Positions 1 to 52,042 of a stretch of DNA of 52,042 bases are shown piece after piece. Source of the stretch: Parcubacteria group bacterium Gr01-1014_17. GTDB lineage: Bacteria > Patescibacteriota > Minisyncoccia > Phycocordibacterales > UBA10002. Each line of letters starts with the position of its first letter. The stretch's first letter is position 1. The stretch is from assembly GCA_007376285.1 (NCBI GenBank), contig VMFZ01000002.1, forward strand, positions 1 to 52,042. The letters are read 5' to 3'. Under the pieces are notes generated by a model. That model did not search any database, had not been told where the DNA came from, and worked only from the letters and a program-made list of their open reading frames with translations. The translations under genes and the position numbers were made by a program.

Positions 1-70
1 CTCCTTCACCTCTGGGGCGGTACGATGTTTTTTCATATGCTTGTATATTAGCGCTGCTAATTATACAAGG

Positions 71-799
71 TTAGTGTATGAAATTTGGGGGACGGGCCAC
101 CTTCTCATCAATGCTTTCCTTTAATTTCAAGGTAAGGAAATAGATTGAGTTCCTGATAACCCCTAAAGGGTTTTTAATCTCATGAGCCATGATACCGGCT
201 AGTTTGCCAATGGTAGCCAATTTTTCGGTGCGAGCTAGCTTATCGGTCGTCACCGCCAGCTTGCGCCTGACATCTTCCTTTTCCTCGGCTATTATCGCCA
301 ACTTTTTCTCAATCTCCTTTCTGGCAGTAATGTCTTCTATGGCCAGTAAGATTAACTCTTCTTCTTCTTCTTCTTCTTCTTCTTTTGTGATTAATACCGC
401 AATCTTTTTTGGAATCCGTAGCTGACGGGCGTTCAGATTCATAATTCGGTGTCCGATGGTCTTAAACTCATGCTCAACTTCGTAATTTATTACGACCGTT
501 TTTTGGGGTAAGATTTCTTCCAACAGGTGGATTAATGGGGGGATGTTCCATTGCCCATTGCCCAAATGAGGAAGTAATTGGCCTATTGTCTCTTTTTCGG
601 TAATCTTGAAAGTGGTACAGAAAGATTGGTTGGCAGAAACAACCCGCAAATTTCTATTAATCACCAAAAACGGCTCTCGTAATGTAGCAATGATACTGTT
701 CGTATACTTCAAAGCTACCTCAACTGCCTTTTCCTTGGCTAAAGATTTGCGCTTGAGCGCCGTTTTATCTGATGCGGAAATAATAGTTTTTTTGTTCAT
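71..799 (-). pseudogene. PAS-domain sensor histidine kinase, truncated
   Basis: The 242-residue product has a PAS-like sensor region (about residues 30-155, ending in the typical LLAIEDITARKEIEKKL linker), a charged helical segment, and the start of a HisKA dimerisation domain with the phospho-acceptor H-box MAHEIKNPLG near residue 208. About 25 residues later it switches to an unrelated tail (KVARPPNFIH) and stops. The rest of HisKA and the whole HATPase domain are absent, so it cannot autophosphorylate alone. No signal peptide or membrane segment is visible. A run of nine Glu in the PAS region is encoded by a trinucleotide repeat. It is either a decayed kinase or a gene cut by a rearrangement; an assembly error is possible. 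Confidence 0.7.
358..384. repeat. CTT/GAA trinucleotide microsatellite, 9 units
   Basis: Nine perfect CTT units on the + strand encode a nine-Glu run inside the PAS region of the truncated kinase. Unit changes would preserve the frame and only change the length of the acidic run. Confidence 0.9.
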
Positions 800-892
800 A
801 TTTCCAAATTAAAAAACCGCTGCAAAAAGATTGCAACGGGGTCTCCGCCTTTGACAAGTCGAATTGAAAAAAGTTATCCAGGCGAGAAAGTA

Positions 893-906
893 CTCTCTCT
901 CTCTCT
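893..906. repeat. CT dinucleotide repeat, 7 units
   Basis: A (CT)7 tract lies in the 249-nt gap between the kinase remnant and the NYN gene. The rest of this gap is AT-rich and holds no convincing gene. It is a slippage-prone site about 95 nt upstream of the kinase start. Confidence 0.8.
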
Positions 907-987
907 ATTCAAAAATGTGAGGGGTGTTTGCATAAGCACTATTATTGTAACATAGAGGAACAGGACAAGTTATTCACAGTCCGCCCA

Positions 988-1016
988 TTGACTTTTTATA
1001 TGCCATTCGTTAATCT
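988..1016 (+). promoter_or_regulatory. possible sigma70-type promoter reading into the 3' end of the NYN gene
   Basis: TTGACT (988-993), a 17-nt spacer and TAATCT (1011-1016) lie on the + strand, with no + strand gene downstream. A transcript starting near 1023 would run about 35 nt into a perfect 12-bp hairpin (1058-1085) followed by a T-rich stretch. Boxes were read by eye only. Confidence 0.3.
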
Positions 1017-1048
1017 ATCAACACATCTGGCAGTAGTGCCAAATGACA

Positions 1049-1687
1049 TCAACTGCGGAGTCCCGAGCCGAAAGGCTCGGGACTCTTTGCTTTTGGGCTC
1101 ACTTTCATAAACAGCGTGCGGAAATTAGCAACATCAAAATAGTGCGACAAGACGGGAGGCAATTCCTTTGCGACATGACCTGACCGAGAAAAACCAATAA
1201 CTATCTTGCCGTTTCCGCGTAAAAACTTTACCAAATACTCAAAATCGCAATCCCCAGAAAACAGAATCAGGGTGTCAAAATCTCCCATAGAAAATGTGGC
1301 ATCAACGGCAATCTCAACATCAAAATTTGCTTTGCGGTGCGGAACTTTTATCGTGTGATCTTCATACTCCTTGAGCGGTTTCGTAACAAGCTTGAATTTC
1401 AGTCCCTTGTCCAGAAAATATCTAAATCTGTGATGCCCCTCGCCGTCAAATGCCGCTGTGTAAAAGCGCACACTTTTGAAATCGCCAATGGTCTTAAAAA
1501 AATTATTAATCTTTTGATAATCAACTGACCATCTCAAGACATCAGCAGTCAAATGTTTCAAATCTTCCGGCACTTCATCCGACCGCACGAACATACTCTT
1601 GACCGATTGCTCAAGATTGGCGGCGTCAATATACACAACCACCTTGCCTTTAACCGCAGCTTTTAGCTTTGATTCATACTCATTCAT
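1049..1687 (-). CDS. NYN-domain (LabA/DUF88-like) protein
   Basis: The 212-residue protein starts its fold with KVVVYIDAANLEQSV (a first strand with the metal-binding Asp and the Asn of the NYN family) and has FSGDCDFEYLVKFLRGNGK near residue 145, the second acidic motif, followed by a Rossmann-like segment ending in DVANFR. NYN proteins are PIN-like, often RNA-cleaving nucleases. Substrate is unknown here. No signal peptide or transmembrane segment is seen, so it should be cytoplasmic. The last dozen residues (SPEPFGSGLRS) are encoded by a perfect 12-bp hairpin and look like a non-native tail. The gene stands alone on the - strand between the kinase remnant and a small membrane protein. Confidence 0.8.
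   Translation of the reverse strand: MNEYESKLKAAVKGKVVVYIDAANLEQSVKSMFVRSDEVPEDLKHLTADVLRWSVDYQKINNFFKTIGDFKSVRFYTAAFDGEGHHRFRYFLDKGLKFKLVTKPLKEYEDHTIKVPHRKANFDVEIAVDATFSMGDFDTLILFSGDCDFEYLVKFLRGNGKIVIGFSRSGHVAKELPPVLSHYFDVANFRTLFMKVSPKAKSPEPFGSGLRS
1058..1085. terminator. 12-bp stem hairpin with GAAA loop at the NYN gene end
   Basis: Arms 1058-1069 and 1074-1085 pair perfectly around GAAA. On the + strand a T-rich stretch (to about 1094) follows, so it could terminate + strand transcripts. On the - strand it is still coding and no T-run follows, so it is a poor terminator for the NYN gene and may instead be a palindromic element captured into the ORF end. Confidence 0.5.
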
Positions 1688-1774
1688 AATCTATACACTT
1701 AATATGATAATCAAAATCCTACCATTTTTAGACACGCAAAAACAGCCAACCCGTCATACGCTTTACGCTATGGA

Positions 1775-1792
1775 ACCCTTCGCCCGAAGGGT
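1775..1792. repeat. 8-bp stem palindrome between genes
   Basis: ACCCTTCG and CGAAGGGT pair around two bases in the gap between the small membrane protein gene and the NYN gene. No T-run follows in either direction, so it is a palindromic element or a transcript-end structure rather than a canonical terminator. Confidence 0.4.
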
Positions 1793-1815
1793 CCTATACG
1801 CAATTCTCTACTTTT

Positions 1816-2166
1816 TTATTTCTTAATTAAATCTCCAGGAAAAGAATAAAGCGAAGGTTTTTTAATGATGGTCTTGTAAACATTTTCCAGAAAATCACCG
1901 CCGGCATAGCCAATCACAAAAGCCAAGGCCGGAGTGAGTTGCGGCAAGCCGAAAAATGTCAAACCCAATTCTTTAATCGTCATTGCACTTAAAACACCAA
2001 CGATACCGGAAATAAACATCATTCCCAAAAAATACGGCAATTTGAACGGAACACTTTTGTAGGAATATTGGTGCTTGATAAAACCAACCAAGCCCCTGAC
2101 TGCTCCGCCGCCAAATCCAGCAATTAAAATTGATACATAGATTGATTCAAACATAGTTTTGCGCAT
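1816..2166 (-). CDS. small membrane protein of unknown function
   Basis: The 116-residue product has three hydrophobic segments (about residues 8-28, 45-65 and 76-95) joined by short basic loops and ends in a Lys-rich tail. Glycine-rich turns (AGFGGGAVRG, GYAGGDFLE) recall small holin-like or channel-like proteins, but no family is recognised with confidence. A second start five residues in (MFESIYVS) is equally possible. It lies 9 nt downstream of the BRO-N gene on the same strand and may be co-transcribed with it. BRO proteins and holins are both common in phage, so this may be a prophage scrap; that is inference. Confidence 0.6.
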   Translation of the reverse strand: MRKTMFESIYVSILIAGFGGGAVRGLVGFIKHQYSYKSVPFKLPYFLGMMFISGIVGVLSAMTIKELGLTFFGLPQLTPALAFVIGYAGGDFLENVYKTIIKKPSLYSFPGDLIKK

Positions 2167-2175
2167 TGTATCACA

Positions 2176-3054
2176 TCATCTTGAAATGCTATCCACATCC
2201 AATCGTTTTTTACCTTCTGGATTTTTCAAAAAGTTTTTCTTTGATACCACCGACCGTCCGAGCCGCTTTTCCAGCTTCTTTCTTGCTCCGCCGGCAATAT
2301 CGCCGCCGGCTTTGGCGTCGGCTTTCAATTTTGGTACGCCTCTTGAATTTTCATTGCGATGAATTTCTGTTGTGGCGCGTTCGCCGAGCATATTGAAAAT
2401 CAATTCAAAATCATCCATATGATCACGCAGATTCTCCCGCTTAAGACCTTTAAGTTTTTTGTACTCGCTTGGCGTAACTCCGAATGACGCTTTAGAAATT
2501 TCAGCGGTCAAAATTTCATAATCTCTCTGCTCTTCCGCGCCACGCTTCTGCCACTCATCCGTCAGCTCCTCACGAATCGCAATCCCGCGCATTCGTTTTT
2601 CTATCCAATCCTCGCTATAGCCCTTCAGCTTATATAATGTCCTTGTCCGCTTAGTTGCCAATTCGGGGTTCTCAATTTCCTGCACTCTTTCGTAGCCAAC
2701 TTTTGCGAGCCATCTCTTGAACGGTTCGGCTTTTGGCGAAGGAATTGATTGGATAATGCGAAAAACGCCTTCAGTGTTGGCGCAGTCGGTTTCGTATTTT
2801 TTGCCATCAGAGGATTCTAATTTCAGTTGTTTACAAATTGTAAATAACTGAATTCCATCTTCACTGTTTACTCGAGCTTTCATTGCACTCCAATAAACAC
2901 TTGGTTTAGCACTATCGGTAAGCGCCTCAACGACATCCACAATTGAAAACCACCACTCATTGTTATGAAGGATTTTTCTGATCTGCTTGCCCTTAAATAA
3001 AGCAATCTTTGTCGTTTCAAGATTATTAATTGATTCGTTCACGCCATCAATCAT
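2176..3054 (-). CDS. BRO-N domain protein (phage antirepressor/DinD-like)
   Basis: The 292-residue product begins with a BRO-N-like DNA-binding domain (about residues 15-125): ALFKGKQIRKILHNNEWWFS, IVDVVEALTDS and a FRIIQSIPSPKAEPFKRWLAKVG ending typical of the family. Residues 130-240 form a helical region (YSEDWIEKRMRGIAIREELTDEW, GVTPSEYKKLKGL) like that of DNA-damage-inducible protein D and related BRO proteins. The tail is basic. Members are phage or mobile-element DNA-binding regulators; target and role here are unknown. It lies downstream of rplL on the same strand with a 54-nt gap and no clear terminator between. Confidence 0.8.
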   Translation of the reverse strand: MIDGVNESINNLETTKIALFKGKQIRKILHNNEWWFSIVDVVEALTDSAKPSVYWSAMKARVNSEDGIQLFTICKQLKLESSDGKKYETDCANTEGVFRIIQSIPSPKAEPFKRWLAKVGYERVQEIENPELATKRTRTLYKLKGYSEDWIEKRMRGIAIREELTDEWQKRGAEEQRDYEILTAEISKASFGVTPSEYKKLKGLKRENLRDHMDDFELIFNMLGERATTEIHRNENSRGVPKLKADAKAGGDIAGGARKKLEKRLGRSVVSKKNFLKNPEGKKRLDVDSISR

Positions 3055-3108
3055 ACTACATCTTACTTTGCGTTTCTAAGATTTCTTCAATGGCGTAATG
3101 CGGGGTGT

Positions 3109-3507
3109 TTATTTCAACATCACCTTCCCGCCCGCCACTTCTACATCTTTTTTCAGTTTTTCGGCGTCCTCTTTCTTCATATTTTCTTTCAGAACTTTCG
3201 GCGCCGCGTCTACCAAGTCCTTTGCGTCTTTGAGGCCCATCGCGAGCGCCTCTTTTACCACTTTAATAACCGCAATTTTGTTGGCGCCGCTGTCGGTCAA
3301 TTCCACGGTAAAGGCAGTCTTTTCCTCAGCTCCGACGCCCCCTGGGGTCGGAGCCCCGACCGCAAGCGTCGGGGCCGACGCAGACACACCGAACTTTTTC
3401 TCCAAAGTCCTCACGAGCTCGTTCAAATCAACCACCGACATTTGCTCAACGGCGTCAATAATTGCCTTGAACTTTGCCGGTATCTCTATGTTCTTATTTT
3501 CTTCCAT
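3109..3507 (-). CDS. rplL: 50S ribosomal protein L7/L12
   Basis: The 132-residue product has the N-terminal dimerisation helices (AKFKAIIDAVEQMSVVDLNELVRTLEKKFG), a hinge at about residues 42-60, and the conserved C-terminal factor-binding domain (KTAFTVELTDSGANKIAVIKVVKEALAMGLKDAKDLVDAAPKVLKE, quoted here in pieces of one domain). It forms the mobile stalk that recruits translational GTPases. The hinge is unusual: part is encoded by a GC-rich hairpin (3353-3375) giving Pro/Gly/Val-rich residues rather than the usual Ala-rich linker. It follows rplJ by 5 nt, the standard stalk operon, but rpoB is not next to it. Confidence 0.97.
   Translation of the reverse strand: MEENKNIEIPAKFKAIIDAVEQMSVVDLNELVRTLEKKFGVSASAPTLAVGAPTPGGVGAEEKTAFTVELTDSGANKIAVIKVVKEALAMGLKDAKDLVDAAPKVLKENMKKEDAEKLKKDVEVAGGKVMLK
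3353..3375. repeat. coding hairpin in the rplL hinge
   Basis: GCCCCGAC (3353-3360) pairs with GTCGGGGC (3368-3375) around seven bases, inside the region coding the flexible hinge of L7/L12. Neighbouring bases add further partial palindromes (CGTCGG..CCGACG). It resembles the GTCCCGAC-type palindrome found inside argS. Confidence 0.6.
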
Positions 3508-3512
3508 AATAG

Positions 3513-4010
3513 TTATTTTTTAATTTTGCTAATTTCGCTTAATCCAATCACGAATCGCTGTATTGGCGAATTCACGATGTTGGCGAATTGCGCGAGGAGC
3601 GTCTCGCGCGAAGGTATGAGCGAGAGCGCGAGCGCGGTACTTTGCCCGATAAATGCGCCTTCAAAAATCCCGCCGATAAGCTCCACCGCCTTCTCAAACC
3701 TCTTCGTAAACAGCGCGACTTCGCGCGATGGCGCAAGTGTGTCGTGCGCACCTATTGCGTACGCAACCGCAACTTCACCCTCTAGTTCCGGTAATTCGCC
3801 GACCGTGTTCTTACTTTGGAGCGCTTTGCGGATGAGCGTCTTTTTCGCCACGAAATACCCGACACCTTTTTCTTTGAGCGTGCGGCGAAGCGTGTTTGCT
3901 TGCGCAACCGTGAGCTTTCCGAACTTCACAAACGCCGCACTCGGCGCCTTCGCGAAAATGTCGGTAAGCTTTTCTACAATCGCCTTCTTTTTTTCTTTGG
4001 TTATGGCCAT
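3513..4010 (-). CDS. rplJ: 50S ribosomal protein L10
   Basis: The product of about 165 residues starts MAITKEKKKAIVEKLTDIF, the typical L10 beginning, and continues with AAFVKFGKLTVAQANTLRRTL, the family core. It anchors L7/L12 dimers to 23S rRNA. The frame stays open upstream to 4046, but those 12 residues are encoded by a hairpin and are not L10-like, so the start at 4010 is preferred. No Shine-Dalgarno sequence is visible in front of this start; a 14-bp hairpin ends about 10 nt upstream. It is followed by rplL. Confidence 0.95.
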   Translation of the reverse strand: MAITKEKKKAIVEKLTDIFAKAPSAAFVKFGKLTVAQANTLRRTLKEKGVGYFVAKKTLIRKALQSKNTVGELPELEGEVAVAYAIGAHDTLAPSREVALFTKRFEKAVELIGGIFEGAFIGQSTALALSLIPSRETLLAQFANIVNSPIQRFVIGLSEISKIKK

Positions 4011-4020
4011 GGCTCTGAGC

Positions 4021-4059
4021 CGGCACCCGATGTTGATAGGCGGCAAACATCGGGTGCCG
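4021..4059 (-). promoter_or_regulatory. 14-bp stem hairpin in the rplJ leader
   Basis: Arms 4021-4034 (CGGCACCCGATGTT) and 4046-4059 are perfect inverted complements around an 11-nt loop, ending about 10 nt before the rplJ ATG. It sits where L10-type autogenous control acts and could occlude initiation. Nearly the same arms occur inside ileS at 38533-38570, so it may be a dispersed palindrome rather than a dedicated L10 leader. Confidence 0.6.
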
Positions 4060-4108
4060 AAAATTAAAAGGGCATATAGTAGATAGAGTTCGACCTCTCG
4101 GTAGGATC

Positions 4109-4114
4109 ATTATA
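4109..4114 (-). promoter_or_regulatory. possible -10 box of the rplJ-rplL operon
   Basis: TATAAT is found on the - strand about 100 nt upstream of the rplJ start; no good -35 box is visible at the usual distance. This would give a leader of about 90 nt including the hairpin. Confidence 0.3.
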
Positions 4115-4174
4115 GATTTAACGCTTGCGCGTCCTACTGTCTCTGAAGCCCTTACCAATAAGATAGCAAACAAG

Positions 4175-4342
4175 CTAAAAATCGTCAACAGGTGTGGCGC
4201 GCACTGAATCCGGCGTATTCTTTCCTTTTACTTCCACTTCATAGTACCCGACCGCGACAATTACGCTGAAACTTATAGCGAGCATCGCCGCAAAGCCAGC
4301 AAGAAATTTCCAAAATGAAGCATCCAAAAGCCCTCGTTCCAT
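4175..4342 (-). CDS. small single-pass membrane protein, hypothetical
   Basis: From the start at 4342 the product has 55 residues: MERGLLDASFWKFL, one hydrophobic segment (about residues 12-33), then a charged tail. A start at 4363 would overlap the cohesin-like gene by 14 nt. No family is recognised. The position directly after the membrane-anchored cohesin-like gene suggests co-transcription. Confidence 0.5.
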   Translation of the reverse strand: MERGLLDASFWKFLAGFAAMLAISFSVIVAVGYYEVEVKGKNTPDSVRATPVDDF

Positions 4343-4349
4343 GCGCAAA

Positions 4350-5066
4350 TTATAACACAGCATTTGAGCGTCGATACATCCGCCAAACGAGGCCTGCGAG
4401 TGCGGCGATAATGAGTAATGTGAGAATTAGAACTGGACGAAGAGGTTGATTATTTAATCCTGCGATTGCCGCGCTTTGCGCGGATGTAGTTGCCGTTGAA
4501 GAATCTACTTCGGGAGATGTAATTTGAGGCGCGTCGATTTCCGGTACAAGTTTTGCCTCTGATATGTTCAGAAGAGCCGGAACGGGTGCCGGAGGCGCGG
4601 CAATCGTAATCACGGCAGAACTCAAATCGTTCAACCGATTTGCGCTTTGCGTGTTGAGCAAAAGCGAGTCGTTTGAAACAGAAACCGTTGCCACGCCTGC
4701 CTGCGCAGGCAGGCCTGCCTGCTTTGCCTTAAAAACCAACGTCCCGAACTCTTTTATGCCCGTAAACCCACCAGGAAACCCAGCGGTTTTTACAATAATT
4801 CCATCTTTCATTTGGTCGTACCCCGGCTGTGCAAGTTGAACCGCATTTGGCGTTAATAAAAACGAAACCGGCTCCAACAAATCTTGCGGATACGATAATG
4901 CAGTTTTTACGGTTACGATTTTTTCATCTCCAGCATCTACCTTAATCACAAAAGAAATTGTTTCTCCTTGCGTAACAGATGCAGTTGCAGGAACAAAATT
5001 AATAGTTGCGGCAAAAGCCGGCAGAGCAAAAAACACGAGTGCAGAAAAAATGAGGAGTTTTTTCAT
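4350..5066 (-). CDS. secreted, membrane-anchored cohesin-like protein
   Basis: The 238-residue product has a signal peptide (MKKLLIFSALVFFALPAFAA), then a cohesin-type beta-sandwich (about residues 22-150: TINFVPATASVTQGETISFV, TALSYPQDLLEPVSF, FGTLVFKAKQAG), a Pro/Ala/Ser-rich stalk and a C-terminal transmembrane helix with a basic end (WRMYRRSNAVL). Cohesins bind dockerins, and the next gene upstream encodes a protein ending in a dockerin, so this is probably the surface anchor of a cohesin-dockerin pair. Within the domain, a 20-bp palindrome (4695-4714) encodes AGLPAQAG. Start follows the dockerin gene by 4 nt. Confidence 0.8.
   Translation of the reverse strand: MKKLLIFSALVFFALPAFAATINFVPATASVTQGETISFVIKVDAGDEKIVTVKTALSYPQDLLEPVSFLLTPNAVQLAQPGYDQMKDGIIVKTAGFPGGFTGIKEFGTLVFKAKQAGLPAQAGVATVSVSNDSLLLNTQSANRLNDLSSAVITIAAPPAPVPALLNISEAKLVPEIDAPQITSPEVDSSTATTSAQSAAIAGLNNQPLRPVLILTLLIIAALAGLVWRMYRRSNAVL
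4695..4714. repeat. 20-bp perfect palindrome inside the cohesin-like gene
   Basis: Alternating GCCTGCCTGC and GCAGGCAGGC form a perfect palindrome, followed directly by another CTGCCTGC. It encodes AGLPAQAG in frame. It has the look of a dispersed palindromic element inserted in the coding sequence. Confidence 0.65.
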
Positions 5067-5070
5067 AGTA

Positions 5071-5604
5071 TTATTTCCAATTAAGCATCAAGAGATTAAA
5101 ATCCAAAATGTCTACCGCGCTGTCGCGGTTCAAGTCAGCGCCAGTATAAAACGGCCCTGCTGACACAACTCCTCCCCACACCGCAAACAAAATATTGAAA
5201 TCAAAAATATCGGTGTTTCCATCTCCGTTCATATCGCCCACTGAAGACGGTACACCAAATCCAGCCGGTCCATTGCCCCTCAAACTCACCACCGTTGACT
5301 GTCCCGACTCAAGCGCGGCAAATGAAGTAAAGTGATAGGTATGCACCTTTGTATCGGCCCCATTTGAAATAGCACATTCGCCGGGGAAAACCGGTGCAGA
5401 CGGTGCGTCATAGGTGCCACCGCACCCGTTTGCAATCTGAACCCACGCAGTTGAACCAGATGACTTGTACCCTACCGTGCCAGTAACTCCTGATAACACG
5501 ACAGATACTGGCTTATCGAAAAGAAGCACGCCCGCTGACGAACCGACTTCAAAAATCGTGCCGCCGACTGAAAACCCGACGGGAGGTTCCCCAGAACGCG
5601 ACAC
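5071..5604 (-). CDS. dockerin-domain protein, 3' part of a frameshifted gene
   Basis: The reading frame ends in a type I dockerin: two calcium-loop repeats, DMNGDGNTDIFDFN and DLNRDSAVDILDFN, each with Asp/Asn at loop positions 1, 3, 5, 9 and 12. Ahead of it is a beta-rich module (GFSVGGTIFEVGSSAGVLLF). The frame has no proper signal peptide or start; translation upstream in the same frame (GWDGTIAPPKAVSRSG) continues smoothly from the protein encoded at 5549-6298. One extra base in the C-run at 5636-5638 would explain the break. With that corrected, the gene is 5071-6298, about 408 residues. Confidence 0.8.
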   Translation of the reverse strand: MSRSGEPPVGFSVGGTIFEVGSSAGVLLFDKPVSVVLSGVTGTVGYKSSGSTAWVQIANGCGGTYDAPSAPVFPGECAISNGADTKVHTYHFTSFAALESGQSTVVSLRGNGPAGFGVPSSVGDMNGDGNTDIFDFNILFAVWGGVVSAGPFYTGADLNRDSAVDILDFNLLMLNWK

Positions 5605-6298
5605 GGCTTTTGGGGGTGCGATGGTTCCGTCCCAGCCCTTGAATCACGACTGCCTTGCCCACTGATACAGTTTGCCCACCGACAAAAATCGGAATACTTA
5701 AATCAACTGATACTAAATTGCCGTTAGTAAAAGCCGAAAGGTTCTTCACTGCGCCGCCTATAATAACCTGCCCCGCAGATGCGGTATTTACAGAGGCAGA
5801 TACATCAAGCGATGTGGTGTTGCTCAATTTCACGGAAGTTGCTTGATTCGGCAGTGCCGCAGAGCCAACGCCCACGGTCGTGAGTGCCGCGTTTTCGGTG
5901 CGTGCGTCAATCAAAGAAAGAAGATACGAAAATGACACTGCGGTTGACTCCGTACTGTTCGGATAGCACGAAATCGCTTTTATGGTCTGCGTTTTCTTCA
6001 CGGAAATTGGCACAGAATAAATTGCGCCGCTTGCGCATGTTGGCGTTGTGCCGTCTGTCGTGTAACGAATACTCGTGGAACTATCCGCGGAAAGTGCGAT
6101 GCTCTGCGCGGCGTTGTAGGTACCGGCAGACGGAATCGCGGACGGGGCGAACGCGACAAAACCGCTTTGCGCCGGCGCGCAGCCAGTGCTCGTTGCAGTC
6201 AAAGAAAGCGTGCATAAAATTTCAGATGCAAACGAATTAGTGCCCGATATAAGGAATAAGATTGCTATCGTCAGTATCACAAAAGAATTTTTTCTCAT
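5549..6298 (-). CDS. secreted chitobiase-C-like domain protein, 5' part of the dockerin gene
   Basis: The product has a signal peptide (MRKNSFVILTIAILFLISGT..FA) and a CHB_HEX_C-like beta domain at about residues 45-125 (IPSAGTYNAAQSIALSADSS, IRYTTDGTTPTCASG, KTQTIKAISCYPNSTES). A second beta-rich module with a cohesin/adhesin feel follows. The last 35 or so residues (GLGRNHRTPKSRVAFWG...) are frame-shifted noise: reading one base over restores IQGWDGTIAPPK and runs into the dockerin half. It is probably one secreted protein that docks onto the neighbouring cohesin-like anchor. Confidence 0.75.
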   Translation of the reverse strand: MRKNSFVILTIAILFLISGTNSFASEILCTLSLTATSTGCAPAQSGFVAFAPSAIPSAGTYNAAQSIALSADSSTSIRYTTDGTTPTCASGAIYSVPISVKKTQTIKAISCYPNSTESTAVSFSYLLSLIDARTENAALTTVGVGSAALPNQATSVKLSNTTSLDVSASVNTASAGQVIIGGAVKNLSAFTNGNLVSVDLSIPIFVGGQTVSVGKAVVIQGLGRNHRTPKSRVAFWGTSRRVFSRRHDF

Positions 6299-6300
6299 AA

Positions 6301-8124
6301 TTATTGGGCGATAATAATCACTGAACCGGAAACGCCGGAACCATCGACTGCAATCGCACGAACCCGCATATTGCCTAAATCAATACTCGTCAATAAACCT
6401 GCCGAAGTAATCGTTCCTCCGCCGTCAAGACCGCCGACATTCTCGCCGCCCGGACAATTGTTGGTAACATTGTCGCATCCGATAATCCAACTCACGGACT
6501 TATTCGTCGCGTTTGCAGGCAACACGGCAACGCTCATTTGCAAAGTGCCGTTCAAAGAAATCGTAGTTGCGTTGTTTGCTCCAGTTACTGTAATACTTGT
6601 TACCAATACTTTCCGCACCTGAACAGTGCGCGTTGCGGTTGCGGTATTTCCAAGCGCGTCCGCCGCGGTATAGGTAATCGTATAATCGCCCTCCGCATTT
6701 ACATTGACCGAACCCGAAGAAACAACGGATACCGCTCCATCGCGGGTATCACTTGCCGTCGCGCCAGAATCAGTATAGGTGGTGCCAAAATCGTGCGTTA
6801 TGCTTGTGTTGCCGGTAATCGTAATCACTGGCGCAGTCGTATCCACGGTGATGGTCTTGCTGATATAGTCGTTAAACTCGTTGCCAGCCGCGTCTTTGAT
6901 ATGCACTTTTACACGATATACGCCATCTGTACGCACGCCTTGCGACACATCGCCAGTCCAAGTTTTGGCGCACGAAGAGCCGCCGTCTTCGCACCCAACT
7001 CCTGACTGGAAAATCTTGTACACAGATGCATCAATTTGTTTTTCAACTTTTACGGAAAGCCAATTCACCGGTTCGCTTGACGCAAGCGCAACCGCGACGG
7101 TAGTGGACGCGATATTCACCGCCACATCTTGAACAACGCCGTTCAATGAAAAACTAGTGAGAGATGGTACAATCTTATCAATATTTCCGACAGTGGCCGT
7201 GGTACTTCCGGTATTGCTAGCCACATCCGCAAATTGAAAAGTGAAACTGCCGTTGTTAGTAAAAGTGGTCGTGGTAGCGCCGCTATTGTTGGTAACGGTT
7301 ACTGGCTCACTTGGAGTAAGCGTCGCTGTTACATTCTGATTCGTGGGGGTCGTAGTGCTGTAGCCAATCGTTCCTGTGGGCGCAATCGTATCTTGTACCA
7401 CAACCGTTCTCGTCACAGTGGTGGCGGCATTTCCCGCCAAATCGGAAGCATTATAGGAAAGAGTGTAAGTGCCTATGCTCGCAACGGTCACGGTACCCGA
7501 CAATACAACACTGGAATTGATACTTCCGTCAATCGTATCGGACGCAGTCGCTCCCGCGTCAGTATAGGCAGTGCCGCGCTCAATGGTAACTGGTGAAGTA
7601 CCCAAGAGAGTGATAACGGGTGCCGTCGTGTCTGGAGTGGTCGAAATCCCGTAGTTTGTCGTGTACGAACCGCCTACTGAACCCATAGGAATACGCGCTT
7701 CAACAGTAATCTGAATCTGCCGTCCGGCGGTTGAAGTGCTCAAATCGAAAGCCGAGTTCGTACTCGGCAGTAAATTTATAACGCTTCCGTATGTATCAGC
7801 CGTAGCGACTGAAATCGCGCTTCCCACAGAAGCCGCATTTGACGATTGCGCCGAGTAAAACCGCACATTTCCGGCAACAGGAATTGTTCCGCTTGCGCTC
7901 GTCCAATTTCCAAATTTCATCTGCAACACTGGCTCATTTGACGGCACGGTTACGGAGAATACCCATTTCCATCCGTGCGCAAAGTCCCCATCCGCCTGGG
8001 CGTATGTTTTTTCCGCAGAAATTGTAGTTATTCCCAAAACCCCGTCAGCGTGCGCGAGGGGCGCAGAAAAACCAAGTACGAGAAAAACAAAAACAGGAAA
8101 CAAAAAAAGGAGATTACGGTTCAT
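6301..8124 (-). CDS. secreted Ig-like adhesin with DUF5011 and Big_2 repeats
   Basis: The 607-residue product has a signal peptide (FPVFVFLVLGFSAPLAHA). A beta-rich N-terminal domain follows to about residue 165. Two DUF5011/HYR-like domains (GTAYTDAGATASDTIDGS, GTYTLSYNASDLAGNAATT and GTTYTDSGATASDTRDGA, GDYTITYTAADALGNTATA) flank further bacterial Ig-like modules, and a Big_2-type domain (VTSITVTGANNATTISLNG) lies near the C-terminus. No transmembrane anchor or LPXTG motif is seen. Such repeats form extended adhesin stalks. It sits 2 nt upstream of the dockerin gene in the same direction. Confidence 0.8.
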   Translation of the reverse strand: MNRNLLFLFPVFVFLVLGFSAPLAHADGVLGITTISAEKTYAQADGDFAHGWKWVFSVTVPSNEPVLQMKFGNWTSASGTIPVAGNVRFYSAQSSNAASVGSAISVATADTYGSVINLLPSTNSAFDLSTSTAGRQIQITVEARIPMGSVGGSYTTNYGISTTPDTTAPVITLLGTSPVTIERGTAYTDAGATASDTIDGSINSSVVLSGTVTVASIGTYTLSYNASDLAGNAATTVTRTVVVQDTIAPTGTIGYSTTTPTNQNVTATLTPSEPVTVTNNSGATTTTFTNNGSFTFQFADVASNTGSTTATVGNIDKIVPSLTSFSLNGVVQDVAVNIASTTVAVALASSEPVNWLSVKVEKQIDASVYKIFQSGVGCEDGGSSCAKTWTGDVSQGVRTDGVYRVKVHIKDAAGNEFNDYISKTITVDTTAPVITITGNTSITHDFGTTYTDSGATASDTRDGAVSVVSSGSVNVNAEGDYTITYTAADALGNTATATRTVQVRKVLVTSITVTGANNATTISLNGTLQMSVAVLPANATNKSVSWIIGCDNVTNNCPGGENVGGLDGGGTITSAGLLTSIDLGNMRVRAIAVDGSGVSGSVIIIAQ

Positions 8125-8167
8125 GTACCGCCAATGCTACTCTCATTATTTTTGCTGTCAACTAATT

Positions 8168-9355
8168 TCAGTTGCCAAATACTTCTTGAAGTTTTGCGCG
8201 TGTTTTTGGCCCAAGATTCCCGTATCCAGCATCCCCAGAGCGGGCAACGCCATATTTCACCTGAAACTTCTGAATCGCCTTTGTGGTCAGAGAACCGAAA
8301 TACGAGGTCTCATTTCCAGGCGAACCAACCCCCGATTCCATAATGCGCGTGTCGGGGTCAGTATTAAGCAGTTGCTGGAGGCGCTTTACATCAGTACTGT
8401 TTGCCCCGATAGAAAGCGTTCTGGTAAATACCGCTGACACCGCTCCAGCCGTAGGAGTTGGAGTTGGAGTTGGAGTTGGAACAGGTGCCGCTTGTTCCAT
8501 TATTGAGGGAACGACACTCGCTATTTCTAACAACTTCGCCCGCGTTTTCGCGCCGACCAGCCCATATCCTGTCGTGTCTGGAGTCCCGGACGAAACAATG
8601 CCGTATTTTACTTGAAACTTCTGTACTGCTTTCTCTGTCAGTTTTCCGAAGCGGTTCGTCTCATATCCGGGAGAGCCATCTCCGCTTACAGCAATCGTAA
8701 TTCCAATTTTATTCAGAAGTTGCTGGAGTACTTTAACATCATTATTCGTGGCTCCAGAACGAAGCGCTTTAGAACTTGTGAATACAGGAGAAACGAGGGG
8801 CGCAACCGCTTGTGCGGGAAGTGCAGGCGGTACAACCACTGCGGGGATATTCACAACCGGTATTTTAATATTTTGCGCTACCGTAGATGGCGGTGTGGGG
8901 TTAATGAGTCCAGCCGGTGTGCTTCCGCCTCCGCCAGAAGAAGATGACGATGAACTAGGAACCGTGGCGCTGGTGGCGCTACTACCGCAAGCAGATGACT
9001 GTGGCGTAACGGTAATAATCGTTTCACTGCTGTCGGAAGAAGAAAACTTCAATATAGACGACGAACTACCGCATTCGTTGGTTGTAATGTATTGAACTGG
9101 AGCACTCGTCGTGAGTTGTTTTTTGTCAGTAGAGGTTACTTGAATAGACGAACCAGAACGGAGAGTAAAAAAGAAACGGTCGGAATTAACAGTAATGGAC
9201 TCTACCACAGCACTCGAACCCGACACACTTAAGTTAATACCTCCAGCAGTTATCACCACATCGGTAGTAAGCGTCACATCATCAAATACTGCAAAGCTTA
9301 TTGTTGGTGCAATGATAAGTAGCGCAAAGAGCAGTGTAAATAAGAATTTGTACAT
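8168..9355 (-). CDS. secreted protein with two peptidoglycan-binding-like domains
   Basis: The 395-residue product has a signal peptide (LLFALLIIAPTISFA), an N-terminal beta domain (about 20-125), a Ser/Gly/Pro-rich linker, then two PG_binding_1-like modules (about residues 195-280 and 310-395) with the pattern LRSGATNNDVKVLQQLLN, RFGKLTEKAVQKFQVKYGI, GAKTRAKL. A (PT)n linker separates them. A related module is at the start of the S-layer-like protein. In CPR such modules are thought to fix surface proteins to the wall; that is inference here. It lies 43 nt upstream of the adhesin gene in the same direction. Confidence 0.85.
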   Translation of the reverse strand: MYKFLFTLLFALLIIAPTISFAVFDDVTLTTDVVITAGGINLSVSGSSAVVESITVNSDRFFFTLRSGSSIQVTSTDKKQLTTSAPVQYITTNECGSSSSILKFSSSDSSETIITVTPQSSACGSSATSATVPSSSSSSSGGGGSTPAGLINPTPPSTVAQNIKIPVVNIPAVVVPPALPAQAVAPLVSPVFTSSKALRSGATNNDVKVLQQLLNKIGITIAVSGDGSPGYETNRFGKLTEKAVQKFQVKYGIVSSGTPDTTGYGLVGAKTRAKLLEIASVVPSIMEQAAPVPTPTPTPTPTAGAVSAVFTRTLSIGANSTDVKRLQQLLNTDPDTRIMESGVGSPGNETSYFGSLTTKAIQKFQVKYGVARSGDAGYGNLGPKTRAKLQEVFGN

Positions 9356-9379
9356 AAATGACCCATAGTTTGCAAGAAG

Positions 9380-10585
9380 CTACTTAATCGCCATCCACGA
9401 GACACTCGTAGAGATTGGATCTAAACCTCCACCAAATGCACCGCTGGTAGAGGCATGACCACTGTTATACACCGCAATACTGATAGCGTCATCTGCTGTA
9501 GAAGATGCGCTTACAAGAGAAAGACCGTATTCAAGTTGAGTGGCAGTTATAAATATTCTTTCAGGATTTGTTCCGGCTGTTGTCCTTCCCGTCACACCGG
9601 TTGCCCCTGTGCAACTGACAATTAATGTGGAGCTCGCTTGAATAAAACCTGGATCTAAGGTACAGGCACCAAAACGAATTTGACTCACTGGTGAGCCGTT
9701 AATTCCGAGAATGGCTCCTGCGCTAGAGGTAGTTGTGCCTGTGACGCCAAGACGCACAAACGGAGATGATGATGCGATGCCGACACGCCCATCGTTTCCG
9801 TCAACCATAAGAAACGGAGTGGTGGTTCCCGCGTCGCTGACCGCGAAAATGGGGGTAGAGGCACCGACAGTCCCGCCCACCGCTTCAAATGAAACAAGGG
9901 CCCACGGGGAAGTTGTTCCCACGCCAATCCTGCCACCGGCGTCTATCACAAACGGAGTTGTATCATTCGCACTGTCCTCTGCAAAGAAAGTGTAATTGCT
10001 TCCCGCGTTGGAAAGAAGGAACGCTGTAGCAGAACTATTGCTTGAGGTAGCAACCGATAACGAAGCACCCGGGGTGGAGGTACCGACGCCAAGATTGCCG
10101 CCAATCGTGTAATATATGCCACCGCCGCCAAATACGGAAAGTGGATGCAACGGAGAGGTCGTGCCTACCCCAACATTACCAGATGCATCAATCACAAATG
10201 GGGTGCCGTCATTGGCGCTGTCTTCCGCGTAAAAAGCATAGTTGGAACCAAGGTTTGAGAGGAGGAGCGCGGTCTGAGTTGCCGCAGTACCAGTTGCAAT
10301 CGCGAACGCCGCACCGGGAGTGGTAGTTCCTATACCGATACCGAAGCCACCGCTTATGGTTGAAGTTGCCGTACCGTTACCAAGATTAATGTCATTGCCG
10401 TATATATTGAGATCAGCAGCCAGATGCCCGATTCCGGTAACGGTTAAGGTACCGCCCGTATTAATGTTAGTGCTGATAGTTGTTGCGGCATTGACTGCAG
10501 TTACCACAAAAAGTACGACAAAAACAACCGAAAAAACAACAGAGAACGGACCCCTACTTAAGAGAAGCGTGCGAAATTTCAACAT
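9380..10585 (-). CDS. secreted fibre-like repeat protein
   Basis: The 401-residue product has an N-terminal hydrophobic segment (VVFSVVFVVLFVVTAVNA), then at least five short repeats of the type GIGIGTTTPGAAFAI, NVGVGTTSPLHPLSV, NLGVGTSTPGASLSV, RIGVGTTSPWALVSF and RVGIASSSPFVRLGV. Between them is a duplicated block (LLSN.GSNY.F.AEDSAND..PFVIDA.G). Such GxVGVGTTxP repeats form beta-helical fibres in phage tail fibres and CPR surface proteins. The C-terminus is a compact beta domain ending STSVSWMAIK. No chaperone or peptidase domain is visible. It is followed 24 nt later by the peptidoglycan-binding-domain gene. Confidence 0.8.
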   Translation of the reverse strand: MLKFRTLLLSRGPFSVVFSVVFVVLFVVTAVNAATTISTNINTGGTLTVTGIGHLAADLNIYGNDINLGNGTATSTISGGFGIGIGTTTPGAAFAIATGTAATQTALLLSNLGSNYAFYAEDSANDGTPFVIDASGNVGVGTTSPLHPLSVFGGGGIYYTIGGNLGVGTSTPGASLSVATSSNSSATAFLLSNAGSNYTFFAEDSANDTTPFVIDAGGRIGVGTTSPWALVSFEAVGGTVGASTPIFAVSDAGTTTPFLMVDGNDGRVGIASSSPFVRLGVTGTTTSSAGAILGINGSPVSQIRFGACTLDPGFIQASSTLIVSCTGATGVTGRTTAGTNPERIFITATQLEYGLSLVSASSTADDAISIAVYNSGHASTSGAFGGGLDPISTSVSWMAIK

Positions 10586-10648
10586 ATAATTTTATAAATA
10601 AAGTTAGACCTTCCTAATACCAGACCATAATTTTACATACTGTTTCAA

Positions 10649-10654
10649 ATTATA
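10649..10654 (-). promoter_or_regulatory. possible -10 box of the fibre-protein gene
   Basis: TATAAT lies on the - strand 64 nt upstream of the start, in a 126-nt AT-rich gap. No convincing -35 box is seen. A single DnaA-box-like TTATCCACA (10686-10694) is in the same gap. Confidence 0.3.
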
Positions 10655-10711
10655 CCGCACTATCTAAAAAATAAAGAAAGTGGGGTGTGGATAACTTCTG
10701 GTTTTTACAAT

Positions 10712-12739
10712 TTATTGTTCCTCTTCAATTTTCTTTCTGATATATTCTGCTTTTTCGTACTGCCCCACTCTCTCATACGAATCCGCAAGCCGGTTGTCTA
10801 AAAACATTGTTTCCCCAAAGATTTTCTTCATATACGCGTCGGCTTCAACATATTTGCGCGCGTACACGAGTGAAATAGCATATAACCGTTTGGATTCTAT
10901 GTCCTCGCCGTCGGGTAAGATGTCCGCGGCTTGTTTAAAGATTGTCACCGCTTTATCAAACTTTCCCATATTCAGAAAACTGGTTCCCCATTCATAAAGC
11001 GAGGGTTGTTTGTTCGGTGAAAGGGCTACTGCTTTTTCCAAAAACGGTACAGCGGCGGCATACTGCCGATAGGTGTTGAGCACCGTACCAAGCCGCAAAA
11101 GATATCGCGGGTCGCCGGGCGATTCTGCAATCTGCTGCGATAACTCTTGCGTAACTAATGAGACAATTTTAGCGCGCGATTCATCTTTAAGCGGTACACT
11201 AGAAACATCAACGGCAAATTGTGCGAGCATTTCGCGTGCTTCGGTGGTCGCAAATGTGTTGAGCGAGATGGCGCGGGTAAAATATCCGAGCCGCTCATCC
11301 AGATTGGGAGAGGGGCTCCGAAGCCCAAGATTAATGGCGTGCGCCGCAACGGCGGGTTTTGCGATGGTGAAATAAAAAATAATACTGGCTATAGCACAAA
11401 CCAAGAAAATAAAAAACATCCTCCGATTTTCGGAAGCTCCCCCTTTCAAGGGGGGTTGGGGGGATGTGATTGTGTATTCCGCGAAGCGTTTTTTTGACTC
11501 TGCATACGCCAAAAACGAGAAGAAAATTATTGACGATGTAACTGTATCAAAAGAAAAGATATTAAACGCGGCATATCCTGCAAACATTCCGGAAAGTGCG
11601 ACTTTTTCCCACGAGGAAAAAGCGGCAACGCGGCGACTCCAGACCGCGCGCGCGAGCCCAACCCAAAGCGCGAGGTACGCAAGCAAACCAATACCACCCG
11701 CCTGCACAAGCCAATCAAGATAAGTGTTGTGTGCGCGGTCAAACCATTGTTCCCGCCCATACAAGCGCGGGTCGTAATATTTCACAAAAACAGAGCGATA
11801 CCCTTCGGGACCCCAACCGAACAGCGAACGCTCTTTCGCCCCTTGAAGCGCAATCTTCCATGACAAAAACCGCGCTTCTGCATCTTGTCCGGTGAGTGAA
11901 ATAGAAAGAAGGCGGCCAAGCAATGGATGAGCCGTGGCAGAGGGAATCTGGCGCAAAGCAAAAAATAACCCAACAAAGAGCGCGAGCCCCGCGAGCGCTG
12001 CAATGCTAAACCGCTTTATACTCACACTTTCTTTACAAAGCAAAAATGCCGCGCTTCCGGATACAAAAAGCGCTACGGGAAGCGCGACAAACGCGCTTCT
12101 TGTTCCCGAAGCAAGTGCGAGAAAAACAAACAATGCGGAGCAGGTGGTATACATGAGACGCCGTCGCCGCACCATCTCACCTGAAGCGAGAAAGAGCCCG
12201 AGCCCAGCCGAAAGCAGCATATAAGCGGCAAAAAATGAAGGGTTACCGACGGTTGCATCAATACGCAACACTCCTTGGTGTGTAGGAAGAACACTCACAA
12301 GTTGAAGAAGTGCAATGACGGACACGATGATAGCCGTCCCGATGAAGGTGTTAAAAAAAATCTTCCAAGATTTTTCGTCTAATAAATGGGACGCAGAAAA
12401 GAAAAACGCTGCAAGAAAAAGCGCGCCCACTAATCCGTCCATCCGTTCAAGCGTTGACCAAAATGCCAAAGACGGATATGGCGCGAGCATGGTTGCACTA
12501 CCAATCAAAATTATAAATACAGACATCGCCCATACCAAAAACGAGGAACGCGGCCGAAAGCGCTCGGGCGACTGAACCCATAGCAAAATCCAGCACGCCA
12601 ATGCCATGAGTGCGAGTGCTCGAAAAAAGAAATTCCTACCGCTCGTATAGGGAAACAAAAAACCTAGGTACACCGCGAGCGGAGTAAGCGGAATCAAAAA
12701 CAGAACGCTGACACCAACACGCCGCGTCAACCAAGTCAT
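10712..12739 (-). CDS. O-antigen ligase (WaaL-like) membrane protein with C-terminal TPRs, copy 1
   Basis: The product is about 675 residues from the preferred start MTWLTRRVGVS (the frame extends to 12766). About eleven transmembrane helices occupy residues 1-435. The periplasmic loop has the Wzy/WaaL signature: LFGWGPEGYRSVF, KYYDPRLYGREQWFDRAHNTYLDW, including the conserved His before NTYLDW. The C-terminal third is TPR-like (AAVPFLEKAVALSPNKQ, KAVTIFKQAADILPDGED). WaaL proteins join polysaccharide to a carrier; in a lipopolysaccharide-free CPR cell it may glycosylate surface proteins such as the S-layer-like protein (inference). Residues around 434-451 (SPQPPLKGGASENR) come from a palindromic insert. 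A paralogue lies immediately upstream. Confidence 0.85.
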   Translation of the reverse strand: MTWLTRRVGVSVLFLIPLTPLAVYLGFLFPYTSGRNFFFRALALMALACWILLWVQSPERFRPRSSFLVWAMSVFIILIGSATMLAPYPSLAFWSTLERMDGLVGALFLAAFFFSASHLLDEKSWKIFFNTFIGTAIIVSVIALLQLVSVLPTHQGVLRIDATVGNPSFFAAYMLLSAGLGLFLASGEMVRRRRLMYTTCSALFVFLALASGTRSAFVALPVALFVSGSAAFLLCKESVSIKRFSIAALAGLALFVGLFFALRQIPSATAHPLLGRLLSISLTGQDAEARFLSWKIALQGAKERSLFGWGPEGYRSVFVKYYDPRLYGREQWFDRAHNTYLDWLVQAGGIGLLAYLALWVGLARAVWSRRVAAFSSWEKVALSGMFAGYAAFNIFSFDTVTSSIIFFSFLAYAESKKRFAEYTITSPQPPLKGGASENRRMFFIFLVCAIASIIFYFTIAKPAVAAHAINLGLRSPSPNLDERLGYFTRAISLNTFATTEAREMLAQFAVDVSSVPLKDESRAKIVSLVTQELSQQIAESPGDPRYLLRLGTVLNTYRQYAAAVPFLEKAVALSPNKQPSLYEWGTSFLNMGKFDKAVTIFKQAADILPDGEDIESKRLYAISLVYARKYVEADAYMKKIFGETMFLDNRLADSYERVGQYEKAEYIRKKIEEEQ
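11416..11467. repeat. palindromic element with ACATCC/GGATGT ends inside the ligase gene
   Basis: The 52-bp unit starts ACATCC and ends GGATGT, with a core of CTCCCCCTTTC AAGGGGGG and a G-rich arm. It codes in frame for TSPQPPLKGGASENR, at the junction of the membrane and TPR regions. Its ends and core match the longer element inside argS (43116-43208), which lies in the opposite orientation relative to its gene. Confidence 0.75.
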
Positions 12740-12771
12740 AGTATTATGATGTGCGAAACCCAGCATAAGAG

Positions 12772-14997
12772 CTATCTTTTTCTTCTCAATACACCGTTCG
12801 ACGATTGAATGATCTTTATCATACTGTCGGCATCGACTGCGTATTGAGGACTCTTTTTTAGACCTTCTTGTATTTCTTTTATTGCCATTTCTTCAGGATA
12901 TCCGGCGAAAAATAGCGCACCTCCGTAACGGATTTGTGCAAGACCATTATTCGGCTCTATTTTTAATAAGTTACGATATGTGTTAATTAACTCTTCGTCT
13001 TTACCTGCTTCAGTGTATGCCCGAATAATTCGTTCATCAACGACATAGGGGTCAGGGAACAATGGTGGAATTAACACTTTTTTAACTTCAGCTGTATTAC
13101 CGTTGTAGATAAGCCCAACTGCATAAATAATAGCGGCCTCGCGATTTTCCATATTCAACTCGTAGGCGGTTTTGAAGTACGGAACCGCTTCTTGCGCTCT
13201 TCCCACATTCAACCGATTGCCTCCAATTTGGAACAAAAGCGCTTGTTTGTGCGGTGACTGCGCAATGGCGGTCTGCCAATAGGGAAACGCTTGTTTATAC
13301 AACTTAAACGCATCAAGTAGTGACGCCAAAAGCGTGTAGTAGCGCGCATCCGCGGGGCGTTTCTTTATTTCCTTATCAATCTCGCTCGCCGCAACATTCA
13401 GAAACTCCTGCTTCACGGCAACGGGGACTTGTGAAAGTGGTGCTACCGCGGCGGTGACTTGCGCAAGTTGTTCACGAATTTCTGCGTTTGCAAAAGTATT
13501 CAATGCAAGCGCGCGGCGAAACAACGCAAGATTTTCCGAAGGACCTCCTTGGTGTGCGTGAAGCGCTTGCAAAAGCAAGGTACCGGCATACGCGGGACGC
13601 GCATTGAACCAGTACAAAGAAAATGAGAGCACCGCAATAATGGCCGGCGCGCAGGCGCGCGCGACGGCACTCTTTGATGCAAATACGCGCGAGTGAAAGA
13701 GGGGCGCAACTCCTTCCGTTGCACGCGAATAGACATACGCGAGCAACATAAAAAACAAAAAATAACTGGTACCGTTATCAAACACAAACACATTGTTCAC
13801 GGCGTATGCTGTTCCAAAGCCCGCAAAAAGCGCGCGCTCTGCGAAGTCGAAAAGCGGACGACCGCGCGGAGCTTTGGCGCGAAGTATAATTCGTGCGGCA
13901 AAAAACCAGAGCGCAAGATAACCAAAAATTCCAAAAATCCCCCCAGCAATCATCCAGTCAAGATAGGTATTGTGTGCACGGTCAAACCACGCTTCGCGGT
14001 GATACAAACGCGGGTCGTAGTGCTTGTTGAACACAAAATTAAACCCTTCTTGCCCCCAACCAAACAGCGGCCGCTCTGTAAATCCTTTCCACGAAATCTG
14101 CCATATCACAAAACGCGCTTGCGCGTCATCGTTCATTGGAGACGCGGAAAGAATACGACCGAATATCGGATGGTTGCGTAAGTAAGATACTTCCCGTGCC
14201 GTAAAGAATCCGCCGACGGCAAGAAGCGCAAGCACGCATCCCACCATGCCCACGCGCCGAAAGCGAGAAGAGACGCCGCGCGAAAATGCGATGAGCATGG
14301 ACCCTGCGACAAAACCGACAAATAACCCCAGGATTGCGCCGCGCGTTGCGGAAAGAAACACGAGCACCACATTGCCGAGCGCAATCGCCGAAAAACCACC
14401 GACCCACCATGCGTTCTTACCCGCCGTACGCGCATGGTATGCGGTAAGAAGAGCAAAAAAGAGGTGGAACAGCGCATACACGCCAAGGTATATCGCATTG
14501 CCGAAGGTCGCGTCTACACGCACGCCGCCCTGATTTATGTTCAGTACGCCGAAAAATTGAAGCAAAGAATAACCAATTATGAGTACATTTACGCAAAGCG
14601 ACGCGAGCACGAATGTGCGCCATTCTTTTGCGCGAAACATTGCGCCAGCGACGACAAAGTAGAGCGCGAAATGCGCGACGCCTATAAGCCCCTCCATTCG
14701 TTCAAAATTGGACCAGAAACTTTTGTACGGGTCCTCGGCAAGCAGTGTAGATACGCCGAGTGTTACAACAAAAAATAAAACACTCCACAAAAGAGCCGAG
14801 CGGCGCGGGCGATATTCCGGATTTCGGAATGAGAGGATGAGCCACGCGGCGAATGCAATTTCTGCGAGAATCCGAAACGCGAAATTTTTACCGCTAATAA
14901 AAGGGAAAAAAAGCGAATTGGAAACAAAAAGCGGCACAAACACCGCGGCAATAAGTGCGCCTAGAACCGTCCATCGTAATGCTTTATTAAAAGTCAT
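12772..14997 (-). CDS. O-antigen ligase (WaaL-like) membrane protein with C-terminal TPRs, copy 2
   Basis: The 741-residue product has the same architecture as its downstream neighbour: about eleven transmembrane helices, then the loop LFGWGQEGFNFVFNKHYDPRLY and WFDRAHNTYLDWM with the conserved His, then TPR-like repeats (about residues 480-720: ALFRRALALNTFANAEIREQ, AVPYFKTAYELNMENREAA, YRNLLKIEPNNGLAQIRYGG). The two proteins are clearly paralogous but well diverged, so the duplication is old or they have separate substrates. Genes are 5-30 nt apart and probably co-transcribed. No palindromic insert is seen in this copy. Confidence 0.87.
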   Translation of the reverse strand: MTFNKALRWTVLGALIAAVFVPLFVSNSLFFPFISGKNFAFRILAEIAFAAWLILSFRNPEYRPRRSALLWSVLFFVVTLGVSTLLAEDPYKSFWSNFERMEGLIGVAHFALYFVVAGAMFRAKEWRTFVLASLCVNVLIIGYSLLQFFGVLNINQGGVRVDATFGNAIYLGVYALFHLFFALLTAYHARTAGKNAWWVGGFSAIALGNVVLVFLSATRGAILGLFVGFVAGSMLIAFSRGVSSRFRRVGMVGCVLALLAVGGFFTAREVSYLRNHPIFGRILSASPMNDDAQARFVIWQISWKGFTERPLFGWGQEGFNFVFNKHYDPRLYHREAWFDRAHNTYLDWMIAGGIFGIFGYLALWFFAARIILRAKAPRGRPLFDFAERALFAGFGTAYAVNNVFVFDNGTSYFLFFMLLAYVYSRATEGVAPLFHSRVFASKSAVARACAPAIIAVLSFSLYWFNARPAYAGTLLLQALHAHQGGPSENLALFRRALALNTFANAEIREQLAQVTAAVAPLSQVPVAVKQEFLNVAASEIDKEIKKRPADARYYTLLASLLDAFKLYKQAFPYWQTAIAQSPHKQALLFQIGGNRLNVGRAQEAVPYFKTAYELNMENREAAIIYAVGLIYNGNTAEVKKVLIPPLFPDPYVVDERIIRAYTEAGKDEELINTYRNLLKIEPNNGLAQIRYGGALFFAGYPEEMAIKEIQEGLKKSPQYAVDADSMIKIIQSSNGVLRRKR

Positions 14998-14998
14998 A

Positions 14999-15814
14999 TT
15001 ATTTCATTTGTGCCCGAGCTTCTGCGCGATACCCAATAAACATATCCACCAGTTTTGCATTTCCCTGCCGTTCCGCCTCGGCAATCGCTCGGTCGTACTG
15101 TGCGACCGATTCTTCAAACCGCTTCAAATCCGCATACCTTCCCGCAAGCACCGCCATAAGGTCAATAGAACCGGTCTCCAGAATACCTTGTTTGAGCGCG
15201 TCTTCCCACGCATTCGTGCCGAGCTTATACGAATAGCGGTAGAGTTCATACAAACCTCGGTGCCATCCTGGTTGCGTCGGGTCCAATGCAATCGCTTTTT
15301 TGTATGCGGTTTCTGATTTTGTAAAATCTTTCAAGTACAGATGATAGAGAGAACCGAGATTGCCTTGAGGCACCGGTTGCGTCGGCCAAAGCGTTGCAAC
15401 ATACAAAAAAGCATCGCGTGACGCTTCATATCTTTCCAATTGCTTCAATGACATACCAGCAGTAAGCCACGCATCGTAGTTTGTTGGATTGTTTTTGAGT
15501 GAATCTTGCGCGTTTGTTAAATTAGAAAGTATCAATTTTTCGTAGTCATTTTTTGCAACAATACCGGCAACCAGCGCATCCAAATTCGGTGCTTGAGGAA
15601 CGGAAACTACTTGCGGTAAGGGGATGGATTGCACTTTATATCCGCCTCCCGATGGGTCGTTGATTGATACTTCTGGTACTGTAGTGGATGCAAGTGTACC
15701 GTTTGATTCTACAATCGGCTCCTGCTGGTTTTTTCCACGCATGATTAAATACTGAACAAAAGCGGCGAAAAATAACACAAAAACGCCTAAGGTAATTTTC
15801 CATTGTATTTTCAT
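14999..15814 (-). CDS. membrane-anchored TPR protein
   Basis: The 271-residue product has one N-terminal transmembrane helix (ITLGVFVLFFAAFVQYLIM), a low-complexity linker to about residue 75, then TPR-like helices to the end (NYDAWLTAGMSLKQLERYEASRDAFLYVATLWP, SETAYKKAIALDPTQPGWHRGLYELY, DLKRFEESVAQYDRAIAEAE, given in pieces). It is directly upstream of the two ligase/TPR genes (1-nt gap) and most likely helps assemble or tether that machinery on the outer face of the membrane. A specific partner is not evident. Confidence 0.8.
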   Translation of the reverse strand: MKIQWKITLGVFVLFFAAFVQYLIMRGKNQQEPIVESNGTLASTTVPEVSINDPSGGGYKVQSIPLPQVVSVPQAPNLDALVAGIVAKNDYEKLILSNLTNAQDSLKNNPTNYDAWLTAGMSLKQLERYEASRDAFLYVATLWPTQPVPQGNLGSLYHLYLKDFTKSETAYKKAIALDPTQPGWHRGLYELYRYSYKLGTNAWEDALKQGILETGSIDLMAVLAGRYADLKRFEESVAQYDRAIAEAERQGNAKLVDMFIGYRAEARAQMK

Positions 15815-15842
15815 ACCTTTATTTTAACTTTTTTTGCACAAA

Positions 15843-15870
15843 AAAACAACCCCCTTTTGGGGGTTGTTTT
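15843..15870 (-). terminator. terminator after the S-layer-like gene
   Basis: A 12-bp stem (15843-15854 with 15859-15870) around TTTT; on the - strand it ends in a run of seven T. A second hairpin (CTCCGAC/GTCGGAG) sits between it and the stop codon. Being symmetrical, it could act in both directions. It separates the highly expressed surface gene from the TPR/ligase operon. Confidence 0.85.
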
Positions 15871-15916
15871 TTAGACCCTCCGACTGAAGCGTCGGAGCAC
15901 AAGTGGTCTATTCCGT

Positions 15917-18900
15917 TTAGAGCGCTTTGTCGCTCAAGGTTTGCGGAGTCAGGTTGCTGGTTGGCAATCCTGCTACGCCATACCCGTTCAAGAAGTCGTT
16001 CGCAAGGGCGCCGGCCGTAATCGTTGTTTGCGTTGTCGTTGAGTACGGACTCCAGATGAAGTTGTCAGCACCCGCCAGTCCTGAGTTCACGAAGAATGTT
16101 GATGTTGCGAGGAATGAACCGTAGGTGGTCAAACTGCCGCTAGTCGGCGTTGAGGTCGCACCCGAGTATTCCGCAATATTAGCATAGAACTTCGTATCAC
16201 CCTGCAACTGTGTCGTTACCGAATAGGTCGTACCTGCTCCAGAGAGTGTCACATCACCGATAACTTCAAAGTACCGTGTGCCGCCCGCTGGAATTTGAAC
16301 CGTCGTAGACGCGTTCCCAGCGGTTTCCGCATAGATTTCAATGTCAGTTGAAGCGCTCGCCCACAAAGTGGGATTCATTGTTTTGTCGGTCGCCATAAGG
16401 GTACCGTCGGTCTGAATTCCGGAAACTATTCCTGTAAAGTCGGGATTAAGGAACGCGCGGACATTGATGTTATCCACCAAGTCGGCAATCACTGTCGCTG
16501 AAGATGTCGCGAACCGGAAAGTCAACTTGTTGATACCGATTGGACCCTTCGGAGAAGCAGTGATGCTGAATCTGTAGAGCGGCTTGTCAGAAGATGCGGT
16601 AAGCGAGGTACCGGTCGGAAGCGAAATATACTTCACCGTTGGTGTTGATTTCACGACGCGGAAGCCCGCTGATGCCGTATCGGAGCTCGTGCCACCGAGC
16701 GTCTTAGTTCCGCTCTGTGAGCCGGTACCAGCAACGCCTCCAAAACCAGTTGAAGCCGCGGATGTCCGAGTCGCCTCAAAGTCAACCGCAAGGAATGCGC
16801 CCGGAGTACCTGGTTGGCTGGTGCCTTGCGCTGCAAGGTCAACTTTGACCGTCAGGTCTTTATAGGCATCTTTGTCAACAATGAACTGAGAGCATCCTGC
16901 GCAAGTACTGACCGTTGTGGACGCCGTATTGTAATACGCGCCGGTCACAAAGGTCGCTTCGCCAACTTTATTCGCGCCGTCCCAGAGCGTCACTTTACCG
17001 CCACCCAAATCAGAGATTGAGCTAGACGCCTTTGCTGTTAACTGGAGCGCGATGTCGTTGATGCGCACCGCTTCGTTCGTTGCGCGAATGCGCAATACGC
17101 TTGCCACATAATCGGTCGTACCAGCCGCGGCAAGGGTATACGACGGGCTGTCTGCGGAGAGCTCAACCGTGAGCGAACCGCTGCTGGTTACCGTAATGGT
17201 CTGTCCGGCATTCGTATTCTCAGTAATCGTTACGGACGAACCGGATACCTTTCCGTTCGCGGTCGGAGATGATGCGTCGTTATAGCCGAACGAGAATGAA
17301 CCTGAGGTAATTGAAGACGGAATGTTGCACTTTGCCGCGAGCGTTAGCACCGTTCCTTTCGGAATCGTAAGCGTTGTGTCAAAGGTAAACGCTTGGCTAT
17401 TAGCATCACCTGCCGGGTCAACAGTGTTGGTTCCAGTTGTGAGCTGTGTTGAACCGTTGTAGAGGTTACAGCTCGTTACATTTGTGGAACCGCTGACCAA
17501 TTCATAGTCAAGTGGAAGTGAGTTCAAAGTCACATCCTCGCCTGAACTGATCGCAGACAACTGAATGTTTGCGAAGGTAAATTGCTGTGCGCCAGCGACA
17601 ATGGTCTGCGCCGACGGGCTTGAAGACACGCTAATCGCCAACGCCGCGGTCTTCACCGTCATGGTGCTTAATGCTACCGACGACGAGGTCATAGACGATG
17701 TTGAAATCGTCTTGCCTGTCACTTGACCGGTCACTGTAGTCCATGCCGTTGATGGCGTAAATGCAACTGCCACCGTGCCGTCTGAACCGAACCCTGAACC
17801 AACTTTTCCTTTCAATGTGTAGACCTTCTTGCCTACACCGTAGAGAATCGTATCACCCAAGGTCAAGGTGCCGGTGTGTCCAACATCTGCCGGACCAGCA
17901 ACCACCGTGCCATTTTCGTCAACGAGCGTTACATTGGTGATTTGCGCGTCGCCTCCAGCAGTCGCGCTACCGGTCGTCGTAAAGGTAAACGCGCTGGACG
18001 CAACCGTAATCGGCTCACCCTTCGTTTCTACAGAAAAACCACCGAGCGGTTGTCCTGCAAGTGTTACGGCAATGTTTGCCGCCGCAACTGATGTGGCATT
18101 CTGAATCGTGAGAGATCCTGTATCAACCGTTACGGTCTTGCCCGCGTACCAAATGGTGCCGCTGGTAAAACCCGTACCTGATGTCGGAGGCGTAATGCCG
18201 TATTTGTAGGTCTCACCCGTAATATAGATATCCGTGGTCTTTTCAATGTTAAACGCAACGGTGCGCCCAGAACCACCTACAATATCTCCCTTTAGGGAGA
18301 TTTCTTTGTTGAGGCCCTTCGCAATCACAATACCGCTTCCAAAGTTTGATGTGTAGTACTTTCCGTCTGAGGAAACTGTGGTTGGGTATGAAGTCCCGTC
18401 AACAATCGTCACGATATTCGCAAGGTCGGATGAACCAGCGGAAGACGCCTGATTCCACCGAATTGAGTGAATGCGTATGTCTTCTTGCGAGCCATCCGTA
18501 ACTTGGATAGCCGAGAATGTGTACCCTGTGATACCAACATTCTTGCTTGCCGCCGCATTCGGGTCAAGCGAACCTCGTTGGTTCGTTACAGAGCCGAGCG
18601 CCAGCGTTGAGTTGATGGTATGCGCCGCGCCGGTAATCGGGAGCGAGCCCGAAACCGCCGCAGAGGTGTTCACCGCAAGCAGTTTAAGGCTTGAGATTTC
18701 GCCCGCGCGCGCATCGTTGTTTGCCGCCATGTTGCCGGCAATCGTGTAGGTTTTTGAGGTGCCGGCTTTTATCGTAAACGCTTCGCCGAGCGTTGCTTGA
18801 TGATTGGAATTAAAGGTCTTGGAAACGCCGATTTGGGTGCCGTCCTCGCCAAGGAGAATGACGCCGCTAAACACTGCGTCACCCGCCAAAGCCGTGTGTT

Positions 18901-19564
18901 CAATTGTCAGGTTATTCACCGCCACATCGCCTGAACCGGCCGTGAGGGTGAACTTCGTAAACGGAACGCGCGCCGCGTTTTCAGGCGCGAGACCTGACGC
19001 TGGCTGTTGCGGAGAAGATACTACAAGTCCTGAGCCAGCCGGAACGGTTACCGTTGTGGTAGTCCCACCAGTTGTCGTGGTTGTAGTTGTCCCACCAGCT
19101 GAATTAACTTTTGCTCGAGTTGCAGGGCCGAAATATCCGACTGCTGGCGAAAGGCCGCTGGCTGCTTGATATTTCGCAACTGCTGAACGAGTCGCCGGAC
19201 CGAAGTAAGTTGACTCACTGCCAACAGAACCCGGACCGGACGCCGCTACAACATATCCTTTACTATTAAGAAACTTCTGAAGATCCTTCACATCGCTTCC
19301 AGTAGAACCTACCGTCAGATTACGAGTAAAGGTGGTGCTTGCAGTTGTCCCCGTTGAAGGAGAAGAAACTGCGGTGCGAGCTTGTGCCGCCTTGTCGGGA
19401 GAAATGATACCCAAGCTGATGAAAAGTTCCACCAGGTCTTTGAGCGTCATACTCTGTGCATTCGCAACTTGTACGAATGCTCCGGCAAAGAGAACCGCCG
19501 CCACTCCCACACCAACCAATCCTACCGCAAGCCATTTTGTCTTGGATGTATAAATGGTATTCAT
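15917..19564 (-). CDS. S-layer-like giant surface protein with N-terminal peptidoglycan-binding-like domain
   Basis: The product is about 1215 residues from MNTIYTSKTKW (the frame starts three codons earlier, at 19573). A signal peptide ends at QVANAQ. Next come a short helical pair (MTLKDLVELFISLGIISPDKA), a PG_binding_1-like module (about residues 75-160, GSDVKDLQKFLNSKGY, TYFGPATRSAVAKYQAASGL), a Thr/Val linker, and then some 1000 residues of Ser/Thr/Ala/Gly-rich beta-sandwich repeats with few charged residues and only two or three Cys. No transmembrane anchor is seen. Size, composition, strong terminator and long leader fit the main S-layer protein. No Shine-Dalgarno sequence is visible. 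Confidence 0.85.
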   Translation of the reverse strand: MNTIYTSKTKWLAVGLVGVGVAAVLFAGAFVQVANAQSMTLKDLVELFISLGIISPDKAAQARTAVSSPSTGTTASTTFTRNLTVGSTGSDVKDLQKFLNSKGYVVAASGPGSVGSESTYFGPATRSAVAKYQAASGLSPAVGYFGPATRAKVNSAGGTTTTTTTGGTTTTVTVPAGSGLVVSSPQQPASGLAPENAARVPFTKFTLTAGSGDVAVNNLTIEHTALAGDAVFSGVILLGEDGTQIGVSKTFNSNHQATLGEAFTIKAGTSKTYTIAGNMAANNDARAGEISSLKLLAVNTSAAVSGSLPITGAAHTINSTLALGSVTNQRGSLDPNAAASKNVGITGYTFSAIQVTDGSQEDIRIHSIRWNQASSAGSSDLANIVTIVDGTSYPTTVSSDGKYYTSNFGSGIVIAKGLNKEISLKGDIVGGSGRTVAFNIEKTTDIYITGETYKYGITPPTSGTGFTSGTIWYAGKTVTVDTGSLTIQNATSVAAANIAVTLAGQPLGGFSVETKGEPITVASSAFTFTTTGSATAGGDAQITNVTLVDENGTVVAGPADVGHTGTLTLGDTILYGVGKKVYTLKGKVGSGFGSDGTVAVAFTPSTAWTTVTGQVTGKTISTSSMTSSSVALSTMTVKTAALAISVSSSPSAQTIVAGAQQFTFANIQLSAISSGEDVTLNSLPLDYELVSGSTNVTSCNLYNGSTQLTTGTNTVDPAGDANSQAFTFDTTLTIPKGTVLTLAAKCNIPSSITSGSFSFGYNDASSPTANGKVSGSSVTITENTNAGQTITVTSSGSLTVELSADSPSYTLAAAGTTDYVASVLRIRATNEAVRINDIALQLTAKASSSISDLGGGKVTLWDGANKVGEATFVTGAYYNTASTTVSTCAGCSQFIVDKDAYKDLTVKVDLAAQGTSQPGTPGAFLAVDFEATRTSAASTGFGGVAGTGSQSGTKTLGGTSSDTASAGFRVVKSTPTVKYISLPTGTSLTASSDKPLYRFSITASPKGPIGINKLTFRFATSSATVIADLVDNINVRAFLNPDFTGIVSGIQTDGTLMATDKTMNPTLWASASTDIEIYAETAGNASTTVQIPAGGTRYFEVIGDVTLSGAGTTYSVTTQLQGDTKFYANIAEYSGATSTPTSGSLTTYGSFLATSTFFVNSGLAGADNFIWSPYSTTTQTTITAGALANDFLNGYGVAGLPTSNLTPQTLSDKAL

Positions 19565-19677
19565 AAATAACATAAATAACTAATTAAGTAACTGAATAAT
19601 TTTCTTCACGGTATTTATTAATAAAAACAATAATGCCGGAAGAAAAACTATATTTTTTTCTATAAACCGCGACTGCG

Positions 19678-19691
19678 GAACGCGCGCGTTC
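19678..19691. repeat. 14-bp GC palindrome in the S-layer gene leader
   Basis: GAACGCGCGCGTTC is a perfect palindrome in an otherwise AT-rich leader, 114 nt upstream of the start. Confidence 0.4.
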
Positions 19692-19719
19692 GACGCGCAC
19701 ACGCTCAAAGCGGTTTGGC

Positions 19720-19746
19720 ATCCAGCCCTTACAGTAAGGGCTGGAT
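19720..19746. repeat. 12-bp stem hairpin in the S-layer gene leader
   Basis: ATCCAGCCCTTA and its complement flank CAG. The hairpin lies about 160 nt upstream of the S-layer gene start, within the predicted 5' UTR. The surrounding gap (19574-19998) holds no convincing gene; it has this leader, the promoter at 19869-19896, and AT-rich sequence with one TTATCCACA box (19948-19956). Confidence 0.6.
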
Positions 19747-19868
19747 CCAACTCTCTTTTTCTTTTTTCTGTCATCGCCAACAGAAATAAAAAGAGCTTGT
19801 TGGTTTGATAAAGTACCGTAACAAACATATGCGCTTATGAGTTTAACCTTATAGCGCAATGTATCTAT

Positions 19869-19896
19869 CCTATACTACCTACTATGAAGTTGTCAA
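19869..19896 (-). promoter_or_regulatory. probable promoter of the S-layer-like gene
   Basis: Perfect TTGACA (19891-19896 on the - strand), a 16-nt spacer and TATAGG (19869-19874). Transcription from about 19862 gives a leader of roughly 300 nt with two hairpins, unusually long for this compact genome. Confidence 0.5.
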
Positions 19897-19998
19897 CGAA
19901 CACAAAAGTCATTATAAGGCACATACTAAATAAGCGCCAAATATATATGTGGATAACCCACATAATGTGAGTATTGCACAGCTCTTAAAACCAGTCAA

Positions 19999-20925
19999 TT
20001 AAGCGTCTTTTTCTCTTTCAAACAACAGCGGCTGAACAAAAGAATAGGAACTCCATCTCTTCTCTCCTAGTTTTTTCAATACACCCCTATCTACCAATTC
20101 GTATAATTCTCGTTGAATTGTTTTTTCTCCACAGTCATTTATAAAGGACAAAATCTCTTTAACGGTCAATTTCTTTTTGTCCTTTAGAGCATCTATAATT
20201 GCTTTTTGTCTCGCAAAACGCCTTTCTAACCTTATTTGTCTTATGTTTTTTGTCGTATCCTTTTTTACTAAAATGGAGACTTCTTTCTGTCCGTGAGATT
20301 CATAAAGGACATTATTAGTTGGCGGCATATTCTGTATCGGACTTATCAATTCATTTTCGTAATCTCTAACGGACAATTTGCGCGTCCCGCGCGGTCTTCC
20401 GCGCACCTGTTTCCGGCGAAAAGAAACTCCTTGTATTTTTGCAATCGGCAACGCAATATCCCCACCTTTCATTTTGAATATCTGAACATTAAAAATAGGG
20501 AAAAAACTCTGTATTTCATGCTTCAAAAGTGAAGTGTTCGCCTCCGAAACAGCTCCGCCTTCTTCTCCAACATTTAAGAGCGACACCAACACAGAAAGAC
20601 ATCCTAAGAAATGAGCGCGATGTATGGGTTCATTCGCTTTGTTTTTATCATCTCGTATAAAGGACATCACTCTATCAATTAGTTCTGTAGCCACTGTCCG
20701 TAACTTCCACTTTAATGGTTCACTGTCCGATAGAAAGTTTGTTATAAGGTATATCGCACGAACAAAGTTCTCCACCTTTTTAACAAGGAAAATCAAGTAC
20801 TTTCCTCCTATAAAGGACATATCTGGGTAATCGGTGACTTTATAAAGGACATTACTATTTGCCCTTATGTCCTTTATGGTGTTTTTGCTCATATTGTTCT
20901 GTCCTTTATAAATTCTAACGGACAT
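19999..20925 (-). CDS. winged-helix DNA-binding regulator, probably autoregulated
   Basis: The 308-residue product has an N-terminal helical domain (about residues 35-160), a central basic stretch (FRRKQVRGRPRGTRKLSVRDYE) with an AT-hook-like RGRPRG, and a C-terminal helix-turn-helix (LTVKEILSFINDCGEKTIQRELYELVDRGVLKKLGEKRWSSYSF, DeoR/winged-helix style, given as one motif in two halves: LTVKEILSFINDCGEKT and IQRELYELVDRGVLKKLG). No effector domain is recognised. The start may be 20925 or 20892 (MSKNTIKDI). The gene and its promoter contain ten copies of TATAAAGGACAT-like sequence, probably its own binding site. Codon and base use is more AT-rich than in neighbouring genes. Confidence 0.75.
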   Translation of the reverse strand: MSVRIYKGQNNMSKNTIKDIRANSNVLYKVTDYPDMSFIGGKYLIFLVKKVENFVRAIYLITNFLSDSEPLKWKLRTVATELIDRVMSFIRDDKNKANEPIHRAHFLGCLSVLVSLLNVGEEGGAVSEANTSLLKHEIQSFFPIFNVQIFKMKGGDIALPIAKIQGVSFRRKQVRGRPRGTRKLSVRDYENELISPIQNMPPTNNVLYESHGQKEVSILVKKDTTKNIRQIRLERRFARQKAIIDALKDKKKLTVKEILSFINDCGEKTIQRELYELVDRGVLKKLGEKRWSSYSFVQPLLFEREKDA

Positions 20926-20960
20926 CTATAAAGGACATAGCAAGTATACATAAAGGACAT
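20140..20960. repeat. array of the 12-bp motif TATAAAGGACAT
   Basis: Near-perfect copies: + orientation at 20140-20151, 20301-20312, 20656-20667, 20809-20820, 20841-20852, 20927-20938, 20949-20960; reverse at 20177-20188, 20867-20878, 20899-20910. Weaker copies: 20365-20376, 20722-20733, 20914-20925. The six promoter-proximal copies from 20809 on are spaced 32, 26, 32, 28 and 22 bp. They lie both inside the coding region and across the promoter. Confidence 0.85.
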
Positions 20961-20972
20961 GTTCGTTATCAA
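20943..20972 (-). promoter_or_regulatory. promoter overlapped by TATAAAGGACAT operators
   Basis: TTGATA (20967-20972), an 18-nt spacer and TATACT (20943-20948) on the - strand. One motif copy (20949-20960) fills the spacer and another (20927-20938) covers the predicted start point, the layout of an autorepressed promoter. The ftsK start is about 90-110 bp away on the other strand. Confidence 0.55.
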
Positions 20973-21057
20973 GAAATTTTTGCTATAGGAAACGAAGGGA
21001 AGAATTATGCAAGGGTAATCGAAGTTCTTTTGAAGCGTATGCTATCATTACTTTAAT

Positions 21058-23196
21058 ATGGCAAAAAGAAACAAAGAACGGGGATGGCATTCAATTAAAC
21101 TGGAAACATGGCGCGGTATCGCCACGGTGATTTTATTGGCGCTTGCAATATTTTCGGTTCTTTCTGGTATAGGTAAAGCTGGCGCTGTCGGTACTGTATT
21201 TTTTAACACGCTATCGAATATATTCGGTGTCGCCTATGTTCTCATTCCTCTTGTATTGTTAGGCGGCGGTATACTGATGCTCCGTCCATCAGAAAACGAG
21301 AATATGGCGCCAATCATCAAGATTGTATGTTTGTTTGTCTTTATTGCCGGAGCGCTCGGGCTTATAGGACTCTTCCTTCCATCGCGCGGGGGGCTTGCAG
21401 GAGTTTCAATGGCCAATTTCTTTGTATCGCTTTTTGACCGCTATGCAAGCGCGGTGATACTTAGTGCGCTTACAGTCATACCTCTCTTGATTATATTCAA
21501 CACACGCTTTTCATTTTCGTCGTTTGTGAACGCGTGGCAAAAAATAGTCGGAATCATTCGCCCGCCTATGCGTGTTTCCGATGAAATCGCAGATACAGCG
21601 ACCGTCTATGAACAAAATACCGATGAAACAGAAACCCATGAAAACAACGCGGGCGCCGCAGAAACATCTGAACCCTCAATCCAAACTGACGATAACGGCT
21701 GGCAACCAAGAAAATCTACGCGCCTTAAATTCGGAGCGTATGAGCCGCCGCCGTTATCTATTCTTGAACGCGACCAAGGAAAACCAGATGTTGGCGACAT
21801 AAAAGCAAATTCAAATGTAGTAAAGCGTACCCTTCGAAACTTCGGCATTGAAGTTGAGATGGATGAAGTGTCTATCGGACCATCGGTAACTCGCTATGCG
21901 CTTAAACCAGCGGAAGGAGTCAAACTAACCGCAATCGTTGCGCGTCAGAACGACCTCGCTCTCGCGCTTGCAGCGCACTCTATAAGAATTGAAGCGCCGA
22001 TTCCAGGCAGGTCACTCGTTGGTATTGAAATCCCAAACCAGGCGCGCGCTACAGTTCGGCTCGGCGCGCTTATTGGAAGCGAGGAATTCGCGTCATCCGA
22101 CAAACATCTGCTTTTTGCGCTCGGCAAAAGCGTTGCAGGCAAACAGCACTTCACTAACCTCGCAAGAATGCCGCACCTTCTTATCGCCGGAGCAACGGGC
22201 TCGGGAAAATCAGTAGCAATTCATACGCTTGTTGCATCGCTCATTTACCGCAATTCTCCGGAAGCGCTCCGCTTTATGCTCATTGACCCGAAGCGGGTAG
22301 AACTCACGCTTTATAACGGCATACCGCACCTGTTAACCCCCGTGATTACGGATGCAAAAAAAGCGATACAGGCATTGCGGTGGGCGGCAAAAGAAATGGA
22401 ACGGAGGTACAACATTCTGGAAGGAGAATCGGTGCGCGACATTGATTCATATCACAAAAATGTATTTCTTCCTGCGCGTGAAAAAGCGGACCCAATGCCG
22501 TATATCGTAATTATTATTGACGAACTTGCTGACATTATGTCTACCTACCCGCGCGAACTTGAGGCGGCCGTCGTTCGTCTAGCGCAGATGAGCCGTGCGG
22601 TCGGTATTCACCTCGTGCTCTCTACTCAGCGCCCGTCAGTCAATGTCATTACGGGACTTATCAAAGCAAATATACCATCGCGTATCGCGCTCCAAGTGGT
22701 CTCGCAGATTGACTCGCGCACTATTTTGGATGCCGCTGGAGCCGAGAAACTTCTCGGAAGCGGTGATATGCTCTTTCTATCGGGAGAACGCTCTAAGCCC
22801 GAACGCATCCAGTCCGCATTTATTTCCGAACATGAAGTCAAAAAGATTACAAGCTATCTTACCAACCGATACCCGGATAGAGGCGGCACGGAACTCCTCA
22901 CGCCAAACGGGAATGTATCTTCTGGCGCACTGGAGCACTCATTTACGGATAGCGATGATGTAGATGACGACCTCTATGAAGCCGCGAAAGAAGAAGTGGA
23001 ACGGGCGGGTAAGGCCTCTACTTCGTACTTGCAACGGAAACTGCGCGTCGGCTATGCGCGCGCGGCGCGGATTATGGACATTCTTGAAGAGCGCGGCATT
23101 ATAGGACCGTCTGACGGCGCAAAGCCGCGCGAGATTCGTAGTGGCCTATCGCAAGAATCTCCTCTTGCACCAACCCTTCCAGAGGAAACAGTATGA
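21058..23196 (+). CDS. ftsK: DNA translocase FtsK/SpoIIIE
   Basis: The 712-residue product has four N-terminal transmembrane helices (about residues 15-160), an acidic linker, the alpha/beta region (FGIEVEMDEVSIGPSVTRY), the RecA-like motor with Walker A GATGSGKS (about residue 382) and Walker B IVIIIDELADIM, and a C-terminal gamma winged helix (ASTSYLQRKLRVGYARAARIMDILEE) that reads chromosome polarity sequences. It pumps DNA through the septum for chromosome segregation. The length is normal for a short-linker FtsK. It overlaps the next gene by ATGA and appears to head an operon with recA. Confidence 0.97.
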   Translation: MAKRNKERGWHSIKLETWRGIATVILLALAIFSVLSGIGKAGAVGTVFFNTLSNIFGVAYVLIPLVLLGGGILMLRPSENENMAPIIKIVCLFVFIAGALGLIGLFLPSRGGLAGVSMANFFVSLFDRYASAVILSALTVIPLLIIFNTRFSFSSFVNAWQKIVGIIRPPMRVSDEIADTATVYEQNTDETETHENNAGAAETSEPSIQTDDNGWQPRKSTRLKFGAYEPPPLSILERDQGKPDVGDIKANSNVVKRTLRNFGIEVEMDEVSIGPSVTRYALKPAEGVKLTAIVARQNDLALALAAHSIRIEAPIPGRSLVGIEIPNQARATVRLGALIGSEEFASSDKHLLFALGKSVAGKQHFTNLARMPHLLIAGATGSGKSVAIHTLVASLIYRNSPEALRFMLIDPKRVELTLYNGIPHLLTPVITDAKKAIQALRWAAKEMERRYNILEGESVRDIDSYHKNVFLPAREKADPMPYIVIIIDELADIMSTYPRELEAAVVRLAQMSRAVGIHLVLSTQRPSVNVITGLIKANIPSRIALQVVSQIDSRTILDAAGAEKLLGSGDMLFLSGERSKPERIQSAFISEHEVKKITSYLTNRYPDRGGTELLTPNGNVSSGALEHSFTDSDDVDDDLYEAAKEEVERAGKASTSYLQRKLRVGYARAARIMDILEERGIIGPSDGAKPREIRSGLSQESPLAPTLPEETV

Positions 23197-23537
23197 GCAC
23201 ATTTCGCAAACGGCTTACTCTCACGCTCTCTTTTATTGTACTAACTGGACTTGTTTCATACGGAATATATCAAGCGCGCGCATATTTGCGCGGACCGAAT
23301 ATCTTCATTGAAAGCACAATACAGAGCGGGCCATTACTCGCGCTTGCTGGCACTGCAGAGCGCATCGCGTTCCTGTCGCTCCAAGGTAAGCAAATCTTCA
23401 CCAATGAAAACGGTCGCTGGCAAGAGACACTGCTTCTCCTGCCGGGATATAATAGTATTGCTATAGTCGCAACCGACCGATTCGGACGGAAAACGGAAAA
23501 ACATCTTGAAGCGTATCGTGTGCAAGAAAATATTTAA
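23193..23537 (+). CDS. single-pass protein with Ig-like (glucodextranase-B-like) extracytoplasmic domain
   Basis: The 114-residue product has an N-terminal transmembrane segment (LTLTLSFIVLTGLVSYGIY), then a small beta-sandwich (about residues 38-108: LLALAGTAERIAFLSLQGKQIF, LLLLPGYNSIAIVATDRFGRKTE) resembling glucodextranase B or Ig-like repeats. Its start overlaps the ftsK stop (ATGA), so translation is probably coupled. It precedes recA by 21 nt. The role is unknown; location between ftsK and recA suggests a cell-envelope or division part. Confidence 0.75.
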   Translation: MSTFRKRLTLTLSFIVLTGLVSYGIYQARAYLRGPNIFIESTIQSGPLLALAGTAERIAFLSLQGKQIFTNENGRWQETLLLLPGYNSIAIVATDRFGRKTEKHLEAYRVQENI

Positions 23538-23558
23538 AAATAGAAGCATCTAAAAAAT

Positions 23559-24587
23559 ATGGCATTTGGAAAGAAAAAAGAACCGAAAGCGGAAAAGACG
23601 CTTGATAAAGGTATTGAAAACGCGATTGCGGCGATTAAAACAAAATTCGGAGATGAGGCGATTATGAAGCTCGGAGAGAAACCGCGCGTGGATGTGAACG
23701 CCATACCGACTGGCTCTATCGGTCTAGATGCCGCGCTCGGGGTGGGCGGTCTTCCGCGCGGCAGAATTGTTGAAATCTTCGGACCGGAAAGCTCCGGCAA
23801 AACTACTGTTGCGCTCCATGTGGTGCGCGAAGCGCAAAAAAAAGACGGCATTTGCGCGTACATCGATGCTGAACATGCGATGGACCCCGAATACACAAAA
23901 AAAATCGGAGTGAAAATTGACGACTTGCTCATTTCCCAGCCGGATACTGGAGAACAGGCGCTTGAAATCGTGGAGGCGCTCGTGCGGAGCGGAAAACTTG
24001 ATGTGATTGTGATTGACTCTGTTGCGGCGCTCACACCAAAAGACGAAATTGAAGGCGATATGGGGCAACAGCATGTCGGCAAACAAGCGCGGCTTATGTC
24101 GCAGGCGCTCCGAAAGCTCACGGCGATCGTCGCGCGTTCAAAAACCGTTGTTATTTTCATCAATCAAATCCGGATGCAAATCGGCGTGATGTGGGGCAAT
24201 CCGGAAACGACTCCCGGCGGCAAAGCACTAAAGTTTTACACATCCATTCGTATTGATCTGCGCCGCATCGCGCAAATAAAAAAAGGAGAAGAGATTGTTG
24301 GCGGGCGCGTGCGCGCAAAAATCGTAAAAAACAAAGTTGCCGCGCCATTCAAGCAGACAGAGTTTGACTTGATGTACAACGAGGGCATTTCCGAAGAAGG
24401 CGAAGTTATCGCGCTCGGCGAAAAGTTCGGGATTATCCAAAAAGGAGGAGTCGGTTCATATTCCTATGGCGAGGTAAAGCTCGGCCGCGGCTACGACGCA
24501 ACGCGCACCTTCCTCAAAGAAAACCCGAAAATAAAAGCGGAGATTCTCAAACAGATTCGGGAGAAATTGAAGGAAGGGGTGGTGTAA
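23559..24587 (+). CDS. recA: recombinase RecA
   Basis: The 342-residue product has Walker [10 protein letters not shown] (about residue 70), the loop-1 region [35 protein letters not shown] as Walker B, and [21 protein letters not shown] before the DNA-binding loop. It forms ATP-dependent filaments on single-stranded DNA for homologous recombination and SOS signalling. Length is typical. A LexA gene is not visible in the window. A strong terminator follows. Confidence 0.98.
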
Positions 24588-24601
24588 GTAACGCAAAAAG
24601 A

Positions 24602-24632
24602 AAAACCGGTCTAAACTACTTTAGCCGGTTTT
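24602..24632 (+). terminator. terminator after recA
   Basis: AAAACCGG..CTAAA pairs with TTTAG..CCGGTTTT around a short loop, ending in T-rich sequence 15 nt after the recA stop. It may also serve the - strand gene that ends at 24653. Confidence 0.8.
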
Positions 24633-24652
24633 GCAACGAAAATTTGAACTTC

Positions 24653-25132
24653 TTAAGTTCTACACTTTGGAAGGAACGCAGTAACCTTAAATACTGGCGT
24701 GTAATCGTTAATGACCCATGTCCAAGTCCTGCCATTCGCTGTGTCCTCTCCAAAAATTCGCGGTTTATTGATATCCCAACCCTCAATTTCTTGGAAAGAC
24801 CATACCCACATAGGCAAATGTTTCCGCATTATAGGCAATGGATTTACATTAAACCTGTATGTGCTCTTTAAGAATTCGTAAATCTGCATACAAGAATGCA
24901 AATCTCGGTCATTGACATCTTCATGCACTAGTTTTTCGTGCACAATATCATAATATCTCTTTCGAAATAAATACTTATCCTCCCACCATGAAATGGCGAT
25001 TGGCCAAGGACTGCAATCAAAAGAAAGTGCGTGTTTTATGAACTCAAGAACTTCATTCTGTTTAGGATCCACACCAGACCAGTGTGTAAGTTTTCTTGTC
25101 AACGGTTTTAGTTTTTCTGTTCGATTTTTCAT
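24653..25132 (-). CDS. hypothetical protein
   Basis: The 159-residue product is soluble, with many aromatic residues (ISWWEDKYLFRKRYYDIVHEKL, LPMWVWSFQEIEGWDI, RTWTWVINDYTPVFKV) and no signal peptide. No family is recognised. The conserved-looking Trp-rich core and an ordinary ATG make it a plausible gene rather than a shadow. It stands alone between the recA terminator and the PaaX/Cas2-like gene; the 170-nt gap upstream (25133-25302) holds no further gene. Confidence 0.6.
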   Translation of the reverse strand: MKNRTEKLKPLTRKLTHWSGVDPKQNEVLEFIKHALSFDCSPWPIAISWWEDKYLFRKRYYDIVHEKLVHEDVNDRDLHSCMQIYEFLKSTYRFNVNPLPIMRKHLPMWVWSFQEIEGWDINKPRIFGEDTANGRTWTWVINDYTPVFKVTAFLPKCRT

Positions 25133-25267
25133 TGTGGATTCTCCACTGTCTCACGGACAAGTTCACCACTTGCAGGCAGGTGACGCCGTTTTGTTTTCAA
25201 CAGAAACGCTCCTCGCGTTCCTTACTGTATCCGATATACATCATACACACTTCCCACATCTCGTCAA

Positions 25268-25303
25268 TATACACTATCTTTGGCGACCGTTATAATTAGT
25301 GTA
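25268..25303 (+). promoter_or_regulatory. promoter/operator of the PaaX/Cas2-like gene (copy 1)
   Basis: A 25-bp block (25268-25292) identical to 25947-25971 carries into TATAAT (25291-25296) and then TAGTGTA, which pairs with TACACTA (25270-25276) as an inverted repeat. The -10 box ends 6 nt before the ATG at 25303, so the predicted transcript starts at or within one base of the start codon, i.e. leaderless. Confidence 0.65.
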
Positions 25304-25890
25304 TGGGAAAATTAGAACAAAAAGTGAAACAGAGGGCAAAGAAGAAGAATGTAGCGGGAATTATTCTCCGCATCGTGGCAGGAGCAGGGCTACTCAGCGC
25401 GGCGCTTGTTGCGCCAAACGCGCTCAAAGCGATGAAAACGCTCGGCATCCTTCCTCACGGACGGCAAAAGGAAGTAGTGCGCCGCGCACAAGCTCGACTA
25501 GTGACGCAAAAGCTTATTTCTAGAAATTCACGCGGATTTTTGCGCCTTACAAGCCAAGGAGAAGAAAAGTTGGAATATCTGAAACGAAATAACTTTGAGC
25601 GTTTTAGAATGACGCTTCCGCCGAGGTGGGATAAGAAATGGCGTTTGTTTATCTTTGATATAAAAGAAGAACGTAGACGCGACCGCGACTATATCCGCCG
25701 TACGCTTGAAAATATGGGGGCTGTGCCACTGCAAAAGAGTGTTTGGGTGTACCCTCACGACTGTGAAGATATGATCGCGCTTCTCAAGGTCGACTTTAAA
25801 GTAGGGAACAATCTCTTGTATATAATCGCTGATGAAATAGAAAATGATCGTTCGCTCCGCGAGCATTTCAACCTGCCCCTGCAATCATAA
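25303..25890 (+). CDS. PaaX-like transcriptional regulator with Cas2-like C-terminal domain
   Basis: The 195-residue product has a hydrophobic patch (IILRIVAGAGLLSAALVAP), a winged helix (GRQKEVVRRAQARLVTQKLISRNSRGFLRLTSQGEEKL), and a C-terminal ferredoxin-like domain starting KKWRLFIFDIKEERRRDRDYIRRTLENMGAVPLQKSVWVYPHDCED, which is the PaaX-C/Cas2-like fold (motifs FDIKEERRRDRD and KSVWVYPHDC). No Cas1, repeats or other cas gene is nearby, so it is a regulator rather than CRISPR adaptation machinery. The fold family is common in CPR genomes. Two copies of a palindromic site flank the gene, suggesting autoregulation. Confidence 0.85.
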   Translation: MGKLEQKVKQRAKKKNVAGIILRIVAGAGLLSAALVAPNALKAMKTLGILPHGRQKEVVRRAQARLVTQKLISRNSRGFLRLTSQGEEKLEYLKRNNFERFRMTLPPRWDKKWRLFIFDIKEERRRDRDYIRRTLENMGAVPLQKSVWVYPHDCEDMIALLKVDFKVGNNLLYIIADEIENDRSLREHFNLPLQS

Positions 25891-25946
25891 AAAGCGGTAA
25901 CGATGGAAAACAGAAGAAAAAAACTAGGAAAACAACCAAGGTTCGG

Positions 25947-25982
25947 TATACACTATCTTTGGCGACCGTTAAAGATAGTGTA
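25947..25982. promoter_or_regulatory. perfect 34-bp inverted-repeat operator (copy 2), upstream of efp
   Basis: TACACTATCTTT (25949-25960) and AAAGATAGTGTA (25971-25982) are perfect inverted arms around GGCGACCGTT. The first 25 bp (25947-25971) are identical to copy 1 upstream of the regulator gene. Here the TATAAT of copy 1 is replaced, making the palindrome complete. It lies 41 nt upstream of efp and 56 nt after the regulator stop. Confidence 0.75.
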
Positions 25983-26023
25983 GGTGGACTTTTTTAGATG
26001 TCTCGGATAGAATTGCGCTTTGT

Positions 26024-26584
26024 ATGCTTACCTACAGCGAAATCTTGCCGAAGAAAGTTATTGTGATGGATGGCGCGCCGTACGAAGTACTGGACGCGCA
26101 TATTTTCCGAATGCAGCAGAGAAAGCCCGTTAATCAAACGAAGCTCAAAAACCTTATTACTGGAAAAATTGCCGAGACCACCTTCCACCAAGCGGATAAG
26201 GCGGAAGAAGCTGACTTGCAAAAGAAAGAAGCGAAATATCTCTACACAAACCGCGGAGAATGGTGGTTTTGCGAGCCAGCGGTGCCGTCAAACCGATTTA
26301 AGATTACTGAAGAGATGATTGGGGGCGCGGGAAAGTTTTTGAAGCAGAATGCGCCAATTGAGCTTTTGGTGTTTGATGAAAAGATTATCGGCGTTAAGTT
26401 GCCGATTAAAGTTGAATTAAAAGTTACCGAAGCGCCGCCTGCAGTTAGAGGAGACACAGCAAGAGGCGGCTCAAAACAAGTAACACTGGAAAACGGCGCA
26501 ACGCTGAATGTTCCATTCTTCATCAACGAAGGAGACACACTCCGCATCAATACCGAAACGGGAGAGTATGTGGAGCGGGTCTAA
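26024..26584 (+). CDS. efp: translation elongation factor P
   Basis: The 186-residue product has all three EF-P domains: [45 protein letters not shown] in the middle, and [43 protein letters not shown] at the end. EF-P relieves ribosome stalling at polyproline. The domain I loop that normally reads KPGKGQA is [10 protein letters not shown] here, so the modified tip residue would be Arg33 or Lys34, and no clear match to the EpmA-type loop is seen. The stop codon overlaps the convergent rpsR stop by 3-4 nt. Confidence 0.95.
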
Positions 26585-26775
26585 CGAGCAACGAATGGCA
26601 AAAGAGCCATAAAGCGCGCGCGTTTGACCGCGAGCGCCAAACTGCGCTGGGCTTTTGAGGTAAGCCCAGTGCGCGAGCGCGAAAGAATCCTCCCATGGGG
26701 ATTTAGGAACTTTTTCAACAGTTCCTGATTTTTGTAATCAAATGTTTTATGAATATGAGCTGAATTTGGACCCAT
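26581..26775 (-). CDS. rpsR: 30S ribosomal protein S18
   Basis: The 64-residue product contains [20 protein letters not shown] and [30 protein letters not shown], the S18 signature. It binds S6 on the 30S platform. It is the last gene of rpsF-ssb-rpsR; rplI, often next, is absent here. Part of the gene (about 26645-26675) forms a hairpin with CTGGGCTT/AAGCCCAG arms without disturbing the protein alignment. Confidence 0.95.
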
Positions 26776-26833
26776 GTTTTTTGTTTTTTATTCGCGGCAT
26801 TCGCGTTTTAATTTGTAGATTCGCATCGAGTTA

Positions 26834-27322
26834 CTAAAATGGAATATCTTCTGGCTTAATATCTTCTTCGGGATATTGGATCGTCTCACCAGCGTTTTGA
26901 TCATGCGCTTCCGCAGAAGCAGACCTGACCCCCGCCTCTTCGGCGGGTCGCCGATGAGGCGACTGCCAGTTACCTCCTCCGCCCGCGCCAGCTGGGCGCG
27001 GGCCAAATTGAAACCTATCTATGACAATCTCTGTTTTGTAGCGCTTTCCGCTACCGTCTTTCGCCTCCCAATTGCGAGTGCGGATTCGGCCTTCAAGGAA
27101 AATGGGGCTTCCCTTTTTGAGATACTGCGCGATAACCTCCGCCTGTCTTCCGAAAGAAACTATATTATGGAATTCCGCCTCTTCTTTATTATTCCCCTCT
27201 TTGTCTTTGTAGACGCGATTTGTCGCCATACCAAACTCAACAACCTTTGCGCCGGAAGGAAGCGCTTTGAGTTCCGGGTCGCGCGTCAAGTTGCCGTACA
27301 AAATTGCTTTGTTGATGTACAT
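26834..27322 (-). CDS. ssb: single-stranded DNA-binding protein
   Basis: The 162-residue product has the OB-fold (MYINKAILYGNLTRDPELKAL, VVEFGMATNR, HNIVSFGRQAEVIAQYLKKGSPIFLEGRIRTRNWEAKDG in pieces) to about residue 110, a Gly/Ala/Pro-rich linker and an acidic tip EDIKPEDIPF that recruits partner proteins. Residues 121-131 of the linker (RRPAEEAGVRSAS) are encoded by a hairpin with 13-nt arms (26933-26961). It lies 10 nt downstream of rpsF. Confidence 0.97.
   Translation of the reverse strand: MYINKAILYGNLTRDPELKALPSGAKVVEFGMATNRVYKDKEGNNKEEAEFHNIVSFGRQAEVIAQYLKKGSPIFLEGRIRTRNWEAKDGSGKRYKTEIVIDRFQFGPRPAGAGGGGNWQSPHRRPAEEAGVRSASAEAHDQNAGETIQYPEEDIKPEDIPF
26933..26961. repeat. coding hairpin in the SSB linker
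   Basis: CGCCTCTTCGGCG (26933-26945) and CGCCGATGAGGCG (26949-26961) pair with one mismatch around three bases. It encodes a stretch of the disordered SSB linker. Confidence 0.55.
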
Positions 27323-27332
27323 ATATAGATTT

Positions 27333-27836
27333 TTATACCCCTACTAACTCATCAATTTTGCGGTCAAGTTCCTCCTCGGACACTATCGCTTTTGGCTCTA
27401 CGGGGATTCCGGATGTCTGTTTTTCAGATATTGGAAAAGCCGGCTCAATATGCCGCACAGAGCGGCTCGTAAATATTTTTGCCGGCTCTGGCGCTTCTGC
27501 TTTTACGATAAGAAAGCGGATGATGTCGGGCGATGATGCAAACAATTTCTTCGCCTCGCCGATTGTCTCGGCATCGGCTTCAAAGCGAATCCAGCCAAAC
27601 GACGCGGAATCAAAAACCTGCTTTTTCTCTCCTGTGGCCGCCACGCGTATGGGGTACGCCAAACGGCGAAACTTGGGGAACTCTTCGGCAGAAACCACCA
27701 CATTTTTCCCAGCAAGCAGGTCCTTGAGCGGCAATACCGCAGAAGACGCTTTGTCTTCCGCAAGCGCAGGACTTACCAGATATGAAATCTCATAGAGCCG
27801 CATCAACTCCGGGTCCATTACTTTATTTTCAGACAT
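27333..27836 (-). CDS. rpsF: 30S ribosomal protein S6
   Basis: The 167-residue product has the S6 ferredoxin-like fold (RLYEISYLVSPALAEDKASS, FPKFRRLAYPIRVAATGEKK, FGWIRFEADAETIGEAKKLF) and a C-terminal extension of about 60 residues rich in Glu/Pro/Ile, longer than in Escherichia coli. It pairs with S18. It heads rpsF-ssb-rpsR, 21 nt after the TatD gene. Confidence 0.95.
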   Translation of the reverse strand: MSENKVMDPELMRLYEISYLVSPALAEDKASSAVLPLKDLLAGKNVVVSAEEFPKFRRLAYPIRVAATGEKKQVFDSASFGWIRFEADAETIGEAKKLFASSPDIIRFLIVKAEAPEPAKIFTSRSVRHIEPAFPISEKQTSGIPVEPKAIVSEEELDRKIDELVGV

Positions 27837-27857
27837 GAAAAAAAGGATAACATGGCG

Positions 27858-28706
27858 CTAGAACCCTTGCAAACCGAAAAACTGTTCGGCGTTTTTGAGA
27901 AGTTGCACTCGCACACTCTCATGGTCCTCGTTGCGGATTTCTGCAATTTTCTTTACCACTTCTACAACATACGCCGGTTCGTTCCGCTTTCCGCGAAATG
28001 GCACAGGGGCGACATACGGGCAGTCGGTTTCTGACATAATTCGTTCAAGCGGAAGGTAGCGAACCACTTCGTCGTAGTCGTGCGTAAAGGTGACAACGCC
28101 CGTGAATGAAAAAGAGTATCCGAGTTCAAGAAATTTCTTCGCATCCTCTACCGTTCCTGCAAAAAAATGCAGGTTGCCGGGAACTTTTGCGGCGGTTTTT
28201 AAAAGAGCATGCGCCTCCTGATATGCCTGCCGAATATGGAGCATCAAGGGTTTGCGTACCTCATTTGCCAACTCAATTTGTTTCCTAAACGCTTCTTCCT
28301 GTTTTTTATTCGCGTCATTCGCGCTCATTCGTGTATTGGTGTCGTGTCTATAGTAATCCAGCCCGCACTCTCCTATCGCGACAACCTTAGGGTGCAGAGC
28401 GAGTTTTTTGTAATATTCATAATCAAAGCCCTCGCCTCGTGAAGTGAATTCTTTTCCGTTCTCACCAAGTTCCTCCTCATCATGAAATGATTTCGCGGTA
28501 TGAATAGGGTGGAGCCCCACTGCCGCATATACGCCGTTTTCGTATTGTTCCGCAATTTCAATCGCCGCGCGCGAAGTGTCTTGTTGCGTACCAACATTTA
28601 TTAGCGCAACGCCTGCCTCATACGCGCGTTGTGTCGCCTCCGCACGGTCATTATCAAACGCCGCGAAGTTCGTATGCGAATGGATGTCGATGTATGAAAA
28701 ACGCAT
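27858..28706 (-). CDS. TatD-family metal-dependent DNase
   Basis: The 282-residue TIM-barrel hydrolase has IDIHSHTNF (metal His pair), the GECGLDYYR motif with catalytic Glu, MLHIRQAYQEA, LHFFAGTVEDAKKF and SETDCPYVAPVPFRGKRNEPAYV with the last metal Asp. These match TatD 3'-5' DNase/repair enzymes. It lies 4 nt downstream of metG, a frequent pairing. It probably acts in the cytoplasm. Confidence 0.93.
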   Translation of the reverse strand: MRFSYIDIHSHTNFAAFDNDRAEATQRAYEAGVALINVGTQQDTSRAAIEIAEQYENGVYAAVGLHPIHTAKSFHDEEELGENGKEFTSRGEGFDYEYYKKLALHPKVVAIGECGLDYYRHDTNTRMSANDANKKQEEAFRKQIELANEVRKPLMLHIRQAYQEAHALLKTAAKVPGNLHFFAGTVEDAKKFLELGYSFSFTGVVTFTHDYDEVVRYLPLERIMSETDCPYVAPVPFRGKRNEPAYVVEVVKKIAEIRNEDHESVRVQLLKNAEQFFGLQGF

Positions 28707-28710
28707 AACA

Positions 28711-30174
28711 TTATTTCCGTGGAAATAGCGGCTTTTCTGGCATGCGGTTTTGGGTTATTGCGTCATGGATTTTTACTGCAGTTGTGGGAAGAATTGGCTG
28801 AAGCAAGGACGCGATGTGAGAAAGTTTATTCACCAACTCCGCGATTATTTTCTGTGCAGCGGTTTTATCTTTCTTCACCAATTTGAACGGCTCAGTTTCT
28901 TGAATGCGCCTGTCCAAACGCGCGATTTCCTGTGAAATATATTCTGCATACGCTTGGATATTATAAGATTCCAAAATCCCCTCCTCAGTTGAGGAGGGGC
29001 CCGCCCGACTGAACAGTCGTTCGGTCGGGTGCCGAATCGGTGAGGCTGGGTGGTGGTGTTCCTCCGCCATTTTCATAATCCGGCTCACTAAATTCCCCAA
29101 CCCGTTCGCCAAATCGGCGTTATATGCATTCTTAAACATTTCAAGTGTAATATCCCCATCTTCAAACGGCGAAATGTGGCGTGCGAGAAAATAACGCACA
29201 GCTTCCCCGCCGTATTCCGCAATAAGTACATCGGGGTCAATTACATTGCCGAGTGTCTTTGACATTTTCTTTCCGCCGCTTGTGATAAAACCGTGCACCA
29301 AAATCTTTTTCGGCAAAGGCAACCCCGCGGAAAGGAGCATCCCGGGCCAAATACCCGCATGAAAGCGCAAAATATCTTTACCGATAATATGCAGAGTATC
29401 GGCGCCATCATACCAAAACTTCCGAAACAACCAATCATCGCGCCCATACCCTAAAGCGCTTATATAATTCGTGAGCGCGTCGCACCATACATACATCTTT
29501 TGCGTTGAATCGCCGGGCACCGGAATCCCAACCGACACCTTGCCGGTAGGGCGCGAAAAGCTCACATCCTGCAGTCCCTGTTCAAGAAGGGCGAGTATTT
29601 CATTTTTCCGAGCCGCAGGAATAATTTCTAATTCGTTGCTTTCAATTCTTTTCTTTATTTCATCAGTATATTTTGAAAGCCGGAAAAAATAATTAGTTTC
29701 TTTAAGATGTTCTGGCGCTTCGTTGTGGTCTGGGCACTTTCCGTCTATCAAATCTTTTTCCGTAACAAACGCTTCGTGCCCCACGCAATAGAACCCGTCA
29801 TAAGAGGCGGGATAAATGTCTCCGGCGTCCACGAGTTTTTGCCACATCGCCTGCGCGCCTGGCCAATGAACTTTCTCATTGGATGTTCGGATAAACTGAT
29901 CGTACGAAATATTGAGTTTTTGCGCGGAAAACAAATCTGTAAAAGCCGAGACCACTCCGTCAAGATACGACTTCGTATCCTGACCTACCGCTATCGCCGC
30001 GCGCACCACTTTTTCTGTATTTTCATCAACACCAGTTAACAAATACACCTCATCTCCAGACAACCTTCTATGCCGTGCGAAAATATCCGCCAGTGTTGCC
30101 GTATACGCATGCCCCAAATGTGGCTTTGCGTTTGGATAAAAGATCGGCGTGGTGATATACGAAACATTACGCAT
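28711..30174 (-). CDS. metG: methionyl-tRNA synthetase
   Basis: The 487-residue class I enzyme has the HIGH-like PHLGHAYT, a zinc/connective region (YCVGHEAFVTEKDLIDGKCPDH, with one of the usual Cys replaced by His), KMSKT in GGKKMSKTLGN, and an anticodon-binding helical domain. No C-terminal tRNA-binding domain is present. Residues about 374-401 (HHPASPIRHPTERLFSRAGPS) are encoded by a composite palindromic insert and do not resemble other MetRS. The start overlaps the end of the AI-2E gene by 8 nt. Confidence 0.96.
   Translation of the reverse strand: MRNVSYITTPIFYPNAKPHLGHAYTATLADIFARHRRLSGDEVYLLTGVDENTEKVVRAAIAVGQDTKSYLDGVVSAFTDLFSAQKLNISYDQFIRTSNEKVHWPGAQAMWQKLVDAGDIYPASYDGFYCVGHEAFVTEKDLIDGKCPDHNEAPEHLKETNYFFRLSKYTDEIKKRIESNELEIIPAARKNEILALLEQGLQDVSFSRPTGKVSVGIPVPGDSTQKMYVWCDALTNYISALGYGRDDWLFRKFWYDGADTLHIIGKDILRFHAGIWPGMLLSAGLPLPKKILVHGFITSGGKKMSKTLGNVIDPDVLIAEYGGEAVRYFLARHISPFEDGDITLEMFKNAYNADLANGLGNLVSRIMKMAEEHHHPASPIRHPTERLFSRAGPSSTEEGILESYNIQAYAEYISQEIARLDRRIQETEPFKLVKKDKTAAQKIIAELVNKLSHIASLLQPILPTTAVKIHDAITQNRMPEKPLFPRK
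28975..29056. repeat. composite palindromic insert inside metG
   Basis: CCCCTCCTCA/TGAGGAGGGG (28978-28999) is followed by nested CCCGAC...GTCGGG (29004-29029) and CGACT/AGTCG, then GAGGCTGGGTGG. Read on the other strand it includes CGGCACCCGA, shared with the rplJ-leader/ileS palindrome. It codes in frame. Confidence 0.65.
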
Positions 30175-31252
30175 GCGCAGATTGGGTTGAAATCTTGCGG
30201 CGTTGGAGATCGTTCAAATACTCCATCACCGTCGTTGCGAGCGGTACAGAAAGAAGCAACCCTAGAAAGCCTGCGAGTTTCGCGCCGATAATCAGAGAAA
30301 GAATGACGAGAATCGGCGGCACGCCAATGATCTTTTTCACCACAAGCGGATAGAAAAGGTGGTTCTCAAATTGCTGAATAATTAAATACAGCCCAACAGT
30401 CAAAAGTCCTGACGATACGCCGCCAAAAAGATACGCCGCGGCAACCGCGGGAATTGCTGCGATAATCGGACCAAAGAGCGGTATGGTTTCCATCACCGCC
30501 GCCAAAAACGCAAGCGCAAGCGCATTTTCAATGCCGAGAACCGTAAGCCCGAGATACACCAAAAGGCCGACGAGTACAGCAAGCAAAAGTTGACCCTGCA
30601 TCCAGAGTCCGATTTTCTCCTGCGCGCGGCGCCAGAGCCCGATGACATACGCTTCGTGCTTGATTGGCGTTACAATGCCCAAAAACTTTGCGATGCCGTC
30701 TTCCTGCACCGCAAGGTAAAACGAAAGCACGATAATCAGCACAAACGAGACCGCCCCGCCGAAAAATACCGAGAGCGTCGGGAGAAACCCTTCCGACACA
30801 TTTGCCGCAACGATGCGGAACGCTTCAAGCATATCTCCGAACGCAAGTTTTCCAGCAAGCGGGGCGCTCTCTTCCACACCTGTACCAAGCGCGGCCTCCG
30901 CTCCAAACACTCCAAATGGGCTCCAAGTGGACACGGTATTCAAAAGCACAGGCACATTCCCGAGCAAACTCACCACATCTGACACGAGCGCCGGCACGAC
31001 GAAATAAAAAATAGCGACTGCGACAAGCGCAAATGCAAGATAAATCAAAATCACGGCAGGCAAGCGCGCAATGTGCCACCTGCGGAGAGTGCGCGCAAAT
31101 GGCTCTATCGCAGATGCGAGCACGACCGCCGTGAGCACCACCAGCACGACATCGCGCAAGTAAAAAAGCGCCAACGCAAGCATCGCAACTGCGATTGCCT
31201 TCGCAATCGTACCTGCTGAAACAGAGAAATGAGGAGATGTAATTGGTTGCAT
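30167..31252 (-). CDS. AI-2E/PerM-family membrane permease
   Basis: The product is about 361 residues from MQPITSPHFSV (the frame extends to 31270). Predicted membrane segments lie near residues 15-60, 65-95, 155-185, 210-245, 250-280 and 300-350, and the region VLVGLLVYLGLTVLGIENALALAFLAAVMETIPLFGPIIAAIPAVA has the family core, ending in the typical GAKLAGFLGLLLSVPLATTVMEY. Family members are exporters of signals, ions or unknown solutes; the substrate cannot be read here. It overlaps metG by 8 nt. Confidence 0.9.
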   Translation of the reverse strand: MQPITSPHFSVSAGTIAKAIAVAMLALALFYLRDVVLVVLTAVVLASAIEPFARTLRRWHIARLPAVILIYLAFALVAVAIFYFVVPALVSDVVSLLGNVPVLLNTVSTWSPFGVFGAEAALGTGVEESAPLAGKLAFGDMLEAFRIVAANVSEGFLPTLSVFFGGAVSFVLIIVLSFYLAVQEDGIAKFLGIVTPIKHEAYVIGLWRRAQEKIGLWMQGQLLLAVLVGLLVYLGLTVLGIENALALAFLAAVMETIPLFGPIIAAIPAVAAAYLFGGVSSGLLTVGLYLIIQQFENHLFYPLVVKKIIGVPPILVILSLIIGAKLAGFLGLLLSVPLATTVMEYLNDLQRRKISTQSAHA

Positions 31253-31276
31253 ATATATAAAGAATAGCATACTACC

Positions 31277-32545
31277 CTACTGCGTCAAAAGGTCGCACAA
31301 TTTAGCTTCTGCTGGTAATTTTCCCACCGCCGCAAAGTTAAGCCGTTCGGGCGTGAAGATAAGGCGCGCGACTTCCTGCACATCGCCACTTTCCACCTTT
31401 TCAATTTCTCTCGCAATCTCATCCGGCTGTTTCAACTCCTTGCGCAAAATCTCCTGCATACCGTAAAACTCTGCGAGTTCGTCCGTTGATTCCAGCGACA
31501 AATACATATTCCCAATCAAACAATCTTTCACTTTCCTCAACTCGTCTTTTGAAAGAGGTTCAGTGCGTAAGCGCGCAAACTCGGCAAGAATCGCACCGAT
31601 TGCCTCCTCCACGCGATGGGGGGCAACGCCCGCCGAAACGGTAAAAAAACCATGGTCAGTCAGCGCGTCGTTGTCGGTCTTCACATAATAGCAAATGCCG
31701 AGTTCCTCGCGCATTTTCTGGAACAGGCGCGAGCTCATCCCCGCGCCGAGCAATCCCGCAAGTACTTTAAGCGCCGGCAATTTTTTGTCGTACGCATTGC
31801 AGGTGCGCACACCGAGCACAAAATGTGTCTGGTCGGTTTTGCGCGATTCAACGCGCACGGCGGGCGTATTTTGATTTTCAACAACGGCGGTTTTCTGATG
31901 CTTTTTTCCGGAAGACATTCCCTCAAACGCACGCAAAGCAACTTCTTCCGCTTCTCTTTCTGAAACCGCACCAGCAACAACCATGGTCGTTGCGCCGGAC
32001 ACATAGTGCTTGTCGCGGTATGCAACGAAATCCGCGCGCGTCATCGCGCGCACACTCTCGGGCGTTCCCGCTATATTCCACCCCGCCGGCTGAGCGCCGT
32101 AAAGCAATTCCAAAAACAAATCCTGCACATGCCTCTGCGGGAGGTCATTGTACATATTTATTTCCTCCACAATAACGCCCTTCTCTTTTTCAATCTCTGG
32201 TGCGGGAAACGAAGGATTGAGGTAAATGTCGGATACCACAGAAAGAATCTTCCCGAAATGCTGTTTGGCGGATTTTGCAAAATACCCCGTGAATTCCTGC
32301 GAGGTGAATGCGTTGTACACGGCGCCTATGGCATCTAGTTCGCGGGAAATGTCTATCGCTTTTGGCCGCTTCGCGGTTCCCTTGAAACACATATGCTCCA
32401 AAAAGTGCGATAACCCGCTTATGTTTTTCGTCTCATACTTGCTCCCCGCTTCCACCAGCGCCATCACTGTTACAGTTTGACTGTCTTTCATCGGCACGAC
32501 AATCAGCCGCATCCCGTTCGGGAGGATTGTTTTAGAAAATTTCAT
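31277..32545 (-). CDS. M16-family zinc metallopeptidase
   Basis: The 422-residue product has the inverted zinc motif HFLEHMCFKGT (His-x-x-Glu-His, about residue 46), the distal Glu in KEKGVIVEEINMYND, and the second, catalytically inactive half typical of M16 proteins. It lacks a signal peptide, so it is probably cytoplasmic and degrades peptides. It lies 6 nt upstream of the permease frame and 14 nt downstream of the RelE-type toxin gene, so it may be read from the toxin-antitoxin promoter as well as its own. Confidence 0.93.
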   Translation of the reverse strand: MKFSKTILPNGMRLIVVPMKDSQTVTVMALVEAGSKYETKNISGLSHFLEHMCFKGTAKRPKAIDISRELDAIGAVYNAFTSQEFTGYFAKSAKQHFGKILSVVSDIYLNPSFPAPEIEKEKGVIVEEINMYNDLPQRHVQDLFLELLYGAQPAGWNIAGTPESVRAMTRADFVAYRDKHYVSGATTMVVAGAVSEREAEEVALRAFEGMSSGKKHQKTAVVENQNTPAVRVESRKTDQTHFVLGVRTCNAYDKKLPALKVLAGLLGAGMSSRLFQKMREELGICYYVKTDNDALTDHGFFTVSAGVAPHRVEEAIGAILAEFARLRTEPLSKDELRKVKDCLIGNMYLSLESTDELAEFYGMQEILRKELKQPDEIAREIEKVESGDVQEVARLIFTPERLNFAAVGKLPAEAKLCDLLTQ

Positions 32546-32559
32546 CGTAAATAAAAATA

Positions 32560-32817
32560 TTATGGGCGCTTTAGTATATCATGTGGACCGGCGCGGCGAA
32601 TCAAATATGTGTCTTTTTCTTTTCGAAAAGTGAAACGATAGCCCTTTGTAATGCGCGCTTCCCACACATTTTCGTACCCCTCCATTTTCTTCATACGAAG
32701 TGACGGATGCCGTGCATTACTCAAAAGAAGCGCGAACTTTTTGTCCAGTACCTTTCGTATTTCTGGAGAAAGTTCCCAGTAATCACGACCAAAAGAAGCG
32801 GCAAAGCGAATTTCCAT
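32560..32817 (-). CDS. RelE/ParE-family toxin
   Basis: The 85-residue product has the RelE fold: IRFAASFGRDYWELSPEIRKVLDKKFALLL, then LRMKKMEGYENVWEARITKGYRFTFRKEKDTYLIRRAGPHDIL, with the basic Lys/Arg residues of an mRNA-interferase-like surface and a C-terminal His. It follows the antitoxin gene by 2 nt. The target, ribosomal mRNA or gyrase, cannot be told from sequence alone. Confidence 0.85.
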   Translation of the reverse strand: MEIRFAASFGRDYWELSPEIRKVLDKKFALLLSNARHPSLRMKKMEGYENVWEARITKGYRFTFRKEKDTYLIRRAGPHDILKRP

Positions 32818-32819
32818 GT

Positions 32820-33137
32820 TTAGCGCTGAAAGCGAGCAAGTGCTTTTTTAAGCGCGGGTACGGTGTGATATCCTTTACTTACTCGTCCCGCTTGGATGTC
32901 CGCATCAGCTTCCATTTCTTTTTGTCGCCAGAGAAGTGTTTGATATGAACGCTCTATATCATCAAGTGTGTGTCGACCCTTGTGCCGTGCTTCAGATGCT
33001 ACATATCTTTCCACCGACATAACCACGGCTACCCGCCTTCCATTTCTCTCAACTCCCACAGGAGAATGCCGTGCTTCGTCCAAAAGCCGCCCGAAATTAT
33101 TCTTTGCCTCTTTTGCACTAAAGGTTGTTGTAATCAT
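32820..33137 (-). CDS. Phd/YefM-family antitoxin
   Basis: From MITTTFSAKEAKNNFGRLLDEARHSPVGVERNG (start 33137) the N-terminus is a Phd/YefM DNA-binding fold; the rest is a helical toxin-neutralising tail. Upstream in-frame Met codons (33146, 33155) lie inside the promoter, so 33137 is the likely start, of a leaderless mRNA. It pairs with the RelE-type toxin directly downstream. Confidence 0.85.
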   Translation of the reverse strand: MITTTFSAKEAKNNFGRLLDEARHSPVGVERNGRRVAVVMSVERYVASEARHKGRHTLDDIERSYQTLLWRQKEMEADADIQAGRVSKGYHTVPALKKALARFQR

Positions 33138-33144
33138 AGTGGCC

Positions 33145-33172
33145 ATTATAGCCACAGTGGCTACTTTGTCAA
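33145..33172 (-). promoter_or_regulatory. toxin-antitoxin promoter with internal operator palindrome
   Basis: Perfect TTGACA (33167-33172), 16-nt spacer, perfect TATAAT (33145-33150) on the - strand. The palindrome TAGCCACAGTGGCTA (33149-33163) fills the spacer and overlaps the -10. TATAAT ends 7 nt before the antitoxin ATG. The 246-nt stretch further upstream to 33383 holds only a GC hairpin (33256-33279) and a terminator. Confidence 0.8.
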
Positions 33173-33302
33173 TTCAGAGCCAACTACTTCATAGTCCCCC
33201 CACCCCTGCACCAACTTTTTGTTTTTTTGACGAGGAAAATCTCCCCGGAACCCGCCACCGCAAGCCGTAGCCGGCGGTGCCAGCGTGTTCAGATAAAAGA
33301 AT

Positions 33303-33331
33303 ACCCCTTGCTCTCAGAGAGAGCAAGGGGT
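33303..33331 (-). terminator. terminator after the 33384-34001 gene
   Basis: A 13-bp perfect stem (33303-33315 with 33319-33331) around a 3-nt loop, followed on the - strand by ATTCTTTTATC. It lies 53 nt past the gene's stop. Confidence 0.75.
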
Positions 33332-33383
33332 TGAACTCGTCCGCCGATGAGGTGGGGAGTCAAGCAGACAGGAAGTCAGGAAC

Positions 33384-34001
33384 TCAAGTTGCGAGAGAAA
33401 AGAACCGGTCCTCGGCAGGCCACTCGTCCCCCGCAGCGAAGTGGTACAGGAGCACACGCCACCCATCACCGAGCCGGTCCGCGCTCACGGCGAAGACAGA
33501 ACTGCCCACTTGTAAGAAGAAGATGCTGGCGTATCCATCTTTTCGGAGACCAGTCTTCTCGCCCTCGGTTCGCAGAATGAAATCTTCAATCTGCAAGAGA
33601 TTGGTGAAGGGTTTGCCGATTTTAATGAATGTCTCTTCAGTGGTGAATTCCGTGAGTTCAAAGCCCGAGACCGTGATCTTCTTGCTTGCCGGAAGTGTTT
33701 GGGGGAGCAGTGAGTCAAAATCGTTGTCCCGCCATACGAAGATTTTCTTGTCGGTGAAGCAGTCTGCCACGACACACTGCGGTTGAGCCGAAATGGTTAG
33801 GATGACGCCAAGGTCTCGTATGAACGATTTCGGTTCCGCTGGTGGCGGGCACAGTATTTCTGCAAGAACTTTTTGTAATCCTTTCGGATTTTCAATCCAT
33901 CCTTGCATTACATCCGCCGACAAGTCGGGAATGTTCTGACAAAGTGTGGAGATGAATTTTGCGGTTTGTCGGTCGTAGGTGTTCTGTGTATTGGTATTCA
34001 C
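33384..34001 (-). CDS. lineage-specific hypothetical protein
   Basis: The 205-residue soluble product has no recognisable domain. It has a helical N-terminus (TAKFISTLCQNIPDLSADVMQGWIENPKGLQKVLAEIL) and a beta-rich remainder (KKIFVWRDNDFDSLLP, FELTEFTTEETFIKIGKPF, GWRVLLYHFAAGDEWPAEDRFF). Its promoter and early leader closely match those of the 41440-42111 gene, although the proteins differ. A Shine-Dalgarno-like AAAGGAAA precedes the ATG. Short hypothetical proteins of this build are common in CPR genomes; I do not assign a function. Confidence 0.65.
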   Translation of the reverse strand: MNTNTQNTYDRQTAKFISTLCQNIPDLSADVMQGWIENPKGLQKVLAEILCPPPAEPKSFIRDLGVILTISAQPQCVVADCFTDKKIFVWRDNDFDSLLPQTLPASKKITVSGFELTEFTTEETFIKIGKPFTNLLQIEDFILRTEGEKTGLRKDGYASIFFLQVGSSVFAVSADRLGDGWRVLLYHFAAGDEWPAEDRFFSLAT

Positions 34002-34072
34002 AGTTTTTTCCTTTCATTTATTGTTTTTGTCTTGGTCCTCCGTAACCTTACAAGGTACATTGAACTACCGAC

Positions 34073-34102
34073 AGTGTATCATTATTGATATCTTTTTGTC
34101 AA
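34073..34102 (-). promoter_or_regulatory. promoter of the 33384-34001 gene
   Basis: TTGACA (34097-34102), 18-nt spacer, TACACT (34073-34078), then TAGTTCAATGTACCTTG downstream. The box, spacer length and downstream words match the promoter at 42273-42302. Leader about 65 nt. Confidence 0.7.
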
Positions 34103-34146
34103 TGGGCGAAAATATGGCTTTGTAGAGCCGTATTTTGACGGCTCAA

Positions 34147-35373
34147 TCAACCGAGCCGTTTCTTAAGCTCTGCGGACAAGTCGGGAAGAGGTATCCGTTC
34201 CTGCTTGCCCGTATCGCGAGCGCGAACGGTTACATCTCCTTTTTCCAAAGAGTCAAAATCAACAGTAACGCAGAACGGCGTGCCGATTTCATCTTGGCGG
34301 CGGTAGCGTTTGCCGATATTGCCGTTATCGTCAAAGACAACCGCGCCGATTGATATTTTTAAATCTCTAAATATCTCGCGGGCTTTTTTGACCAATTCAG
34401 GTTTGTTTTTTAAGAGAGGGAACACCGCAACTTTTACAGGCGCAATGGCGGGTTTTAATTTAAGAACAATGCGCGGTTCGCCATTCATTTCATCTTCCGT
34501 GTAGGCGCTACACAAAACTGCGAGCACAGTACGGTCTACCCCGAGCGACGGCTCAATCACATGTGGCGTAATTTTTGTTTTCGTCTCTTCATCAAGATAC
34601 GACAACTCAACACCGCTTGCTTTTGCGTGATTGCTCAAATCGTAATCGGTACGGTATGCAAGCCCATACAATTCTTTTCTTCCGAACGGAAAATCAAACT
34701 CAAAATCAATGGTGCGTTTTGAGTAGTGTGCGCGCTCGTTGTCCGTCACTTCAAGTTCATACACTTTTTTTGCATCAATTCCTACGGCATCAATCCACTC
34801 GTGCATCTTTTTCTGCCACAGCCCAAATGCTTCTCTCCAACCGTCTGGTTTTACAAAGTATTCAACCTCCATCTGTTCAAACTCGCGCGCGCGGAATATA
34901 AAATCGCGTGGGCTGATTTCGTTGCGAAACGCTTTCCCTATCTGCGCGATGCCGAACGGCAGTGATGGGTGGAACGAATCAATAATGTTTTTGAAATTGG
35001 TAAAGATTCCTTGCGCGGTCTCGGGCCTAAGATATGCTGTTGCGGTTTCCTCGCCTGCTCCGGCAGAGGTGCGAAACATTGTATTAAAACGAGAACCGTC
35101 TGCGAGCGGGTCACTAAAACCGCTCACATGTCCACTCGCCTGGAGTACTTCGTGCTTGGTAATTTGCGCCGCATCCACGCCGTACATATCGTCGCGGTCC
35201 ATGACAAACATCTTCCACCATAACTGTTTGATATTGTTTTTGAGCGCCAACCCGTACGGCCCATAATCCCAAAAACCTGCGAACCCGCCGTAAATCTCCG
35301 CGCTCGGATACACAAACCCGCGCCGCTTGCATAACGATACGATTTTATCCAATAGATTGTCTATTTTCTCCAT
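34147..35373 (-). CDS. glyS: glycyl-tRNA synthetase, single-chain archaeal/eukaryal type
   Basis: The 408-residue class II enzyme begins KIVSLCKRRGFVYPSAEIYGG and FAGFWDYGPYGLALKNN. It has RPETAQGIFTNF, motif 2 QIGKAFRNEISPRDFIFR (catalytic Arg), and motif 3 EPSLGVDRTVLAVL. A C-terminal anticodon-binding domain (KVAVFPLLKNKPELVKKA) follows. It is the alpha2-type enzyme rather than the alpha2beta2 type, and about 50-60 residues shorter than many homologues. It stands between a DUF11-like gene and the hypothetical at 33384. Confidence 0.95.
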   Translation of the reverse strand: MEKIDNLLDKIVSLCKRRGFVYPSAEIYGGFAGFWDYGPYGLALKNNIKQLWWKMFVMDRDDMYGVDAAQITKHEVLQASGHVSGFSDPLADGSRFNTMFRTSAGAGEETATAYLRPETAQGIFTNFKNIIDSFHPSLPFGIAQIGKAFRNEISPRDFIFRAREFEQMEVEYFVKPDGWREAFGLWQKKMHEWIDAVGIDAKKVYELEVTDNERAHYSKRTIDFEFDFPFGRKELYGLAYRTDYDLSNHAKASGVELSYLDEETKTKITPHVIEPSLGVDRTVLAVLCSAYTEDEMNGEPRIVLKLKPAIAPVKVAVFPLLKNKPELVKKAREIFRDLKISIGAVVFDDNGNIGKRYRRQDEIGTPFCVTVDFDSLEKGDVTVRARDTGKQERIPLPDLSAELKKRLG

Positions 35374-35392
35374 ACGAATACTCTACCACAAA

Positions 35393-37312
35393 TTACTTCC
35401 CTACAATCTCCTGCCCGCTTGTAAACGACGCGTCGGAAAAGCGTGCGGTGAGCGCTGGGCGAGTAGAGCTTGTTACAGTGCGACCAGTAAAGCGGTCATC
35501 TCCTTCGGCAACCGCTTCGCTAATAATAGTCGGCACCGTACCTGCTTGATTATCCGCTGGTACAAGCGCTACTTGAAACGCCACCTCGCGCGGACTTCCG
35601 CCAATACCAACTCCGGCTTTGAGTTCGCCCACATCCCATACAACACCCCCGCTTACTGCGTCATAACTCACGCGTTCACTGACAGGCGACACGGCGCCGA
35701 CAAATCTTACATACGATGGAAGTGTTGCAGAAACCCGCGCGTCCGCGAGGTCATTGAATGCATTAGATAGAGACCACACAATCGTATATGTTGTTTCTTC
35801 GCCAACTTTGGGCGGAATAGGACCGCGGTTTGAAAACGGACCGCTCCATCGCACCAAGCGCGTAGATAATGAAAGGTAGGCAAGTAATTTTACATCTGCT
35901 TTTACTTTTGTTTCAATTGCGCCACCTGACTCTCCCGCCCCAGCGGGACCGCGCGCCGCGATTGTTGTATTCATAGAAAATGACGGATTTTTAAGAGCGT
36001 AGACGCCGCTCCCGGGCCCGCGCACATTTACGGAAAAATATTTTACTCCGCGGTCTCCCGGCTCTAACACACCGAGAGACGAATCGGAACTTGTATCCCA
36101 CACGATAGTACCCTCCTGCGCCCGATAGTACCCGCCTTCTGGAAGCACCGACGCCGGGTCATACAGTGCGCCTTCCAAGCGCACGATAATTTGCGCATCA
36201 GTCGCCCGCGACGGCAAATTATTTTCCCATGCAATGCCAACGCGCACGGTTTTTCCTTTTTCAACAATAAACTCCGTCCCCTCTTCGCTCCCAACTAATA
36301 TGGAAAGCGCCAAAAACGGTTTGCGCAAAAGCACTGCGTGCGAGGCGGATACTAGTGCAGTGCCGATTGCGCGTCCGCCGCCCGTTTCTGCCGGACCTGC
36401 GCGGAACCGAATAATGCGCTCATCGCCTTCCGCGCCAGAAAGTACTCCGGCAAGCGTAATACGGCGCGTTCCACCCGCTGGAATATCACCAAGCGCCCAC
36501 ACTCGCTCGCCTGATGTAGGGCGCGGCGATGCGCTATTAAACGCAAACCCGAACGGGTAATCCGCCTCAACCATAATATCTCGGAGCGCAGTTGCACTGT
36601 TTGATTTCACTTCAAGCACAAGCTCAAAAGGGGCTTTATTCGCGCTCTCGCGCGGACCTTCTACGGAAATAGAGAGTGGCGCAGTGCCAAGTACCACTTC
36701 GTAGCGCGCCGTTTTTTTCAGGAGCGCATTTGAGCCGCGTACGCGGTATTCAAGTGTTGCGGAAATAGAAAGTTGTTCGCCTTCTTCGCCGAATAAAATC
36801 GCTTCTTCTTTTTTGAGTAAGCTCTCTCCTGGTGAAATCGCGCCGAGCGCTTCGCGGTATCGGCGAAAATCGGCACGCGGATTGTCCGCGCGCCTAGTAC
36901 CTTCCGGAAATTCCAAAAGCAAATCAGCGGCTTCAATCTCGGAATTGTTGTCATTCCGCACCGATACCTCAAAACTAAACGGCTCGCCGCCAGCCACAGA
37001 AAGCGGCCCGCTGAATTGCACAGACACTTTTTCGGAACTCACTACATTCCCGCCGCGAAGCACGACAAACGCGGCAAATGAGACAGCAGCGACAAAAAAA
37101 AGCGATGACACTATAAAAAGTTTTCTTGCAAAAGACATAGCGGTGCGTGGTGAAGGAGGTGGTGGCGCGTCCGGAACTGCGGGCTCTTTCTCCCATTCAG
37201 GGCGCGACTCTGGTGCCTCTGCATGGAAAACATCGTGACCGACAGAGTTTTCTTTTGGAACATCCGACTCGCGAGCGTAGAGGCCCTTGCGTATTTTTTC
37301 CAATCCGTTCAT
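35393..37312 (-). CDS. membrane-anchored DUF11/adhesin-like protein
   Basis: The 639-residue product has a cytoplasmic head of about 58 charged residues, one transmembrane helix (LFIVSSLFFVAAVSFAAFVV), and a long extracytoplasmic part of repeated Ig/DUF11-like beta domains (VSVQFSGPLSVAGGEPFSFEV, PLSISVEGPRESANKAPFELV, TYTIVWSLSNAFNDLADARVSATLP). The last repeats carry the D(V/I)G.(L/I) and VR..G signatures of DUF11 repeats. It probably forms a surface stalk. No enzyme domain is seen. It follows a 75-nt gap that carries a palindromic element. Confidence 0.75.
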   Translation of the reverse strand: MNGLEKIRKGLYARESDVPKENSVGHDVFHAEAPESRPEWEKEPAVPDAPPPPSPRTAMSFARKLFIVSSLFFVAAVSFAAFVVLRGGNVVSSEKVSVQFSGPLSVAGGEPFSFEVSVRNDNNSEIEAADLLLEFPEGTRRADNPRADFRRYREALGAISPGESLLKKEEAILFGEEGEQLSISATLEYRVRGSNALLKKTARYEVVLGTAPLSISVEGPRESANKAPFELVLEVKSNSATALRDIMVEADYPFGFAFNSASPRPTSGERVWALGDIPAGGTRRITLAGVLSGAEGDERIIRFRAGPAETGGGRAIGTALVSASHAVLLRKPFLALSILVGSEEGTEFIVEKGKTVRVGIAWENNLPSRATDAQIIVRLEGALYDPASVLPEGGYYRAQEGTIVWDTSSDSSLGVLEPGDRGVKYFSVNVRGPGSGVYALKNPSFSMNTTIAARGPAGAGESGGAIETKVKADVKLLAYLSLSTRLVRWSGPFSNRGPIPPKVGEETTYTIVWSLSNAFNDLADARVSATLPSYVRFVGAVSPVSERVSYDAVSGGVVWDVGELKAGVGIGGSPREVAFQVALVPADNQAGTVPTIISEAVAEGDDRFTGRTVTSSTRPALTARFSDASFTSGQEIVGK

Positions 37313-37329
37313 GACCGAAATAATAACAT

Positions 37330-37387
37330 AAAATCCACCCCCTTGAATCCCCCTCCTTTATAAAGGAGTGGGCTGGGGGAGGATTTT
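37330..37387. repeat. palindromic element with AAAATCC/GGATTTT ends next to recO
   Basis: The 58-bp unit has inverted 7-bp ends (37330-37336 and 37381-37387), a central CTCCTTTATAAAGGAG palindrome and G-rich arm. It has the same plan as the elements inside the ligase gene and argS (inverted ATCC/GGAT ends, C-run and G-run, central palindrome). It ends 1 nt before the recO stop. Confidence 0.65.
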
Positions 37388-37981
37388 TCAAAGACCCGTC
37401 ACTCTAAGAGATGAATTTATTATTGAAACCAGTTGTCGCCGAAGCGGCGCAACTGAAGAAATCTCAAATGCGCCGAAGCCCTCGCCCGCCGCAACATCCA
37501 AAAACTCGCGTGGTTCTCCGAGGTATCCCAAATGGAACAAAATGCGTAGCGCGAGCAAAATCTCAATATCGCGGAGTTCTCCTGGCGCGCATGCGCGACT
37601 CTGCAAAATCGCCGCACACGAAACTACCGCATCAAAAAGTTTTTCGTGTTTCTCTTCCGGCGGCAAAAGTCGCCGGAGAAGGAGCGCCGCCCGCCCCAAA
37701 CACAGGCGGGCGGCGTCCTGTCCATCGAGTGCGGAGAAAAAGTTTGCGCGCGACACCGCGTTCGCAAGCCGCCATATTTCCCTACCACGCACAAGCCACG
37801 CATCCGTGTACGAAAAATCGGTTAGATGGTAGCGGAGTTTTGAGCGCGCAAGGCGTATGCCTTGCGCGCGCGCAGAAACGAGCCCAAGCTCGCGCGTGAA
37901 AAGCAGAATCGTCCGGCTTCCTTCGCCAACGGGTGTGCTTCCCAACACGAGTGCAGGAGTGTGGTAGAGATGATAAGACAT
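37388..37981 (-). CDS. recO: DNA repair protein RecO
   Basis: The 197-residue product has the N-terminal OB fold (YHTPALVLGSTPVGEGSRTILLFTRELGLVSARAQGIR) and the helical domain (RANFFSALDGQDAARLCLGR, LFDAVVSCAAILQSR). The zinc-finger Cys residues of many RecO proteins are absent. It loads RecA onto SSB-coated DNA with RecR. The gene lies 2 nt downstream of ileS. Confidence 0.85.
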   Translation of the reverse strand: MSYHLYHTPALVLGSTPVGEGSRTILLFTRELGLVSARAQGIRLARSKLRYHLTDFSYTDAWLVRGREIWRLANAVSRANFFSALDGQDAARLCLGRAALLLRRLLPPEEKHEKLFDAVVSCAAILQSRACAPGELRDIEILLALRILFHLGYLGEPREFLDVAAGEGFGAFEISSVAPLRRQLVSIINSSLRVTGL

Positions 37982-37983
37982 AT

Positions 37984-40900
37984 CTACACTTTAATATCAA
38001 ACTTATAGAGATCTCCGCAGATTGAAGTTGTTTCGCCAACTGCAATCGAAACAAACTGAACATCTTTAAGCAATGCGGATTTTTTGAGTTCGCCAATAAA
38101 CTTTTCTACAAACGCCTTACCATCCGCGCTAGTGTCCACGATAAGCGTTGCTAAGTCGGAAATGGTCAATCCTTTCTTTTTGCGTAAATTCTGCACCGCA
38201 CGAACAAGTTCGCGAAAATTACCTTCTTCTTTGAGTTCTTGTGTTATTGTGGTATCTAATTCCACTTCTCCAGCAAGGGTTTTATCAAAGATTACCTCTT
38301 TTATATTTACTTCTTCTTGTATAAGGAGTAAGAATTCTGTGTGAATTTCTAATTTTTTAATTTTTAATTTTTGGAGAGGTTGTCGAATCTTTATATTCGC
38401 TTTCGCACGCGCTTCCAGTGCAAGTGACACTATTTTTCTCACTTCCTCCATTTTTTCTAGCACTCCAGTTTCCAATTTCCAGTTTCCAGTGTCTGGCCAA
38501 CTTTCAAGATGCACGCTTGGGACCGACAAAATCGGCACCAGATGTTTGAAGCCCCCAACATCTGGTGCCGTAAAAATAGACTGATACATCTCTTCCGCCA
38601 AAAACGGCATTATTGGGGCGATGAGTTTTGATAGAGATAGCAAGACCTCGCGCTGGGTCGCAAGCGCGTACTGCTTGTCTTGTTCGTTTTCGGACTTCAC
38701 CCGCGCCCGCGAACGGCGGATGTACCATGTGGAATAATCTTCTGTGAACGCGCGGATTTCACGGCACGCAGAGGGCGTATCATACACCTCCATTGCATTT
38801 GTGATTGTCTGCACAGCGCGCGCGAGGCGCGCGCGTATCCATACATCCAATATATGCATACTTTCTTCCGCGTGTGTTTTCCCGTTATACTTGTCTTTAT
38901 ATAACTCAAAAAACGAAAGACAGTTTCGTAGAATCCCCACCACGCGATTGTGCGCTTCGCGCACATCGTCATCGCGGAAACTCAAGTCCTCGCCCTGCAT
39001 CACCACACTTCCCATAAGGCACAACCGAAACGCGTCCGCGCCGTATTGGTCCATCAAAAGAAACGGGTCCGTGTAATTACCTTTTGATTTTGAGATTTTC
39101 GCGCCGTCTTCCGCTAAAATCGTACCGGTGGAAACCACTGCATTAAATGCGCGTCTGTTGGACAACAAAATACCAAGCGCGTGAAGGTAATAGAACCAAG
39201 TGCGCGTTTGGGCAATATATTCTGCAATAAAATCCGCCGGGTATTTCGCCGGCTTTGACGCAAACGGCATCGCCGCCGATTCCACCCAACAATCAACCAC
39301 TTCAGGAATGCGCTCGTATTCCCTTCCAGCTTCATCAACAAGAGTCAGCGTGTCTATCCACGGGCGGTGCAAATCAAGTTCATAGTCCTGATTGTGTGGG
39401 AAAAGTGCAAACTGAAGCACGAGCGTTTCTGCAAGCCCCAACATAACTCTGTCTGAAAACTGGTTAGACGGTTTACCTTCTGCAACTTGAGACAAAACCC
39501 ATAACGGACCGCCGTGTCCAACGATAAGAATTCTTTTATTTTGATAACGGCTCTCTATTTCAAACAAAAACTCGCCGACTCGCCGACGAACCTCTACAAG
39601 TGTCTGCTCGTTGCGTTCATGCAGGCGCTCGTCAACTATAACGGCGTTGTCCGGCAATCCGAGCTCTTTTTGAACAAGGAGAGCCGTCTCGCGCGTACGC
39701 ACAAACGGCGAGGTAATTATAAAATCAATTTTCTCGCGTTTAAGATTAGCAGCGGCATGCACCACACCCGCTTTTCCATTACCTGTCAGATGATTCTGCG
39801 GGTCTCCATACAAATCTTCTATGTTTTTAACATTATCAATCGCTTCGCCGTGCCGCATAATAAAATATTGATTGCCAGATTTTTTCACCAGATGTTTCAA
39901 TTCATCAAGTGAACCGACCACAATCACACGGCTACCTCCCTTCTCTTTCCAAATCGGCAACGGCGTCGCCCAAAAACGGTTACGCGAAATGTTCCAATCA
40001 GGAGCCCCTTCCACAATGTTTTTGAAACGACCGTGTTTCAAGTGTTCTGGCACCCACTGTATCTTTTCGTTTTCCGAAAGCATTTTCTTTTTTGCTTTTT
40101 GTATGGCGATGAACCACGACGGCACCGCGTTGTAAATCAAAGGCGTCCCACACCGATAGCAGTGCGGGTATTCGTGCGTGTTCAATGCGCGCGCAAAAAG
40201 CAATCCTCGTGTTTCCAAATCCGACTTTATTTCTTCCTCCGCATCCTTTACATACTTTCCGCGCAAAAACTCCGGTGCGTGTTCGTTGTACTTCGCGCTT
40301 GCATCAAGCAGTTGCACCATCGACAACCCTTCTTTCTGACCGAGCGCAAAATCATCTTCTCCATACATCACCGCCGTATGCACGATTCCCGTTCCTTCTT
40401 CCGTGTTAACAAAATCCGCTGCGTACACTTTGTATGATTTCTCCGACTTGAGCGCGGGTACTTCAAAAATCGGCTCGTATTCCAACCCAACCAACTTCTT
40501 TCCTTTTATTTCCTCTATTGTTTCGTACGCTTTCCCTTTAAAAACTTCGGCAAGTCGATCTTTTGCAAGAATAAAAAGATCGTTCTCGATTTTGACTTTC
40601 ACATAAACAATCTTCTCTCCCACTGCGAGCGCGACATTCCCCGGAAGCGTCCATGGCGTCGTCGTCCACGCAAGCAAATAAACATCCCCATTTAATCCAA
40701 TCTTCTCCGGTTTTTTGACCTTAAACTTTACCGTTACCGCTTCTTCCGTAATTTCTTTATAGGTATTGTCCATCGCAATCTCGGCTTTCGCCAAAGGCGT
40801 TTCGCAGTGCGGGCAATACATAAGCACCTTTTTTCCTTCATACAAAAGTTTTTTCTCGTGCAACTGTTTAAGCGCCCACCACACGCTCTCCATATATGAG

Positions 40901-41355
40901 TTGTCCATCGTCTTGTAGGAGTTTCCGAAATCCACGAATCGCCCCACGCGCTCCACATACTTTTCCCATTCTTTTTCAAACTCCAAAACGCTCGCGCGCG
41001 CCGCATTATTAAACGTGGCAATACCGATTTTCTCAATATCTTTTTTTGTTTTAAGCCCGAGCCGCTTTTCCACCAAGCTCTCAATCGGGAGCCCGTGGCA
41101 ATCCCACCCCCAACGCCTGGCCACGCGAAATCCGCACATTGTCTTGTAGCGTGGAATTACATCTTTAATCACGGAAGAAAGGAGCGAGCCATGATGCGGA
41201 AGCCCTGTCGCAAACGGCGGCCCATCATAAAACACAAAGTCGCCTTCAGGTGATTCCTTTTGCAAGGACTTCTCAAAAACCTTGTTTTCTTTCCAAAACT
41301 TCAATACTTCCCGTTCTTTGTCGGCAACCGTCTTTTTTTGTTGATTTCCATCCAT
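37984..41355 (-). CDS. ileS: isoleucyl-tRNA synthetase with inserted histidine-phosphatase domain
   Basis: The 1123-residue class I enzyme has a HIGH-like motif GLPHHGSLL (about residue 51-59; the last His of HxGH is Ser here), the CP1 editing domain (TTTPWTLPGNVALAVG), KISKSKGN at 753-760, and a helical anticodon domain. Unusually, residues about 490-655 are a complete histidine-phosphatase domain between PLPIWKEKGG and DLHRPWIDTLT: RHG at 501-503, Arg553 in SPFVRTRETA, Glu576/580 near VDERLHER, and His614 in IVGHGG. The rest is the eukaryal-like IleRS type. It precedes recO by 2 nt. Confidence 0.95.
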   Translation of the reverse strand: MDGNQQKKTVADKEREVLKFWKENKVFEKSLQKESPEGDFVFYDGPPFATGLPHHGSLLSSVIKDVIPRYKTMCGFRVARRWGWDCHGLPIESLVEKRLGLKTKKDIEKIGIATFNNAARASVLEFEKEWEKYVERVGRFVDFGNSYKTMDNSYMESVWWALKQLHEKKLLYEGKKVLMYCPHCETPLAKAEIAMDNTYKEITEEAVTVKFKVKKPEKIGLNGDVYLLAWTTTPWTLPGNVALAVGEKIVYVKVKIENDLFILAKDRLAEVFKGKAYETIEEIKGKKLVGLEYEPIFEVPALKSEKSYKVYAADFVNTEEGTGIVHTAVMYGEDDFALGQKEGLSMVQLLDASAKYNEHAPEFLRGKYVKDAEEEIKSDLETRGLLFARALNTHEYPHCYRCGTPLIYNAVPSWFIAIQKAKKKMLSENEKIQWVPEHLKHGRFKNIVEGAPDWNISRNRFWATPLPIWKEKGGSRVIVVGSLDELKHLVKKSGNQYFIMRHGEAIDNVKNIEDLYGDPQNHLTGNGKAGVVHAAANLKREKIDFIITSPFVRTRETALLVQKELGLPDNAVIVDERLHERNEQTLVEVRRRVGEFLFEIESRYQNKRILIVGHGGPLWVLSQVAEGKPSNQFSDRVMLGLAETLVLQFALFPHNQDYELDLHRPWIDTLTLVDEAGREYERIPEVVDCWVESAAMPFASKPAKYPADFIAEYIAQTRTWFYYLHALGILLSNRRAFNAVVSTGTILAEDGAKISKSKGNYTDPFLLMDQYGADAFRLCLMGSVVMQGEDLSFRDDDVREAHNRVVGILRNCLSFFELYKDKYNGKTHAEESMHILDVWIRARLARAVQTITNAMEVYDTPSACREIRAFTEDYSTWYIRRSRARVKSENEQDKQYALATQREVLLSLSKLIAPIMPFLAEEMYQSIFTAPDVGGFKHLVPILSVPSVHLESWPDTGNWKLETGVLEKMEEVRKIVSLALEARAKANIKIRQPLQKLKIKKLEIHTEFLLLIQEEVNIKEVIFDKTLAGEVELDTTITQELKEEGNFRELVRAVQNLRKKKGLTISDLATLIVDTSADGKAFVEKFIGELKKSALLKDVQFVSIAVGETTSICGDLYKFDIKV
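38533..38570. repeat. 14-bp stem palindrome inside ileS
   Basis: CGGCACCAGATGTT (38533-38546) and its perfect complement (38557-38570) flank 10 bases, encoding TAPDVGGFKHLVPI in the anticodon-domain region. Twelve of 14 arm bases match the rplJ-leader hairpin at 4021-4059, with compensating changes on the other arm. Confidence 0.75.
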
Positions 41356-41373
41356 CGCGCCATTTTAACATAC

Positions 41374-41404
41374 AAAAACAACCCCTGTCGTAAAACATGG
41401 GTTG
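41374..41404 (-). terminator. likely terminator after the 41440-42111 gene
   Basis: CAACCC and GGGTTG (41379-41384, 41399-41404) form the base of a stem-loop ending on the - strand in a run of five T. The loop is large, so the call is moderate. Confidence 0.5.
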
Positions 41405-41439
41405 GTGAGAAGCCGAAACCAAAGCCAAGTGACCGAGGG

Positions 41440-42111
41440 CTAGGACTCATTTTCTGAAGCCGAGGACTGAACTTGCGGGACAGCAAAGGCGAAGCCGCCG
41501 CCAGAGTCCCACCGACCGCCGGGCCCGTCAAAGTACGCGCCCAACCACTGACCGTCACCGACGCGAACCGTGCGGAGCAAGTTCGGGTAGCCGTCGGAGT
41601 CGTTGATGGGTTCGTGCATGGCAACGATGTACCACAGACCCATCGCTTCGATCTCCTTGTCCGTGAACTTTTCACGGATGAGGCAGGCCATCTCAGCGTT
41701 GGGCTTCGAGAGCTTGCGCGTGTCGGCCTCGGCGCGGATATTCTTCGTGATTCGGTCTTCATTCTTGAAGAGCGTGCCCTTGAGAACGGCGACTTCGGTC
41801 GTCACGCTGGATGTCGGCTTGAAGTCCGGCGAACGGAGCACCTGCTTGGCGTAGTCACCCACGCTGAAGCCTTTGCTCTCGAGCTTGGTAATCCAGGCCT
41901 CGCCAGTCGTGCCATCGCTTGTGACGGAGAAGTGAATCACTCCGTCTTGTTCGCGCCAGGAAGAGGTTTGTTTCGTAACAATCCATTCCCCGGAATTGAC
42001 CAACCTGACCGCTTCGTTTGGGTTATCCACCTGTGTTTGACGCATGAGGTTTTTGACCAATGCGTTCAGTTGACCGGCTGTGAGTTCTGCGGAAGCGAAT
42101 AATTCGCTCAT
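41440..42111 (-). CDS. lineage-specific hypothetical protein
   Basis: The 223-residue soluble product has no recognised domain. It has an N-terminal helical segment (TAGQLNALVKNLMRQTQVDNPNEAVRLVNSGEW), a beta-rich middle and a segment GLWYIVAMHEPINDSDGYPNLL. A good Shine-Dalgarno sequence (AAGGAG) precedes the ATG. The promoter and start of the leader match those of the gene at 33384. The 155-nt leader includes an imperfect CATAGCC/GGCTATG pairing. A pair of genes with unrelated proteins but shared control suggests a regulon; the role is unknown. Confidence 0.65.
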   Translation of the reverse strand: MSELFASAELTAGQLNALVKNLMRQTQVDNPNEAVRLVNSGEWIVTKQTSSWREQDGVIHFSVTSDGTTGEAWITKLESKGFSVGDYAKQVLRSPDFKPTSSVTTEVAVLKGTLFKNEDRITKNIRAEADTRKLSKPNAEMACLIREKFTDKEIEAMGLWYIVAMHEPINDSDGYPNLLRTVRVGDGQWLGAYFDGPGGRWDSGGGFAFAVPQVQSSASENES

Positions 42112-42272
42112 TTTATCTCCTTGCGCTTAATTGCGCGTTGAGTTTCACTCTCATCCGAGTAGGAACTATGGACTGTAGTAGTCATAGCCAGCAATCCCGA
42201 ACAGAGTTGAGGGACTTTTGGCTATGACCACGGCGATAAATCCATTCTTTCAAGGTGCTTTGAACTATGCAA

Positions 42273-42302
42273 AGTATAGCATGGACGGTGCCTTTTTGTC
42301 AA
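42273..42302 (-). promoter_or_regulatory. promoter of the 41440-42111 gene
   Basis: TTGACA (42297-42302), 18-nt spacer, TATACT (42273-42278), then TAGTTCAAAGCACCTTG. Same box, spacing and downstream words as 34073-34102. Upstream is GGCTC/GAGCC (42316-42329) with AT-rich sequence, which may end the toxin-antitoxin transcript. The gap 42112-42355 holds only this leader and promoter. Confidence 0.75.
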
Positions 42303-42355
42303 GGGGCTGAAATATGGCTCTGTTGAGCCCTATTTACATCATTATAGAAACGGTC

Positions 42356-42601
42356 TCAACGATAGGTCGTATCGCTCCGCCATTGAATATCTAAATTAAC
42401 TGCACATTTTTTCTCATTCAAAGAAAACTGTATACGAACTGCGCCTTTGCGTATCCTGTACTTATTGTCAAAACCGCCCAATTTCTTTATATCTAAATCA
42501 GTAAAATCCCCCGCTGTGATGCGGGAAACTACTGCATCAAGCTCAACGCGCCCATTACGACCGAGCTTTCGAAGAAACTTTTCTACCTTGTTTGGCATCA
42601 A
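42356..42601 (-). CDS. RelE-like toxin of a second toxin-antitoxin pair
   Basis: The 81-residue product resembles the RelE toxin fold: VEKFLRKLGRNGRVELDAVVSRITAGDFTDLDIKKLGG, then NKYRIRKGAVRIQFSLNEKKCAVNLDIQWRSDTTY. It overlaps the end of the antitoxin frame by 47 nt from the ATG at 42601, suggesting coupled translation. Target unknown. Confidence 0.75.
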   Translation of the reverse strand: MMPNKVEKFLRKLGRNGRVELDAVVSRITAGDFTDLDIKKLGGFDNKYRIRKGAVRIQFSLNEKKCAVNLDIQWRSDTTYR

Positions 42602-42836
42602 ATTCGCGAATATACTTGAGCAGTTGTCCGGCAGTGATATTTCTGTCTTTACCCTTCGTCAAATCAAGTATTGTTTCCCAAGTGCCTTCATCACCCCACT
42701 CGTCTACCGGCACAGGCGCTAAGTGAAAAACGGGCTCCGAGCGACGCACCACCATGAAAGAGCGGCCGCGCTTTACCGCGCCGATATATTTCTCCGTATT
42801 ATTCCGCAGTTCCTTGAGTCCAATAATCGTTTGCAT
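42555..42836 (-). CDS. Phd-like antitoxin of the second pair
   Basis: The 93-residue product starts MQTIIGLKELRNNTEKYIGAVKRG and has RSFMVVRRSEPVFHLAPV, the Phd/YefM pattern; the C-terminal half is a basic helical tail. Transcription predicted from the upstream -10 box would start at or within a base of the ATG, so this is another probable leaderless gene. Confidence 0.75.
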   Translation of the reverse strand: MQTIIGLKELRNNTEKYIGAVKRGRSFMVVRRSEPVFHLAPVPVDEWGDEGTWETILDLTKGKDRNITAGQLLKYIREFDAKQGRKVSSKARS

Positions 42837-42842
42837 ATCTTA

Positions 42843-42870
42843 AGTTTATCTTAAGATAACCTTATGTCAA
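42843..42870 (-). promoter_or_regulatory. promoter/operator of the second toxin-antitoxin pair
   Basis: TTGACA (42865-42870), 16-nt spacer, TAAACT (42843-42848) on the - strand; the palindrome TTATCTTAAGATAA (42846-42859) covers the spacer. The -10 ends 6 nt before the ATG at 42836. This is the same geometry as the Phd promoter at 33145-33172. Confidence 0.65.
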
Positions 42871-42873
42871 ACA

Positions 42874-44622
42874 TTACATCTTCTCCGGCGTGGCGATGCC
42901 GAGAAGCCAGAGACCGTTTTTCATTACTTGCGCGAACGCCCGCGTGAGCGCGAGGCGATACGCCGTCTCATCGCCGGCATCTAAAATGCGCTCTTTCGCG
43001 TACCACCCGTTAAATGCGCCAGCGATCTCAATAAGATAGGTCGCAATATAATGCGGCGCGTATTCTTTGCCAGCGCGTTCAACAATTTCTGGGAAGCGAT
43101 AGAGAAAGCGAGGAAGAACATCCCCCCCACCCCCCTTCAAAGGGGGAGCTTTTACAGTTCCTCCCTTGAGGGAGGTGTCCCGACATAATGTCGGGACGGA
43201 GGATGTTCCTTTCCGCAACACCGAGCACGCCCGCGCGTAGGAATACTGCAAGTACGGCCCTGAGTCGCCTTCAAACGAAATTGATTTATCGAAATCAAAA
43301 ACAATATCTCCGCCGACTTGTTGGCGCAAAATGGAGTATTTTATAGAGCCGACAGCAACCACTTCAGCAACTTTTTCTTTTTCAATATCAGAAAATTCCC
43401 GTTCTTTTACTTTTTCCAACACCATCTTTTTAACCCGTTCAATAAGCCACTCGCCAGTAATCACGCCGCCTTTGCGCGACGACATTTTGCCGGTTGGAAG
43501 CCGCAACATTCCATGCGACAAATGCTTCGTCTTTTTCGCCAAATCCGGAAATACAAACTCCATCGCCTTCAAAAGTACCTTGAAATATTCATTTATCTCA
43601 TTACCTGTTATCACGACTGAAAAATCATAGGGATATTTTTCGTATTTTATTTTCGCAAGCCCCAATTCTTTCGCTTCATAGGTCGGAAGGCCTTGCGAAT
43701 TCAGAAAGACGCGGGTATGCAACCCTGACTTTGATTCCGGAAATACAACTGCGCCTTCGCTTTTTTCAAAAATCCTCCCAAGATTTTCTTCAACGAGTTT
43801 TTTCCCAAGCACGCCGGTCTCGCTCTCAAAAAAATAATAGTCAAACTTCGTCCCAAGTGTTTTGTAGATTCCTTCAAAGTGTTCCAAACTAACCTTTTTT
43901 CCATCTTGGTATATCTTATTTACCGTGTTGTCTGATTGTTCAAAAATCTTTGTGTTTAGTTCATTGATTTCTTTCTTGATGTCCTCGTAGGACTCATACA
44001 TTTCTGAACCATACGCATACGCCTTACCCCAGTCCGTAATGGTCTTGCCACCTAATTTTTGATATCCATAAACCGCTTTCGCAACATGAAGCCCGACATC
44101 GCCTTGATAGCACGCGCGCTTCACTTCTGCTCCGTGAAAAGCGGTAATGCGCGCGATTGCTTCTCCGATCGCGTTGCTCATCAAATGCCCGATATGAAAT
44201 TCCTTGAAGGGATTTGGTTGCGTATATTCAACCAAAGCCCTCATTCCCGCACAGTGTTCATTTCTTCCAAAATCATCTTTCTTTTCCAAAATTTCTTTCA
44301 CCTGCTCCGCAAAAAACTCTTTGGATAGATAAAAATTAATGAAACCAGCACCAGCCACTTCTGCCTTTCCCATCCAAGTTCCCATCCAAGGACTTCCAAT
44401 CCAAGGACTGTCCTTGGATTTTAAGGACAGTCCTTTTAATATTTTCTCCGCCAACTCCTTCGGCTTCATCTTCAATTCTTTCGCATACTGAAGCGCAACA
44501 TTCGTAGAATAATCGCCATGCGCCAAATCTTTGGGGTGTTCCAACGAAACCTCCGAGTTATCCACCCCGAGTGCTTTGAGCGCCTCGCCAATCACTTTTT
44601 TAATTTCTTCTGTAATCATCAC
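42874..44622 (-). CDS. argS: arginyl-tRNA synthetase
   Basis: The 582-residue class I enzyme has an N-terminal Add domain, HIGH in FKEFHIGHLMSNAIGE (about residue 140), KMSSR near residue 400 (LPTGKMSSRKGG), and a helical anticodon domain at the end. Two palindromic inserts lie in frame: residues about 63-85 (KGLSLKSKDSPWIGSPWMG) and about 472-503 (GTSSVPTLCRDTSLKGGTVK...), each in a surface-linker position not seen in typical ArgRS. The gene follows the second toxin-antitoxin promoter region on the same strand. Confidence 0.96.
   Translation of the reverse strand: MMITEEIKKVIGEALKALGVDNSEVSLEHPKDLAHGDYSTNVALQYAKELKMKPKELAEKILKGLSLKSKDSPWIGSPWMGTWMGKAEVAGAGFINFYLSKEFFAEQVKEILEKKDDFGRNEHCAGMRALVEYTQPNPFKEFHIGHLMSNAIGEAIARITAFHGAEVKRACYQGDVGLHVAKAVYGYQKLGGKTITDWGKAYAYGSEMYESYEDIKKEINELNTKIFEQSDNTVNKIYQDGKKVSLEHFEGIYKTLGTKFDYYFFESETGVLGKKLVEENLGRIFEKSEGAVVFPESKSGLHTRVFLNSQGLPTYEAKELGLAKIKYEKYPYDFSVVITGNEINEYFKVLLKAMEFVFPDLAKKTKHLSHGMLRLPTGKMSSRKGGVITGEWLIERVKKMVLEKVKEREFSDIEKEKVAEVVAVGSIKYSILRQQVGGDIVFDFDKSISFEGDSGPYLQYSYARACSVLRKGTSSVPTLCRDTSLKGGTVKAPPLKGGGGDVLPRFLYRFPEIVERAGKEYAPHYIATYLIEIAGAFNGWYAKERILDAGDETAYRLALTRAFAQVMKNGLWLLGIATPEKM
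43116..43208. repeat. 93-bp palindromic element with GAACATCC/GGATGTTC ends inside argS
   Basis: Inverted 8-bp ends (43116-43123, 43201-43208), a C/G-run palindrome, CCTCCC/GGGAGG (43160-43175) and a perfect 21-nt palindrome around 43177-43197. It codes in frame for about 31 residues. Read on the other strand, ends and core match the 52-bp element in the ligase gene, with an extra internal block. Confidence 0.8.
44403..44435. repeat. 13-bp stem palindrome inside argS
   Basis: AAGGACTGTCCTT (44403-44415) and AAGGACAGTCCTT (44423-44435) are perfect inverted arms around 7 bases; adjacent sequence repeats CCATCCAAG-type words. It has the same arm plan as the folA palindrome (AAGG-N5-CCTT). Confidence 0.75.
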
Positions 44623-44650
44623 GAAATGATTCTACCATTTTTCAGCAAAC

Positions 44651-44683
44651 AAAAAAGGCGCACATATAAAGGTGGGCGCCTTT
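44651..44683 (-). terminator. terminator after yvcK
   Basis: AAAGGCGC (44654-44661) and GCGCCTTT (44676-44683) pair; on the - strand the stem is followed by a run of T. It is 9 nt past the yvcK stop. Confidence 0.8.
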
Positions 44684-44691
44684 GCGATGAC

Positions 44692-45663
44692 TTACAACTC
44701 GGCTAGAGTTGTTGCAATTCCTTCGTGGTGGCGCACGACTCCTCCGCTCTCATCCACGAGTGGCACGCGAACTACGCGTTTTGCGTAACATTGCAGGCGC
44801 TTGAGATCAACGCGAACAGGTCGAGCGCGTTCACTGCGATACCGCGCCAGAATTGCTGGAGAGAAATCCGAGTTGTTGCAAATCACTGCGTCAAAACGAT
44901 CGCGGCCGAGATACGATAGAAGTACTTTTGCGAAACACGACGCGGTAAAACGATGTGTTTCCGCTTTCTTCGTCATGATGTTTACCACAAAGACTAGCTG
45001 TGCGCGGCTTTTTTTAATCGCCTCGCAAAAGCCGGAAACAAGTACATTCGGCACTATGGATGTGTAGAGGTCTCCAGGACAAAATATTATTTTGTCCGCA
45101 GAAATAAGTGCTTCGTATGCTGGAGTATAGATGTGAGCAGTGGGCTTAAGAAACACTCTGGTAATCATGCGATCGTCCGATGTTGAGCGGGTATCTATGA
45201 GACCTTCTCCATGTACAACAGTTCCGTCGGATAACACGGCACACAGTTCGGAATGGCTCAAGCTTACAGGCAAAACATTACCGGATATCCTGAACCAGCG
45301 GCACATGGTATGGATTGCGCCGATCATGCTTCCGGTAATATCAGAGAGAGCCGTCAACATAATATTCCCTACTGTCACATCGTCCAACGCAGAGCTGTTT
45401 TTCGGCGCAAAACGATACGCGAGGAGCGCGCGCAGTTCCGATTCTATGGTGTCGTCGGCAAGCGCGAGAATCGCCTGCCTAATATCTCCAGGCGGAAGAA
45501 CTCCGCGCTCATCGCGCAATTCCCCTGAATGGCCGCCATGGTCAAACATGGTTTGAATGGTCGTAATGTTCCGGCGGATATGCTTCAAAAAACGCGCAAC
45601 GCGATACACACCTCCGCCGCCTCCAACTAGCACGATTTGTTCATGTATGTTATTCATATTCAA
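44692..45663 (-). CDS. yvcK: YvcK/CofD-like gluconeogenesis factor
   Basis: The 323-residue product begins IVLVGGGGGVYRVARFLKHI, the glycine-rich nucleotide-binding motif of the CofD/YvcK fold. It has MFDHGGHSGELRDERGVLPPGDIRQ, VTVGNIMLTALSDI and ADKIIFCPGDLYTSIVPNVLVSGFCEAIKKS. YvcK binds UDP-sugars and controls carbon flux into the wall; its exact role in CPR is unknown. It stands alone with its own terminator. Upstream sequence includes one AAAGGACA word, weakly like the 20-kb motif. Confidence 0.85.
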   Translation of the reverse strand: MNMNNIHEQIVLVGGGGGVYRVARFLKHIRRNITTIQTMFDHGGHSGELRDERGVLPPGDIRQAILALADDTIESELRALLAYRFAPKNSSALDDVTVGNIMLTALSDITGSMIGAIHTMCRWFRISGNVLPVSLSHSELCAVLSDGTVVHGEGLIDTRSTSDDRMITRVFLKPTAHIYTPAYEALISADKIIFCPGDLYTSIVPNVLVSGFCEAIKKSRAQLVFVVNIMTKKAETHRFTASCFAKVLLSYLGRDRFDAVICNNSDFSPAILARYRSERARPVRVDLKRLQCYAKRVVRVPLVDESGGVVRHHEGIATTLAEL

Positions 45664-45724
45664 TTCTCAAAGGACAATATCCGCACAATATAACAAATGT
45701 GTGCAGAGAAATATAACAACACCC

Positions 45725-45750
45725 AACAAAAAACCTGTGCAAGTTTTTTT
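45725..45750 (-). terminator. weak terminator-like stem after glyA
   Basis: AAAAAC/GTTTTT flank eight bases, with a T-rich run on the - strand, between the glyA stop and yvcK. The AT stem makes it a weak call. Confidence 0.35.
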
Positions 45751-45759
45751 AGTATGGCA

Positions 45760-46953
45760 CTATCTTCTTAACACCCTGTCAATTTTCCACGCAATCTCCC
45801 GAAAGTCCTTTTCTTTTTTTCCGCGCGTGGTTTCTGCGGCACTGCCGAGGCGTATTCCGGAGGGGTCCACGGGACTCCGTGTGTCAAAAGGAATTGTATT
45901 TTTGTTCACAATAATACCAGCTTTTTCCAGCCGCTCACTGGCATCCTTGCCAGTGAGCGACTGCCCTGAGCTTGTCGAAGGGCAGCCGCCCATCCACACA
46001 TCAACCAAGAGAAGATGGGAATCAGTACCGCCGCTTACAATGCGCCAATCAAGTTTCTTTAGTTCGTCCGCAAGTACTTGCGCATTTTTTATTACTTGCG
46101 CCGCGTACTTTCGAAACGCTGGCGTACTCGCCTCTTTAAGTGCAACTGCAACTGCTGCTATTTGATTGAGATGTGGACCACCTTGCATCCCTGGGAAAAC
46201 TGCTTTGTCTATTTTCTTATCTAACTCTCTATTATCTTTGCGAGAAAAAATCAAAGCTGCGCGCGGACCACGGAGTGTTTTGTGCACTGTAGTCGTTACA
46301 ACATCTGCGTACAGAAACGGGCTCGGATATACCCCTCCAGCTACCAGCCCTCCAGTGTGCGACATATCTACCATTAAATACGCACTGCATGAATCAGCTA
46401 TTTCGCGGAACTTTTTGAAATCAATCGTACGCGAATACGCGGTAAAACCTGCGACAATGAGTGCGGGCTTTTCGCGTGTGGCAATATCTTTTAACTCTTC
46501 GTAATCCAGCGTTTCTGTATTTTGAGCAACGCCGTACGGAACTTGTTGCCACATCTTTCCGGAAATAGAGACCTTATGCCCATGCGTCAGATGCCCACCG
46601 TGCGCGAGCGACATTCCCATAATTTTTCCTCCTTGCGGAACAAGCGCGAGATACACCGCAACATTTGCCGGCGAGCCGGAAAGCGGCTGGACATTCACGC
46701 TCCATTCGCTCGGAGAAAGTTTAAAAAGTTTGAGCGCGCGCTCTTTTGCAAGATTTTCTATTTTATCCATCACCTTATTTCCGCCATAATACCGCGCCCC
46801 CGGATACCCTTCGGCATACTTATTCGTCAGCTCGCTCCCGAGCGCCTCAAGCACATCTTTGGACACATAATTTTCCGACGCGATAAGATTAATGACGCTT
46901 TTCTGTCGTTTCTTCTCGGCATCTATGAGTTTTTTGATTTGAATGTCTTTCAT
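45760..46953 (-). CDS. glyA: serine hydroxymethyltransferase
   Basis: The 397-residue PLP enzyme has NLIASENYVSKDVLEALGSE, YPGARYYGG, SGSPANVAVYLAL and the PLP lysine in TTTVHKTLRGPRA. It makes glycine and methylene-tetrahydrofolate, the cofactor for ThyA. Residues about 322-332 (GGCPSTSSGQS) are encoded by a palindrome and sit ahead of the usual SLTGKDA, where normal SHMT has only a short link. It is head of a unit with tmk and the deaminase (3-4 nt or overlapping). Confidence 0.96.
   Translation of the reverse strand: MKDIQIKKLIDAEKKRQKSVINLIASENYVSKDVLEALGSELTNKYAEGYPGARYYGGNKVMDKIENLAKERALKLFKLSPSEWSVNVQPLSGSPANVAVYLALVPQGGKIMGMSLAHGGHLTHGHKVSISGKMWQQVPYGVAQNTETLDYEELKDIATREKPALIVAGFTAYSRTIDFKKFREIADSCSAYLMVDMSHTGGLVAGGVYPSPFLYADVVTTTVHKTLRGPRAALIFSRKDNRELDKKIDKAVFPGMQGGPHLNQIAAVAVALKEASTPAFRKYAAQVIKNAQVLADELKKLDWRIVSGGTDSHLLLVDVWMGGCPSTSSGQSLTGKDASERLEKAGIIVNKNTIPFDTRSPVDPSGIRLGSAAETTRGKKEKDFREIAWKIDRVLRR
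45933..45985. repeat. two palindromes inside glyA
   Basis: GCTCACTGGCA/TGCCAGTGAGC (45933-45958) is followed by CTGCCCT/AGGGCAG around GAGCTTGTCGA (45961-45985). The second codes CPSTSSGQ, the typical product of a dispersed CCCTTCGACAAGCTCAGGG-type palindrome seen in many bacterial genomes. Confidence 0.7.
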
Positions 46954-46956
46954 AGT

Positions 46957-47592
46957 TTATATAATATATTTTTTCAGTTCTGCGGCAAGCGCTTTGGTTA
47001 CTGTGTCAAATTGTGGGTTTGCATCAATTGTAGAGTGCGGGACTTGTTTAAAAAAATCCAGAAGCCCGCGGCGCATTCGTGTGTGAAATTGCACATCGCG
47101 TTCGTCAAAATGGTTGAGTTTTTCTCCTGTTTGTTGTTGTTTGCGCGACAAACCAACGCGCGGCTTCACATCAAGGAAAAAATAACGGGCTGGCACATAC
47201 TTTCCTAAATAAAACCGACGCATCTCCCAGAAAAAGCCCTTGAGTTCGGATGCCTTTTGCGCAAAAATCTGGTACGCATAAGTAGACGAATCAAACCGGT
47301 CTACAAGAACATTTTGCCCTCGCGCGAGAGCCGGAATAATAGTATTTTTCAAATGGTCTGCCCGCGCCGCCCAAAACAAAGCGAAGTGTGTCTTGGCGTC
47401 CGCCTGTCCTGCATTTTTTGAATTAAGAATAATGGAACGAATCTCTTCGGCGTACGGAGAACCGCCCGGCTCGCGTGTAATTAAAACGCGCACACCAAAA
47501 TACTCTTGAATCTTGCGTATTTGAGTGCTTTTCCCTGAACCCTCGCCGCCTTCTAGAACAAAAAATTTGCCTTTTTTATTTTTCATAATCAC
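46957..47592 (-). CDS. tmk: thymidylate kinase
   Basis: The 211-residue product has the P-loop FFVLEGGEGSGKSTQIRKI, the DR motif in VDRFDSSTYAYQ, and RYFFLDVKPRVGLSRK. It phosphorylates dTMP to dTDP. ATGA overlap with the deaminase gene upstream indicates coupled translation. glyA follows 3 nt later. Confidence 0.93.
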   Translation of the reverse strand: MIMKNKKGKFFVLEGGEGSGKSTQIRKIQEYFGVRVLITREPGGSPYAEEIRSIILNSKNAGQADAKTHFALFWAARADHLKNTIIPALARGQNVLVDRFDSSTYAYQIFAQKASELKGFFWEMRRFYLGKYVPARYFFLDVKPRVGLSRKQQQTGEKLNHFDERDVQFHTRMRRGLLDFFKQVPHSTIDANPQFDTVTKALAAELKKYII

Positions 47593-48044
47593 CTTTTTGT
47601 ATTAAAGAGCTTTTCACTTCCTTCAAGAAGATACACATTTTTTATGCCGGCGGCAAGCATCGCGTCCCAGCACGGCTTACAACACCACCAGTGGCCGTAT
47701 AAATATAAATCTGCGCCACGAGTATCTTCGCCATGCGAAATGGCATCTTCAAGCGCTTTCGGTTCGCTGTGATTTTTCGGATTGCATCCTTCGCAAAGGT
47801 CATAGCGCTCTCCTGTTGGAATGCGCTGGCGCACCCGCTCACAGCCGTGCTCTTGGTGATACCTATTGCCGTTTGCGCCCTGTCCTATAATGCGTCCATT
47901 CTTTACCACGACACTGCCGGTTTTCTGAAAATCATCCAATGAATGCGCGAGTGCATACTCATGCGCAGCGCGCATAAATTGGTTGTCCGCAGAAACATAT
48001 TCAACAGTTCGCCCTTCCGGAAGATATGGGTATTGAATGGCCAT
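47589..48044 (-). CDS. zinc-dependent dCMP deaminase-like protein
   Basis: From MAIQYPYLPEGRTV (start 48044) it has 151 residues. The zinc motifs are HSE in NHSEPKALEDA and Cys-x2-Cys in WWCCKPCWDAM, and CEGC precedes the first. These are the deoxycytidylate/cytidine deaminase family. dCMP deaminase supplies dUMP for ThyA. The longer frame (to 48071) would overlap the thyA promoter. It is divergent from thyA, which supports a thymidylate role. Confidence 0.85.
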   Translation of the reverse strand: MAIQYPYLPEGRTVEYVSADNQFMRAAHEYALAHSLDDFQKTGSVVVKNGRIIGQGANGNRYHQEHGCERVRQRIPTGERYDLCEGCNPKNHSEPKALEDAISHGEDTRGADLYLYGHWWCCKPCWDAMLAAGIKNVYLLEGSEKLFNTKR

Positions 48045-48066
48045 AAGAAACAGCATATAGTATAAA
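48033..48066 (+). promoter_or_regulatory. probable thyA promoter
   Basis: TTGAAT (48033-48038), 17-nt spacer, TATAGT (48056-48061), or the overlapping TATAAA (48061-48066). Either gives a leader of 0-6 nt before the ATG at 48073. Confidence 0.4.
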
Positions 48067-48072
48067 ATCACT

Positions 48073-48909
48073 ATGACAAAATTTGATGGGATTTATCAGG
48101 ATATGATTCGGCGCATTATGCTCGGAGGCATTGCAGAAGTGAACCAGCGAACTCGCCACGAAACGCGCGCCATCCCAGGTATGCACTTTTCCGTAGATAT
48201 TGAAAAAGATGGCTTCCCACTCATAACACTTCGCAAAATACCGATTCAGATGTTTGTCGCGGAACAATTATGGTTTATTTCTGGCAGCCGCAAGCCCGAA
48301 GATTTCCTCCGCGAGTTCACCAAAATCTGGGACGACTTCACCAATCCCGGCGATGTCGTAACGGTTGCCTATGGCTACCGGTGGCGGAAGCATTTCGGGC
48401 GTGACCAGTTGGGACTGCTTGTTAAACTTCTTGAAAAAGACCACAGCTCGCGACATGGCGTTGTGGTGGCGTGGGACCCATCTGGCGACGGGCTCGGCGG
48501 CGTGGTAAAGAAAAATGTGCCATGCCCATATACATTTACAGTTAATATAATCGGTGATCGGCTTAATCTACATAATATTATTCGTTCGAACGATATCATA
48601 CTTGGAACGCCATCGGATGTTGCCGGTTTCGCTCTCCTCCAATGCATCCTTGCGCAACGATTGGGAGTAAAGCCCGGCATTTATAGCCATTCAATTTCCA
48701 ACGCGCACATTTACGACACGCACTATTTTGCCGCAGAAGAAATCTTGCGTAGGAGCAATGAACATAAAAGAATAATCCTAAACCTTCCGCTAAAAACATT
48801 TGGGCGCGCGGAAAAGAAAGACCGGAAATTAGTTAAAGAAATTGTTGAAAATCTACAAATCCAATACCACCCACTTGAACCAATCAAAGGAATTAAAATT
48901 GTGCTATAA
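48073..48909 (+). CDS. thyA: thymidylate synthase
   Basis: The 278-residue product has TRHETRAIPGMHFSVDI, AEQLWFISGS, the catalytic Cys in KNVPCPYTFTV, NIIRSNDIILGTPSDVAGFALLQCILAQ, and the SNAHIYDTH motif. It makes dTMP from dUMP with methylene-tetrahydrofolate, giving dihydrofolate for FolA. The active-site context VPCPY differs from the common PPCH but keeps the Cys. It heads a + strand unit with dcd and folA. Confidence 0.93.
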   Translation: MTKFDGIYQDMIRRIMLGGIAEVNQRTRHETRAIPGMHFSVDIEKDGFPLITLRKIPIQMFVAEQLWFISGSRKPEDFLREFTKIWDDFTNPGDVVTVAYGYRWRKHFGRDQLGLLVKLLEKDHSSRHGVVVAWDPSGDGLGGVVKKNVPCPYTFTVNIIGDRLNLHNIIRSNDIILGTPSDVAGFALLQCILAQRLGVKPGIYSHSISNAHIYDTHYFAAEEILRRSNEHKRIILNLPLKTFGRAEKKDRKLVKEIVENLQIQYHPLEPIKGIKIVL

Positions 48910-48917
48910 CATAATCT

Positions 48918-49550
48918 ATGGCGATACTGACCAAAAAAGGAATTCTTGAACGCGTTGCAAAAAAAGAAATCGGTTTCTCGCCGAATCTTGACACATTCCA
49001 GCTACAAGACCACGCGGTTGACTTGCGGCTCGGCTTCACCTTTCTCATTCCAAAAATTTGGCATCTTACAGAAAAAGGGCGCGAGTCGTTGGATATTCTC
49101 AATTTTGATAAAGTGAATGCGGAATATTTTGAGGTGGTAGAGCTTGAGCATGGGCAATATTTTGACCTCTTGCCGCACGAATATGTGCTCGTGGTTACAC
49201 TTGAATCAATAAAAGTGCCGAACGATTTGATGGCGGTTTTATACCCTCGCTCGTCTACCAACCGCAAAGGACTCTCGCTGGACCTCACCGGCATCATTGA
49301 TTCCGGCTATGAAGGTCAACTAACGCTTCCAATACGAAATAACACGGCATCGCAAATCGTGCGACTCTACCCTGGGGAACGGCTGTGCCAAGTCGTATTT
49401 GAAGAACTCACCGAGCCCGTGAGTCCGCAAAAGAGCAAGTACCATAAGCGCGACATTATAGAGGGCATCAAACGGGAAAAAGCGATTGAGTCGCGCCTTA
49501 TATTAAAGGGAGATATAAAAAAACTGAAAGCGGAACATGCGGTAAAATAA
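48918..49550 (+). CDS. dcd: dCTP deaminase / dUTPase family protein
   Basis: The 210-residue product has the dUTPase-superfamily core: DHAVDLRLGFTFLIP, VVTLESIKVPNDLMAVLYPRSSTNRKGLSLDLTGIIDSGYEGQLTLPIRNN (PRSS and DSGYEG motifs) and GERLCQVVFEEL. This matches Dcd-type enzymes, which feed dUMP to ThyA. Whether it is a monofunctional deaminase, a bifunctional deaminase-diphosphatase or a dUTPase cannot be read here. It lies 8 nt after thyA. Confidence 0.87.
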   Translation: MAILTKKGILERVAKKEIGFSPNLDTFQLQDHAVDLRLGFTFLIPKIWHLTEKGRESLDILNFDKVNAEYFEVVELEHGQYFDLLPHEYVLVVTLESIKVPNDLMAVLYPRSSTNRKGLSLDLTGIIDSGYEGQLTLPIRNNTASQIVRLYPGERLCQVVFEELTEPVSPQKSKYHKRDIIEGIKREKAIESRLILKGDIKKLKAEHAVK

Positions 49551-49554
49551 CTTC

Positions 49555-50100
49555 GTGCAAGCAAAAATCAGTATTATAGTTGCAGTCGGAAAAAACAACC
49601 GCGCTATCGGGAAAACGGGTGCGCTCCTTTGGCGCATTTCGGACGACCTAAGGCGTTTCAAAGAGCTCACGACCGGACATCCGATTATTATGGGCCGCAA
49701 GACCTTTGAATCCATCGGCAAGGCACTCCCGAACCGCACAAACATAGTTATAACGCGCAATCCCGATTTTAAACATGCCCGCCGAGGAGGCGTGGCGGAA
49801 GGAGTAATTGTCGCGTCATCGTTGGAGAATGCGATTGGTCTCGCAAGGTCGGACCTTGAATCGGGAAAAAGGTCCGACCTTAAAGACCCTGAAATCTTTA
49901 TTATTGGCGGGGGAGAAATTTACCAGCAAGCGCTTCCGCTTGCCGACAAACTTTATCTCACGCTCGTAGAAAGCGACGCCGAGGGCGACACTTTTTTCCC
50001 CGACTGGCGTAATGACTTTACGAAAGAGGTCTTCCGCGAAGAGCGCATCGACCCCAAAACCGGACTGAAATATGTGTGGGTTGATTTGGAACGCGCGTAA
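49555..50100 (+). CDS. folA: dihydrofolate reductase
   Basis: From the GTG start at 49555 the product has 181 residues with SIIVAVGKNNRAIGKTGALLWRISDDLRRFKEL, PIIMGRKTFESIGKALPNRTNIVITRN and IFIIGGGEIYQQALPLADKLYLTLV. It regenerates tetrahydrofolate. Residues about 101-115 (RSDLESGKRSDLKDP) come from a palindrome (49855-49891) not expected in DHFR, between the helix and the strand before IIGGG. It is 4 nt after dcd and converges on rplK. Confidence 0.95.
   Translation: MQAKISIIVAVGKNNRAIGKTGALLWRISDDLRRFKELTTGHPIIMGRKTFESIGKALPNRTNIVITRNPDFKHARRGGVAEGVIVASSLENAIGLARSDLESGKRSDLKDPEIFIIGGGEIYQQALPLADKLYLTLVESDAEGDTFFPDWRNDFTKEVFREERIDPKTGLKYVWVDLERA
49855..49891. repeat. 13-bp stem palindrome inside folA
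   Basis: AAGGTCGGACCTT (49855-49867) and AAGGTCCGACCTT (49879-49891) are perfect inverted arms around 11 bases. Same arm plan as argS 44403-44435, in a different gene, with different inner bases. Confidence 0.8.
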
Positions 50101-50102
50101 AC

Positions 50103-50525
50103 TTACTTCACCTCAATTCCCATTGAGCGAGCAGAGCCAGCAATAATCTTTTCCGCCGCCTCAATAGTTGTAGCGTTCAAGTCCTGCATTTTCTTTTCCG
50201 CAATTTCGCGCAGTTTAGCTTTGGTAATCGCGCCCGCTTTTTCAACAGGCGGCTTGCCCGCCCCTTTCTCTTTGCCGATTGCCTTCAAAAGCATGCTGGA
50301 AACGGTCGGTGCTTTTATTTTCAAATCAAACGACTTGTCATCAAAGATATACACCTCTACAGGAAGCGTCTCGCCTTTCATCTTTTGCGTTGCCGCATTG
50401 AAGCGGGTAACAAACTCGCCGATATTCACCTTCGCCTGCCCCAAGGCAGGACCTAAGGGCGGCGCGGGCGTTGCCGCGCCGCCCGCAACTGTTACTTTTA
50501 ATTTTCGGATAAGTTTTTTTGCCAT
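50103..50525 (-). CDS. rplK: 50S ribosomal protein L11
   Basis: The 140-residue product has [37 protein letters not shown] (N-domain) and the C-domain that binds 23S rRNA and the stalk ([21 protein letters not shown]). It lies 9 nt downstream of nusG. Normally rplA would follow; here the convergent folA follows, so rplA is not adjacent. Confidence 0.97.
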   Translation of the reverse strand: [140 protein letters not shown]

Positions 50526-50534
50526 GTAATTTTA

Positions 50535-51077
50535 TTAAATCTTCTTAACCTGAAGGAAGTCCAATTCCACCGGCGTTTCGCGCCCGAACATAGATACGAG
50601 AACTTTCACCTTGCCGCGGCTCCTATCCACTTCAGCGACCTTGCCTTCCAATTCCTTAAACGGCCCGTCTGTAATCACCACCGCATCGTCCGGCACGAGG
50701 TCTATATTGTGCTCAACCTTCTCTGCACTCATTCGTGCAAAAAGCCCATCCACTTCTTTTTTATCAAGCGGCACGGGGAAAACGCCCGACCCCACAAAGC
50801 CCGTTACGCGCGGAGTGTTCCGCACCACATACCACGAATCGTCGGTGACGGTCATATCAACGAGCACATACCCGGGGTAAATCTTTTCCTCCTCCTCCAC
50901 GCGCTTGCCTCCTTTTATTTTTATCTTCTTCTCCACGGGCACCACCACATTGAAAATCTTGCCCTCCATACCCAAGGACTCAATGCGCTGTTTCAGATTG
51001 CGCGCCACCGCATTCTCATACCCGGCGTATGTATGAATCGCGTACCAGTTTCGTTCCGCTGTTTGTTGTTTTGACAT
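50535..51077 (-). CDS. nusG: transcription elongation/termination factor NusG
   Basis: The 180-residue product has the NGN domain (WYAIHTYAGYENAVARNLKQRI, YPGYVLVDMTVTDDSWYVVRNTPRVTGFVG) and a C-terminal KOW domain (DAVVITDGPFKELEGKVAEVDRSRGKVKVLVSMFGRETPVELD). It pauses and couples RNA polymerase. It starts 1 nt after the secE stop. Confidence 0.97.
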   Translation of the reverse strand: MSKQQTAERNWYAIHTYAGYENAVARNLKQRIESLGMEGKIFNVVVPVEKKIKIKGGKRVEEEEKIYPGYVLVDMTVTDDSWYVVRNTPRVTGFVGSGVFPVPLDKKEVDGLFARMSAEKVEHNIDLVPDDAVVITDGPFKELEGKVAEVDRSRGKVKVLVSMFGRETPVELDFLQVKKI

Positions 51078-51078
51078 A

Positions 51079-51258
51079 TTAAATAACTAAACGGAGTATC
51101 CGCGAAAACACATAATCAAACACGCCAAGATAGGCGGCGGTAATAAGCGAAACCGCGACCACGAGTACAGTAAAAACCGCGGCCTGCTTTCGTGTCGGCC
51201 AGTTCACATGGCGCAATTCTGCGCGCGTTTCTTTGAGATAATCGGTAATCCGAGCCAT
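51079..51258 (-). CDS. secE: preprotein translocase subunit SecE
   Basis: This 59-residue single-pass protein (start MARITDYLKETRAELRHVNW, hydrophobic segment about residues 26-47) matches the SecE C-terminal helix that clamps SecY. It was read directly from the sequence in its own frame, as a short ORF missed by length filters. Order secE-nusG-rplK is the usual one. No Shine-Dalgarno sequence is clear. Confidence 0.92.
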   Translation of the reverse strand: MARITDYLKETRAELRHVNWPTRKQAAVFTVLVVAVSLITAAYLGVFDYVFSRILRLVI

Positions 51259-51275
51259 AGTTTTTTATTAAAAAA

Positions 51276-51287
51276 CCCCTCGCGGGG
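51276..51287 (-). terminator. short GCGA-loop hairpin with T6, in the secE leader
   Basis: CCCC-GCGA-GGGG (on the - strand, plus a G-T pair) followed by six T. It ends the SIMPL gene, but it is also downstream of the predicted secE promoter (51298-51325), so it lies within the first bases of the secE-nusG-rplK transcript. Confidence 0.6.
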
Positions 51288-51297
51288 CAACACCTCC

Positions 51298-51325
51298 ATA
51301 ATACGCCAAACAAAATTGCTGTCAA
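51298..51325 (-). promoter_or_regulatory. probable secE-nusG-rplK promoter
   Basis: Perfect TTGACA (51320-51325), 16-nt spacer, TATTAT (51298-51303) on the - strand; the -35 begins 4 nt after the SIMPL stop codon. Predicted start about 51291, four bases before the hairpin. Confidence 0.6.
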
Positions 51326-51328
51326 ATT

Positions 51329-52042
51329 CTATTTGATCTCGTAGGTAATACTCACTTGCGAGACGAGCTTGTCTTCGCCGACTGGAATCTCGGGCGTCAC
51401 GCGGCTATCGCCGCCCATGCCGTACGCCGTTGACTCCGCTTTACCGTAATAAATTGGATATCCGCCACCTTCGTTGTAAGAAACAATGCGCACGAGCCGC
51501 ACGCCGAGTGCTTTAGCCAATTTTTCCGCCTCTGAACGCGCGTCTGCAATCGCCTTGTCGCGCGCTTCGCGCACCAATTCATCGCGCTTATCAAAATCAA
51601 AAGAGAGGCCGGAAACATTCGTTGCGCCAAGTTCTCCGATGCCGGACAGGAGCTTGCCCGCATCCGCAAGCGCGCGAACTTTTACGGTGATACTTTGTGT
51701 GACCACATACGCTACCAACTCACGCTTCCCTTCTGTGGACGGAAAATACTCTTCTCCGCGCGTTCCTTTTACATACTCATAGCGAGGGTAAATATTGTAA
51801 CCAGATGTCTTGATATCTTTTTCGGACACATTGTTTTTCTTTAGAAACGCAATGATGTCGTTGGTACGCTTCGCCACCTCGCTTTGCGCATCCGCAACAA
51901 AGAGCGACTCTTTTTCAACTGAGAAACTAAATGTCGCAATATCAGGCACTGCAACGACCTCTCCTTTTCCGGAGACGGAAATAATGCTCTGCGCTTGCGG
52001 ATTTGTGCCGATATAGCGAAGCGAACCAAACTCGGCAAACAC
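51329..52042 (-). CDS. SIMPL-domain (DUF541) protein, N-terminus beyond the window
   Basis: The visible 237 residues contain the SIMPL domain: ISVSGKGEVVAVPDIATFSFSVE, DIIAFLKKNNVSEKDIKTSGYNIYPRYEY, YVVTQSITVKVRALADAGKLLSGIGELG, DARSEAEKLAKALGVRLVRIVSYNEGG. Such proteins are secreted or membrane-anchored and of unclear function. The start and any signal peptide lie upstream, past 52042. Confidence 0.85.
   Translation of the reverse strand: MFAEFGSLRYIGTNPQAQSIISVSGKGEVVAVPDIATFSFSVEKESLFVADAQSEVAKRTNDIIAFLKKNNVSEKDIKTSGYNIYPRYEYVKGTRGEEYFPSTEGKRELVAYVVTQSITVKVRALADAGKLLSGIGELGATNVSGLSFDFDKRDELVREARDKAIADARSEAEKLAKALGVRLVRIVSYNEGGGYPIYYGKAESTAYGMGGDSRVTPEIPVGEDKLVSQVSITYEIK

Follow-up and report, generated by a model that had tools for sequence, protein, structure and literature searches.

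Palindromic elements in frame in argS and other genes of a Parcubacteria bacterium, and a candidate DUF559 endonuclease at the core of their longer form

Rickettsia palindromic elements (RPEs) are palindromes reported to lie within conserved genes without breaking the reading frame (PMC10969869, PMC2229807, PMC3733652), and a 2013 survey assigns them to the CGTC-type repeats, a class without a dedicated transposase (PMC3733652). Three other kinds of element invite comparison: REP sequences and REPINs with their RAYT transposases (PMC3733652, PMC2817692, PMC3116915), MITEs (PMC10969869), and the EDxHD or Vsr-like homing endonucleases, such as I-Bth0305I (PMC3943268). Caulobacter VsrA, a DUF559 protein, is described as a Vsr-like endonuclease required for the DNA-damage response upon methyltransferase loss (PMC12907096).

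The window analysed here is a stretch of 52,042 nucleotides from Parcubacteria group bacterium Gr01-1014_17, whose genome (the window genome; 610,266 bp in 30 contigs) is the basis for our element counts. A preliminary description of the window proposed that a 93-bp palindromic element lies in frame in argS, that a 52-bp unit with common ends and core lies in frame in a waaL-like gene, oppositely oriented relative to its host, and that the two represent a mobile palindrome surviving as coding sequence in the manner of RPEs. Both units, their common ends and core and their opposite orientations were confirmed (Table 1), argS being intact at 582 codons and the shorter unit lying within an O-antigen ligase/TPR gene of 684 codons. 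The wider proposal is also supported. A genome-wide search recovered approximately 20 copies, so the argS and waaL units do not stand alone, and in an alignment of ArgRS from ~29 relatives the insert residues occur only in the window genome, the linker differing in each. In argS the element replaces a variable linker and does not interrupt otherwise identical sequence. A palindrome put forward as a third copy is indeed intergenic beside recO (RecO_N match), but its AAAATCC/GGATTTT ends place it in a different family, another copy of which lies inside a glycosyltransferase gene (C21:33357-33420). Within recO itself, at window positions 37849-37880, there is a long perfect palindrome, GCGCGCAAGGC...GCCTTGCGCGC, which the close relative G011 shares. 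An intein or group I intron in argS was considered and rejected: the insert of ~31 residues is too small for splicing domains, a Pfam intein domain is absent from ArgRS, and the window holds no Rfam intron.

Table 1. Coordinates of the palindromic elements, their parts and their host genes. Plain positions refer to the window; positions elsewhere in the window genome are given as contig:position and are those of the host gene.
Feature	Position	Strand	Basis
argS (arginyl-tRNA synthetase), 582 codons, intact, host gene	42874..44622	-	Pfam tRNA-synt_1d, DALR_1, Arg_tRNA_synt_N
In-frame palindromic element, C-D type, in argS, 93 bp, GAACATCC...GGATGTTC, encodes about GTSSVPTLCRDTSLKGGTVKAPPLKGGGGDV	43116..43208	-	sequence; missing from ArgRS of relatives
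Terminal repeat ACATCC of argS unit, pairs with GGATGT at 43201-43206	43118..43123	.	invariant in 19 copies
Hairpin H3 of argS unit, CCCCCTTCAAAGGGGG	43131..43146	.	core pattern and covariation
Hairpin H2 of argS unit, CCTCCCTTGAGGGAGG	43160..43175	.	two compensatory pairs in H2 helix
Hairpin H1 of argS unit, GTCCCGACATAATGTCGGGAC, fast-changing arm, pairing kept	43177..43197	.	5/7 pairs changed on both sides
Terminal repeat GGATGT of argS unit	43201..43206	.	sequence; covariation set
Second in-frame palindrome pair in argS, different family, CCAAGGACTGTCCTTGG and AAGGACAGTCCTT	44401..44435	-	motif search
O-antigen ligase (Wzy_C) / TPR protein, 684 codons, host gene	10712..12766	-	Pfam
Short in-frame copy, ACATCC...GGATGT, 52 bp, in waaL-like gene (gene on minus strand)	11416..11467	+	sequence
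Intergenic palindrome, separate family, ends AAAATCC/GGATTTT, beside recO	37330..37387	.	sequence; missing in G011
In-frame copy in polA	C17:18573-20981		polA identity from sequence and 40 homologues
In-frame copy in leuS	C24:3021-5354		
In-frame copy in PfkB-like kinase gene	C11:74406-75224		
In-frame copy in UvrD-like helicase gene	C18:21806-24760		
In-frame copy in peptidoglycan-binding protein gene	C3:2185-3414		
In-frame copy in LTD/PKD protein gene	C29:397-1629		
In-frame half-copy in murB	C8:9525-10769		

The elements of the window genome end in ACATCC/GGATGT, measure 52-124 bp with up to four hairpins, and are alike over their full length; from the ends alone, about 8 unrelated pairs would be expected by chance. 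Their core, CCCCCTT-N-AAGGGGG, occurs 21 times in the genome, against 0 occurrences of a reversed-pattern control. Short copies consist of two halves, each with an ACATCC end and one or two hairpins, around a ~10-nt spacer. The halves are of type A (ACATCCCTCC, hairpin CTCCGNC...GNCGGAG, TA, hairpin CTCCCCTCAAGGGGAG), B (ACATCCCCC, hairpin GTCTCCC...GGGAGAC, A, hairpin CCCCCTT...AAGGGGG), C (ACATCCTCC, hairpin, ACCTCCCTCAAGGGAGGA) and D (ACATCCCCCCAACCCCCCTT...AAGGGGGA), and they combine as A-B, C-D, A-D and C-B. The sequence CGTC is found at the base of H1/H4 in certain halves and is missing from others. Across 19 copies, a five-helix structure comprising the terminal stem and four hairpins leaves 97.1% of cells paired, with 12 pairs changed on both sides and 53 double-change cells, compared with 18.5±4.1 after shuffling and at most 9 after sliding. 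Predicted single-strand folds of the element are branched, and H2 and H3 are able to pair mutually. Perfect stems call for caution, since template-switch correction of DNA palindromes can regenerate them in the absence of functional selection. Nearly all elements have at least one stop-free frame per direction, which makes in-frame survival possible. Visual inspection of the sequence flanking the catalogued ACATCC copies showed no evident target-site duplication, there being no clean empty site for comparison.

Recognisable genes of the window genome contain at least eight full or short copies and a further half-copy, all of them in frame. Several copies are intergenic, beside gene ends. That the elements form a dispersed family residing in frame in genes is well supported. 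Almost the whole of the close relative G011 (~80% DNA identity; PolA and LeuRS 85% identical) was compared. Its argS, leuS, murB, helicase and kinase genes are free of the element, as are several further sites, and the flanks at these places are mostly ~72-88% identical. The added segment is visible in the protein alignments for leuS and murB; in LeuRS, G011 has RLQEKIGKCEAGSALLHQTIKK where the window genome has RLQDKIHPPPRKPSAPPSKGELRNSSLEGGVSRRETEDVLLHQTIKK. In polA and the LTD gene the element occupies the same position in both genomes, with outer hairpins that differ and pairing that is kept, and another G011 contig spans polA without the element. Element-less relatives usually carry some other linker, so that this divergence offers no clean pre-insertion sites, and at any one site absence in relatives may also reflect loss or replacement.

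The ArgRS linker, between SVLRK and LYRFPE, is a tolerant place. Palindrome stems number 11 in 2,025 nt of linker and 27 in 46,662 nt of other argS sequence (p=3e-7), a density in the linker ~9x that of the remaining gene, and the palindromes involved are of unrelated sequence (loci L064, L066, L067, L068, L069, L075, L077, L082 and L091, G011 and the window). Some of those in relatives may belong to other mobile families or be local template-switch products; the G011 linker carries an apparent half-element of a family with CACCCC/GGGGTG ends. The argS gene of the window also contains a second in-frame palindrome pair (Table 1), whose motif brackets a Y1 (RAYT-like) transposase gene at C21:18078-18790 (L048) and occurs within an ORF at C17:5826. 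Two distinct systems of mobile palindromes thus appear to have entered a single argS gene.

A longer form of the ACATCC element carries a gene. At C7:2731-3199, a B half and a C half enclose a DUF559 gene (C7:2777-3130) that occupies the place of the ~10-nt spacer of short copies; its stop codon abuts a hairpin, and the encoded protein has 117 residues. At this locus in G011, 69 nt replace the whole insertion. That genome keeps three or four copies or halves, and DUF559 was not detected in it, a combination that fits decay, but also independence of the copies from DUF559. G006 has a DUF559 element with 78.6% identity across ~450 bp, at a non-orthologous locus. Loci L116 and L141 do not differ in 3.3 kb, which identifies G006 as Ca. 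Taylorbacteria bacterium RIFCSPLOWO2_01_FULL_48_100 or a genome very close to it. In a further genome (G099), an entire DUF559 domain lies in frame inside LeuRS (L112, G099:C44:12283-12582; open frame 1142 aa), between palindrome-encoded peptides and at the same site as the short palindrome peptide HPTPTLPKGKG in the LeuRS of the window genome. The CACCCC/GGGGTG family of the window genome brackets a DUF559 gene of its own (C15:318-626; L029, C15:200-780).

Several further observations concern these loci. Around the DUF559 element on C7 lies a larger insertion (C7:2085-3248; L022), whose outer halves are of types B and A and which also contains a 148-codon ORF with no Pfam match. Solo copies of the CACCCC/GGGGTG family occur in several places, e.g. 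C11:55955, C24:6478 and C6:8318. A four-helix-bundle (IVP) protein was rejected as a partner of the element, its gene being single in the genome with no such palindromes beside it; this 23S_rRNA_IVP gene (C6:2220-2531; L021) appears to occupy an insertion close to the 5' end of the 16S rRNA gene.

The predicted structure of the DUF559 protein (11 sequences; pLDDT 85.6) matches the catalytic domain of I-Bth0305I (3r3p_B; Foldseek E=3.5e-5), a N. gonorrhoeae DUF559 structure (3hrl) and, more weakly, Vsr. Residues E26, D55, E66, H72 and D79 are invariant and D68 is nearly so. On this model, the protein looks like a homing-type nuclease of the Vsr-like or EDxHD-like kind. As with I-Bth0305I (PMC3943268), a predicted catalytic fold of this type is combined with a selfish nuclease gene in an inserted element. 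The DUF559 protein is, however, much smaller and without the long DNA-binding region, and its gene is palindrome-flanked and associated with no intron or intein; the elements occupy many different sites per genome.

DUF559 loci in other genomes were located by a single-protein scan of contigs and scored for hairpins, defined as perfect stems, 6 bp or longer and with three consecutive C or G, lying within 160 bp. Both flanks carried a hairpin for 13/18 DUF559 genes of the order (2/96 control intervals of the same loci), 21/30 in an independent phylum-wide sample (controls 0/169) and 9/16 from other phyla and plasmids (controls 0/309), by a criterion chosen after seeing the data under a stricter one (7 bp, run of four, 200 bp), which gave 8/18 and 6/30 in the order and the phylum-wide sample, and none among controls. 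A Smith-Waterman score between the two flanks discriminated less well than the hairpin test, because the two halves differ. CCCCTY...RAGGGG motifs had a median of 16 in genomes with a strong DUF559 match versus 1 in others (p=7e-10), the genomes not being phylogenetically independent. The excess holds within the genus (p=0.008); outside it, the excess comes mainly from two genomes (G035 and G058) and loses significance (p=0.39) once four motifs per DUF559 gene are subtracted. Palindrome type tracks DUF559 lineage: the more alike two DUF559 proteins are, the more alike are their flanks (Mantel r=0.35, p=2e-4).

A related arrangement is found in rhizobia, where a two-palindrome repeat of ~130 bp stands, in complete copies, on both sides of DUF559 genes (L139, Sinorhizobium sp. 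K101; L274, S. meliloti Ak57; L273; L276). This repeat, possibly the RIME element, occurs at 1,242 places in 265 plasmid records. It resembles the elements described here as a multi-copy, two-palindrome repeat with DUF559 between copies, and differs in that the gene stands between two complete copies rather than within one and in that its sequence is unrelated to the ACATCC elements. One solo repeat on pSymB occurs in most strains, and S. meliloti LMB1 as well as Sinorhizobium sp. M103 lack it; this locus was rejected as a clean empty site because ~28 bp extra are also missing. Picosynechococcus plasmid arrays, which vary between strains but are nested and not readable as clean empty sites, were likewise set aside. 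E. coli ycjD (L140) has hairpins on its 3' side only, and the DUF559 gene of a Synechocystis sp. B12 plasmid (L138), accompanied by a palindrome half, seems to split a DUF1156 gene. The searchable literature, from which most subscription journals are absent, contained nothing relevant on DUF559 in connection with palindromic repeats, mobile elements or inverted repeats, and the novelty of the link is accordingly provisional.

We are now able to propose that the ACATCC elements are an RPE-like mobile palindromic family whose full form bears DUF559, a predicted Vsr-like endonuclease, as its driver, and whose short copies are non-autonomous; we place the probability of this reading at roughly 0.6. 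The architecture of the elements, the co-occurrence of gene and hairpins and the predicted fold together suggest that DUF559 probably drives their spread. Under such a mechanism, the small Vsr-like or EDxHD-like nuclease encoded in the spacer of the full form would recognise folded hairpins and nick or cut DNA at the element or its target. Host repair would then copy the element to new places. Genic copies would survive only in a tolerant loop with the frame kept, and would be translated thereafter. More tentatively, and with somewhat less than even odds, DUF559 proteins may mobilise a widespread and hitherto undescribed class of elements bounded by hairpins, in Patescibacteria, cyanobacteria, rhizobia and others, in which case many C-rich palindromic repeats of bacterial genomes would be gene-less copies that insert even in frame in essential genes.

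The likeness to RPEs lies in palindromes of ~100-150 bp with terminal inverted repeats, in several families per genome, in translation within conserved genes and in a reduced genome; here, palindromes of 52-124 bp with terminal repeats are in frame in argS, leuS, polA, murB and others. This likeness concerns anatomy and residence and not sequence, so the elements work like RPEs rather than being RPEs. They differ in their host organism, in invariant ACATCC/GGATGT ends, in modular halves and in having a DUF559-bearing form, no dedicated enzyme having been reported for RPEs. MITEs (PMC10969869) are similarly short and non-autonomous, with terminal inverted repeats and an interior relation to a longer gene-bearing form, here the C7 element; in contrast, no DDE transposase was identified, no target-site duplication is evident, and there are up to four internal hairpins.

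The resemblance to REPs and REPINs raises the question of whether a Y1 transposase (IS200/IS605, RAYT-type) moves the elements in trans, as proposed for REP, with DUF559 a passenger in one of them. Inverted, paired hairpin halves, gene-bearing and gene-less forms and copies in replication and repair genes are common to both systems (PMC3733652, PMC2817692, PMC3116915). The window genome has two Y1 genes, one of them bracketed by the other palindrome (CCAAGGAC.GTCCTTGG) that is also present in argS, which shows a system of this kind at work in the window genome, and the lack of an evident target-site duplication at ACATCC elements would agree with it. Against this, neither Y1 gene is adjoined by an ACATCC or GGATGT element, and the gene found between halves, in two families here and at most sampled DUF559 loci, is DUF559 and not Y1. 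Identity with REP was rejected by the GTAG and RAYT criteria (PMC3733652): the elements are longer, end in ACATCC/GGATGT without the GTAG tag, and have as their candidate enzyme a predicted PD-(D/E)XK-type nuclease. We consider a Y1 mover unlikely. Only marginally less unlikely is that a homing-type DUF559 gene preferentially invaded ready-made palindromes as a safe site, the short elements having spread without it through repair, gene conversion or template switching. The free mixing of halves is what inter-copy recombination would give, hairpin arms at shared sites are wholly changed and still paired, and G011 has copies and no detected DUF559. An invasion of this kind sits poorly, however, with the recurrence of the association with unrelated palindrome types over several phyla, with the tracking of DUF559 lineage by palindrome type, and with gene-bearing elements at different loci in G006 and the window genome.

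Two further explanations appear very improbable. The unrelated palindromes in the ArgRS linker of many relatives might indicate that palindromes arose in place, via template switching in relaxed protein linkers, and were never inserted. Some linker palindromes other than the ACATCC unit could have this origin, but for the ACATCC family it is contradicted by dispersed copies: the ends, modules and sequence of the argS and waaL units are common to ~20 copies, intergenic and gene-bearing ones included. A comparably remote prospect is that the elements are regulatory RNA hairpins or terminators retained for a cellular function, as their GC-richness, their strong covariation and the position of several beside gene ends might suggest; copies within the frames of argS, leuS and polA, a patchy distribution between close relatives and the absence of an Rfam match in the window argue otherwise.

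If the mobile-family reading holds, DUF559, a protein of 117 residues at the element core, is a candidate for the mover of palindromic repeats that reside in frame, the Rickettsia elements among them. With a candidate enzyme in the core of one element and gene-less copies in the same genome, the question of the mover becomes directly testable. An answer in favour of DUF559 would assign a role to part of a family listed in Pfam as a 'protein of unknown function'. More generally, aminoacyl-tRNA synthetases, DNA polymerase I and MurB would be seen to gain new peptide segments from selfish DNA, in the streamlined genome of an uncultured bacterium.
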